DNA of 41,809 nucleotides. It comes from Pseudomonadota bacterium (GTDB lineage: Bacteria > Pseudomonadota > Gammaproteobacteria > Steroidobacterales > Steroidobacteraceae). The number at the start of each line of letters is the position of its first letter. Position 1 is the stretch's first letter. Position numbers and translations under genes: made by a program. Where the stretch lies: positions 1-41,809 of the forward strand of contig JAJYAM010000014.1 of assembly GCA_021779535.1 (NCBI GenBank), read 5' to 3'. Below the pieces are notes generated by a model that ran no database searches, was not told the DNA's origin, and worked only from the letters and a program-made list of their open reading frames with translations. This document shows, piece after piece, positions 1 through 41,809 of the stretch.

Positions 1-159
1 GTGAAGGCCGATCGGAGCGTTCCGTACGGTGCGGTCGTGCGGGCAATGGTGCTGTTGCAGAACGCCGGCGCGGACAAGGTGGGCCTGCTCACCGATCCGG
101 CCGCCGCGGGCGCGGGAGCGACGCGCGCGCGACCCCGGCCGGCCTCACCGGGGCAGTGA
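1..159 (+). CDS. tolR: TolR, C-terminal fragment (cut by window edge)
   Basis: Only the last 52 residues are present. They read in frame from base 1 to the TGA at 157-159. The stretch with ADRSVPYGAVVRAM, LLQNAGADKVGLLTDP matches the periplasmic C-terminal domain of TolR, the ExbD-like partner of TolQ that converts proton motive force into movement of TolA. The tail after this domain is Ala/Arg/Pro-rich and not conserved. The stop overlaps the GTG start of tolA, as expected in a tolQRAB-pal operon. The true start lies outside the window. Confidence 0.85.
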   Translation: MKADRSVPYGAVVRAMVLLQNAGADKVGLLTDPAAAGAGATRARPRPASPGQ

Positions 160-1082
160 CGATGGCGCCGTTCCTGCGAGAGAACACTCGGCCGGCGTTC
201 TTCTCCCTGCTCCTGCACGGCGCGATCGCGGCGGCGTTGCTGTTCGCAGCCGATTTCTCGTTCCATCACGCCTCGCTCGGCGGATCGACGCCGATTCAGG
301 CGACCATCGTCGATTCGCGCCTGCTGAGGGCGGGCACGGCGGCGCATCGCGCGGCGGCGCCGCCGGCGCCACCCGCGCCCGCGAAGCCCGCGCCCGCGAA
401 GCCGGCGGTGCAGCCGTCGGCGGCCGCGCAGCAGCAAGCGCTCGCGCAGCGCCAGGCGGCGCAGCAGCACCTCGCCCGGCAACGTGCGGCGGAGCAGGCC
501 GCGGCCGCGGCGAAGCGCGCGGCGGCCGCGCAGGCGAAGCTCGCGGCCGCGACCGAGGCCAAACGCACGGCCGCCGCCGAAGCCAGGCGTGAGGCCGCCG
601 CCGAGGCCAAACGCGAAGCCGCCGCCGAGGCCAAGCGCGAAGCCGCGGCGCAGGCCAAGCGCGAAGCCGCCGCCGAGGCGAAACGTGAAGCCGCCGCGGC
701 CGCGAAGCGCAAGGCCGCCGCGCAGGCGGCCGCGCGCGCGACGATGCAGGCCGAGCTGCGCCAGCAGATCCAGGCCGAGGAACACGCCGACGCGATCGCC
801 GCGGGCCCGCTCGCGGATGCCTATCGCGCGGCGCTGCAGAGCCGGATCATCCAGGCCTGGATCAAGCCACCCGCCGCGAAGCCCGGGATCGATTGCCTCG
901 TGCGCGTGACGCAGGTTCCGGGCGGCGAGGTGACCCGCGCGCGGGTCACGCAGTGCAACGGCGACGCGGCCGTGCGCCAGTCGATCGAGAACGCGGTCTA
1001 TCGGGCGTCACCGCTGCCGACGCCGCCGGATCCGTCCCTGTTCCACCGAACCTTGATCCTCGAGTTCAAACCCGATGAATGA
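156..1082 (+). CDS. tolA: TolA, energy-transducing envelope protein
   Basis: TolA links the TolQR motor in the inner membrane to TolB-Pal and is needed for outer-membrane constriction at division. The product is 308 aa from GTG 156, which overlaps the tolR stop; ATG 162 is an equally possible start. Residues about 14-34 form one membrane segment carrying the Ser/His pair (SLLLH) typical of TolA and TonB. Residues about 60-225 are a long Ala/Lys/Arg/Glu-rich helix built partly from eight-residue repeats. The last about 95 residues (AYRAALQSRIIQAWIKP, then a Cys-containing LVRVTQ strand and ILEF near the end) are the globular domain III. It overlaps tolB by 8 nt. Confidence 0.93.
   Translation: MTMAPFLRENTRPAFFSLLLHGAIAAALLFAADFSFHHASLGGSTPIQATIVDSRLLRAGTAAHRAAAPPAPPAPAKPAPAKPAVQPSAAAQQQALAQRQAAQQHLARQRAAEQAAAAAKRAAAAQAKLAAATEAKRTAAAEARREAAAEAKREAAAEAKREAAAQAKREAAAEAKREAAAAAKRKAAAQAAARATMQAELRQQIQAEEHADAIAAGPLADAYRAALQSRIIQAWIKPPAAKPGIDCLVRVTQVPGGEVTRARVTQCNGDAAVRQSIENAVYRASPLPTPPDPSLFHRTLILEFKPDE
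526..741 (+). repeat. 24-bp tandem repeats in tolA (AAEAKREA units)
   Basis: About nine imperfect 24-bp units sit in frame in the middle of tolA, each encoding variants of AAEAKREA (AAEARREA, AAQAKREA, AAAAKRKA). Several adjacent units differ by only one or two bases, which suggests recent expansion by slippage or unequal recombination. They build the long helix of TolA domain II and are not a CRISPR or intergenic repeat. Confidence 0.85.
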
Positions 1083-2394
1083 CACCGTCCGATCTTCGTT
1101 GCTGGCCGTGTGCTGCGCACTCGGCGTGTTCGCGTTCGGCGCGCGCGCCCACGCGGCGTTCGTCGTGCAGATCACCCGCGGACAGGACGTCGCGATCCCG
1201 ATCGCGATCGTGCCGTTCGCCGCGAACGCCGGCGCGCCGGCGTTCGACGTCGCCGCGGTGGTCTCGCACGACCTCGGCGGGAGCGGCCGCTTCAAGTCGA
1301 TGCACCGCAAGGACATGATCGACCTGCCGCACACCGGCTCGCAGATCGTGTTCGACGATTGGCGGCGCCTGGACGCCGACTACATCGTGGTCGGGAGCTT
1401 GAGCCGCCCGGCGCCGGGACGCGTCGACGTGTCCTTCGAGCTCTACAACGTGCTCACCCAACAGCGCCTGCTCGGCTACCAGATCCACACCGACGACGCG
1501 GGGTTGCGGCTCGCGGCGCATCAGATCTCGGACCAGGTGTTCCAGAGCATCCTCGGGATCCACGGTGCGTTCGCGACCCGGATCGCGTACGTGCTGGTGC
1601 TCGGCAAGATCCCGCACCAGACTTTCCAGCTGGTCGTCGCGGACGCCGACGGCGAGAATCCGCGCGTCGTGATGCAGTCGGGCGAGCCGCTGATGTCGCC
1701 GGCGTGGTCGCCGGACGGGAAGCAGCTGGCCTACGTGTCGTTCGAGGACAAGCTCCCGTCGATCTACGTGCAGACCTTGAAGTCGGGCGCGCGGCAACTG
1801 GTGTCGGCGACCGCCGGCGTCAACCAGGCCCCCGCGTGGTCGCCGCACGGCCGGCGCCTCGCGGTCACGCTGTCGAACCGTTCCGGCAACCTCGACGTGT
1901 TCGTGCTGGATCTGGGGACCCATGCGCTCACCCGGATCACCCACAATCCGGGAATCGACACCGAGGCACAGTGGGCGCCGGACGGCGACAGCCTGTATTT
2001 CACGTCGGATCGCGACGGCGGCCCGCAGATCTTCCAGGTCTCGCTCGCGCCCGGCAGCCGGCCGCGTCGCATCACGTTCCAAGGCTCGTATAATGCCCGT
2101 CCGCGCCTCTCGCCCGACGGATCGCACCTCGCGTTCGTGACCCGTGTCCGCGGAGATTTCCGGATCGCGACGCTCGACCTGAAGGGCAACGGCGGGATGC
2201 AAGTGCTCACGCACGGTGCGTTCGACGAATCGCCGAGCTACGCGCCGAACGGCGCCGAGATCATCTACGCGACCCACCAGCGCGGTCGCGGGGTGCTCGC
2301 GCTGGTGAGCACCGACGGACGGGTCCAGCAGACGCTGGTCTCGCCCGAGGGGGACGTGGAGGAGCCGGTCTGGGGACCGTACGGAAGCGAATGA
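1075..2394 (+). CDS. tolB: TolB, periplasmic beta-propeller of the Tol-Pal system
   Basis: This is a 439-aa protein with a signal peptide ending about residue 27 (ARAHA/AF). An N-terminal domain follows (residues about 30-160, VGSLSRPAPGRVDVSFELYNV), then a WD-like propeller of PD40 repeats, seen as recurring WSPDGKQLAYVS, WSPHGRRLAVT, WAPDGDSLYFTSDRDG and LSPDGSHLAFVT. TolB binds Pal and the TolA C-terminus in the periplasm. ATG 1075 lies inside the last codons of tolA, so the two are probably translationally coupled. Length and domain order are normal for the family. Confidence 0.96.
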   Translation: MNDTVRSSLLAVCCALGVFAFGARAHAAFVVQITRGQDVAIPIAIVPFAANAGAPAFDVAAVVSHDLGGSGRFKSMHRKDMIDLPHTGSQIVFDDWRRLDADYIVVGSLSRPAPGRVDVSFELYNVLTQQRLLGYQIHTDDAGLRLAAHQISDQVFQSILGIHGAFATRIAYVLVLGKIPHQTFQLVVADADGENPRVVMQSGEPLMSPAWSPDGKQLAYVSFEDKLPSIYVQTLKSGARQLVSATAGVNQAPAWSPHGRRLAVTLSNRSGNLDVFVLDLGTHALTRITHNPGIDTEAQWAPDGDSLYFTSDRDGGPQIFQVSLAPGSRPRRITFQGSYNARPRLSPDGSHLAFVTRVRGDFRIATLDLKGNGGMQVLTHGAFDESPSYAPNGAEIIYATHQRGRGVLALVSTDGRVQQTLVSPEGDVEEPVWGPYGSE

Positions 2395-2470
2395 GCGGGC
2401 GAGGCGCGCCCGGCGCGTCGGCCCGGACGAGTGGTGAAGAACGGTCGAAAAACCTTGGATGGAGATTCCG

Positions 2471-3025
2471 ATGAAGAGATTGACGGCGATCACCCTTTTG
2501 CTGACCGGCGCGCTCGCGCTGGCGGGATGCCACGGCAAGACCGCGGTCAAGGGCCAGTCGGCTTCGGCGACCGAAGTCCCGGCGAGCGCGACGACCGGCG
2601 GGGCGGGCGGCGCGGGCACGACGATGACCCCGCTGAACGGCGCGAACGGCGGATCGCTCCAGGCGGTCGCCCAGGCGGGCAACGCCGTGCCGCGCGAGCA
2701 GCGCACGATCTACTTCGATTTCGACAAGTCCGAGATCAACCCGCAGTACGAGCCGATCATCGCCGCACACGCGAAGACGCTGATCGCCAATCCCGGCCTG
2801 CGGATCCGTCTCGAGGGCAACACCGACGATCGCGGCAGCCGCGAGTACAACATCGGCCTCGGTGAGCGCCGCGCGCAGGCGGTGCGTCGCGCGCTGATGC
2901 TCCAGGGGGTCGCGGACTCGCAGATCGAGACCGTGAGCTATGGCGCCGAACGGCCCGCCGTCGAGGGCGACAACCCCCAGGCCTGGGCGATGAACCGGCG
3001 CGTCGACATGGTGTACTTGCCGTGA
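2471..3025 (+). CDS. pal: Pal, peptidoglycan-associated outer-membrane lipoprotein
   Basis: The product is 184 aa from ATG 2471, chosen because a GGAG at 2461-2464 lies 6 nt upstream; an in-frame ATG at 2459 lacks a site. The signal peptide ends in LALAGC with the lipid-modified Cys at residue 20. A Gly/Ala/Thr-rich linker precedes an OmpA-like peptidoglycan-binding domain (TIYFDFDKSEI, then RLEGNTDDRGSREYN and LGERRAQAVRRAL). Pal ties the outer membrane to the cell wall and cycles with TolB. The stop overlaps the cpoB GTG start by 4 nt. About 76 bp separate it from tolB with no clear promoter. Confidence 0.96.
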   Translation: MKRLTAITLLLTGALALAGCHGKTAVKGQSASATEVPASATTGGAGGAGTTMTPLNGANGGSLQAVAQAGNAVPREQRTIYFDFDKSEINPQYEPIIAAHAKTLIANPGLRIRLEGNTDDRGSREYNIGLGERRAQAVRRALMLQGVADSQIETVSYGAERPAVEGDNPQAWAMNRRVDMVYLP

Positions 3026-3966
3026 CGCGGCGCGCCGCCGCGGCGGCTCTGGTCGCCTGCGCGGGCGCTGCGGCGCTCGCGGGCTGCGCGACTTCGCCGC
3101 CGCAGCCGGATCCGGTGCAGCTCCAGCTCGCCGATCTCGGTACGCGGCTCACGCGCGTCGAGCGCGTGGTCGACAACCGCAGCCTCCTCGATCTGTCGAA
3201 TCAGCTCGACGCGACCCGCGCCGACCAGCGCACGCTGCACAACGAGGTCGACGAGTTGCGGCATCGGCTCGATCAGGATCGCAAGCGCGAGCTCGCCCAG
3301 TACGCCGATCTCGATGCGCGGCTGAAGAAGCTCGAGGCCGAGCAGGCCGCGGTCGGTGGCGCCGGAACGGGCGGCGCGGGTGCCGGTGCGGACGCTGGTG
3401 CGGGCGGCGCGGGATCGGGTGACACCGGTGCCGTCAGCGGCGGCGGCACCGACGAGTCCGGATCGCAGGGCGCCTCGAACGGTGCGCCGGCGTCCGGCGG
3501 CGCGTCCGCGCCGTCGGATCAGTCCGCGGGTCAGCCGGCGGCGTCGAGCGCCGCGCCAGCGTCGTCCGGTGCCGCCGCGGGCGGCGATCAGGCGGCCTAT
3601 CAGGCGGCGTTCGACCGGCTGAAGAGCGGCGATTATGCGCAGGCCGCGGCTGCGTTCAAGCGCTTCCTCGCCGACCATCCGAACAGCGACTACGCGCCGA
3701 ACGCGCAGTACTGGATCGGCTGGACCTATTACGTGAATCGCGAGTTCGAGCCGGCGCTGCATGCGTTCCAGGCGGTCATCGACGACTACTCGTCCTCGAC
3801 GAAGGTGCCGGACGCGATGCTGAACGTCGGCTACTGCGAGTACGAGCTCAAGCACCGGACGGAGGCGCAGCGCGTGCTGCGCGCGGTGATCGCGAAGTAC
3901 CCGGGGACCTCGGCAGCCCGCCTCGCCGCGAAGCGCCTCGCCGAGATCCGCGCGGAGTCGCGTTGA
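3022..3966 (+). CDS. cpoB: CpoB (YbgF), TPR cell-division coordinator, with lipobox
   Basis: The product is 314 aa from GTG 3022 (GTGA overlap with pal). Residues about 30-110 are a heptad-rich coiled coil ([31 protein letters not shown]). Residues about 113-187 are a Gly/Ser/Ala low-complexity linker. Residues about 190-312 hold TPR repeats with the YbgF pattern ([34 protein letters not shown]). CpoB couples Tol action to peptidoglycan synthesis by PBP1B. The signal sequence ends LAGC with Cys at residue 22, a canonical lipobox, so this copy may be a lipoprotein whereas E. coli CpoB is soluble. Confidence 0.92.
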
Positions 3967-4661
3967 TCGGATCCGCCGCCGCGGCGCCGCCGCGCGCCGA
4001 CGCGTCCGGGCAACCGCGGCCCGCGCGGCTGCGGGTGAACGAGATCTTCTACTCGTTGCAGGGCGAGGCGGATGCGGTCGGATACCCGACCGCGTTCGTG
4101 CGCCTCACCGGCTGTCCGCTGCGCTGCCGGTATTGCGATACCGCGTACGCGTTCCACGCCGGGGACTGGCTCACGCTCGACGCGATCGCCGAGCGCGTGC
4201 GCGGCACCGGCGCCGCGCACGTCTGCGTGACCGGCGGCGAGCCGCTCGCGCAGCCGAATTGCCTGCCGCTGCTGGCGCGGCTGTGCGACGAGGGGCACGC
4301 GGTGTCGCTCGAGACGAGCGGCGCGCTCGACGTGTCCGCGGTCGACCGGCGGGTCGACCGCGTGATCGACGTGAAGACGCCGGACTCCGGCGAGAGCGAG
4401 CGCAACCGGATCGAGAACTTCGCGTGCCTGCGCGATCGCGACCAGCTGAAATTCGTGATCGGCTCGCGCGCGGACTACGAGTGGAGCCGGCGCTTCCTCG
4501 CCGAGCACGCGCTCGTCGGACGCTGCCGGCTGCTGTTCTCGCCGAGCCACGGCACGCTCGCGCCGGCGGAACTGGCCGGGTGGATCCTCGCGGACCGGCT
4601 GCCGGTGCGATTCCAACTGCAGCTCCACAAGATCCTGTGGGGCGACGTGCCCGGCCGATGA
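3963..4661 (+). CDS. queE: 7-carboxy-7-deazaguanine synthase QueE (radical SAM)
   Basis: QueE turns carboxy-tetrahydropterin into 7-carboxy-7-deazaguanine on the way to queuosine. The cluster-binding motif CPLRCRYC (Cys 51, 55, 58) is a normal CX3CX2[20 protein letters not shown] and LETSGAL are typical family motifs, and the C-terminus ends with QLHKILWG as in other QueE proteins. The start is taken as TTG 3963, which overlaps the cpoB stop and has GGAG 6 nt upstream. A GTG at 4035 would give the bare core (VNEIFYS) and cannot be excluded. The stop overlaps queC by 4 nt. Confidence 0.93.
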
Positions 4662-5371
4662 CGGCGCGCGCGGTCGTGCTGCTCTCCGGCGGCCTCGACT
4701 CGGCGACCGTGCTCGCGATCGCGCGCGCGGAAGGGTTCGAGTGCCACGCGCTGAGCGTGCGCTACGGGCAGCGCCACGACGCCGAGCTCGACGCGGCCGT
4801 GCGGGTCGCCGCCGCGCTCGGTGCGCACGAGCACCGCGTGATCGGCGTCGACCTCGGCGCGATCGGCGGATCGGCGCTGACCGACCCGTCGATCCCGGTG
4901 CCGACCGCACCGACCGAGGGCATCCCGGTGACCTACGTGCCGGCGCGCAATACCGTGCTGCTGTCGCTCGCGCTCGGCTTCGCCGAGGTCGCCGGCGCGC
5001 ACACGCTGTTCATCGGCGTGAACGCGGTCGATTATTCCGGCTATCCGGATTGCCGGCCGGCGTTCATCGACGCGTTCGAGCGGCTCGCGACGCTCGCGAC
5101 CAAGGCCGGCGTCGAGGGCGCGCCGTTCGCGGTGCGCGCGCCGCTGATCCGCTCCTCGAAGGCCGAGATCATCCGGCGCGGCCTCGCGCTCGGCGTCGAT
5201 TACGCGCTGACGGTGTCGTGCTATCGAGCCGATGCCGACGGCCGCGCCTGCGGCGAGTGCGACGCGTGCCGGATCCGTGCGCGGGGCTTCCGGGACGCGG
5301 GCGTCCCCGACCCGACGCGCTACCACCGCGGCGCGGGCGGCGGATGCTCCGCGGGCGGACTTCGGCTATGA
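4658..5371 (+). CDS. queC: 7-cyano-7-deazaguanine synthase QueC
   Basis: QueC is an ATP-dependent enzyme that makes preQ0 from the QueE product. The product is 237 aa and starts at ATG 4658 in an ATGA overlap with queE. The ATP-pyrophosphatase loop SGGLDS is at residues 10-15. [37 protein letters not shown] and a C-terminal zinc cluster (SCY, then CGECDAC) complete the signature. The last codons contain the likely -10 element of the following tRNA gene. Confidence 0.96.
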
Positions 5372-5372
5372 T
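5367..5372 (+). promoter_or_regulatory. Likely -10 element for tRNA-Lys inside queC 3' end
   Basis: TATGAT lies 12 nt before the first base of the tRNA and overlaps the queC stop codon (TGA 5369-5371). No convincing -35 hexamer stands 16-18 nt upstream, so the tRNA may rely on this weak element, on read-through from queC, or on both. Confidence 0.45.
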
Positions 5373-5384
5373 TCGCGGCCGGCC

Positions 5385-5460
5385 GGGACGGTAGCTCAGT
5401 TGGTAGAGCAAGGCCCTTTTAAGGCTTTGGTCCTGGGTTCGAGTCCCAGCCGTCCCACCA
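5385..5460 (+). tRNA. tRNA-Lys (anticodon TTT)
   Basis: This 76-nt sequence folds as a normal cloverleaf. The acceptor arm GGGACGG pairs with CCGTCCC, the D arm is GCTC/GAGC, and the anticodon stem AGGCC/GGCTT has loop CTTTTAA (anticodon TTT). The T arm CTGGG/CCCAG has loop TTCGAGT, and CCA is encoded at 5458-5460. A tRNA-Lys next to the tol-pal-cpoB region also occurs in E. coli, so this is conserved neighbourhood rather than a functional link with queuosine, which modifies tRNAs with GUN anticodons. Confidence 0.98.
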
Positions 5461-5504
5461 CCCCCCGAGCACCGCGCACGCGGCCGTGAGGAGCCCGACG
5501 CCCC

Positions 5505-6011
5505 GTGGAACTCATCGACGCGATCACCACCCGCAAGTCCGCGGCGCGCCTGCACGCGCCGGGGCCGAACGAGGCGGAGCTGGACACGCTGCTCGACGCG
5601 GCGAACCGCGCGCCCGACCATGGGCGGCTGCGGCCGTGGCGGTTCCGGGTGCTCGATGCCCCGGCGCGGCACGCGCTAGCCGATGCGGTCGCGGACGCGC
5701 GCCGGCGCCGCGACCCGGCCGCGACCGAGGAGCAGCTGGACAAGGAGCGCGAGAAATTCCTGCGGTCGCCGACGCTGCTGCTCGCCGCGTGCGTGGTCCG
5801 GCGCGATCAGCCGAAGGTCCCGGAGATCGAGCAGGTCCTCGCGACCGGGGCCGCGGTCGAGAACCTGATCCTGGCCGCGCATGCGCTCGGCTACGGCGCG
5901 ATGTGGAAGACCGGCCCCGCGGCGTACGATCCCGCGGTGAAGGCCGCCGTCGGTCTCGCGCACGAGGATCACATCGCGGGCTTCGTGCACCTCGGGTCCC
6001 GCGCGCCGTGA
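5505..6011 (+). CDS. YdjA-like nitroreductase family FMN oxidoreductase
   Basis: This is a 168-aa protein of the single-domain nitroreductase fold. N-terminal LIDAITTRKSAARL and APDHGRLRPWRF match the FMN-binding start of YdjA-type members. ATGAAVENLILAAHALGYGAMWKTG is the conserved central helix and strand, and HLGS sits at the C-terminus. Such proteins are FMN homodimers that reduce nitro compounds or quinones with NAD(P)H; the physiological substrate is unknown. GTG 5505 is used; GAGGAG at 5487-5492 is 12 nt away, a long spacing. It is followed 43 nt later by hemH. Confidence 0.85.
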   Translation: MELIDAITTRKSAARLHAPGPNEAELDTLLDAANRAPDHGRLRPWRFRVLDAPARHALADAVADARRRRDPAATEEQLDKEREKFLRSPTLLLAACVVRRDQPKVPEIEQVLATGAAVENLILAAHALGYGAMWKTGPAAYDPAVKAAVGLAHEDHIAGFVHLGSRAP

Positions 6012-6054
6012 CCGCGGATGCGGCGCGCGGGCGGATCCCGCGGCGATCGGCCCG

Positions 6055-7080
6055 ATGAGCTTCTACGAGGCGGGTCTGCCCCGCACGAGCGAGGAGCCGG
6101 CGCGCATCGGCGTGCTGGTCGTGAACCTCGGGACCCCGGCGGCGCCGGCCTATCGTCCGGTGCGCCGGTACCTGCGCGAGTTCCTCGGCGATCGGCGCGT
6201 CGTCGAGACGCCGCGGCCGATCTGGTGGCCGGTGCTGTTCGGGCCGGTGCTGACCTTCCGGCCGCTGCGCAGCGCGCGCAACTACCGCAAGATCTGGGGC
6301 CCCGGCGGATCGCCGCTCGCGGTGCTGTCGGGCCGCCTGAGCGAGAAGATCGGCGCGCGCCTCGCGCAGCGGCTCGGCGACCGCGTGCGGGTGCGGCTCG
6401 CGATGACCTACGGCGAACCGGGCCTCGCCGAAGGCTTGCGCGCGCTCGCGCAGCACAACGCGCGCCGCGTGCTCGTGCTGCCGCTGTATCCGCAGTACTG
6501 CGCGGCGACCACCGGGTCGGTGTTCGACGCGACCACGCGGGTGCTGCGCCGCTGGCGCGTGCTGCCGGAGCTGCGCTTCGTGAACGATTACCACGGCGAT
6601 GCCGGTTACCTCGATGCGCTCGCCGCGCGGATCGAGAGCCACTGGAGCGCCGCCGGCGAGCGCAGCCATCTGCTGTTCTCGTACCACGGGATCCCGGTCG
6701 ATTACGTCGCCGCGGGCGACCCGTACCGCGACCAGGCCGAGGCGACGACGCGCGCGATCGTCGCGCGCCTCGGCCTCACCGACGCCGCGTGGTCGCACGC
6801 GTATCAGTCGCGGTTCGGGCCGGTCGAATGGCTGCAGCCGTACACCGGCGTGCGCTTGCGGGAGCTGGCGGACCGCGGGGTGCGCCGGATCACGGTGGTG
6901 TCGCCGTCGTTCGCGGTCGATTGTCTCGAGACGCTCGAGGAGATCGCGATCGGCTACCGCGAGGAGTTTCTCGCACACGGCGGCGAACGCTTCTCGATGG
7001 TGCCGGCCTTGAACGACGACGACGCGCACGCCGACGTGCTCGCCGCACTCGCGCTGCGCCACCTCGGCGGCTGGGTGTGA
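6055..7080 (+). CDS. hemH: Ferrochelatase (protoheme synthesis)
   Basis: HemH inserts ferrous iron into protoporphyrin IX, the last step of protoheme synthesis. The 341-aa product starts GVLVVNLGTPAAP and carries YPQYCAATTGSV, the active-site motif LLFSYHGIP with the catalytic His, QSRFGPVEWLQPYT, and VVSPSFAVDCLETLEEI. All are characteristic of proteobacterial ferrochelatase, and the length is normal. There is no C-terminal iron-sulfur extension. It lies 43 nt after the nitroreductase gene and may be cotranscribed. A strong GC hairpin follows the stop. Confidence 0.96.
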   Translation: MSFYEAGLPRTSEEPARIGVLVVNLGTPAAPAYRPVRRYLREFLGDRRVVETPRPIWWPVLFGPVLTFRPLRSARNYRKIWGPGGSPLAVLSGRLSEKIGARLAQRLGDRVRVRLAMTYGEPGLAEGLRALAQHNARRVLVLPLYPQYCAATTGSVFDATTRVLRRWRVLPELRFVNDYHGDAGYLDALAARIESHWSAAGERSHLLFSYHGIPVDYVAAGDPYRDQAEATTRAIVARLGLTDAAWSHAYQSRFGPVEWLQPYTGVRLRELADRGVRRITVVSPSFAVDCLETLEEIAIGYREEFLAHGGERFSMVPALNDDDAHADVLAALALRHLGGWV

Positions 7081-7082
7081 GC

Positions 7083-7105
7083 GTCCCGCCGCGGCGCGGC
7101 GGGAC
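7083..7105 (+). terminator. Perfect 9-bp hairpin after hemH, no T tract
   Basis: GTCCCGCCG (7083-7091) pairs perfectly with CGGCGGGAC (7097-7105) around a 5-nt loop, three bases after the hemH stop. There is no T run, so it may act only as a Rho-assisted terminator or as an mRNA 3' end stabiliser. Confidence 0.45.
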
Positions 7106-7127
7106 CGCCGGCCGCGGATCCCGGCAC

Positions 7128-7157
7128 TTGCGTGCCGCGGCGCCGCAGTGCTAGATT
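7128..7157 (+). promoter_or_regulatory. Sigma-70 promoter with extended -10 for the leuA leader
   Basis: TTGCGT (7128-7133) and TAGATT (7152-7157) are 18 nt apart, and the -10 is preceded by TG at 7149-7150 (extended -10). The expected start of transcription, about 7 nt downstream of the -10, is around 7164, which falls almost on the ATG of the leader peptide at 7165. Confidence 0.55.
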
Positions 7158-7164
7158 CCGAGCC

Positions 7165-7248
7165 ATGCACTTCGATGTCGGCACCGGTCTTCCGCTTCGC
7201 GCACCGCGGTCTTGCGGGCTCGACGCGCTGCTGATTCTGCGCCGCTAG
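7165..7248 (+). CDS. Candidate leuA leader peptide (27 aa, Leu-Leu-Ile-Leu near the end)
   Basis: A 27-codon reading frame runs ATG 7165 to TAG 7246-7248 between hemH and leuA. It begins MHFDVGTG and ends DALLILRR. The run CTG CTG ATT CTG (7228-7239), six codons before the stop, is what a ribosome-mediated attenuation leader for branched-chain amino acids would need. No ribosome binding site is seen, but the predicted transcript starts within about two bases of the ATG, so it could be translated as a leaderless message. The peptide itself has no recognisable domain. Confidence 0.55.
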   Translation: MHFDVGTGLPLRAPRSCGLDALLILRR

Positions 7249-7278
7249 GCGCAATCCTCTCGCGCCAACGGTCGGCGC
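7238..7278 (+). promoter_or_regulatory. Candidate alternating stems of a leuA attenuator
   Basis: Four short segments can pair alternately: TGCGCC (7238-7243) with GGCGCA (7248-7253), GGCGC (7248-7252) with GCGCC (7262-7266), and GCGCC (7262-7266) with GGCGC (7274-7278). Segment 1 overlaps the last Leu codon of the leader peptide and the first hairpin loop holds its stop codon. This is the layout of a transcription attenuator, but no T tract follows the last stem, and 5-bp GC matches arise easily in such GC-rich DNA. Confidence 0.35.
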
Positions 7279-7281
7279 TGA

Positions 7282-9045
<1,764 letters not shown>

Positions 9046-9154
9046 CCGCAACGCGGAGAAAACCCAGCGTTTTCAAGGGTTGCCAGGGACGCGCCGCGGA
9101 TTTTGCGGTGCAGCATGGCGGGGCTTGATGGGTGCGGCCGATGACCCCATGGTG

Positions 9155-9182
9155 TTGAATGCGCGGCGGAATCGGCTATAGT
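9155..9182 (+). promoter_or_regulatory. Sigma-70 promoter upstream of the small protein and lysC-lysA
   Basis: TTGAAT (9155-9160) and TATAGT (9177-9182) are separated by 16 nt, the best promoter match in the leuA-lysAC interval. Nothing else is recognisable in the roughly 200 bp from 9046 to 9244; no lysine riboswitch is seen. Confidence 0.6.
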
Positions 9183-9244
9183 GCCGAACTTCGTGCCGGG
9201 GCTGACCCGTAGATCCCATTGATTTGAAGGGCTTTTCTCGACCC

Positions 9245-9463
9245 ATGAGCGAACGAGCGAACCAGCATTTCGACATCGACGACGAATTCCTCGGTGACAA
9301 CGAGGATACCCAGGAGTTCGAGCCCCTGTTGGAGCGCACCGAACGGCGGCCGAAAGCGGCGCCGCCGGGTAAACGCGGCAAGGCCGCGTGGAGCCGGGTC
9401 GAGGACGTGCTGGCCGAGCGTCAGCTCGCGCGCGAGCTGCGCGACATCTTCGAAGACGAGTGA
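9245..9463 (+). CDS. Small charged protein, PA3496-like
   Basis: The product is 72 aa from ATG 9245 (an in-frame TTG at 9224 would add seven). It is acidic at the N-terminus (FDIDDEFLGDNEDTQEFEP), has a basic middle (RTERRPKAAPPGKRGKAAW) and ends in an amphipathic helix (SRVEDVLAERQLARELRDIFEDE). The terminal helix resembles the small Pseudomonas PA3496-type family, whose role is poorly known. No signal peptide or membrane segment is seen. It has its own promoter and ends 29 nt before lysC-lysA, so it may be the first gene of that transcript. Function cannot be assigned. Confidence 0.6.
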   Translation: MSERANQHFDIDDEFLGDNEDTQEFEPLLERTERRPKAAPPGKRGKAAWSRVEDVLAERQLARELRDIFEDE

Positions 9464-9476
9464 GCGGTGAACGCTG

Positions 9477-9494
9477 ATCGCCGGCTCCGGCGAT
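9477..9494 (+). promoter_or_regulatory. 7-bp hairpin enclosing the lysC-lysA start codon
   Basis: ATCGCCG (9477-9483) pairs perfectly with CGGCGAT (9488-9494) around loop GCTC. The first two bases of the start codon ATG 9493 are in the stem, and no clear Shine-Dalgarno sequence precedes it. Translation could therefore be weak or depend on ribosomes arriving from the upstream small gene. Confidence 0.4.
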
Positions 9495-12090
9495 GAGCCC
9501 GCAGCCTCCCGGCTGGGTCGTGCTGAAGTTCGGCGGCACGAGCGTCTCCAGCGCTGCGAACTGGCAGAACATCGCGAACGTGATCCGGGCGCGCCGTGCG
9601 GACGGGCTGCGGCCCGTGGTCGTGCATTCGGCGCTGTCCGGGATCACCGATCGACTCGAAGCCTTGCTCGGCGCGGCGCTCGAAGGCCTCCATGAACCGG
9701 TGCTCGACTCGATCGAGTCGAAGCACCGGGCGCTCGCGGCGAGCCTCGGGATCGTCGTCGATGCGCGCTTCGAATCGCTGTTCGAGGAACTGCGCCGGAT
9801 CGCGCGCTCGATCGCAGAGACCCGTGAGCCGAGCGATCGGGTGCGCGCGCGCGTGATGGCGATGGGTGAATTGCTCGCGACCGCGATCGGCGCGACCTAC
9901 CTGAACGCGGCGGGCATCGCGACCACGTGGGTCGACGCGCGACGCGTGCTGCGCGCGGAGCGGCGCGAGGGGTCGAACGCGAAGGCGGCGTTCCTGTCCG
10001 CGACCTGCGACTACGCGCCGGATGCGGGACTGCAGACCGACTGGGCGGCGCTCGACTCGGTCGTGATCACCCAGGGCTTCATCGCGGCCGACGAGGCCGG
10101 CGAGACCGTGCTGCTCGGGCGCGGCGGTTCGGACACCTCGGGGGCTTATTTCGCGGCGAAGCTCGCGGCCGTGCGTCTGGAGATCTGGACGGACGTGCCC
10201 GGCATGTTCAGCGCGAACCCGCGTGACGTCCCGAGCGCGCGGCTGCTGCGCGCCTTGCACTACGACGAGGCGCAGGAAATCGCGAGCAACGGCGCGAAAG
10301 TGCTCCATCCGCGCTGCGTGATGCCCGTGCGCCAGTACGGGATCCCGTTGCACGTCTATGCGACGCAGGCGCCGCGGCTGCCCGGGACCATCGTGTCGGC
10401 GGACGTCGTCGACAGCGCCGCCCGCGTGAAGGCGATCGCGATCAAGAAGGGCATCACGCTGGTCTCGATGGAGAGCCCGGGGATGTGGCACCAGGTCGGC
10501 TTCCTCGCGGACGCGTTCCAGGTGTTCAAACGCCAGGGCCTCTCGGTCGACTTGATCTCGACCTCGGAGACCAACGTCACCGTGTCGCTCGATCCGGCCG
10601 CGAACACCCTGGATGCCGCGGCGATCGATCGGCTCACCCGTGCGCTCGGCGCGCTGTGCCGCGTGAGCGTGATCGGACCCTGCGCGAGCTTGAGCCTGCT
10701 CGGCCACAACATCCGCGGGATCCTGCACGAGCTCGGCGCCGCGTTCGAATTGTTCCAGGACCAGAAGATCTACCTCGTGACCCAGGCCGCGAACGATCTG
10801 AATTTCGCGTTCGTGATCGACGAGTCGCAGGGCGACCGCCTGGTGCAGCAACTGCACGAGCGGCTCATCCAGCGGATCGGTTCGGACGAGGTGCTCGGAC
10901 CGACCTGGCAGGAGCTGTTCGCGACCTCGAAGCCGCCGGAGCGCGTCGCCCAGCAGTGGTGGAATGATTCTAAGAAAAGATCTGAACTTATTGAAATAAC
11001 AGAAAAAGAATCCTCAGCGTACGTGTACGACATCGACACGATCGACGCCGCGGCGGCGAGCCTGCGACAGGTCGGGTCGATCGATCGCTGGGCCTACGCG
11101 ATGAAGGCCAACGGGCATCCGGCGATCCTGCGCCGGCTGCACGCGGCCGGCTTCATGCTGGAATGCGTGTCCCCGGGCGAGCTGCAGCGCGCGTTCGCGT
11201 CGGTCCCCGGTCTGCGCGCCGGGGACGTGTTGTACACGCCGAACTTCGCACCGTGCAGCGAATATGCGCTCGGCTTCGAGCGCGGTGTCCGGGTCACGCT
11301 GGACAACATCTATCCTTTGAAGAACTGGCCGCAGGTATTCGCGGGAAAAGAGATATTCGTCCGGGTCGATCCGGGCTTCGGCCGCGGCCACCATCAGCAC
11401 GTGCGGACCGCGGGCATGTACTCGAAGTTCGGCGTCCCGGTCGCGGAGCTCGGCGAGTTCGCGCGGCTCGCCGGATCGCTCGGGGTTCGCGTGGTCGGCT
11501 TGCACGCGCACGCGGGGAGCGGGGTGTTCGATGCCGACAGCTGGGTCGAGACCGGGACGCTGCTCGCGGAGCTCACCGCGCGGTTTCCGGACGCCGGCAT
11601 CGTCGATCTGGGCGGAGGGCTCGGCGTCCCGGACTATCCCGGCGGCGACGAAGTCGACCTCGCGGCGCTCGACCGCGGCGTCGCCAGCTTGCGCGAGCGC
11701 CATCCGCGCCTGCGGTTCTGGATGGAGCCGGGTCGGTACCTGGTCGCGCGCGCCGGGGTGCTGGTCTCGCGGGTCACGCAACTCAAGGGCAAGGGTGACG
11801 TGCGCTACGTCGGCATCGGAACGGGTATGAACTCACTGATACGGCCCGCGCTCTACGGCGCGCACCACGAGGTCGTGAACCTGACGCGCCTCGGTGAACC
11901 GGCGACCGAGATCGCGACGATCGTCGGCCCGATCTGCGAGTCGGCCGACCGGCTCGCGACCGATCGCTGGCTGCCGCCGACCGCGGAGGGGGACGTGCTG
12001 CTCCTCGCGAACTGCGGCGCGTACGGCTACGCGATGGCGTCGAACTACAACCTGCGCGAGCCGGCGCGGGAATTCATCATCGGCGGATGA
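9493..12090 (+). CDS. lysAC: Bifunctional aspartate kinase / diaminopimelate decarboxylase
   Basis: One 865-aa chain holds the first and last enzymes of lysine synthesis. Residues about 9-485 are aspartokinase: [11 protein letters not shown] at the N-terminus, [34 protein letters not shown], then ACT-type regulatory sequence ([16 protein letters not shown]). Residues about 505-865 are a PLP-dependent decarboxylase of the LysA fold: YAMKANGHP with the PLP Lys at 538, [30 protein letters not shown] and [10 protein letters not shown]. This fusion is known from Xanthomonadaceae. The junction, residues 491-508, is encoded by very AT-rich, rare codons. The start codon lies in a hairpin. asd follows 13 nt later. 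Confidence 0.95.
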
Positions 12091-12103
12091 GGGCGGGTCC
12101 AGC

Positions 12104-13225
12104 GTGAATCGAGTCGGAATCATCGGGTGGCGGGGCATGGTCGGGTCGGTGCTGCTCGAGCGGATGCGCGCGGAGCGCGACTTCGACGCGTTCGAGCCGA
12201 CGTTCTTCAGCACCTCGCAGGCCGGCGCCGCGGCGCCGCCGATCGGCCGCGCGGTCGGCCCGGTCGAGGACGCGCACGACCTCGCGGCGCTCGCGAAACT
12301 GCCGATCCTGGTGAGCGCGCAGGGCGGCGACTACACCCAGGCGGTCCATCCGCGGCTGCGCGCGGCGGGCTGGAACGGCTACTGGATCGATGCGGCGTCG
12401 ACGCTGCGGATGAACGACGACGCGGTGATCGTCCTCGACCCGGTGAACCGGCCGGTGATGGAGGCGGCGCGGCGCCGGGGGATCAAGGACTTCATCGGCG
12501 GGAACTGCACCGTGTCCTTGATGCTGCTCGCGGTCGCGGGCCTGCTGCGCGCGGGACTCGTCGAATGGATCACCGCGATGACCTATCAGGCCGCGTCCGG
12601 CGCGGGCGCGCAGCAGATGCGCGAATTCGTCGAGCAGATGGGGACGCTCGCTCGCGCGGCGCAGCCCGCGCTCGCCGATCCGGCCGCGACGATCCTCGAC
12701 GTCGATCGCGCGGTGCAGGCGGCGCTCGACGGACCGGCGCTGCCGCGTACGCATTTCGGCGTGCCGCTCGCGGCGAGCCTGATCCCGTGGATCGACAAGG
12801 ACCTCGGCAACGGTCAGAGCCGCGAGGAGTGGAAGGCGGGCGCCGAGGCGAACAAGATCCTCGGCACCCTCGACCGTCCGGTCCCGGTCGAGGGCCTGTG
12901 CGTGCGCGTCGGCGCAATGCGTTGCCACAGCCAGGCGCTCACGATCAAGTTGAACGCGGACCTGCCGCTCGCCGAGATCGAACGGCTGATCGCCGCCGAC
13001 AACGCCTGGGTCCGGGTGGTGCCGAACCGGCGGGAGGAGAGCATCCGCGAGCTGTCGCCGGCCGCGGTCGGCGGCCGCCTGCACGTGCCGATCGGGCGCC
13101 TGCGCAAGCTCGCGATGGGGCCCGAGTACCTGTCGGCGTTCACGGTCGGCGACCAGCTCCTGTGGGGCGCCGCGGAGCCGTTGCGCCGCACCCTGCGCTT
13201 CCTCGTCGACGACTTGCGCGATTGA
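12104..13225 (+). CDS. asd: Aspartate-semialdehyde dehydrogenase
   Basis: Asd reduces aspartyl phosphate to the semialdehyde that feeds lysine, methionine and threonine synthesis. The product is 373 aa from GTG 12104. The N-terminus [18 protein letters not shown] is the NADP-binding loop. [10 protein letters not shown] contains the nucleophile, Cys 135, at the same number as in E. coli. [18 protein letters not shown] and ISEL-like downstream segments match the gammaproteobacterial form. It follows lysC-lysA by 13 nt, so kinase and dehydrogenase are made from one transcript. Its stop overlaps the next small gene. Confidence 0.96.
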
Positions 13226-13476
13226 CGGCGCTGCACGCGTTGGTCGAGTTCGCCGGCTGGTTCGCGGCCGTGTCGATACTCGGCGCCTATTACCTGCTCT
13301 CGGCGGGAAAGCTCGGGTCGAGCTCGAGGCTGTACCAATGGATGAACGTGCTCGGCGCGATCGGCTTCGTCGTGAACAGCGGCTGGCACCGGGCGATGCC
13401 GTCGGTCGCGCTGAACGTCGTGTGGTTCGCGATCGGCGCGTCCGCGCTGTGGCGTCACCGCGCGCGTTCGCGCTAG
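13222..13476 (+). CDS. Small membrane protein, CBU_0592-like
   Basis: The product is 84 aa from TTG 13222, which overlaps the asd stop (TTGA). Three hydrophobic segments are visible: [34 protein letters not shown], and [17 protein letters not shown], separated by short polar turns. The pattern ([22 protein letters not shown]) resembles the CBU_0592 family of short inner-membrane proteins of unknown role. Coupling to asd indicates that it is translated, but no link to amino-acid synthesis can be shown. Confidence 0.65.
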
Positions 13477-13492
13477 ACGTTCGCGTGGGTCG

Positions 13493-13529
13493 CCGCGGGA
13501 TCGGCCGGATCGATCAATCCGTCCCGCGG
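13493..13529. terminator. Long hairpin between the asd block and the his operon
   Basis: CCGCGGGA (13493-13500) pairs with TCCCGCGG (13522-13529), and inside it CGGAT (13506-13510) pairs with ATCCG (13517-13521) around CGATCA, leaving a 5-nt bulge. It lies between convergent genes and covers the hisIE stop codon. There is no T tract on either side, so a bidirectional Rho-assisted role is only inferred. Confidence 0.4.
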
Positions 13530-14149
13530 ACCCCGGCATGCCGGGCCTCGAGCACGGCGACGACGTCCTCGAGACGCAGGCCGCGCGAGCGCAGCAGCAC
13601 GAGCGCGTGATAGAAGAGGTCCGCGGCTTCCTCGAGCACCTTGGCGTCACCCTCCGCGGCCGCGGCGAGCGCGAGCTCGAGTCCTTCCTCGCCGACCTTC
13701 TGCGCGATCCGCAGCGGACCCGCGGCGGCGAGGCGGGCGGTGTAGCTGCCCTCCGGTCGCGTGCGCAGCCGCGCGTCGATCAGCCGTTCGAGCGCCGGCA
13801 GAAACGCGATCCGCTCGGCCGCCGCGCGCGGCGGCGATTCGCCGAAGCAGGTCGGCGTGTTGCGGTGGCACACCGGGCCCTGCGGCCGCGCGAGCACGAG
13901 CAGCGTGTCGCGGTCGCAATCCAGCGCGATCGCGACGAGCTCGAGCGAGTGGCCCGAGGTCTCCCCCTTGGTCCACAGCCGGCCCTTGCTGCGGCTCCAG
14001 AACGTGACCCGGCCGGTGTGCTCGGTCTGCGCGAGCGCGTCGCGGTTCATGTAGCCGAGCATCAGCACCGTGCCGCGGTCCGCGTCCTGGACGACCGCGG
14101 GCAGGAGCCCCCCGCCCTTGTCCCAATCCGCCTCGTCCGCGATCGTCAT
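13514..14149 (-). CDS. hisI: HisIE, phosphoribosyl-AMP cyclohydrolase / phosphoribosyl-ATP pyrophosphohydrolase
   Basis: This bifunctional enzyme performs the second and third steps of histidine synthesis. The product is 211 aa. Residues about 1-115 are His[39 protein letters not shown], and the zinc ligands in DCDRDTLL and [10 protein letters not shown]. Residues about 118-211 are His[48 protein letters not shown]. It is the last gene of the his operon and starts in an ATGA overlap with hisF. Its stop lies within a hairpin facing the asd block. Confidence 0.96.
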
Positions 14150-14916
14150 TCCCGTCGCACCTCGATCCCTTCAGCCGCGAGCCCGGCCTTGAGTGCCGGG
14201 ATCGCGATCTGCCCCGAATGGAACACGCTCGCCGCGAGCGCCGCATCGACGTGCGCGTCGCGGAACACCTCCGCGAAGTGCGCCGCGGCGCCCGCGCCCC
14301 CGGAGGCGACCAGCGGCACGGAGCACGCGTCGCGCGCCGCGCGCAGCTGCACGAGGTCGTAGCCGCGGCGCACGCCGTCGCTCGCCATGCAGTTCAGCAC
14401 GATCTCGCCCGCGCCGCGCTCGACCGCCTCGCGGATCCAGTCGAGCGTGCGGCGATCCGCGTCGCGCGAGCGCCGCGGATCGCCGGTGTATTGCTGCACG
14501 CGGTAATCGCCGCCGGCGGTCTCGCTGTCGATCCCGACGACGACGCACTGCGAGCCGAAGCGTCGCGCGAGCGCGTCGATCAGGCCGGGCTCCGCGAGCG
14601 CCGGCGAGTTCACCGAGACCTTGTCGGCGCCCGCGGCGAGGATCGCCTCGGCGTCCGCGACGCTGCGGATCCCGCCGGCGACGCAGAACGGGATGTCGAG
14701 CAGCCGCGCGACCCGCTCGACCCAGCCGCGGTCGACCGTGCGGCCGTCCGGGCTCGCGCCGATGTCGTAGAACACGAGCTCGTCCGCGCCGTCGTCGCGA
14801 TAGCGGCCGGCGAGCGCCAGGATGTCGCCGACGTCGCGGTGATCGCGGAAGCGCACGCCCTTGACGACGCGGCCGTCGCGCACGTCGAGGCACGGGATTA
14901 TGCGTTTTGCGAGAAT
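14146..14916 (-). CDS. hisF: Imidazole glycerol phosphate synthase cyclase subunit, apparent ATT start
   Basis: HisF uses ammonia from HisH to make imidazole glycerol phosphate and AICAR. The TIM barrel is complete: [20 protein letters not shown] with the catalytic first Asp, [49 protein letters not shown] with the second Asp, and PLVASGGAG. The conserved N-terminal Met falls on an ATT (14916-14914). No ATG, GTG or TTG lies in frame for about 40 codons upstream, and the first GTG downstream would remove the catalytic Asp. GGGGAG (14930-14925) stands 8 nt before the ATT. The resulting 256 aa is the family length. It overlaps hisA by 19 nt and hisIE by 4. Confidence 0.93.
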
Positions 14917-15638
14917 CGGCGGATCTCCCCGTCGTCGATCGTTCCCTCGAGCAGCGCACGGCCGCTGATCGCCGCGGCGACGCCGCTCGCCGCGAGCGCA
15001 TCGAGATCGCGCGCGTCGCGCACCCCGCCCGAGGCCTGCCACTCGATCCGCGGGAAGCGCGCGACCGCCTCGCGGTACAGCGCGAGGTTCGGTCCCGAGC
15101 GCGCGCCGTCGCGCTGCACGTCGGTGCACAGCACGTGCCGCAGCCCCGCGGCCTCGAAGCCCGCGACCGCGTCCCACAGCGACGAGTTCGATTGCCGCCG
15201 CCAGCCGTGGGTCGCGACCCACGGCGTGGCGTGCTCGTCGAGGCGCACGTCGAGCGCGAGCACGAGGCTCGCCGACCCGAATTCGCCGAGCCAGCCGCGC
15301 ACCGCGTCCGGGTCCGCGATCGCGGCGCTGCCGACGACGACGCGGTCGACGCCGCACTCGCGCATCGCGACCACGGCGGCACGGTCGCGGATCCCGCCGC
15401 CGACCTGCAGGCGCAGCGCGCGTTCGGCGGCGAGCTGCGCGATCAGCTCGCGGTGCGCGCGCGCCCCGTCGCGCGCGCCGTCGAGGTCGACGAGGTGCAG
15501 CCACTCCGCCCCGGCGGCGCGATACCGCTGCAGCAGGGCCGCCGGCTCGACGTCGTACGCGGTCTCGGCCGCGAAGTCCCCGCGCAGCAGGCGCACGCAA
15601 CGGCCGCCGCGCAGGTCGATCGCCGGGATCAGGCGCAT
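14898..15638 (-). CDS. hisA: HisA, ProFAR isomerase
   Basis: HisA isomerises the aminoaldose ProFAR to the ketose PRFAR. The 246-aa barrel begins [17 protein letters not shown] with the catalytic Asp in AIDL, followed by [43 protein letters not shown] with the second catalytic Asp, and [16 protein letters not shown]. The start ATG follows the hisH stop with one base between (TGAGATG). Its 3' end carries the ribosome binding site and the ATT start of hisF. Confidence 0.96.
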
Positions 15639-15639
15639 C

Positions 15640-16242
15640 TCAGCGGACTCCGAGGAAGTTCGCGAGCACGCGCGCGCCGACCGCCGCGGACCGCTCGGGA
15701 TGGAATTGCACGCCGAAGAACCGGTCCCGCTGCACGCACGCGCTGAACGGCGCGCCGTACTCGGTGGTCGCGATCGTCGCGTCCGCGACCGGGGCCGCGT
15801 AGGAGTGCACGAAGTACGCCCGGTCGCCCGCGCGCAAGCCCTCGAGCAGCGGCGAGTCCGCGCGTCGCTCGAGCGTGTTCCAGCCGATGTGCGGCACCGG
15901 ACGGTCGGGCCCGGCGCCGAGCCGCTCGACCCGCCCGGGCAGGACCCCGAGGCACGGCGTCGGCCCCTCGGCCGACGCGTCGAACAGCAGCTGCATCCCG
16001 AGGCAGATCCCGAGCACGGGCTGTGGCAGCCGCGCGATCAGCCGATCGAGCCCGCTCTCGCGCAACCGCCGCATCGCGTCCAGGGCCGCGCCGACCCCGG
16101 GCAGGATCACGTGGCTCGCGTCGCGGATCTCGGCCGGGTCCGCCGACAGCGCCGCGCGTACGCCGAGGCGCTCGAACGCGTAGACCAGCGAGGCGGTGTT
16201 CGCGCCGCCGCTCGCGACGATCACGACCGAGCGCCCGCTCAC
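15640..16242 (-). CDS. hisH: HisH, glutaminase subunit of imidazole glycerol phosphate synthase
   Basis: HisH is the class I glutamine amidotransferase that delivers ammonia to HisF. The 200-aa product shows VILPGVGAA, the nucleophile motif PVLGICLGMQLLF, AYFVHSYAAP, and FFGVQFHPERSA with the catalytic His and Glu, so the triad is complete. It starts at GTG 16242 in a GTGA overlap with hisB. Confidence 0.96.
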   Translation of the reverse strand: MSGRSVVIVASGGANTASLVYAFERLGVRAALSADPAEIRDASHVILPGVGAALDAMRRLRESGLDRLIARLPQPVLGICLGMQLLFDASAEGPTPCLGVLPGRVERLGAGPDRPVPHIGWNTLERRADSPLLEGLRAGDRAYFVHSYAAPVADATIATTEYGAPFSACVQRDRFFGVQFHPERSAAVGARVLANFLGVR

Positions 16243-17315
16243 AGCACCCCCTTCGTCGACGGCAGCTCCGCGCCCTCGCGGCGCAGCGCCTGGCGCAGGC
16301 TCCGGCCGACGCCCTTGAAGCAGGACTCGACCATGTGGTGGGTGTTCTCGCCGTGCACCCGCAGGTGCAGCGTCGCGCCGAGCGCGTCGGCGAACGACCG
16401 GAAGAAGTGCGGCACGAGCTCGGTCGGCAGCGCGCCGACCCGGTCGCGCGCGAAGCGCCCCTCCCAGACGAAGTACGCGCGCCCGGCGAGATCGAGCGCG
16501 ACCTGGGCCTCGGCCTCGTCCATCGCGAGCACGAAGCCGTAGCGGCCGATCCCGGCCTTGTCGCCGAGCGCCTCGCGCAGCGCCGCGCCGAGCGCGAGCG
16601 CGCTGTCCTCGACCGTGTGGTGCTCGTCGACCTCGAGGTCCCCCTGCGCGCGCAGGCGCAGCGCGAAGCCACCGTGCTTCGCGATCTGCTCGAGCATGTG
16701 ATCGAAGAACCCGATCCCGGTGTCGATCTCGATCGGGCCGGTCGCCGACAGGTCGACGTCGACCTCGATGCGCGTCTCGCGGGTCTCGCGCCGCACGCTC
16801 GCGCGCCGCCCCGTCGCGAGGATCCGCCGCGCGATCGCCGGCCAGCCGTGTTCCTCGTCGCCGTCCTCACCGAGCCGCAGCCCCTGGATGCCGAGGTTCG
16901 CGGCGAATTGCAGGTCGGTGTCGCGGTCCCCGACCATGCAGCTGCGCTCGCGGTCGATCGGCCGGCGGGCGAGGTAGTCCTGGAGCAGCCCGGTGCGCGG
17001 CTTGCGGCAGTCGCAGTCGTCGGCCGGGACGTGCGGGCAGATGAACACCGCGTCGAACGCGATGCCCTGCGAGGCGAACAGGTCGAGGATGAACCCATGC
17101 GCGGCCTCGAAGCGCTCCCGCGGCAGGCTGTCGGTGCCGAGGCCGTCCTGGTTCGTCACCATCACGAGGTCGAAGCCCGCGCGCACGAGCTCGAGCAGCG
17201 CCGGCACGACCCGCGGCCGCAGCCGCACCTTCGCGAGCGAGTCGACCTGCTGGTCGGGCGGCTCCTCGACCAAGGTCCCGTCGCGGTCGACGAATACCAC
17301 GCGGCGCCCGCTCAC
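16239..17315 (-). CDS. hisB: HisB, histidinol-phosphatase / imidazoleglycerol-phosphate dehydratase
   Basis: This is a two-domain enzyme of 358 aa. Residues about 1-165 form a HAD-type phosphatase: VVFVDRDGTLVEEPPD near the N-terminus, MVTNQDGLGTDSL, zinc-loop cysteines in FICPHVPADDCDCRKPR, and MVGDRDTDLQFA. Residues about 170-358 are the dehydratase with its His-rich metal sites: GIGFFDHMLEQIAKHGGF, DEHHTVEDSALALG, RYGFVLAMDEA, VPHFFRSFAD and GENTHHMVESCFKGVGR. The start is GTG 17315 in a GTGA overlap with hisC; no ATG lies near. The fused form is typical of enteric and xanthomonad his operons. Confidence 0.95.
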   Translation of the reverse strand: MSGRRVVFVDRDGTLVEEPPDQQVDSLAKVRLRPRVVPALLELVRAGFDLVMVTNQDGLGTDSLPRERFEAAHGFILDLFASQGIAFDAVFICPHVPADDCDCRKPRTGLLQDYLARRPIDRERSCMVGDRDTDLQFAANLGIQGLRLGEDGDEEHGWPAIARRILATGRRASVRRETRETRIEVDVDLSATGPIEIDTGIGFFDHMLEQIAKHGGFALRLRAQGDLEVDEHHTVEDSALALGAALREALGDKAGIGRYGFVLAMDEAEAQVALDLAGRAYFVWEGRFARDRVGALPTELVPHFFRSFADALGATLHLRVHGENTHHMVESCFKGVGRSLRQALRREGAELPSTKGVL

Positions 17316-18382
17316 GGGCGCCTCGGCGGCGCGAGGCTCGCGAGCAGCGCGTCGTTCTGCTCGCCCGTGCCGATCGTGACCCGCAGGCTGCGCGCGAGCG
17401 CGGCGTTCGCGCGCAAGTCGCGCAGGATGAACCCCGCCGCGAGGCTGCGGCGCATCACCTCGTCGGGGTCGACGCAGTCGATCATCAGGAAGTTCGCGTC
17501 GCTCGGCCACACGGCCGCGACCCACGGCGAGCGCGCGAGCTCGCGTGCGACCCGGTCGCGCTCGGCGAGGAGCGCCGCGAGGCGTGCGCGGCTCGCGGCG
17601 ACCGCCTCCGGCGCGAGCGCCGCGAGCGCCGCCTCGATCGTCGGCTGCGCGAGCGCGTACGGCGGGATCACCCGGCGCGCGATTCCGATCAACGCGGGCG
17701 GCGCGATCAGCGCGCCGATGCGCGCCCCCGCGAGCGCGTACGCCTTCGACAGCGTGCGCAGCACCGCGACCGTCGCGTAGCGGTCGGTCCGCTGCACGAA
17801 GCCCGGCGCGTCGGACCACTCGGCGTAGGCTTCGTCGATCACGACCACCGCGCGGCCGTCGAGCGCGCGGGCGATCGCGTCGATCGCACCGGCGTCGAAG
17901 CGGTTGCCGGTCGGGTTGTTCGGCGAGCACAGGTACACGAGCTTCACGCGCGGCGTCCACGCGGCGAGCACGCGCTCCGGGTCGAGGCGCCAGCCGTCGG
18001 CGCGACGCAGCGGCGCTTCGATCACCGCCGCGCCCTGGATCCGCGCGGCGACCCCGTACATCCCGAACGTCGGCGGGCAGTGCAGGATCGCGTCCTCGCC
18101 GGCGCGCAGATAGATCCGCGAGAGCACGTCGATCGCCTCGTCGCTGCCGCGGCCGACGAGCACGCGATCCGCACCGACGCCGTAGAGCGCGGCGAGCCGC
18201 TCGATCAGCGCCGCGGGTTGCGGCTCCGGGTAACGGTTCAGGCCCGCATCGGTGCGGTCGCCCGCCGGCCGCCACGGCGCTTCGTTCGCGTGCAGGCGGG
18301 TGAGCGCGGGCCGCCAGGCGGCGTGCGAGTACGGCTCCAACGCGAGGATCTCCGGCCGGGCGAGCGTCTCCAGCGCGTTCAT
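17312..18382 (-). CDS. hisC: HisC, histidinol-phosphate aminotransferase
   Basis: HisC is a PLP enzyme that transfers an amino group from glutamate to imidazole acetol phosphate. The 356-aa chain shows LTRLHANEAPW, LNRYPEPQPAALIERLA, VLVGRGSDEAIDVL, YLCSPNNPTGN, VVVIDEAYAEW and the PLP-lysine motif LRTLSKAYALAGARIG, then the C-terminal ANFLMI and substrate-binding Arg region. The ATG at 18382 overlaps the hisD stop by 4 nt. Family membership is clear from fold motifs and operon position. Confidence 0.95.
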   Translation of the reverse strand: MNALETLARPEILALEPYSHAAWRPALTRLHANEAPWRPAGDRTDAGLNRYPEPQPAALIERLAALYGVGADRVLVGRGSDEAIDVLSRIYLRAGEDAILHCPPTFGMYGVAARIQGAAVIEAPLRRADGWRLDPERVLAAWTPRVKLVYLCSPNNPTGNRFDAGAIDAIARALDGRAVVVIDEAYAEWSDAPGFVQRTDRYATVAVLRTLSKAYALAGARIGALIAPPALIGIARRVIPPYALAQPTIEAALAALAPEAVAASRARLAALLAERDRVARELARSPWVAAVWPSDANFLMIDCVDPDEVMRRSLAAGFILRDLRANAALARSLRVTIGTGEQNDALLASLAPPRRP

Positions 18383-19686
18383 CCGCGCACCGCCTCGAGC
18401 GCCTCGAGCCGGACCGTGACCGCCGCCGCGTGCGCATCGAGCCCCTCGAGCGCGGCGAGCGTGCGGGTCGGGCCCGCGAGCCGGCGCAGCCCCGCCGGGC
18501 CGAGCTCCTGCACCGTGATCCGCTTCTGGAAGTCCTCGAGCCCGAGCCCGCTGTGACTGCGCGCGTACCCGTAGGTCGGCAGCGTGTGATTCGGGCCGGC
18601 ACAATAGTCGCCGACCGATTCCGGCGACCAATGGCCGAGGAACACCGCGCCGGCGTTGCGGACCGAGTCGAGCCACGCGCGCGGCTCGCGGACCTGCAGC
18701 AGCAGATGCTCCGGCGCGTACGCGTTCGCGACCTCGATCGCCGCGCCGATCGATTCGACGACGATCGCGCGCATGTGCGGGATCGAGCCCGCGAGGATCG
18801 CGCCGCGCGACAGCGCGCCGCGGCGGCGCTCGACCTCGCCGGCGACCGCGGTCGCGAGCGCCGGTACGTCGGTCACGAGCAGCGCCTGCGCGTCGACGCC
18901 GTGCTCGGCTTGCGCGAGCAGGTCGGCCGCGACGAAGTCCGCACGCGCGCTCGCGTCGGCGACGATCAGCACCTCGGTCACGCCCGCGGGCAGGTCCGCG
19001 GCGGCGCCGGCCGGGTCGGCCGCGACCAGCAGCTTCGCGGCCGTGACCCACGCGTTCCCCGGGCCGAAGAGCTTGTCGCACTTCGGGACGCTCTCGGTGC
19101 CGTAGGCCATCGCGGCGATCGCCTGCGCGCCGCCGACCTTGAACACCGCGTCGACGCCGGCGCGGCGCGCGGCGACCAGCACCGCGGCCGGCACCAGCCC
19201 GTCCGGCCGCGGCGGCGTGCAGATCACCCGCACCGGGCAGCCGGCGATCGCGGCGGGCACCGCGAGCATGATCGCGGTCGACGGCAGCGGGGCGGAGCCC
19301 GCGGGCACGTACAGGCCGACCGCGCCGATCGGCACGGTGCGCCGCTCGCAGCGCACGCCGGCGGTCTCGACGACGATCGGCGGCGCGGCTTGCGCGGCGT
19401 GAAAACCCCGGACGTTCTCGATCGCGGTGTCGATCGCGGCGATCGCGTCCGCGCCGAGCTCGCGCTCGGCCGCCGCGAACTCCGCCGCGCTCGCGCGCAG
19501 CGCGTCGAGCCGCGCCCCGTCGAAGCGCCGGGTGAACTCGCGCAGCGCCTCGTCGCCGTTGCGCCGCACCGCATCGACGATCGCGCGCGCGGCGGCGTCG
19601 ACCGCGGCCGCATCGCGCAGCGCCGGGCGCCGCAGCGCGTCGCGCCGCTCGGTCTCGCTCGCCCGTCGCCAATCGAGGATACGCAT
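18379..19686 (-). CDS. hisD: HisD, histidinol dehydrogenase
   Basis: HisD is a zinc enzyme that oxidises histidinol to histidine in two NAD-linked steps. The 435-aa product contains VGLYVPAGSAPLPSTAIM, KVGGAQAIAAMAYGTESV, KLFGPGNAWVTAAK, DLPAGVTEVLIVAD, LLAQAEHGVDAQALLVT, YAPEHLLL and FLGHWSPESVGDYCAGPNHTL, where Gln, His and Asp zinc ligands are in place. ATG 19686 is preferred over ATG 19695, because a G-rich ribosome site directly abuts the latter and is properly spaced only for the former. A 14-nt gap separates it from hisG, one of only two his junctions here that do not overlap. Confidence 0.96.
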   Translation of the reverse strand: MRILDWRRASETERRDALRRPALRDAAAVDAAARAIVDAVRRNGDEALREFTRRFDGARLDALRASAAEFAAAERELGADAIAAIDTAIENVRGFHAAQAAPPIVVETAGVRCERRTVPIGAVGLYVPAGSAPLPSTAIMLAVPAAIAGCPVRVICTPPRPDGLVPAAVLVAARRAGVDAVFKVGGAQAIAAMAYGTESVPKCDKLFGPGNAWVTAAKLLVAADPAGAAADLPAGVTEVLIVADASARADFVAADLLAQAEHGVDAQALLVTDVPALATAVAGEVERRRGALSRGAILAGSIPHMRAIVVESIGAAIEVANAYAPEHLLLQVREPRAWLDSVRNAGAVFLGHWSPESVGDYCAGPNHTLPTYGYARSHSGLGLEDFQKRITVQELGPAGLRRLAGPTRTLAALEGLDAHAAAVTVRLEALEAVRG

Positions 19687-19700
19687 GCGCCGCATCCCCC

Positions 19701-20606
19701 TCAGGCGAGCATCTTCTCGACCGGGAGCACGAGCACCGAGCTCGCGCCGATCGCCTTGAGCTGCTCGAGCGTCTCCCAGAACACGGTCTCCCGGCAGACC
19801 GCGTGCACCGCGACCCGGTCGTCGCGCCCGTCGAGCGGCAGCACCGTCGGGGCCTCGCTCCCCGGCAGGAGCTTCGCGATCGCGGGCAAGGCCGCGCGCG
19901 GCGCGTGCAGCATGATGTACTTGCTGCCCTTGACCTGCTCGACGCCGTCGATCCGCAGCAACAGCCGCTCGGTCCAGTCGCGCTTGGCGGGCGCGATCGG
20001 CACCGGCGTGCGGATCAGCACCGCCTGGCTCTCGAGCACCGTCGCGACCTCGCGCAGGTGATTGGCCGCGAGCGTCGACCCGGTCGACACCAGGTCGCAG
20101 ATCAGATCGGCGCGCCCGAGGCGCGGTGCGATCTCGACCGCGCCCGACAGCTCGACGATCGTCGCGGCGACCCCGTGCTCGGCGAGGTGGCGCGCGAGGA
20201 TCGACGGGTAGGTCGTCGCGATCCGCTTGCCCGCGAGCGACCCGGGCCCCCGGTACTCGAAGCCGTCCGGCACCGCGATGCTCAAGCGACAGCGGCCGAA
20301 GTCGAGCGGGCGGACCCGCTCGAACAGCGGCGCGATCCCGCGCGCCTCGAACCGCAGGCGCTTCTCCTCGACCACGTTCAGGCCGACGAGCCCGAGGTCG
20401 CAGACGTCCTCCTGCACCAGGTCGGGGATGTCGTCGTCGCGCACGAACAGCACGTCGAGCGGCATGTTCTCCCCGTAGCACATCAGCTGGTCCTTGCCGC
20501 GCGTGTACTTCAGGCCGCACCGCGCGAGCAGGTCGAGCGAGCTGTCGGTCAGCCGGCCGCTCTTCTGGATCGCGATCCGCAGCCGCATCGGCGCCGCGGC
20601 GCTCAT
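19701..20606 (-). CDS. hisG: HisG, ATP phosphoribosyltransferase (long form)
   Basis: HisG catalyses the first, feedback-inhibited step of histidine synthesis. The product is 301 aa from ATG 20606 (ATGA overlap with the upstream regulator); an internal ATG at 20588 gives the bare core MRLRIAIQKSGRL. LVRDDDIP-like segments (VLFVRDDDIPDLV), CDLGLVGLNVVEE, LICDLVSTGSTLAANHLREV and a C-terminal regulatory domain (YIMLHAPRAALPAIAKLLPG, LEQLKAIGASSVLVLPVEKM) show it is the long, homohexameric type. It therefore needs no HisZ partner. Confidence 0.95.
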   Translation of the reverse strand: MSAAAPMRLRIAIQKSGRLTDSSLDLLARCGLKYTRGKDQLMCYGENMPLDVLFVRDDDIPDLVQEDVCDLGLVGLNVVEEKRLRFEARGIAPLFERVRPLDFGRCRLSIAVPDGFEYRGPGSLAGKRIATTYPSILARHLAEHGVAATIVELSGAVEIAPRLGRADLICDLVSTGSTLAANHLREVATVLESQAVLIRTPVPIAPAKRDWTERLLLRIDGVEQVKGSKYIMLHAPRAALPAIAKLLPGSEAPTVLPLDGRDDRVAVHAVCRETVFWETLEQLKAIGASSVLVLPVEKMLA

Positions 20607-20920
20607 GCGCCGCGCCCCGGCAGGGTGCGCGACGCGATCGCGCGGTAGCCGCCGTTGCCGCTGGTGAGGAACCGCGCGACGCGCCCGACCGTGGTCACGC
20701 TGACGCCGGTCTGCCGGTGGATCTCGCGGTAGGGCAGGCCCTCGCGCAGCAACAGCGCGACCGCCCAGCGGTCGGCCATCGCCTGCAGCTCCGCCGGCGT
20801 GCACAGGTCGCGAAAGAAGCTCCGGCACTCCTCGAGGTCGCGCAGCGCGAGGATCGCGCCGTACAGCGAACGCTCGTGCTCGCGCTCCTGGCGGGGGCTC
20901 ACCGGTCGGTTGATCTTCAT
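20603..20920 (-). CDS. hisR: TrpR/YerC-family regulator, predicted histidine repressor
   Basis: This 105-aa protein belongs to the TrpR-like YerC/YecD group. The helix-turn-helix is visible in AMADRWAVALLLREGLPYREIHRQTGVSVTTVGRVARFL, which runs over about residues 55-92, followed by the family ending GNGGYRAI. It heads the his operon and its stop overlaps hisG by 4 nt. Proteins of this type in the same position have been predicted by comparative genomics to control histidine genes (HisR); that role is inferred here, supported by an operator-like site over its promoter. The start is ATG 20920; an in-frame extension upstream would run into the promoter. Confidence 0.8.
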   Translation of the reverse strand: MKINRPVSPRQEREHERSLYGAILALRDLEECRSFFRDLCTPAELQAMADRWAVALLLREGLPYREIHRQTGVSVTTVGRVARFLTSGNGGYRAIASRTLPGRGA

Positions 20921-20933
20921 CGGCAGGGTTCCG

Positions 20934-20965
20934 CGTGTATCAATGTAATAGCGTAATAGTACACG
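20934..20965 (-). promoter_or_regulatory. Operator-like site over the his promoter
   Basis: CGTGTA (20934-20939) and TACACG (20960-20965) form an inverted repeat, and between them GTAATAG occurs twice (20945-20951 and 20953-20959), 8 bp apart. The block is strikingly AT-rich for this genome and overlaps the predicted -10 at 20956-20961. TrpR-family repressors bind such short, closely spaced half sites, so this is the best candidate for autoregulation of the his operon by its first gene. Confidence 0.5.
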
Positions 20966-20983
20966 AATACGGCGCGTGCGCAA
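20956..20983 (-). promoter_or_regulatory. Promoter of the his operon
   Basis: On the minus strand TTGCGC (20983-20978) and TACTAT (20961-20956) are 16 nt apart. The -10 lies inside the inverted repeat described above. The predicted transcript would begin about 30 nt before the ATG of the regulator gene. Confidence 0.5.
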
Positions 20984-21006
20984 GGCCGCGGCGCGCGTCG
21001 CGGTGC

Positions 21007-21035
21007 TTGACGCCCCGGGCGGCGCTCCCTAGAAT
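21007..21035 (+). promoter_or_regulatory. Strong sigma-70 promoter for the metX-metB transcript
   Basis: TTGACG (21007-21012) and TAGAAT (21030-21035) stand 17 nt apart, each one mismatch from consensus. The expected transcription start, about 21042, is directly before the first base of the riboswitch P1 stem at 21044. Confidence 0.75.
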
Positions 21036-21043
21036 CCCGCGCG

Positions 21044-21170
21044 CTCATCTAGACCGGCTGAGGGAAAGGCCCTTCGAAGCCGGGGCAACCCACGGACGAC
21101 GCCCACGTCGCCCGCAACGGTGCCAACTCCTGCGGGACGACGCGACGAACGCGCCGCACCGATAGATGGG
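21044..21170 (+). promoter_or_regulatory. SAM-I (S-box) riboswitch
   Basis: The core S-box landmarks are all present in order. P1 forms from CTCATCT (21044-21050) and AGATGGG (21164-21170). The P2 arms CCGGCT and AGCCGG enclose GAGGGAAAGGCCCTTCGAAG, with kink-turn and pseudoknot elements. Then come GGGGCAACC, a P3 hairpin CGACG/CGTCG, the hallmark GGTGCCAACTCCTGC and a P4 closed by GGTGC/GCACC. It binds S-adenosylmethionine to shut off methionine genes and fits the downstream metX-metB pair. S-boxes are commonest in Firmicutes, but scattered proteobacterial examples are known. Confidence 0.93.
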
Positions 21171-21248
21171 CCGCGCAGGTGCACGCGCTCCGCCGGAGCC
21201 GCCCGGCGCGTCGCAGCGTGATGCCGCTCCACGGAGCGCGTCGCGCCG

Positions 21249-21281
21249 CTCCCCAGGGGTTACGCGAGCGCCCTGGAGGAG
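21249..21281 (+). promoter_or_regulatory. Hairpin that can mask the metX ribosome binding site
   Basis: CTCC-CCAGGG (21249-21258) pairs with CCCTGG-A-GGAG (21271-21281) around a 12-nt loop, with one bulged A. The 3' arm contains the only Shine-Dalgarno-like sequence of metX (GGAGGAG, 21275-21281). No T tract follows, so the riboswitch probably acts on translation, not termination. The 78 nt between aptamer and hairpin contain further GGAGC/GCTCC repeats (about 21187-21199 and 21224-21237) that could serve as the alternative partner. Confidence 0.6.
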
Positions 21282-21293
21282 TTGAGAATCGCC

Positions 21294-22304
21294 GTGACGC
21301 CGACCCCGAGCCGCGACCCGAACCTCGAGATCGTCGAGGACGTCCTCGAATTGCCCTCGCCCTGGCCGATGCACCACGGCGGTTCGCTCGAGCGCGCCCG
21401 CGTCGCATACCGCATCGAGGGCCCGCCGGGGGCACCGGTGGTCGCCGCGATCGGCGGGATCTCCGGGCATCGCGTCGTGTGCGCGGGCGAGTCCGGCGCG
21501 TGGTGGTCCGCGCTGGTCGGCGACGGGCTCGGCGCCGATCGACGCCGCTACCGCATCCTGGGGATCGACTATCTCGGCGGCTCCGGCGAGAGCAGCGCGC
21601 CCGCGCCGGGCGCGCCGTTCCCGAGCGTGAGCGCGTACGATCAGGCCGAGGCGATCGCCGCGATCCTGAAGGCCCGGGGCCTGCGCGCGCTGCACGCGAT
21701 CCTCGGGGCCTCGTACGGCGGCCAGGTCGCGCTCGCATTCGCCGCGCGCCATCCCGACCGGGTCGGCCGGCTCGTCGTCGTGAGCGCCGCCGACCGCACG
21801 CAGCCGCTCGCGACCGCGCGGCGCTGCGTGCAGCGGCAGATCGTGCGCGAGGCGCTCGCACGCGGCGACGGGCCCGCGGGCTTGAAGCTCGCGCGCGCGC
21901 TCGCGATGACCACCTACCGCAGCGCGCGCGAGTTCGAGGAACGCTTTGGCGGCCCGCCGACGTTCGAGCACGGCCGGTTCGTGTTCCCGGTGGAGCGGTA
22001 CCTGTTCGCGCGCGGCGACGATTACGTGCGCCGCTACCGCGCCGAGTCGTTCCTGGCGCTCAGCGAGTCGATCGACCTGTTCCAGATCGACCCGGCGACG
22101 GTGCGCGTGCCGGCGACCTTGATCGCGGTGCACGAGGACCAGCTCGTGCCGATCGCCGACCTGCGCGCGCTCGCCGCGCGCCTCGGCGGCCCGAGCCGGC
22201 TGGTCGCGGTGAATTCCCTGTACGGACACGATGCATTCCTGAAGGAGAGCGAGATGTTGAATCCGATCGTCGCGGCTGCGCTCGCGGACGGGGTCGCGAC
22301 GTGA
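21294..22304 (+). CDS. metX: Homoserine O-acyltransferase MetX (alpha/beta hydrolase type)
   Basis: MetX activates homoserine for methionine synthesis. The fold is alpha/beta hydrolase. The nucleophile elbow LGASYGGQVAL holds the catalytic Ser, AVHEDQLVPIAD the Asp and SLYGHDAFLKE the His. GISGHRVVCAG and GIDYLGGSGES are typical of the xanthomonad branch, whose MetX proteins use succinyl-CoA, so succinyltransferase activity is likely but not provable here. GTG 21294 gives 336 aa; TTG 21282 is in frame but only 1 nt after the ribosome site, while the GTG is about 12 nt away, so the start is uncertain. Its GTGA overlap with metB implies coupled translation. Confidence 0.9.
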   Translation: MTPTPSRDPNLEIVEDVLELPSPWPMHHGGSLERARVAYRIEGPPGAPVVAAIGGISGHRVVCAGESGAWWSALVGDGLGADRRRYRILGIDYLGGSGESSAPAPGAPFPSVSAYDQAEAIAAILKARGLRALHAILGASYGGQVALAFAARHPDRVGRLVVVSAADRTQPLATARRCVQRQIVREALARGDGPAGLKLARALAMTTYRSAREFEERFGGPPTFEHGRFVFPVERYLFARGDDYVRRYRAESFLALSESIDLFQIDPATVRVPATLIAVHEDQLVPIADLRALAARLGGPSRLVAVNSLYGHDAFLKESEMLNPIVAAALADGVAT

Positions 22305-23455
22305 GCGCGGGTCCGGTCACGCGGACGGTGCGCGCGGGGCTCGAGTCGGACGCGCAATACGGCGCGGTCGTGCCGCCGATCTACCTGACGTCGAACTTCG
22401 CGTTCGACGGCCTCGGCGCGCCGCGCGGCCCGTACGATTACACGCGCTCGGGAAATCCGACGCGCGACCTGCTCGCGGGCGCGCTCGCGGATCTCGAGGG
22501 AGGCGCCGGCGCGGTGGTCACGGCGACCGGGCTCGCGGCGGTCACGCTGACCCTCGCGAGCCTGCCGGCCGGCGCGCGGGTGCTCGCGCCGCACGACTGC
22601 TACGGCGGGACGTTCCGGCTGCTCGCGGCGCTCGGCGCGAAGGGCGCGATCACGGTCGATTTCGTCGACCAGAACGACGCCGCGGCGCTCGCGCACGCGC
22701 TCGCGGCGCGGCCCGCGCTCGTGTGGATCGAGACCCCGAGCAATCCGCTGCTGCGCATCGTCGACGTCGCCGCGCTCTCGACCGCGGCGCACGCGGCCGG
22801 CGCGCGGGTCGTGGTCGACAACACGTTCCTGTCGCCGGTGTGGCAGCGCCCGCTCGCGCTCGGCGCGGACCTCGTGCTGCACTCGACCACGAAATACCTG
22901 AACGGGCACAGCGACGTGGTCGGCGGCGCGGTCGTCGCGCGCGACGCCGAGGCGGTGCGCGAGCTCGCCTGGTGGGCGAACGCGCTCGGGCTCACCGGCG
23001 CGCCGTTCGACAGTTTCCTGACGCTGCGCGGCCTGCGCACGTTGCACGTGCGGATGCGCGCGCACGCCGACAACGCGCTCGCGGTCGTCGCCGCGCTCGG
23101 GCGCCACCCGGCGGTCCGCCGGGTCCACTACCCGGGGCTCGCGGACCACCCGGGCCACGCGCTCGCGCGCCGCCAGCAGTCCGGGTTCGGCGCGATGCTG
23201 AGCTTCGAGCTCGCGGGCGGCGAGGGCGCGGTCGGCGCGTTCCTCGGCGCACTCGAGTGCTTCACGCTCGCCGAGTCGCTCGGCGGCGTCGAGAGCCTGG
23301 TCGCGCATCCGGCGACGATGACGCATGCGGGCATGGATCCGGCCGCGCGCGAGCGCGCCGGGATCGGCGCCGGTTTGCTGCGATTGTCGATCGGGATCGA
23401 GGCGGCCGCGGACCTGGTCGCGGACCTCGAGGCGGCGCTCGACCGGGCGCGCTGA
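22301..23455 (+). CDS. metB: Cystathionine gamma-synthase / PLP-dependent Cys-Met enzyme
   Basis: The 384-aa product joins the activated homoserine from MetX to cysteine. The family signature is complete: YDYTRSGNPTRDLLAGALADLE, the central VWIETPSNPLLRIVD, VVDNTFLSPVWQRPL, and the PLP-lysine motif LVLHSTTKYLNGHSDVVGG; near the C-terminus SLGGVESLVAHPATMTHA. Sequence alone does not separate gamma-synthase from beta-lyase or sulfhydrylase with certainty, but coupling to metX behind one SAM riboswitch favours gamma-synthase. It begins at GTG 22301 and converges on leuB with only 4 bp between the stop codons. Confidence 0.9.
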   Translation: MSAGPVTRTVRAGLESDAQYGAVVPPIYLTSNFAFDGLGAPRGPYDYTRSGNPTRDLLAGALADLEGGAGAVVTATGLAAVTLTLASLPAGARVLAPHDCYGGTFRLLAALGAKGAITVDFVDQNDAAALAHALAARPALVWIETPSNPLLRIVDVAALSTAAHAAGARVVVDNTFLSPVWQRPLALGADLVLHSTTKYLNGHSDVVGGAVVARDAEAVRELAWWANALGLTGAPFDSFLTLRGLRTLHVRMRAHADNALAVVAALGRHPAVRRVHYPGLADHPGHALARRQQSGFGAMLSFELAGGEGAVGAFLGALECFTLAESLGGVESLVAHPATMTHAGMDPAARERAGIGAGLLRLSIGIEAAADLVADLEAALDRAR

Positions 23456-23459
23456 GCCC

Positions 23460-24524
23460 TCAGCCGAGCGCGGCGAGCACGGCGTCGCCGGCCGCGCGGG
23501 TGGTCGCGGGCGTCGACCCCGGGGGCGCGAGATCGGCGGTGAGCGTGCCGCGCACGATCGCGGTCGATACCGCCGCCTCGAGCGCGCCGGCCTCCGCCGG
23601 GAGCTCGAGCGAGTGGCGCAGCAGCATCGCCGCGCTCAGGATCGTCGCATACGGGTTCGCGATCCCGCGGCCGGCGATGTCGGGCGCGGATCCGTGGATC
23701 GGTTCGTACAGGCCGCCGCGCCCGCGCGCCCCGAGCGAGGCGGACGGCAGCATGCCGAGCGAGCCGGCGAGCATCGACGCCTCGTCGGTCAGGATGTCGC
23801 CGAACATGTTCTCGGTCACGATCACGTCGAAGTCGCGCGGCCGGCGCAGCAGGTGCATCGCGGCCGCGTCGACCAGCATGTGCTCGACCTCGAGGTCGGC
23901 GAATTCCGCGCCGGCGATCCGGTCGACGACCGAGCGCCACAACCGCGAGGTCTCGAGCACGTTCGCCTTGTCGATCGAGGTGAGCTTGCGCCGTCGCGTG
24001 CGCGCGAGGCCCGCGGCGAGCCGCACCACGCGCTCGATCTCCGCGACCGTGTAGCGGCACACGTCGACCGCGTCGGTGTCGCTGCGGTGCTTGTCGCCGA
24101 AGTAGATCCCGCCGGTCAGCTCGCGCACCACCAGGATGTCGACGCCGGCGAGCAGCTCCGGCTTGATCGGCGAGGCGCCGAGCACCGCCGGGTGCGGCGC
24201 GACCGGGCGCAGGTTCGCGAACAGGCCGAGCTCCTTGCGCAGGCGCAGCAGTCCCTGTTCGGGCCGCACCGTCGCGTTCGGGTCGGACCAGCGCGGGCCG
24301 CCGACCGCGCCCATCAGCACGCCGTCCGCCCGGCGGCACAGCGCGAGCGTGTCCTCGGGGAGCGCCGCGCCGGTCGCGTCGATCGCGGCGCCGCCGAGCA
24401 GCGCCGACTCGAACCGGAATTCGTGGCCGAAGCGTCGGGCGAGCGCGCCGAGCGCGCGGACCGCCTCGGCGGTGACCTCGGGGCCGATGCCGTCGCCGGC
24501 GAGGACCGCGATCAGCGCGCGCAT
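23460..24524 (-). CDS. leuB: 3-isopropylmalate dehydrogenase
   Basis: LeuB oxidises and decarboxylates 3-isopropylmalate with NAD. The 354-aa product shows [39 protein letters not shown] with the substrate-binding Arg residues, [26 protein letters not shown] with the catalytic Lys, [18 protein letters not shown] with the metal-binding Asp residues, and [13 protein letters not shown] for NAD binding. It ends the ilvC-leuC-leuD-leuB cluster, 9 nt after leuD. Confidence 0.97.
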
Positions 24525-24533
24525 CGCCGCGCT

Positions 24534-25112
24534 TCAGCGTCCATGCGCCGCTTCGTAGCGCTCGATCGCCGGCAGCTGGCCGCGCAGGTAGCCGAGCTCG
24601 TCGATGCCGTTCAGCAGGCAGTGCCGCGCGAACCGGTCGATCGGGAACGCGACGCGGCGCCCGTCCGGGAGCGCGAGCTCGGTCGATTCGAGGTCGATCG
24701 CGACCTCGGCGCCCGGATGCTCGACGAGCCAGCGGTGCGTCGCCGGATCGACGATCACCGGCAACAGGCCGTTCTTCAGCGCGTTGGTCTTGAAGATGTC
24801 CGCGATCGCGGTGCTCACCACCGCGCGGAACCCGTGGTCGACGAGCGCCCACGGCGCGTGCTCGCGCGAGGAGCCGCAGCCGAAGTTGTGGCCGGCGACC
24901 AGGATGCGGCTGCCGGCGGCCTCGGCGCGGTTCAGCACGAAATCCGGCTTCGGGGTGCCGTCGGCCGCGTAGCGCAGGTCCGCGAACAGCGCCTTGCCGA
25001 GTCCGGTCTTGGTCGTCACGGTCAGGTAGCGCGCCGGGATGATCTGGTCGGTGTCGATGTTCGTCGACGGCATCACGACCGTGGTCGAGCGCAGGGTCTT
25101 GATCGGTTCCAT
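24534..25112 (-). CDS. leuD: 3-isopropylmalate dehydratase, small subunit
   Basis: LeuD is the swivel domain that completes the LeuC active site. ATG 25112 gives 192 aa, the normal size. [14 protein letters not shown], the active-site loop [33 protein letters not shown] and [19 protein letters not shown] are diagnostic. The start overlaps the leuC stop by one base (TGATG), so subunit amounts are probably matched by coupling. Confidence 0.97.
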
Positions 25113-26512
25113 CACAGCAGGTCCCGAGGGTCGGTGATCCGGCCGGTGACCGCGCTCGCGGCGGCGGTGTACGGGCTCGCGAGCAAGGTGCGCGCGCCGG
25201 CGCCCTGCCGGCCCTCGAAGTTGCGGTTGCTGGTGCTGACCGCGGTCGCGCCGGCGGGGACGGTGTCGCCGTTCATCCCGAGGCACATCGAGCAGCCGGA
25301 TTCGCGCCACTCGGCGCCCGCCTGCCGGAACACCTCCGCGAGACCGAGCGCCTCGGCCTCGCGCTTGATCTGCTGGGAGCCCGGCACCACCAGCATGCGC
25401 ACGCCGGGGGCGACCCGGCGGCCGCGCAGGATCTTCGCGGTCGCCTGCAGGTCCTCGAGGCGGCCGTTCGTGCAGCTGCCGACGAACACCACGTCGACGC
25501 GTTTGCCGAGCATCGGCTCGCCGGCCCGAAAGCCCATGTAGGCGAGCGCCCGCTCGAGCACCGGATCGCCGCGGTCGTTCGGGATCTCGCCGCCGATCGG
25601 CAGCACCATTCCGGGGTTCGTCCCATAGGTGATCATCGGCTCGAGCACCGACGCGTCGATCGCCACGTGCGCGTCGAACGCGGCGCCCGGATCGCTCGCG
25701 AGCGCCCGCCAGCCGGCGACCGCCGCGTCCCAGTCCGCGGGCCGCGGCCGGTGCGGCCGCTCCGCGAGGTACGCGAGGGTGACGTCATCCGGCGCGATCA
25801 TCCCGGCGCGCGCGCCGGCCTCGATCGACATGTTGCACACGGTCATGCGCTCGGCCATCGACAGCGCCGCGATCGCCGGACCGCGGTATTCGAGCACGTG
25901 CCCGGTCCCGCCGGAGACGCCGATCCGGCCGATGATCGCGAGGATCAGGTCCTTCGCGGTCACGCCCGCGCCGAGGCGGCCGCCGACCTCGACCGCGAGC
26001 GTCTTCGGCTTGCGCTGCAGGAGACACTGGGTCGCGAGCACGTGGCCCACCTCGGTCGTCCCGATCCCGAACGCGAGCGCGCCGAGCGCGCCGTGGGTGC
26101 TCGTGTGGCTGTCGCCGCAGACGATCGTCATCCCGGGGCGGGTGTGGCCCTGCTCGGGGCCGATCACGTGCACGATCCCGCGTCGCGGGTCGCGCAGCCC
26201 GTAGAGCTCCATCCCGAATTCCCTGGCGTTCTCTTCCAGCTGATGCACCTGGCGCGCCGCGTCGGTGAGCCCGATCGGCTCGTCGCCGAAGATCTGTTCG
26301 GTGCGCGTCGGCGTCGAGTGATCGAGCGTCGCGAGCGTGCGATCCGGGCGGCGGATCCGCAGGCCCTGCGCACGCAGCAGCGCGAACGCCTGCGGCGAGG
26401 TCACCTCGTGGGTCAGGTGCAGGTCGATGTACAGCACCGCGGGCGTGTCGGGAGTCTCCGGCACGACCTCGTGGGCCGCCCAGACCTTGTCGAACATCGT
26501 GCGCGCCGGCAT
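25112..26512 (-). CDS. leuC: 3-isopropylmalate dehydratase, large subunit
   Basis: LeuC carries the [4Fe-4S] cluster for isomerising 2- to 3-isopropylmalate. ATG 26512 (GGAG 9 nt upstream) gives 466 aa, the standard length. Motifs include [49 protein letters not shown], and the cluster cysteines in [14 protein letters not shown] and [10 protein letters not shown], followed by [12 protein letters not shown]. It lies 23 nt downstream of ilvC in the same transcript. Confidence 0.97.
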
Positions 26513-26535
26513 CGCGTCGTGCTCCGGTGCGGTCT

Positions 26536-27528
26536 TCAGGCCCGGCCGGACTCGAGCCACGGCATGCGCTCGCGCAGGCCGGCCCCGACCTTCTCGATCG
26601 AGTGCGCGAGATCCGCCTTCAGGAGCTTCGAGTACTTGCGGCGGCCGCGCTTGTTCTCCGAGATCCACTGGCGCGCGAACTTGCCGCTCTGGATCTCGCC
26701 GAGGATCTTGCGCATTTCCCGTTTGGTCGCCTTGTTCACGACGCGCGGGCCGCGGGTGAGATCGCCGTACTTCGCGGTCTCGCTGATGAACCGGTGCATC
26801 TTCGTCAAGCCGCCTTCGTGCAGCAGGTCGACGATCAGCTTCAGCTCGTGCAGGCACTCGTAGTATGCGACCGCCGGCTGGTAGCCCGCCTCGACGAGCG
26901 TCTCGTAACCCTTCAGCACGAGCTCGGTCGCGCCACCGCACAGCACCGCCTGCTCGCCGAACAGGTCCGTCTCGGTCTCCTCGGCGAACGTGGTCTGCAG
27001 CACGCCGCCGCGGGTGCCGCCGATCCCGTGCGCATACGCGAGCGCCTTCGCCTTCGCGCGCCCCGACGCGTCCTGCGCGACCGCGAGCAGGCACGGCACG
27101 CCGCGGCCCTGCTGGTACTGGCGGCGCACGAGGTCGCCGGGCCCCTTCGGCGCGATCAGCACCACGTCGAGGTCCTTGCGCGGCTTGATCTGGTGGAAAT
27201 GGATGTTGAAGCCGTGCGCGAACAGCAGCGTCGCGCCCTTCTCGAGGCCCGTCTTCACTTCGGCGTAGAGCGTCTTCTGCGTGGTGTCCGGGACCAGCAT
27301 CGCGACCAGCTGCGCGCCTTGGACCGCCGCCTTCGGCTCGGTGACCTTGAGACCGTCCTTCTTCGCCTTCTTGAAGCTGTCGCCCTTGCGGACGCCGACG
27401 ACGACGTCGAAGCCGCTGTCGCGCAGGTTGAGCGCGTGCGCGCGCCCTTGGCTGCCGTAGCCGAGCACGGCGATTCGGGCGCCGCGAAGCGCCTTCGGGT
27501 CGACATCTTTCTGCGAGTACAAACGCAT
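26536..27528 (-). CDS. ilvC: Ketol-acid reductoisomerase, class I
   Basis: IlvC isomerises and reduces acetolactate or acetohydroxybutyrate in valine, leucine and isoleucine synthesis. ATG 27528 has AGGAG 7 nt upstream and gives 330 aa, the short class I form. [21 protein letters not shown] is the dinucleotide site, HGFNIHF and [13 protein letters not shown] follow, then the helical domain with [38 protein letters not shown] carrying the metal-binding acids. It heads the cluster with leuCDB and has a structured 5' leader. No acetolactate synthase genes are in the window. Confidence 0.97.
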
Positions 27529-27555
27529 GCGGGTCTCCTGGTACGCCAAAGCCGA

Positions 27556-27645
27556 TTCGCCCTCGAAAATGCAAAACCCCGCGTGAAGACCGACGACAGT
27601 CCGGTGCGGGGTCTTGAGGTGACGCGGTTTCGCAACGAGGGCGAA
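27556..27645 (-). promoter_or_regulatory. Attenuator-like structured leader of ilvC with internal terminator
   Basis: Read on the minus strand, an inner stem ACCCCGC/GCGGGGT-type (27612-27606 with 27582-27576) plus a 4-bp upper stem is followed by TTTTGCATTTT, an intrinsic terminator 50-80 nt before the ilvC ATG. A 10-bp outer inverted repeat, TTCGCCCTCG (27645-27636) and CGAGGGCGAA (27565-27556), encloses it. The segment AAACCGCGT just downstream of the outer 5' arm can instead pair with the 3' arm of the terminator (ACGC, two-base bulge, GGTTT), a possible antiterminator. No leader peptide with a stop codon was found. Confidence 0.5.
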
Positions 27646-27654
27646 AACTAGCTC

Positions 27655-27688
27655 TCAATAGCATCACATAATCTCCTATGATGCAAGG
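27655..27688. promoter_or_regulatory. Divergent AT-rich promoter region, ilvC (-) and aminopeptidase (+)
   Basis: An AT-rich island separates the two genes. On the minus strand TGC-TATTGA (extended -10, 27663-27655) with TTGCAT (27686-27681) 20 nt upstream could drive ilvC. On the plus strand TATGAT (27677-27682) could be a -10 without a clear -35. The two would overlap. Both assignments are tentative. Confidence 0.35.
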
Positions 27689-27734
27689 CGCGCGCGTCCC
27701 GCGCGCCGGCGGCGAGCGCGCGAGGAGAGCAGGG

Positions 27735-29153
27735 ATGAACGCGGACGACGGCATCGCGAACGCGGCGGCCCCGGTGCCGTTGTGGATCCTGCGCGCGGAG
27801 GAGTTCGAGACGTGGCTCGCGTCGCAGCCCGAACCGTCGCGGCGCTGGCTGCGAGACCACGGCTTCGCCGCCGAGCGCGACCGGGTCGCGCTGATCCCGG
27901 ACGAAACCGGCGCGGTCGCCGCGGCGGTCGCCGGCCTCGGGCGCGGCGCGGCCGGCGTGTCGCCGTGGAACGGCGCCGCGATCGCCGACCGGCTGCCGCC
28001 GCGGCGCTACGCGCTCGCGCAGACCTGGAGCGCCGCCGAAGCGACGCAGCTCGCGCTCGGCTTCGCGTACGCCGCGTACCGTTTCACCCGCTATCGTCGC
28101 GAGCCGGCCGCGCGAGCCGCGAGCCTCGAGCCGCCGGCGAACGCCGAGCGCGGTTACGTCGAGGGCGCGTGCACGGCACTCGCGGCCGCGCGCGACTGGA
28201 TCAACACGCCCGCGGGCGACTTCGGTCCCGAGGCGCTCGCCGCGGCCGCGCGCGCGGTCGCGCGCGAGCACGGCGCGAGCGTGCGCGAATGGGTCGGCGA
28301 CGAGCTGCTCGCGGCGGGGTTCGGCGCGATCCACGCGGTCGGGCGCGCGGCGGGCGCGGCGCCGCGGCTGATCGAACTGCGCTGGACGCCGCCGGGCGGC
28401 GCCGCGCGCAAGCTCGTGCTCGTCGGCAAGGGCGTGTGCTTCGACAGCGGCGGTCTCGACATCAAGCCGGGCGCCGGCATGGCGCTGATGAAGAAGGACA
28501 TGGGCGGCGCGGCGGTCGCACTCGCGCTCGCCGGCTGGCTGATGCGCGCGGCGCTCGGCGCCGAGATCGTCGTGCTGATCCCGGCGGTGGAGAACGCGGT
28601 CGGCGGCGACGCGTATCGGCCCGGCGACGTGCTCAAGACCCACAAGGGGCTCACGGTCGAGGTCGGCAACACCGACGCCGAAGGCCGGCTGGTGCTGTGC
28701 GACGCGCTCTCGGTCGCGGACGGCGAGGGGGCCGACCTGATCCTCGACTTCGCGACCTTGACCGGCGCGGCGCGCGTCGCGCTCGGCCCGGAGCTGCCGG
28801 CGCTGTTCGGCAGCGACCCGGCGCTCGTCGCCGAGCTCGCGGCCGCCGGCGACGCCGAGCACGATCCGCTGTGGCCGATGCCGTTGTGGGCGCCGTACGC
28901 CGAGGAGCTCGCGAGCAAGGTCGCCGACCTCGCGAACGTCGCGAGCTCGAGCTTCGCCGGCGCGATCTTCGCGGCGCTGTTCCTGCGGCGATTCGTGACC
29001 GCGACCCCGCGCTGGCTGCACGTCGACCTGTACGCGTGGAATCCGCGCGAACGCCCCGGGCGCCCGGTCGGCGCGGAGCCGCAGGCGCTGCGCGCGGCGT
29101 TTCGCTTTCTCGCGCGCCGCTACGGGCTCGGCAACGGACGTCCGGGAAACTGA
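27735..29153 (+). CDS. Leucyl aminopeptidase family (M17) metallopeptidase
   Basis: This is a 472-aa cytoplasmic aminopeptidase of family M17, which removes N-terminal residues using two metal ions. [30 protein letters not shown] holds the catalytic Lys and metal-binding Asp residues, and [19 protein letters not shown] is the M17 signature with the catalytic Arg. The N-terminal domain (residues about 1-150) is divergent and lacks obvious similarity to E. coli PepA, matching the shorter 'leucyl aminopeptidase family' branch. ATG 27735 is chosen because AGGAG lies 7 nt upstream. It is divergent from ilvC and precedes ilvD by 116 bp. Confidence 0.92.
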
Positions 29154-29163
29154 CGCGGCGCCG

Positions 29164-29193
29164 TTGCGCGCAAGCGCGAGCGCTGTTTATGCT
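29164..29193 (+). promoter_or_regulatory. Putative ilvD promoter
   Basis: TTGCGC (29164-29169) and TATGCT (29188-29193) are 18 nt apart in the gap between the aminopeptidase gene and ilvD. The expected start of transcription is about 29200, giving a leader near 70 nt. Confidence 0.45.
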
Positions 29194-29269
29194 GCGCGCT
29201 CGCCAAGTGCCATCGACTCACCACGCGCGGGCGCCCGAACGTCGCCGATCACCCGAGGAAACGCCATCG

Positions 29270-30997
29270 ATGCCGAAGACCCGCCAGCCTTCCGCCGCCA
29301 AGGCCGCCCGCCGATCCGCGCGACCGGCCGATCCGCGCCGCCACTCCCGCGTCGTCGTCGACGGCGTGAAACAGACGCCGGCGCGCGCGATGCTGCGCGC
29401 GGTCGGATTTCGCGACGCGGACTTCGCGCGCCCGCAGGTCGGGATCGCATCGACCTGGAGCAATTTGACGCCGTGCAATATGCACATCGACGAACTCGCG
29501 CGGTTCACGGCATCCGGGGTCGAGGCGGCCGGCGCCAAGCCGGTCACTTTCGGGACGATCACCGTGTCGGACGGGATCTCGATGGGCACCCCCGGGATGC
29601 GCTATTCGCTGGTGTCGCGTGAGGTGATCGCGGATTCGATCGAGACCGTCGTCGGCGCGCAAGGCTTCGATGGGCTGGTCGCGCTCGGCGGCTGCGACAA
29701 GAACATGCCCGGCTGCCTGATCGCGATCGCGCGGCTCGACCGCCCCGCGGTGTTCGTGTACGGCGGCACGATCCGCCCCGGCGCGCAGGGCCGCGACATC
29801 GTCTCGGTGTTCGAGGCGATCGGCGGTTACGCGAAGGGCGACGTCGGCGAGGAGCAGTTGCGCTACGTCGAGAAGACCGCGATCCCGGGCCCCGGCTCCT
29901 GCGCCGGCATGTACACCGCGAACACGATGGCCTCGGCGATCGAGGCGCTCGGAATGAGTCTGCCGAACAGTTCCGCGCAGGACGCGGTCTCGCAGGAGAA
30001 ACGCTCCGACTGCACGCGCGCCGGCGAAGCGGTCGTGCGCCTGATCCGGCTCGACCTGCGGCCGAGCCGGATCATGACCCGGGCCGCGTTCGAGAACGCG
30101 ATCACGGTCGCGATCGCGCTCGGCGGATCGACCAACGCGGTGCTGCACCTGCTTGCGATCGCGTCGGCCGCGAACGTGAAGCTGCGGCTCGACGACTTCG
30201 TGCGCATCGGCAAGCGCGTGCCGGTGCTCGCGGATCTGCGGCCGAGCGGCCGCTACTCGATGTCCGAACTGGTCGCGATCGGCGGGATCCAGCCGCTGAT
30301 GAAGACGCTGCTCGATGCCGGCCTGTTGCACGGCGATTGCCTGACGGTGACCGGTGAGACGCTCGCGACGAATCTTGCGGCCGTCGCCCCGTATCCGACC
30401 GGGCAGCGGATCGTGCGGCCGATGTCGGACCCGATCAAGAAGGACAGTCATCTGGTGGTGCTGCGCGGCAACCTCGCGCCGGACGGCGCGGTCGCGAAGA
30501 TCACCGGGAAGGAAGGACTGCGCTTCGAGGGCGTCGCGCGGGTGTTCGACTCCGAGGAGAAGGCGCTCGACGGGATCCTCGGCGGCGCGGTGCGTGCCGG
30601 CGACGTCGTCGTGATCCGCTACGAGGGACCGAAGGGCGGTCCCGGGATGCGCGAGATGCTGAGCCCCACCGGCGCGATCATGGGCAAGGGGCTCGGCCAG
30701 GACGTCGCGCTGATCACCGACGGCCGTTTTTCCGGTGGCAGTCACGGGTTCGTCGTCGGGCACGTCGCGCCGGAGGCCGCGGTCGGCGGTCCGATCGCGC
30801 TGGTGCGCGACGGCGATCGGATCTCGATCGACGCGCGCCGGCGTGCGATCACGCTGCAGGTCTCGGACGCCGAGTTGCGCCGACGCCGAAAGGCCTGGCG
30901 TGCGCCGAAGCCTTATGCGCGGCGGGGCGTGCTCGCGAAGTACGCGAAGTGTGTCAGCAGCGCAACGCTCGGTGCGGTCACCGATCTGGAGTCTTGA
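29270..30997 (+). CDS. ilvD: Dihydroxy-acid dehydratase
   Basis: IlvD is an iron-sulfur enzyme that makes the 2-keto acids of valine and isoleucine. The product is 575 aa from ATG 29270, which has GAGGAA 9 nt upstream. Cluster cysteines lie in [29 protein letters not shown] and [50 protein letters not shown] and [20 protein letters not shown] complete the family. The first about 25 residues are a basic, Ala-rich extension ([20 protein letters not shown]) that may be a disordered tail. It has its own promoter rather than sharing the ilvC-leuCDB transcript. Confidence 0.97.
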
Positions 30998-31240
30998 TGC
31001 CGCGCGGCGCAATCAGCCGGATAAAACCGGGCGCGCACCGCTGCGAATCCGCTCTTGCAGTCGGTGCGTGAACTGTGTCACGCTCCCGTTTCGCAGGTCG
31101 GAGCGCGGGGACAGATGCCGAACGGGTGTCGGGAAGTCCCGGCTGCTCCGCGCGCGTTACAGGGGCGCGGCCCGCGCGATTTCGGGACGCGGCGGCGCTG
31201 GGTTGGAACGACGTAGGGGATAGGTCGCAAGCCGAACATT
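30998..31240 (+). other. Intergenic region between ilvD and tonB
   Basis: In these 243 bp I see no gene and no convincing promoter. TTGCAG (about 31055) has no good -10 partner, and no Fur-box-like sequence was recognised. GGGGATAGG about 18 nt before the tonB ATG is a distant candidate ribosome site. Transcription of tonB must start here or read through from ilvD. Confidence 0.5.
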
Positions 31241-31888
31241 ATGTACACGTACGAAGAACCATCATTATTTTCCGGTAGGAGAGGACTGGCGATCATCGCG
31301 GTCCTCGCGCTGCACGTGTTGATCGGATACGGGTTGATTTCAGGGCTTGCGAGCAAGGTCGTGCACACGATCATTCCCCCGGTGGAGATCGCGCAGATCA
31401 AGCAGCCGAAGAAGGAGGACAAGCCGCCACCGCCGCCGCCGAAGCTGCAGGACATCAAACCGTACGTGCCGCCCCCGGAGTTCGTGGACATCCAGGCGCC
31501 GACCCAGAACAGCAACGCGATCACCGAGGTCTCGCGGCAGCGGGCCCCGGCGCCGGTGGCCCGCCCGGCGGCGCCGCCGGCACCCGTTGCGCATACCGGG
31601 ATCACGCCCGACATGAGTCACCCGGTCGACGTGAACTCCTACTACCCGGACGCGTCGCGTCGCGAGGGCGAGGAGGGCACGTGCCTGGTGAAGATCACGG
31701 TCGGCACCGACGGCCGCGTCGCGAACGCGGCGATCTTGCGCAGCACCGGGCACCCGCGGCTCGACAAGGCCTGCCTGCAGGTGGCCCATGCGTACCGCTT
31801 CCATCCGGCGACGGTGAACCATCGGCCGGTGGTCTCGATCGCGAGCCTGCCGATCCAATTCAAGATCACGAACTCGGATGACTTCTGA
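31241..31888 (+). CDS. tonB: TonB, energy transducer for outer-membrane receptors
   Basis: TonB carries energy from the ExbBD motor to TonB-dependent receptors. The 215-aa protein has a membrane segment at residues about 15-34 (LAIIAVLALHVLIGYGLIS) with the conserved His 25. A proline-rich spacer follows (KPPPPPPKLQ, YVPPPEF, then Pro/Ala repeats to about residue 120). The C-terminal domain at about 135-210 shows YYPDASRREGEEGTCLVKITV and the usual LDKACLQVAHAYRFHPA. The first 15 codons are unusually AT-rich and include TTA, AGG and AGA, rare in this genome. It is first in tonB-exbB-exbD1-exbD2. Confidence 0.95.
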   Translation: MYTYEEPSLFSGRRGLAIIAVLALHVLIGYGLISGLASKVVHTIIPPVEIAQIKQPKKEDKPPPPPPKLQDIKPYVPPPEFVDIQAPTQNSNAITEVSRQRAPAPVARPAAPPAPVAHTGITPDMSHPVDVNSYYPDASRREGEEGTCLVKITVGTDGRVANAAILRSTGHPRLDKACLQVAHAYRFHPATVNHRPVVSIASLPIQFKITNSDDF

Positions 31889-31994
31889 GGCGCCGACGGG
31901 GAGCGCATCGGGGAACAGCTTACGACCCGTGTTTTTTTAGAAATACTTAAACTCGATCAATTCAACTGTTCGTTTACGTAGAGGGAATCGGTCC
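31889..31994 (+). promoter_or_regulatory. AT-rich gap before exbB, possible promoter
   Basis: These 106 bp include a run of seven T (31932-31938) and an AT-rich stretch to about 31980, very different from the surrounding DNA. CGGG/CCCG can form only a 4-bp stem before the T run, so a terminator is weak. A separate exbB promoter is plausible but no clear -35/-10 pair stands out. GAGGG lies about 10 nt before the exbB ATG. Confidence 0.35.
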
Positions 31995-32741
31995 ATGTCA
32001 GAGCAAGTAGTCAGCAATCCGTATGGCCTCGTACCGATGCTCCAGAACGGAGACATCGTCACGCGGTCGGTCTTCACGATCCTGGTGATCATGTCGGTTC
32101 TGACGTGGTTCATCATGATCACGAAGTTCTTCGACCAGCGGCGGTTGCGCCGGCAGGGTCGCGAGGCGCAGAAGGACTTCTGGGCCGCGTCGAACCTCAA
32201 CGAAGCCTGTTCCAAGCTGAAGGGCGATTCGAATCCGTATCGCGCGCTCGCGGAGGCCGGCAAGGCGGCGGTCGAGCACCACGAATCGACCAAGTCGAAG
32301 CTTGCGGGCGCGATCGATGCCAACGAATGGATCACGCAGGCGCTGCAGCGCACCGCGGACATGATCATCGGCAAGATGCAGTCCGGCATGTCGGTGCTCG
32401 CGTCGGTCGGCTCGACCGCGCCGTTCGTCGGTCTGTTCGGCACCGTCTGGGGCATCTACCACGCGCTGATCGCGATCAGCTTGGCGGGCCAGGCGTCGAT
32501 CGACAAGGTCGCGGGTCCGGTCGGCGAGGCGCTGATCATGACCGCGCTCGGTCTGTTCGCCGCGGTGCCGGCGGTGCTCGGCTACAACATGCTGCTGCGT
32601 CGCAACCGCGTGATCCAGGAGTACGTGACCCACTTCACGCACGAGCTGCACGCGTACCTGCTGTCCGGTGTGAAGTTGAACCTGGGCGCCGACAAAGCGC
32701 CCGCGGCCGCGAAGCAAACTGCTCCCGCGGGCGCTCGCTGA
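31995..32741 (+). CDS. exbB: ExbB, proton-channel subunit of the TonB motor
   Basis: ExbB forms the pentameric inner-membrane channel that, with ExbD, powers TonB. The 248-aa product has three membrane segments: VFTILVIMSVLTWFIMITKFF (about 25-46), MSVLASVGSTAPFVGLFGTVWGIYHAL (about 133-158) and EALIMTALGLFAAVPAVLGYNML (about 176-198). The conserved GLFGTVWGI and TALGLFAAVPA are present. A cytoplasmic loop lies between segments one and two. The tail is Ala/Lys-rich. Confidence 0.96.
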   Translation: MSEQVVSNPYGLVPMLQNGDIVTRSVFTILVIMSVLTWFIMITKFFDQRRLRRQGREAQKDFWAASNLNEACSKLKGDSNPYRALAEAGKAAVEHHESTKSKLAGAIDANEWITQALQRTADMIIGKMQSGMSVLASVGSTAPFVGLFGTVWGIYHALIAISLAGQASIDKVAGPVGEALIMTALGLFAAVPAVLGYNMLLRRNRVIQEYVTHFTHELHAYLLSGVKLNLGADKAPAAAKQTAPAGAR

Positions 32742-32761
32742 ACCCGGAGGGCTGACGCGCC

Positions 32762-33190
32762 ATGGCGCTGAGCTTAGACACTAGCGGCGAAGGCCAGACG
32801 ATGTCGACCATCAACGTCACGCCCCTCGTGGACGTGATGTTGGTGCTCCTGATCATCTTCATCATCACCGTTCCGGTCATCGTGCCGCAGGTCCACCTGA
32901 AGCTGCCGACCGCGACGAACATCCCGACGATCACCAAGCCGGGCGACGTCACGATCTCGGTCGGCGCGGACGGTACGCTGTACTGGAACACGATGCGGCT
33001 GAAGAACCTGGACGATCTGAAGACGGAACTGCGAACGATCGCGCCGATGAACCCGCAACCGCAGGTGGAGATTCGTGGGGACCAGGACACCCGCTACCTG
33101 TACGTCGGGCAAGTGCTGGTGGCGACGCAGGAGGTCGGGATCCGCAAGATCGCGTTCCTGACGATTCCTGAACACCTCGGCTCGCGGTAG
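32762..33190 (+). CDS. exbD: ExbD (first copy)
   Basis: This 142-aa ExbD/TolR family protein has a short cytoplasmic N-terminus, then INVTPLVDVMLVLLIIFIITVPVI, where the Asp of the membrane helix is the proton-carrying residue. The periplasmic domain follows (TISVGADGTLYWNT, VEIRGDQDTRYLYVGQVL). It is 20 nt after exbB. Codon 5 is TTA, rare here. The second copy is 17 nt downstream. Confidence 0.95.
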   Translation: MALSLDTSGEGQTMSTINVTPLVDVMLVLLIIFIITVPVIVPQVHLKLPTATNIPTITKPGDVTISVGADGTLYWNTMRLKNLDDLKTELRTIAPMNPQPQVEIRGDQDTRYLYVGQVLVATQEVGIRKIAFLTIPEHLGSR

Positions 33191-33207
33191 CGCTAGGAGA
33201 ACCTTCG

Positions 33208-33621
33208 ATGGCTATGAATCTGGGTGGCTCCAGCGACGAGATGGTCGACATCAACCTGACGCCGCTGATCGACGTCATGCTGGTGTTGCTGATTATCTTC
33301 ATCATCACGATCCCGGTGATGACGGACGCGGTGAAGATCGACAATCCGCTGCCGCCACCGCCGAACTTCATTCCTCCGCCTCCGCCGCCGGTGATCAACC
33401 TGTCGATCGACTTCGACGGGACCTTGACCTGGAACGGACAGCAGGTCACCCGGGCACAGATGGACAGCTACATCGCCCAGTCGACGGTGCTGGATCCGCA
33501 GCCCGAGGTGCACATCACGGTCGACAAATTCGCGAAATACGACGTCGTCGCGAAGGCGTTGGCGGATCTGCAGAGGCAGGGTATGAAAAAGATCGGGTTC
33601 GTGAACAACAGCCTGTTCTAG
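33208..33621 (+). CDS. ExbD2 (second copy) with a poly-proline insert
   Basis: This 137-aa ExbD/TolR family protein has INLTPLIDVMLVLLIIFIITIPVM including the conserved membrane Asp. Directly after the membrane helix, residues about 45-62 contain NPLPPPPNFIPPPPPPVINL, a proline-rich segment absent from the first copy. The periplasmic domain then continues (DGTLTWNGQQVTRAQMD, VHITVDKFAKYDVVAKALAD). In Xanthomonas campestris a second exbD in the same place is dispensable for iron uptake but needed for other Ton-linked traits, so this copy may serve a special receptor set. It is closed by a strong terminator. Confidence 0.93.
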   Translation: MAMNLGGSSDEMVDINLTPLIDVMLVLLIIFIITIPVMTDAVKIDNPLPPPPNFIPPPPPPVINLSIDFDGTLTWNGQQVTRAQMDSYIAQSTVLDPQPEVHITVDKFAKYDVVAKALADLQRQGMKKIGFVNNSLF

Positions 33622-33648
33622 CAATGTCTCGTTAACGCAAGAAGCGTC

Positions 33649-33688
33649 GGCGCGAGCCCGGGGAAACCCGGGCTCGCGCCTTTTCCTT
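33649..33688 (+). terminator. Intrinsic terminator after exbD2
   Basis: A perfect 14-bp stem, GGCGCGAGCCCGGG (33649-33662) with CCCGGGCTCGCGCC (33667-33680), closes a GAAA tetraloop and is followed by TTTTCCTT. This is the clearest Rho-independent terminator in the window and ends the tonB-exbB-exbD1-exbD2 transcript. Confidence 0.95.
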
Positions 33689-33730
33689 AAATGGTGGACG
33701 GCCGCCGCGACCGCGGCGCAAAGAGGTTGG

Positions 33731-35011
33731 ATGACGATGCGCGAGAAATCTACGATCAAGACCCGTTCCCCCGAGGCCCGCGCCGTTGGCGCACGCCTCC
33801 TCACCGGCGCCGTGCTCACGGCCGCGATGGCGCTCGGCGGCGCGGGTGCCGCGTTCGCGGCGCAGAAGCCGACGATCAGCCGCAAGATCGCGCCCGAACT
33901 GATCGCGGCGCAAAAGGCGCTGCAGGGCGGCAATTGGAGCGCGGGTCTGCAGAACCTGCAGAAGGCGGAGGCCAAGAGCGGCCTCACGGCGTTCGACCAC
34001 AAGACGATCGACGACCTGAAGGCCTATGCGTACGTGAAGCTCGGCAACATGAAGGGCGCCGAGAACGCGTGGGAAGCGGCGCTGCAGACCGGCGCGTGCT
34101 CGCCGCAGGACACCCTGCGGTTCACCCGCGCGGTGTTCCAGCTGAGCTACAACGCGCATGAGTATGCGAAGGCGATCGATTACGGCAAGAAGCTGATCGC
34201 CCTCGGACAGGGCACGCCCGACATCTACGCGGTGGTCGGCCAGGGCTATTACCTCACGAAGGACTGCCGGAACGCCGACGCCTACATGGACAAGGCGATC
34301 GTCGCGAGCCGCAAGGCCGGCCGGGCGCCCGAGGAAGCCTATTACCAGGTCAAGCTCCGTTGCGCGTTCGACGCCAAGGACACGGCCGGCGAAGTGCAGG
34401 GATTCAGCGATCTCGTGCGGCTGACCAACAAGCCGGAATATTGGAGCGACCTGCTGCGCATCGAGCGCCAGAGCGCCGGGGCGGACAAGAACATCCTGAT
34501 GATCTACCGCTTGATGTACAACACCAACACGATGAAGACGGCGGACGACTACATCGAGATGGCGCAGCTGCTCGGCGACGCGGCGTTGCCGGAGGAGGCG
34601 ACCACGGTGGTGCAGAAGGCGCTCGCGGCGGGCGTCGTCCAGCCGGCGCAGACGGGTCGCGTGAACCGGCTGCTCGCGGAGATGCAGCGCCGCTCGGCGG
34701 CCGACCAGAAGGGGATCGCGGGCTACGCGCGGGATGCGAACAAGAGCCCGAACGGCCAGCTCGCCGTGAAGCTCGGTGAGGTCTATTACGGCATCGGCAA
34801 CTACGAGAGCGCGGTTCAGGCGATCCAGAGCGGCTTGAAGAAGGGCAACGTGAAGAACCTCGGCGAAGCCTACGTGTATCTCGGGCTCTCGTATCAGCAG
34901 ATGCACAACGTGGCGGCGGCGAAGAAGGCGCTCGCGAACCTGAAGACGGTGACGGCGATGCCGAAGGATATCCGGGCTCTGTGGCAGCTGTACGCGGACA
35001 AGCTCAGCTGA
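33731..35011 (+). CDS. Secreted TPR-repeat protein next to the Ton system
   Basis: The product is 426 aa from ATG 33731 (ATG 33737 is also possible). A long signal peptide ends about residue 43 (GGAGAAFAA/QK). The mature part is made of helical TPR-like repeats across its length, for example LIAAQKALQGGNWSAGLQNL, DIYAVVGQGYYLTKDCRNAD, KLGEVYYGIGNYESAVQAI and EAYVYLGLSYQQMHNVAAAK. No enzyme motif is seen. TPR proteins accompany TonB-ExbBD clusters in some Gammaproteobacteria (TtpC in Vibrio TonB2), so a role in assembling or tuning the Ton complex is a reasonable inference. It is, however, separated from exbD2 by the terminator. Confidence 0.8.
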   Translation: MTMREKSTIKTRSPEARAVGARLLTGAVLTAAMALGGAGAAFAAQKPTISRKIAPELIAAQKALQGGNWSAGLQNLQKAEAKSGLTAFDHKTIDDLKAYAYVKLGNMKGAENAWEAALQTGACSPQDTLRFTRAVFQLSYNAHEYAKAIDYGKKLIALGQGTPDIYAVVGQGYYLTKDCRNADAYMDKAIVASRKAGRAPEEAYYQVKLRCAFDAKDTAGEVQGFSDLVRLTNKPEYWSDLLRIERQSAGADKNILMIYRLMYNTNTMKTADDYIEMAQLLGDAALPEEATTVVQKALAAGVVQPAQTGRVNRLLAEMQRRSAADQKGIAGYARDANKSPNGQLAVKLGEVYYGIGNYESAVQAIQSGLKKGNVKNLGEAYVYLGLSYQQMHNVAAAKKALANLKTVTAMPKDIRALWQLYADKLS

Positions 35012-35033
35012 CGAACCGCGAGGAGACGTGCCG

Positions 35034-35519
35034 ATGACGATCAAGACAGGCGATCGGATGCCCGCGGGGACTCTGTCCCGGATGGGCAAGGACGGACCGG
35101 AGAAGGTCACCACGGACCAGTTGTTCCGCGGGAAGACCGTGGTGCTGTTCTCGGTCCCGGGCGCGTTCACCCCGACCTGCGACGCCCGGCACCTGCCGGG
35201 CTACGTCGAGCATGTCGGCGAACTCAAGGCGAAGGGCGTCGACACGATCGCGTGCATGGCGGTCAACGACGTGTTCGTGATGAACGCCTGGGGCAAGCAC
35301 GCGAAGGTCGACGGCGACGTGATGATGCTCGCCGACGGCAATGCCGAGTACGCGAAGGCGCTCGGGCTCGAGCTCGATGCGACCGGATACGGGATGGGGG
35401 TCCGCGGACAACGGTTCGCGGTCGTCGTGAAGGACGGCGTCGTCGCGAAGCTCTTCGTCGAGAAGCCGGGGGAGTTCAAGGTCTCCTCGGCCGATCACGT
35501 GCTCGCGGAGCTCGGCTGA
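35034..35519 (+). CDS. Peroxiredoxin, Prx5/AhpE-like hybrid type
   Basis: This 161-aa thiol peroxidase reduces peroxides. The active-site motif [18 protein letters not shown] carries the peroxidatic Cys at residue 49, and [15 protein letters not shown] and [20 protein letters not shown] are typical of the Prx5 group. No additional conserved resolving Cys is obvious apart from the Cys in [11 protein letters not shown] 35034 is preferred (AGGAG 8 nt upstream) over GTG 35028. It lies 22 nt after the TPR gene and is convergent with etfA. Confidence 0.93.
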
Positions 35520-35520
35520 G

Positions 35521-35541
35521 GCGCGGCCCGCCCGGCCGCGC
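35521..35541. terminator. 8-bp hairpin between convergent peroxiredoxin and etfA genes
   Basis: GCGCGGCC (35521-35528) pairs with GGCCGCGC (35534-35541) around a 5-nt loop, directly after the peroxiredoxin stop codon. No T tract follows on either strand, so intrinsic termination is uncertain. Confidence 0.4.
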
Positions 35542-35564
35542 TCAGCCGCCGACTCAGCCGCCGA
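35541..35564. repeat. 12-bp tandem duplication duplicating the etfA stop codon
   Basis: CTCAGCCGCCGA occurs twice back to back (35541-35552 and 35553-35564). On the minus strand this repeats the last codons of etfA, giving Gly-Gly-stop followed in frame by Val-Gly-Gly-stop. It looks like a recent slippage event and has no effect on the protein. Confidence 0.8.
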
Positions 35565-36498
35565 GCAGGCGGGTCATTTCCGGGACGACCTGGAACAGGT
35601 CCGCGACCAGTCCGAGGTCCGCGACCTCGAAGATCGGCGCTTCGGGATCCTTGTTGACCGCGACGATCGTGCGGGCGTCCTTGATGCCGGTGAGGTGCTG
35701 GATCGCGCCCGAGATCCCGAACGCCATGTACACCTCCGGGGCGATGATCTTGCCGGTCTGCCCGACCTGCAGTTCGTTCGGCGCGTAGCCCGCGTCGACC
35801 GCGGCGCGCGAGGCGCCGACCGCCGCACCGATCTTGTCCGCGAGCGCGAACAGGATCTTGAAGTTCTCGGCGCTCGCGAGCGCGCGGCCGCCTGAGACCA
35901 CGCGCTTGGCGGTCTGCAGGTCCGGGCGATCCGTGGATCCGCTGTGCGCGCCGACGTAACGCGTGTGGGTCGGCAGCGCAAGGTCGAGGCTGCGCGAGAC
36001 GATCGTCGCGGAACCGCCGATGGGCGCCGCTTCGAAGGACGCGACCCGCACGGTGGCGACCAGCAGCCGCGCCGGATCGGCGTCGACGGTGACGATCGCG
36101 TTGCCCGCGTAGATCGGGCGGCGGAACCGGTGGGCGCCCTCGACCGCCATCAGGTCGCTGACCTGGGGCACGCCGAGGAGCGCGGCGACCCGCGGCGTCA
36201 GATCCTTGCCGAAGCTCGTCGAGGGCCCGAACAGGTGCGTGTAGCCGCTTGCGACCGCGGCGACCTGCGGCGCGAAGGTCGCCGCGAGCGGGTGCGCGTT
36301 CTCCGGCCGGTCGACGCGCACGACCTCGGTCACACCCTGGATCGCGGCGGCTTGCGCGGCGACCACGGCGGTGTCCGCGCCGAGCAGCAATACCGAGATC
36401 GCGGCGTCGGGAATCCCCTTGGCGCAGGTCACGCACTTGTGGGTCGACGGGTTCAGCGTCTTGCCGTCGTGTTCGCCGATGATCAGGATCTTCGCCAT
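35554..36498 (-). CDS. etfA: Electron transfer flavoprotein, alpha subunit
   Basis: EtfA binds FAD and passes electrons from acyl-CoA and other dehydrogenases to ETF-ubiquinone oxidoreductase. The 314-aa product starts [20 protein letters not shown] and has the C-terminal FAD domain with [61 protein letters not shown] and the closing [20 protein letters not shown]. The start overlaps the etfB stop by one base (TAATG). Length is normal. Confidence 0.97.
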
Positions 36499-37247
36499 TA
36501 GAGCAACCCCTTGTTCTTCAGTACGTCGACGAGCTCGGTGACGTCCTTGACCATGATCCCTTTCTGCCGCTGCGGCGGCGCCACGGTCTTCACCGGCTTG
36601 AGCCAGGTCGAGGCGGCGACGCCGAGGCTGTCGAGGCCGATCACGTCGAGCGGTTTCTTCTTCGCCTTCATGATGTCCGGGAGCTTCACGTAGCGCGGCT
36701 CGTTGAGCCGCAGGTCCACGCTGACCACCGCCGGCAGGTCGATCTCGATGGTCTCCAGACCGGCGTCGACCTCGCGCGTCGCGGTCGCCTTCGCGCCGTC
36801 GACCGCGAGCTTGGACACGTAGGTCGCCTGCGGGCGATCCCACAGCGCGGCGAGCATCTGGGCGGTCTGGTTCGCGTCGTCGTCGATCGCCTGCTTGCCG
36901 AGCAGGATCAGGTCCGGACTCTCCTTCTTCGCGACCGCGAGCAGGGTCTGCGCCGCGGTCAGCGGCTCGACCGGATGATCGGTCTGCACGAGGATCGCCC
37001 GGTCCGCGCCCATCGCGAGCGCGGTGCGCAATTGCTGCTGGGTGTCGGCGACGCCGATGCTGACCGCGACCACCTCGGCGTTGGTGCCGCGCTCCTTGAT
37101 GCGCAGCGCCTCCTCGAGCGCGATCTCGTCGAACGGGTTCACGCTCATCTTCACGCCTTCGAGCATCACGCCGCTTTCGTCGGGTTTCACGCGCACGCGC
37201 ACGTTGTAGTCGACGACGCGCTTGATGCAGACCATGATCTTCTTCAT
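36498..37247 (-). CDS. etfB: Electron transfer flavoprotein, beta subunit
   Basis: EtfB binds AMP and forms the heterodimer with EtfA. ATG 37247 has GAGGAG 5 nt upstream and gives 249 aa, the family length; the frame extends further upstream but without support. Motifs include [20 protein letters not shown]-type N-terminus, [63 protein letters not shown] and the signature [19 protein letters not shown]. etfB and etfA form a two-gene operon. Confidence 0.97.
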
Positions 37248-37534
37248 CTTCACTCCTCGCTGGCGATCGTCCCCGGCACGCGCGAGCGCACGATCAGGGG
37301 AGCCGATCCTCGTAAACCCCGCAGCGCTTCTCGCGGCGCAATCCGGCAATTCTGCCAGAAAGCCGCGCCGTTCGGACGGGCCCGGAAGCGTCGCGAAATT
37401 GAATCGATGCGACGCGGCGCCGGGTGGGCCGCCCGGCGGGGCCGCCGGGATCGGGTGCGCGTGCGGCGCGACAGTTTAGGGGGGGTGGCGCTGCCTTGTC
37501 CACCGTGCGGCCAGTGGTTACACTCGATCGACGC
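37248..37534. other. Divergent gap between etfB and the opp genes
   Basis: These 287 bp hold the 5' regions of etfBA (minus) and the opp genes (plus). Apart from the candidate plus-strand promoter at 37496-37523 I see no gene, RNA or repeat. On the minus strand no convincing -35/-10 pair was found for etfB; TGGCAGAATTGC near 37360 has the wrong spacing for sigma-54. Confidence 0.5.
37496..37523 (+). promoter_or_regulatory. Putative promoter of the opp operon
   Basis: TTGTCC (37496-37501) and TTACAC (37518-37523) are 16 nt apart. Transcription would begin about 37530, only a few bases before the ATG codons at 37535 and 37541, so the message would have almost no 5' leader and no ribosome binding site. 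Confidence 0.4.
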
Positions 37535-38467
37535 ATGCCGATGATCCGCTATTTGCTGGTTCGCCTGCTCGGCGCGCTGCCCACCTTGCTCGCGATCGTG
37601 ACGATCTCGTTCTTCTTGATCCGGTTCGCGCCGGGGGGGCCGTTCGACCAGGCGCGGGCGCTCCCCGCGGACGTGGTCGCGAACCTGAACGCCGCGTACG
37701 GGCTCGACCGCCCGCTGTGGGACCAGTACACGACCTACCTGCGCGATCTCGCGCACGGCGACTTCGGTCCGTCGTTTCGCTACAAGGACTTCAGCGTCAC
37801 GGAGCTGATCCGCGAGGGCTTTCCGGTCAGCGCGACGCTCGGCGCGATCGCGATCGCGATCGCGCTGGTCGCCGGGGTCGGCGTCGGCGTGGTCGCGGCC
37901 CTGCACCGCGGACGCTGGATCGATCACGCGACGATCGGCCTGTCGGTCGTCGCGATCGCGGTGCCCTCGTTCGTGCTGCTGCCGGCGCTCGGGCTGTTGT
38001 TCGGGATCGAGCTGCACTGGCTGCCGGTCGCCGGCTGGGATCCCACGTCGGTCCGCGATTACGTGTTGCCGGTCACGACCCTGTGCCTGCCGCCGCTCGC
38101 GTACATCGCGCGCTTGACCCGCGCAAGCATGATCGAAGTGATGCGCAGCGCCTACGTGCGGACCGCGTTCGCGAAAGGCCTGCCGTTGCGGACCATCGTG
38201 CTGAAGCATGCGCTGCGGCCGGCATTGATCCCGGTCGCGAGTTATCTCGCGCCGGCGGTCGCGATGACGATGACGGGCTCGCTGGTCGTCGAGACGATCG
38301 CGGGTCTGCCGGGGATCGGCCGGTACCTGGTGCAAGGCGCGTTGAACCGCGATTACACCCTCGTGCTCGGGATGGTGATCGTGTACTCGACGCTGTTGAT
38401 CGCGATGGGGCTCGTCGTCGACGTGCTGATCGCGGCGCTCGATCCGCGGATCCGGCTCGAGGCATGA
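37535..38467 (+). CDS. oppB: Oligopeptide/dipeptide ABC transporter permease, OppB-like
   Basis: This 310-aa inner-membrane permease has about six membrane segments, starting with IRYLLVRLLGALPTLLAIVTISFFLIRFAPGGPFD over residues about 3-36, the standard OppB/DppB N-terminus. A large periplasmic loop follows (YGLDRPLWDQYTTYL). The coupling loop YIARLTRASMIEVMRSAYVRTAFAKGLP is the EAA motif that contacts the ATPases, and AVAMTMTGSLVVETIAGLPGIGRYL ends the domain. ATG 37541 is an alternative start two codons in. The stop overlaps oppC (ATGA). Confidence 0.93.
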   Translation: MPMIRYLLVRLLGALPTLLAIVTISFFLIRFAPGGPFDQARALPADVVANLNAAYGLDRPLWDQYTTYLRDLAHGDFGPSFRYKDFSVTELIREGFPVSATLGAIAIAIALVAGVGVGVVAALHRGRWIDHATIGLSVVAIAVPSFVLLPALGLLFGIELHWLPVAGWDPTSVRDYVLPVTTLCLPPLAYIARLTRASMIEVMRSAYVRTAFAKGLPLRTIVLKHALRPALIPVASYLAPAVAMTMTGSLVVETIAGLPGIGRYLVQGALNRDYTLVLGMVIVYSTLLIAMGLVVDVLIAALDPRIRLEA

Positions 38468-39342
38468 GCGCGCCCGCGGACGAGCGCGCGTCGCAAGCGC
38501 CGGGTATCTGGCGCGACGCGCTGCGGCGGCTGCGCGGTTCGCGCGCGGCGCTCGGCGCGGCCTCGGCGATCGCGATCCTCGTCGCGCTCGCGATCCTCGG
38601 GCCGCACCTGAATCCGAACCGCTACGATGCGATCGACTGGTCGTGCATTGCGATGCCGCCCGGCCTCGAGCACGCGCACTGGTGGGGAACCGATCCGCTC
38701 GGCCGCGACCTGTTCGTGCGGACCCTGCTCGGCACCCGGATCTCGCTCGCGGTGGGCCTGCTCGCGACGCTGGTGAGTCTCCTCGTCGGCATCGGCTACG
38801 GCGCGGTCGCTGGGTACGCGGGCGGGGGCGTCGATCACCTGATGATGCGGGTGATCGAGATCCTGAGCGGACTGCCGCTGATCTTCTTCGTGATCCTGCT
38901 GACCGTGGTGTTCGGGCGCAGCGAGTACCTGCTGTTCGCGGCGATCGGGGCGATCGGCTGGCTGACGATGGCCCGGATCGTGCGCGGCCAGACGATGGCG
39001 ATCCGCGAACGCGAGTTCATCGAGGCGGCGACCGCGGCGGGCGCGGGACCGGTCCGGATCCTGGTCCGGCACGTGGTGCCGAACGTGATCGGTCCCGTGA
39101 TCGTGTACGCGACCCTGATGGTTCCGCAGATCATCCTGTTCGAGAGCTTCCTCAGCTTTCTCGGTCTCGGGATCCAGGAGCCGCAGGCGAGCCTCGGCAC
39201 CTTGATCGCGTCGGGCGCGGCGGAGATGGAGTCGGCGCCGTGGATGCTGCTGATCCCGAGCGCGGTGCTGGCGATCCTGCTGATCTCGTTCCACGTGCTC
39301 GGCGACGCGCTGCGCGACGCGCTCGACGTCGGTGACCTGTGA
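38464..39342 (+). CDS. oppC: Oligopeptide/dipeptide ABC transporter permease, OppC-like
   Basis: The product is a 292-aa permease. The N-terminal segment LGAASAIAILVALAILGPHL, the periplasmic HWWGTDPLGRDLFVRTLLGTRISL (a signature of OppC/DppC), and the EAA loop VRGQTMAIREREFIEAATAAGAGPVRILVRHVVPN are all present, with about six membrane helices. ATG 38464 overlaps oppB by 4 nt and the end overlaps oppD by 4 nt, indicating one translationally coupled transporter operon. Substrate cannot be read from the sequence. Confidence 0.93.
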   Translation: MSAPADERASQAPGIWRDALRRLRGSRAALGAASAIAILVALAILGPHLNPNRYDAIDWSCIAMPPGLEHAHWWGTDPLGRDLFVRTLLGTRISLAVGLLATLVSLLVGIGYGAVAGYAGGGVDHLMMRVIEILSGLPLIFFVILLTVVFGRSEYLLFAAIGAIGWLTMARIVRGQTMAIREREFIEAATAAGAGPVRILVRHVVPNVIGPVIVYATLMVPQIILFESFLSFLGLGIQEPQASLGTLIASGAAEMESAPWMLLIPSAVLAILLISFHVLGDALRDALDVGDL

Positions 39343-40298
39343 GCGACGGGCCGATCCTCGCGGTGGAGCGGCTGCGGGTCGCGTATCCCGGCCGCGGCGG
39401 CTCGATCGAGGCGGTCCGGGACGTGTCGCTCAGCGTCGGCGCCGGCGAGTGCGTCGGAATCGTCGGCGAATCCGGCTCCGGCAAGACCCAGCTGTGCCTC
39501 GCGCTGATGGGCTTGCTGCCGCCGGGCGCGCGGATCGAGGGTGCGGTGCGCTTCGCCGGCGCGCCGGACGGCGCGCCGCGCGCGGTCCGCGGCGAGCGCA
39601 TCGCGATGGTGTTCCAGGATCCTCAGACCGCGCTGACGCCGCACTTGCGGATCGGCTCGCAGATGGCCGAGGTCCTCGTGCATCACCGCCGGGTTCCCGG
39701 CTCGCAGGCGCGCGAGGCCGCGCGCTCGATGCTCGCGCGGGTCGGCATCCCCGACCCCGCGGGCTGCCTGCGGCGATATCCGCACGAGCTCTCCGGGGGG
39801 ATGCGCCAGCGGGTGCTGATCGCGATGTGCCTGCTGTGCGCGCCGCAGCTGCTGATCGCCGACGAGCCGACGACCGCGCTCGACGTGACCGTGCAGGCGC
39901 AGGTGCTCGAGTTGCTCGCGCGGCTGCGGCGCGAGCAACGGATGGCGATCCTGCTGGTCAGTCACGATCTCGCGGTCGTCGCCGGTCTCGCGGCGCGGAT
40001 CGTCGTGATGTACGCGGGGCGCGTCGTCGAGGAAGCGCCGGCGGACGCGCTGTTCCGCAGCCCGCGCCACCCGTACACGGCGGCGCTGATCGCGTGCGCG
40101 CCGAACGCCGATGGGCCGATCCCTGCGCGGATGGCGACCCTGCCCGGCCAGCCGCCGGGCGCGGCGGAGCGCTTTGCGGGCTGCCCGTTCGTCGCGCGCT
40201 GCGATCGTTCGAGCGATCGGTGCCGGCACGAGCCGCCGGCGATGGTCACGCTCGACGATGGGCGCCGGTTCGCGTGCCACGAGCCGCTGCCCGCATGA
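39339..40298 (+). CDS. oppD: Oligopeptide/dipeptide ABC transporter ATPase, OppD-like
   Basis: This 319-aa ATPase starts at GTG 39339 (GTGA overlap). Walker A is GESGSGKTQ (residues about 44-52), the Q-loop is VFQDPQTALTPHLRI, the signature is LSGGMRQRVLIAM, Walker B is LLIADEPTTALD and the switch His is in LLVSHDL. The C-terminal extension is the oligopeptide-type domain with cysteines in GCPFVARCDRSSDRCRHEPP and FACHEP, an arrangement reported to bind an iron-sulfur cluster in some DppD proteins. Confidence 0.94.
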   Translation: MSDGPILAVERLRVAYPGRGGSIEAVRDVSLSVGAGECVGIVGESGSGKTQLCLALMGLLPPGARIEGAVRFAGAPDGAPRAVRGERIAMVFQDPQTALTPHLRIGSQMAEVLVHHRRVPGSQAREAARSMLARVGIPDPAGCLRRYPHELSGGMRQRVLIAMCLLCAPQLLIADEPTTALDVTVQAQVLELLARLRREQRMAILLVSHDLAVVAGLAARIVVMYAGRVVEEAPADALFRSPRHPYTAALIACAPNADGPIPARMATLPGQPPGAAERFAGCPFVARCDRSSDRCRHEPPAMVTLDDGRRFACHEPLPA

Positions 40299-41302
40299 AC
40301 GCCGCGGTCCCGCCGTCACCGCTGCTCGAGGCGCGCGCGCTGCGGGTCGAGTATCACGCGGCCCGCGGGTTGGTCGCGCGCGAGCGCGTGATCGCGGTCG
40401 ACGACGTCGGCTTCTCGCTCGAGCCGGGCGAGACGCTCGGGCTCGTCGGCGAATCCGGCTCCGGCAAGTCGACGCTCGCGCGCGCGATCCTGCGGCTCGT
40501 GCCGGTCGCGGCCGGCGAGGTCCTGTGGCGCGGCGAGGACCTGCTGCGCTGGGACCGGCGCCGGCTGCGCGAACGGCGCCGCGGGATGCAGATCGTGTTC
40601 CAGGATCCGTTCGCGAGCCTCGATCCGCGGATGGCCGTCGTCGAGACGCTCGAGGAGCCGCTGCGGATCTTCGAGTCCGGGCTCGGCCGGCGCGAGCGCC
40701 GCGCGCGGGTGCTGCGCATGCTCGAGCGGGTCGGCCTCGGCGCCGACGCGATGCACCGCTACCCGCACGAGTTCAGCGGCGGCCAATGCCAGCGGATCGG
40801 GATCGCGCGCGCGATGATGAGCGCGCCGGAGCTGCTGGTGTGCGACGAGCCGGTCAGCGCGCTCGACGTGTCGATCCAGGGTCAGATCGTGAACCTGCTC
40901 GCGGACCTGCAGCGCGAGTCGCGGATCGCGCTGCTGTTCATCAGCCACAACCTCACGGTCGTGCGTCACCTGAGCCACCGGGTGCTGGTGATGTACCGCG
41001 GGCGCTTGGTCGAGACGGCGACCCGCGAGGCGCTGTTCGCCGCGCCCCGGCATCCGTACACGCGCGCGCTGCTCGCGGCGGTGCCCCGGGTGCCGCGGCC
41101 GGGCGCCGCGTCCGCGGATCCGTCGCGCGCGGCGATGCCGCTCGCGCCCGACGGCCCGGCCGGGCCGGTCGTCGGCGGCTGCGCGTATCGCGCACGCTGC
41201 CCGTTCGCGGCCGCGATCTGCGCGGCGCGCACGCCCGAGCTCGAGCCGGCGGGGCCGGATCACGCGGTCGCCTGTCACCGCCGCGAAGCGCAGACGCCGT
41301 GA
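40295..41302 (+). CDS. oppF: Oligopeptide/dipeptide ABC transporter ATPase, OppF-like
   Basis: This 335-aa second ATPase starts at ATG 40295 (ATGA overlap with oppD). It shows Walker A LVGESGSGKSTLARAI, IVFQDPFASLDPRM, signature FSGGQCQRIGIARA, Walker B LLVCDEPVSALDVSIQ and FISHNL. The C-terminal Cys-containing domain is also present (CAYRARCPFAAAICAARTPEL, ACHRREAQ). With oppBCD it makes a complete ABC core. No periplasmic binding protein gene (oppA) lies before or within the operon. Its stop overlaps the next gene. Confidence 0.94.
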   Translation: MNAAVPPSPLLEARALRVEYHAARGLVARERVIAVDDVGFSLEPGETLGLVGESGSGKSTLARAILRLVPVAAGEVLWRGEDLLRWDRRRLRERRRGMQIVFQDPFASLDPRMAVVETLEEPLRIFESGLGRRERRARVLRMLERVGLGADAMHRYPHEFSGGQCQRIGIARAMMSAPELLVCDEPVSALDVSIQGQIVNLLADLQRESRIALLFISHNLTVVRHLSHRVLVMYRGRLVETATREALFAAPRHPYTRALLAAVPRVPRPGAASADPSRAAMPLAPDGPAGPVVGGCAYRARCPFAAAICAARTPELEPAGPDHAVACHRREAQTP

Positions 41303-41809
41303 GTGCGCCGCCGAGCGTGCGGGCGGCGCTCGACGCGGGCGCGACCGTGCTCGCCCCGAGCCGCGAGATCGCCGACGCGCTGTTCGACGCGGTCGAGCGC
41401 GACCACCGCGCCGAGGGGCGCGAGGTGTGGCCGACGCCGCGGGTGCGCGACTTCGCGTCCTGGCTGCGCGAGGGTCACGAGCGGCGCTTCCAGGCCGCCG
41501 CGGACGGCGCACGCTGTCTCGACGAGATCGAGGCGCGGGTGCTGTGGCGCCGGGCCGTCGCCGAGTCGCGGGACGAAGGCGACCTGCTCGATCCGGACGG
41601 CGCGGCGCGCGCCGCGCGGCGCGCGCACCGCACGATGGTCGATCACGGGATTCCGCTCGGCGCGCTCGACGCGGCCGCGGACGAGGAGTCGCGCCGGCTG
41701 TCGCGGTGGATCGCGCGCTTCCAGGGCGCGTGCCGGGACCTCGGCGCGATCGCGAGCGACGAGCTGCTCGAGCAGGCGCCGGCCCCCGCCGAGCCGCTCG
41801 CGTGGATCG
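41299..41809 (+). CDS. RecB-like nuclease/DNA repair family protein, N-terminal part
   Basis: GTG 41299 overlaps the oppF stop (GTGA) and the frame stays open to the end of the window (170 codons). The N-terminus TVLAPSREIADALFDAVERD followed by GREVWPTPRVRDFASWLREG resembles the start of the proteobacterial 'probable DNA repair protein' family related to AddB/RecB, which ends in a PD-(D/E)XK nuclease domain. That domain would lie outside the window, so the call rests on the N-terminus only. Confidence 0.6.
   Translation, partial: MSAPPSVRAALDAGATVLAPSREIADALFDAVERDHRAEGREVWPTPRVRDFASWLREGHERRFQAAADGARCLDEIEARVLWRRAVAESRDEGDLLDPDGAARAARRAHRTMVDHGIPLGALDAAADEESRRLSRWIARFQGACRDLGAIASDELLEQAPAPAEPLAWI

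Follow-up and report, generated by a model that had tools for sequence, protein, structure and literature searches.

A conserved AUU start codon of hisF within the 3' end of hisA in the Steroidobacterales, probably shaped by an overlapping HisA codon

The hisA-hisF junction

The stretch of DNA analyzed here, hereafter called the window, comprises 41,809 nucleotides (positions 1 to 41,809 of contig JAJYAM010000014.1, assembly GCA_021779535.1) from a member of the Steroidobacteraceae, order Steroidobacterales, in the Gammaproteobacteria. Its minus strand carries the genes hisH, hisA, hisF and hisIE (Table 1). The best family for the HisA product was TIGR00007, with a score of 225.5 bits that lies 3.5 bits below the cut-off of 228.95. 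Solved HisA chains, which we take to be structures of the S. enterica type, matched the window HisA at 1.9e-67.

Direct reading places the hisF initiation codon, ATT (AUU), at 14916-14914 of the minus strand, within the 3' end of hisA, and from position 14916 the codons run ATT CTC GCA AAA CGC ATA ATC CCG TGC CTC GAC GTG. The 256 residues read from this ATT matched NCBIfam family TIGR00735 at 325.5 bits (cut-off 294.55) over profile positions 2-254 of 254, a full-length match above the equivalog cut-off. In a phmmer alignment, residue 2 of the window HisF paired with residue 2 of HisF 1thf. Both alignments agree with an earlier sequence-only reading of this DNA, which had the family match begin at residue 2. 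HisF matches at E<=1e-60 were found at a single place in the window genome. The nearest in-frame canonical codons are a GTG 42 codons upstream, as expected from the earlier claim that no ATG, GTG or TTG stands within about 40 codons, and a GTG at codon 12, just past Asp11. Initiation at the latter would indeed delete the first Asp, as that reading had pointed out; Asp11 is presumably the catalytic Asp.

Table 1. Features of the hisA-hisF region of the window
Feature	Position	Strand	Basis or remark
hisIE, sharing ATGA with the hisF stop	13514..14149	-	NF002747, 254.7 bits
hisF coding sequence, 256 codons and stop TGA	14146..14916	-	TIGR00735, 325.5 bits
hisF initiation codon ATT (AUU)	14914..14916	-	Read directly; ATT/ATA in 176/207 readable starts of the order
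hisA-hisF overlap, 19 nt	14898..14916	-	Read directly; 19 nt in 148/174 ATT/ATA loci
HisA Phe242 codon TTC, bases 1-2 being hisF start bases 2-3	14913..14915	-	Read directly
HisA Arg241 codon CGA, third base being the A of the hisF ATT	14916..14918	-	Read directly
GGGGAG, Shine-Dalgarno-like, 8 nt upstream of the ATT	14925..14930	-	Read directly
hisA coding sequence, 246 codons and stop TAA (14900-14898)	14898..15638	-	TIGR00007, 225.5 bits
hisH, partner subunit of HisF	15640..16242	-	TIGR01855, 207.2 bits

Start codons of hisF across the order

HisF was searched for at E<=1e-60 in overlapping sets of genomes from the genus (19 of 23 matched), the family (85 of 100), the order (129 of 147) and the class (83 of 185, with three of the 83 matches belonging to the order). 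For the order, 209 distinct genomes had a HisF match and 207 had a readable start, two (G082 and G228) being dropped where the contig edge came before the start. The start codon was ATT in 160 of these 207, ATA in 16, GTT in 2, ATG in 17 and GTG in 9, and in the remaining 3 a canonical codon lay a few codons upstream. ATT or ATA starts were observed in 54 of the 61 genera, of which seven had canonical starts only and three were mixed; of the 15 families that yielded a readable start, 10 contained ATT or ATA. Outside the order, none of the 28 hisF loci read from 80 class matches started with ATT, ATA or ATC. Among the best 80 named loci, 76 were read and 13 had ATT or ATA, all of them from metagenome bins that were untyped or titled Steroidobacteraceae or Chromatiales. 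With ATT or ATA at 176 of the 207 readable hisA-hisF junctions of the order, the proposal that hisF starts at ATT inside the end of hisA is borne out by conservation as well as by direct reading, and the comparison of these genomes confirms that the AUU start is real and conserved over most of the order.

Detailed tallies were made for 174 of the 176 ATT/ATA genomes; G019, G139 and G090 were read by hand. No ATG, GTG or TTG occurred within 20 codons upstream in 172 of the 174 loci, the exceptions being G174, with a TTG 9 codons upstream, and G087, with a GTG 17 codons upstream. An in-frame stop was reached upstream before any of these codons in 86 loci, at a distance of 1 to 6 codons in 29 of them and of exactly 5 codons in 18. 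Codons 2-12 were free of canonical start codons in 115 loci, and both properties were combined in 61. The hisF loci thus show what marks a genuine non-canonical start, a conserved codon at the family start with no canonical alternative. The start of G174 (locus L166) is less certain than the others.

The GGGGAG noted earlier 8 nt upstream of the start is present in the window, and at the level of the order its spacing is retained while the commonest match is AGGAG, which stands exactly 8 nt before the start in 95 of the 174 loci. Shine-Dalgarno matches of at least 4 nt were found upstream in 172 loci and of at least 5 nt in 130; as raw match counts, these figures fit a properly spaced ribosome-binding element. 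The first base of the hisF ATT also occupies the wobble position of a HisA codon. In the loci whose HisA has Phe or Tyr on the start, this base was A in 174 of 176; that set was used for the count because the 174 loci had been selected for ATT or ATA. From codon usage in the 3' part of hisA, an A at that wobble base was expected in 23.0 of 174.

These data bear directly on whether the ATT could be mistaken. A sequencing or assembly error at 14914-14916 might be suspected since the window comes from a 127-contig assembly, and this was excluded by conservation: ATT is shared by 160 of the 207 readable genomes, and the ATT/ATA set includes seven assemblies recorded as a single contig (G031, G049, G141, G174, G178, G186 and G193). 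We give an error virtually no credence. It is extremely improbable that the true start lies elsewhere, whether in an N-terminal extension, at the downstream GTG or in a HisA-HisF fusion made by -1 frameshifting, and these three candidates were rejected on the upstream stops, the lack of alternative codons and the loss of Asp11. The two loci with a canonical codon within 20 codons upstream would allow an extension, which is no general answer because 86 of the 174 loci meet a stop first. The GTG at codon 12 seen in G000 would cost Asp11 and has no canonical counterpart within codons 2-12 in the 115 loci mentioned above. A fusion is opposed by the overlap, in which no tandem slippery heptamer was seen by eye, and by a ribosome-binding element that is spaced to the AUN codon.

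The HisA codon on the hisF start

All 174 ATT/ATA loci that were tallied overlap hisA, by 19 nt in 148 and by 7, 31, 37, 52 or 55 nt in the other 26. Bases 2-3 of the hisF start are bases 1-2 of the HisA codon located eleven residues past a GKALLE-like motif. Where this codon encodes Phe, the hisF start was ATT in 158 loci and GTT in 2; where it encodes Tyr, the start was ATA in 16. Trp was accompanied by ATG in 2 loci, and Cys by ATG in 1 and GTG in 9. The aromatic codons on the start were TTC for Phe and TAC for Tyr. The pairing of ATT with Phe and of ATA with Tyr is in part dictated by the genetic code, and the independent part consists of loci in which the HisA position is off the start and of the missing ATC.

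Taken in a fixed register, the HisA position did not coincide with the hisF start in 16 loci, where the residue was Phe in 5, Trp in 7 and Tyr in 2. Not one of the 16 used ATT or ATA for hisF, and the start was canonical in all of them. One, G121 (family f8), is really a HisA one residue shorter with Cys on the start, and in G127 HisA has Arg followed by Phe. As read from these sequences, the start codon is linked to the HisA residue and is canonical where the two genes are not in conflict. An ATC start, which would place Ser in HisA, occurred at none of the 207 readable hisF starts of the order.

A comparison is provided by infC, whose AUU or AUC start mediates autoregulation by IF3. In the 26 genomes of the order in which infC could be read (L322-L349), the start was ATC in 19, ATA in 5 and ATT in 2, and so non-canonical in every one; the window genome (L345) has ATC. 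These codons were assigned from aligned reading frames in 30 genomes, two of which lacked a PF00707 match and two of which were not parsed. Because the infC starts are without exception ATC, ATA or ATT, the usual discrimination by IF3 is probably in force in the order. Fisher's test for ATC use in hisF against infC gave 3e-21, a value that ignores kinship among the genomes.

A single G-to-T change converts the hisF start from ATG to ATT and the HisA residue from Cys to Phe. The nearest natural contrast is G011, a genome of the window's genus with a HisF 92% identical, in which hisF starts with ATG and HisA has Cys; in each of the two genes the states differ by one base. The two GTT genomes, from one genus (f6 g57; L351, G229 and L352, G203), have lost the A of the start and kept the Phe-Leu of HisA, and their HisF is full-length apart from an insert after about residue 140. 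In family f12, all nine genomes read have GTG for hisF and Cys-Trp in HisA (L127, L128, L132, L134, L138, L139, L141, L149 and L159). The aromatic residue is absent from its place in G011 and f12, which have Cys, and in f14/G127, which has Arg; the HisA of G090 ends with Cys. HisA can therefore do without the aromatic residue, as G011, f12, f14 and G090 show. In an AlphaFold2 model of HisA (mean pLDDT 95.0), Phe242 falls in the last helix, residues 236-244, whose end is predicted with low confidence (pLDDT 71 in the last block). Phylogenetically independent pairs, drawn from a quickly built tree based on partial proteins, gave three cases for the association, none against and one tied (p=0.25). 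With only 3:0 pairs the association depends on few independent events, and much of what is seen could stem from shared descent.

Origin and consequences of the AUU start

We consider it probable that the third base of the hisF start is imposed by the overlapping HisA aromatic codon and that AUU and AUA are the resulting compromise. Under this proposal a ribosome would bind the Shine-Dalgarno element inside hisA, 8 nt upstream, and initiate hisF at AUU. AUU starts use the initiator fMet-tRNA, which would decode the hisF codon as it does on infC. The C-terminal helix of HisA would keep an aromatic-Leu pair whose aromatic codon (TTC or TAC) spans bases 2-3 of the hisF start, with hisF demanding A-U and HisA demanding U for Phe or A for Tyr; AUU or AUA would satisfy both reading frames. 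HisA would accordingly need the aromatic residue, and HisF would be made less efficiently as a by-product of the compromise. Weak initiation from AUU is likely in view of the E. coli value quoted below. A low output of hisF is plausible, as is sensitivity to the level of IF3, from the precedents of infC and sigR; the earlier reading had suggested both, and the HisA side of the conflict is an addition to it. It is possible, though doubtful, that the essential hisF kept AUU or AUA across most of the order as the HisA codon forbids AUG and that this frozen compromise made histidine synthesis answer to IF3, the supply of HisF following the state of the initiation factor together with infC.

A regulatory origin, in which AUU is retained to hold hisF low and sensitive to IF3 as in infC and sigR with the HisA residue secondary, seems unlikely. 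In its favor, infC is non-canonical in all readable genomes and IF3 discrimination is likely active, and the 130 loci with a Shine-Dalgarno match of at least 5 nt suggest compensation for a weak codon. An IF3-type start should accept any discriminated codon, AUC included, and hisF has ATC at 0 of 207 starts against 19 of 26 for infC, with kinship ignored; furthermore, hisF is canonical at all 16 off-start loci and at the loci with Trp or Cys, and we know of no physiological reason for tying histidine synthesis to IF3. The regulatory reading is weakened by these observations. Precedent for it comes from the available text of PMC5472188, according to which the conserved GTC start of Streptomyces sigR is repressed by IF3, and from PMC10666635, which in its available part cites Hecht 2017 for ATT initiation at about 0.3% of AUG in an E. 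coli assay. IF3 is described as preferring strong codon-anticodon pairs in the available part of PMC10158994. Translational coupling, in which ribosomes ending hisA re-initiate at AUU so that start strength is nearly irrelevant and AUU drifts neutrally, is very unlikely, even though every one of the 174 loci overlaps hisA and short overlaps favor termination-reinitiation (PMC10666635, available text). Such coupling would hold the upstream stop close to the next start, and here the hisA stop shifts between 7 and 55 nt into hisF with no matching movement of the ribosome-binding element or the AUN codon; close termination-reinitiation is thus not the main route. Neutral drift would also yield ATC and GTG or TTG, and a search for special RNA structure over the hisF start found none that stood out at five loci (z -0.37 to 1.59). 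Ribosomes translating hisA must still cross the hisF start site.

The proposed conflict between HisA and hisF can be set beside known systems. The infC gene resembles hisF in its conserved near-cognate AUN start and strong ribosome-binding site, found in the same genomes, and differs in having a regulatory start that is mostly ATC in this order, whereas hisF has ATT or ATA, never ATC, and shares its third base with a HisA codon. Streptomyces sigR likewise has a non-canonical start missed by annotation and conserved genus-wide, as that of hisF is order-wide, being GTC with an occasional GTT (2 of 34 species) in the available text of PMC5472188. It differs in being experimentally proven, IF3-repressed and confined to a single genus, the hisF start being known from sequence, and the available part of that source describes no conflict with an overlapping upstream gene. 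Termination-reinitiation pairs share with hisA-hisF a unidirectional overlap within an operon (PMC10666635, available text), from which the present pair departs in its long and variable overlap and in a start codon probably set by the upstream protein. In the same part of that source, ATT comes up only as something that might give rise to rare -5 overlaps. The hisA-hisF pair of E. coli and other Gammaproteobacteria (L274 and others) has the same 19-nt overlap in the same phase, with ATG and a HisA Cys-Trp (L274 ends EAIACWQNA) in place of AUU and Phe-Leu. Overlaps of this type get around the conflict by combining ATG with a Trp one residue further along, which counts against the conflict model; the GTG and Cys-Trp of family f12 are an E. 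coli-like solution.

The open PMC literature yielded no report of hisF starting at AUU, of an AUU start with IF3 in histidine biosynthesis, or of a conserved AUU start in overlapping gammaproteobacterial genes, and papers touching on hisA-hisF overlap and coupling dealt, judging by their titles, with other subjects. Non-canonical starts are known for infC and sigR, and hisF would add a conserved near-cognate start apparently imposed by the overlapping protein. If the proposal is true, the protein encoded by one gene can lock its downstream neighbor into a poor start codon over very long periods, which would be a cause of non-canonical starts other than regulation. The occurrence of ATG, ATT, ATA, GTT and GTG at one homologous start offers natural experiments on start strength and IF3 in vivo. 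Gene finders limited to ATG, GTG and TTG will misplace the hisF start here, either cutting off Asp11 or prefixing a spurious extension. In the window, a list of open reading frames restricted to these three codons contains a misleading 484-residue frame in phase with hisF, which opens at a TTG at 15600 (14146-15600, minus strand).
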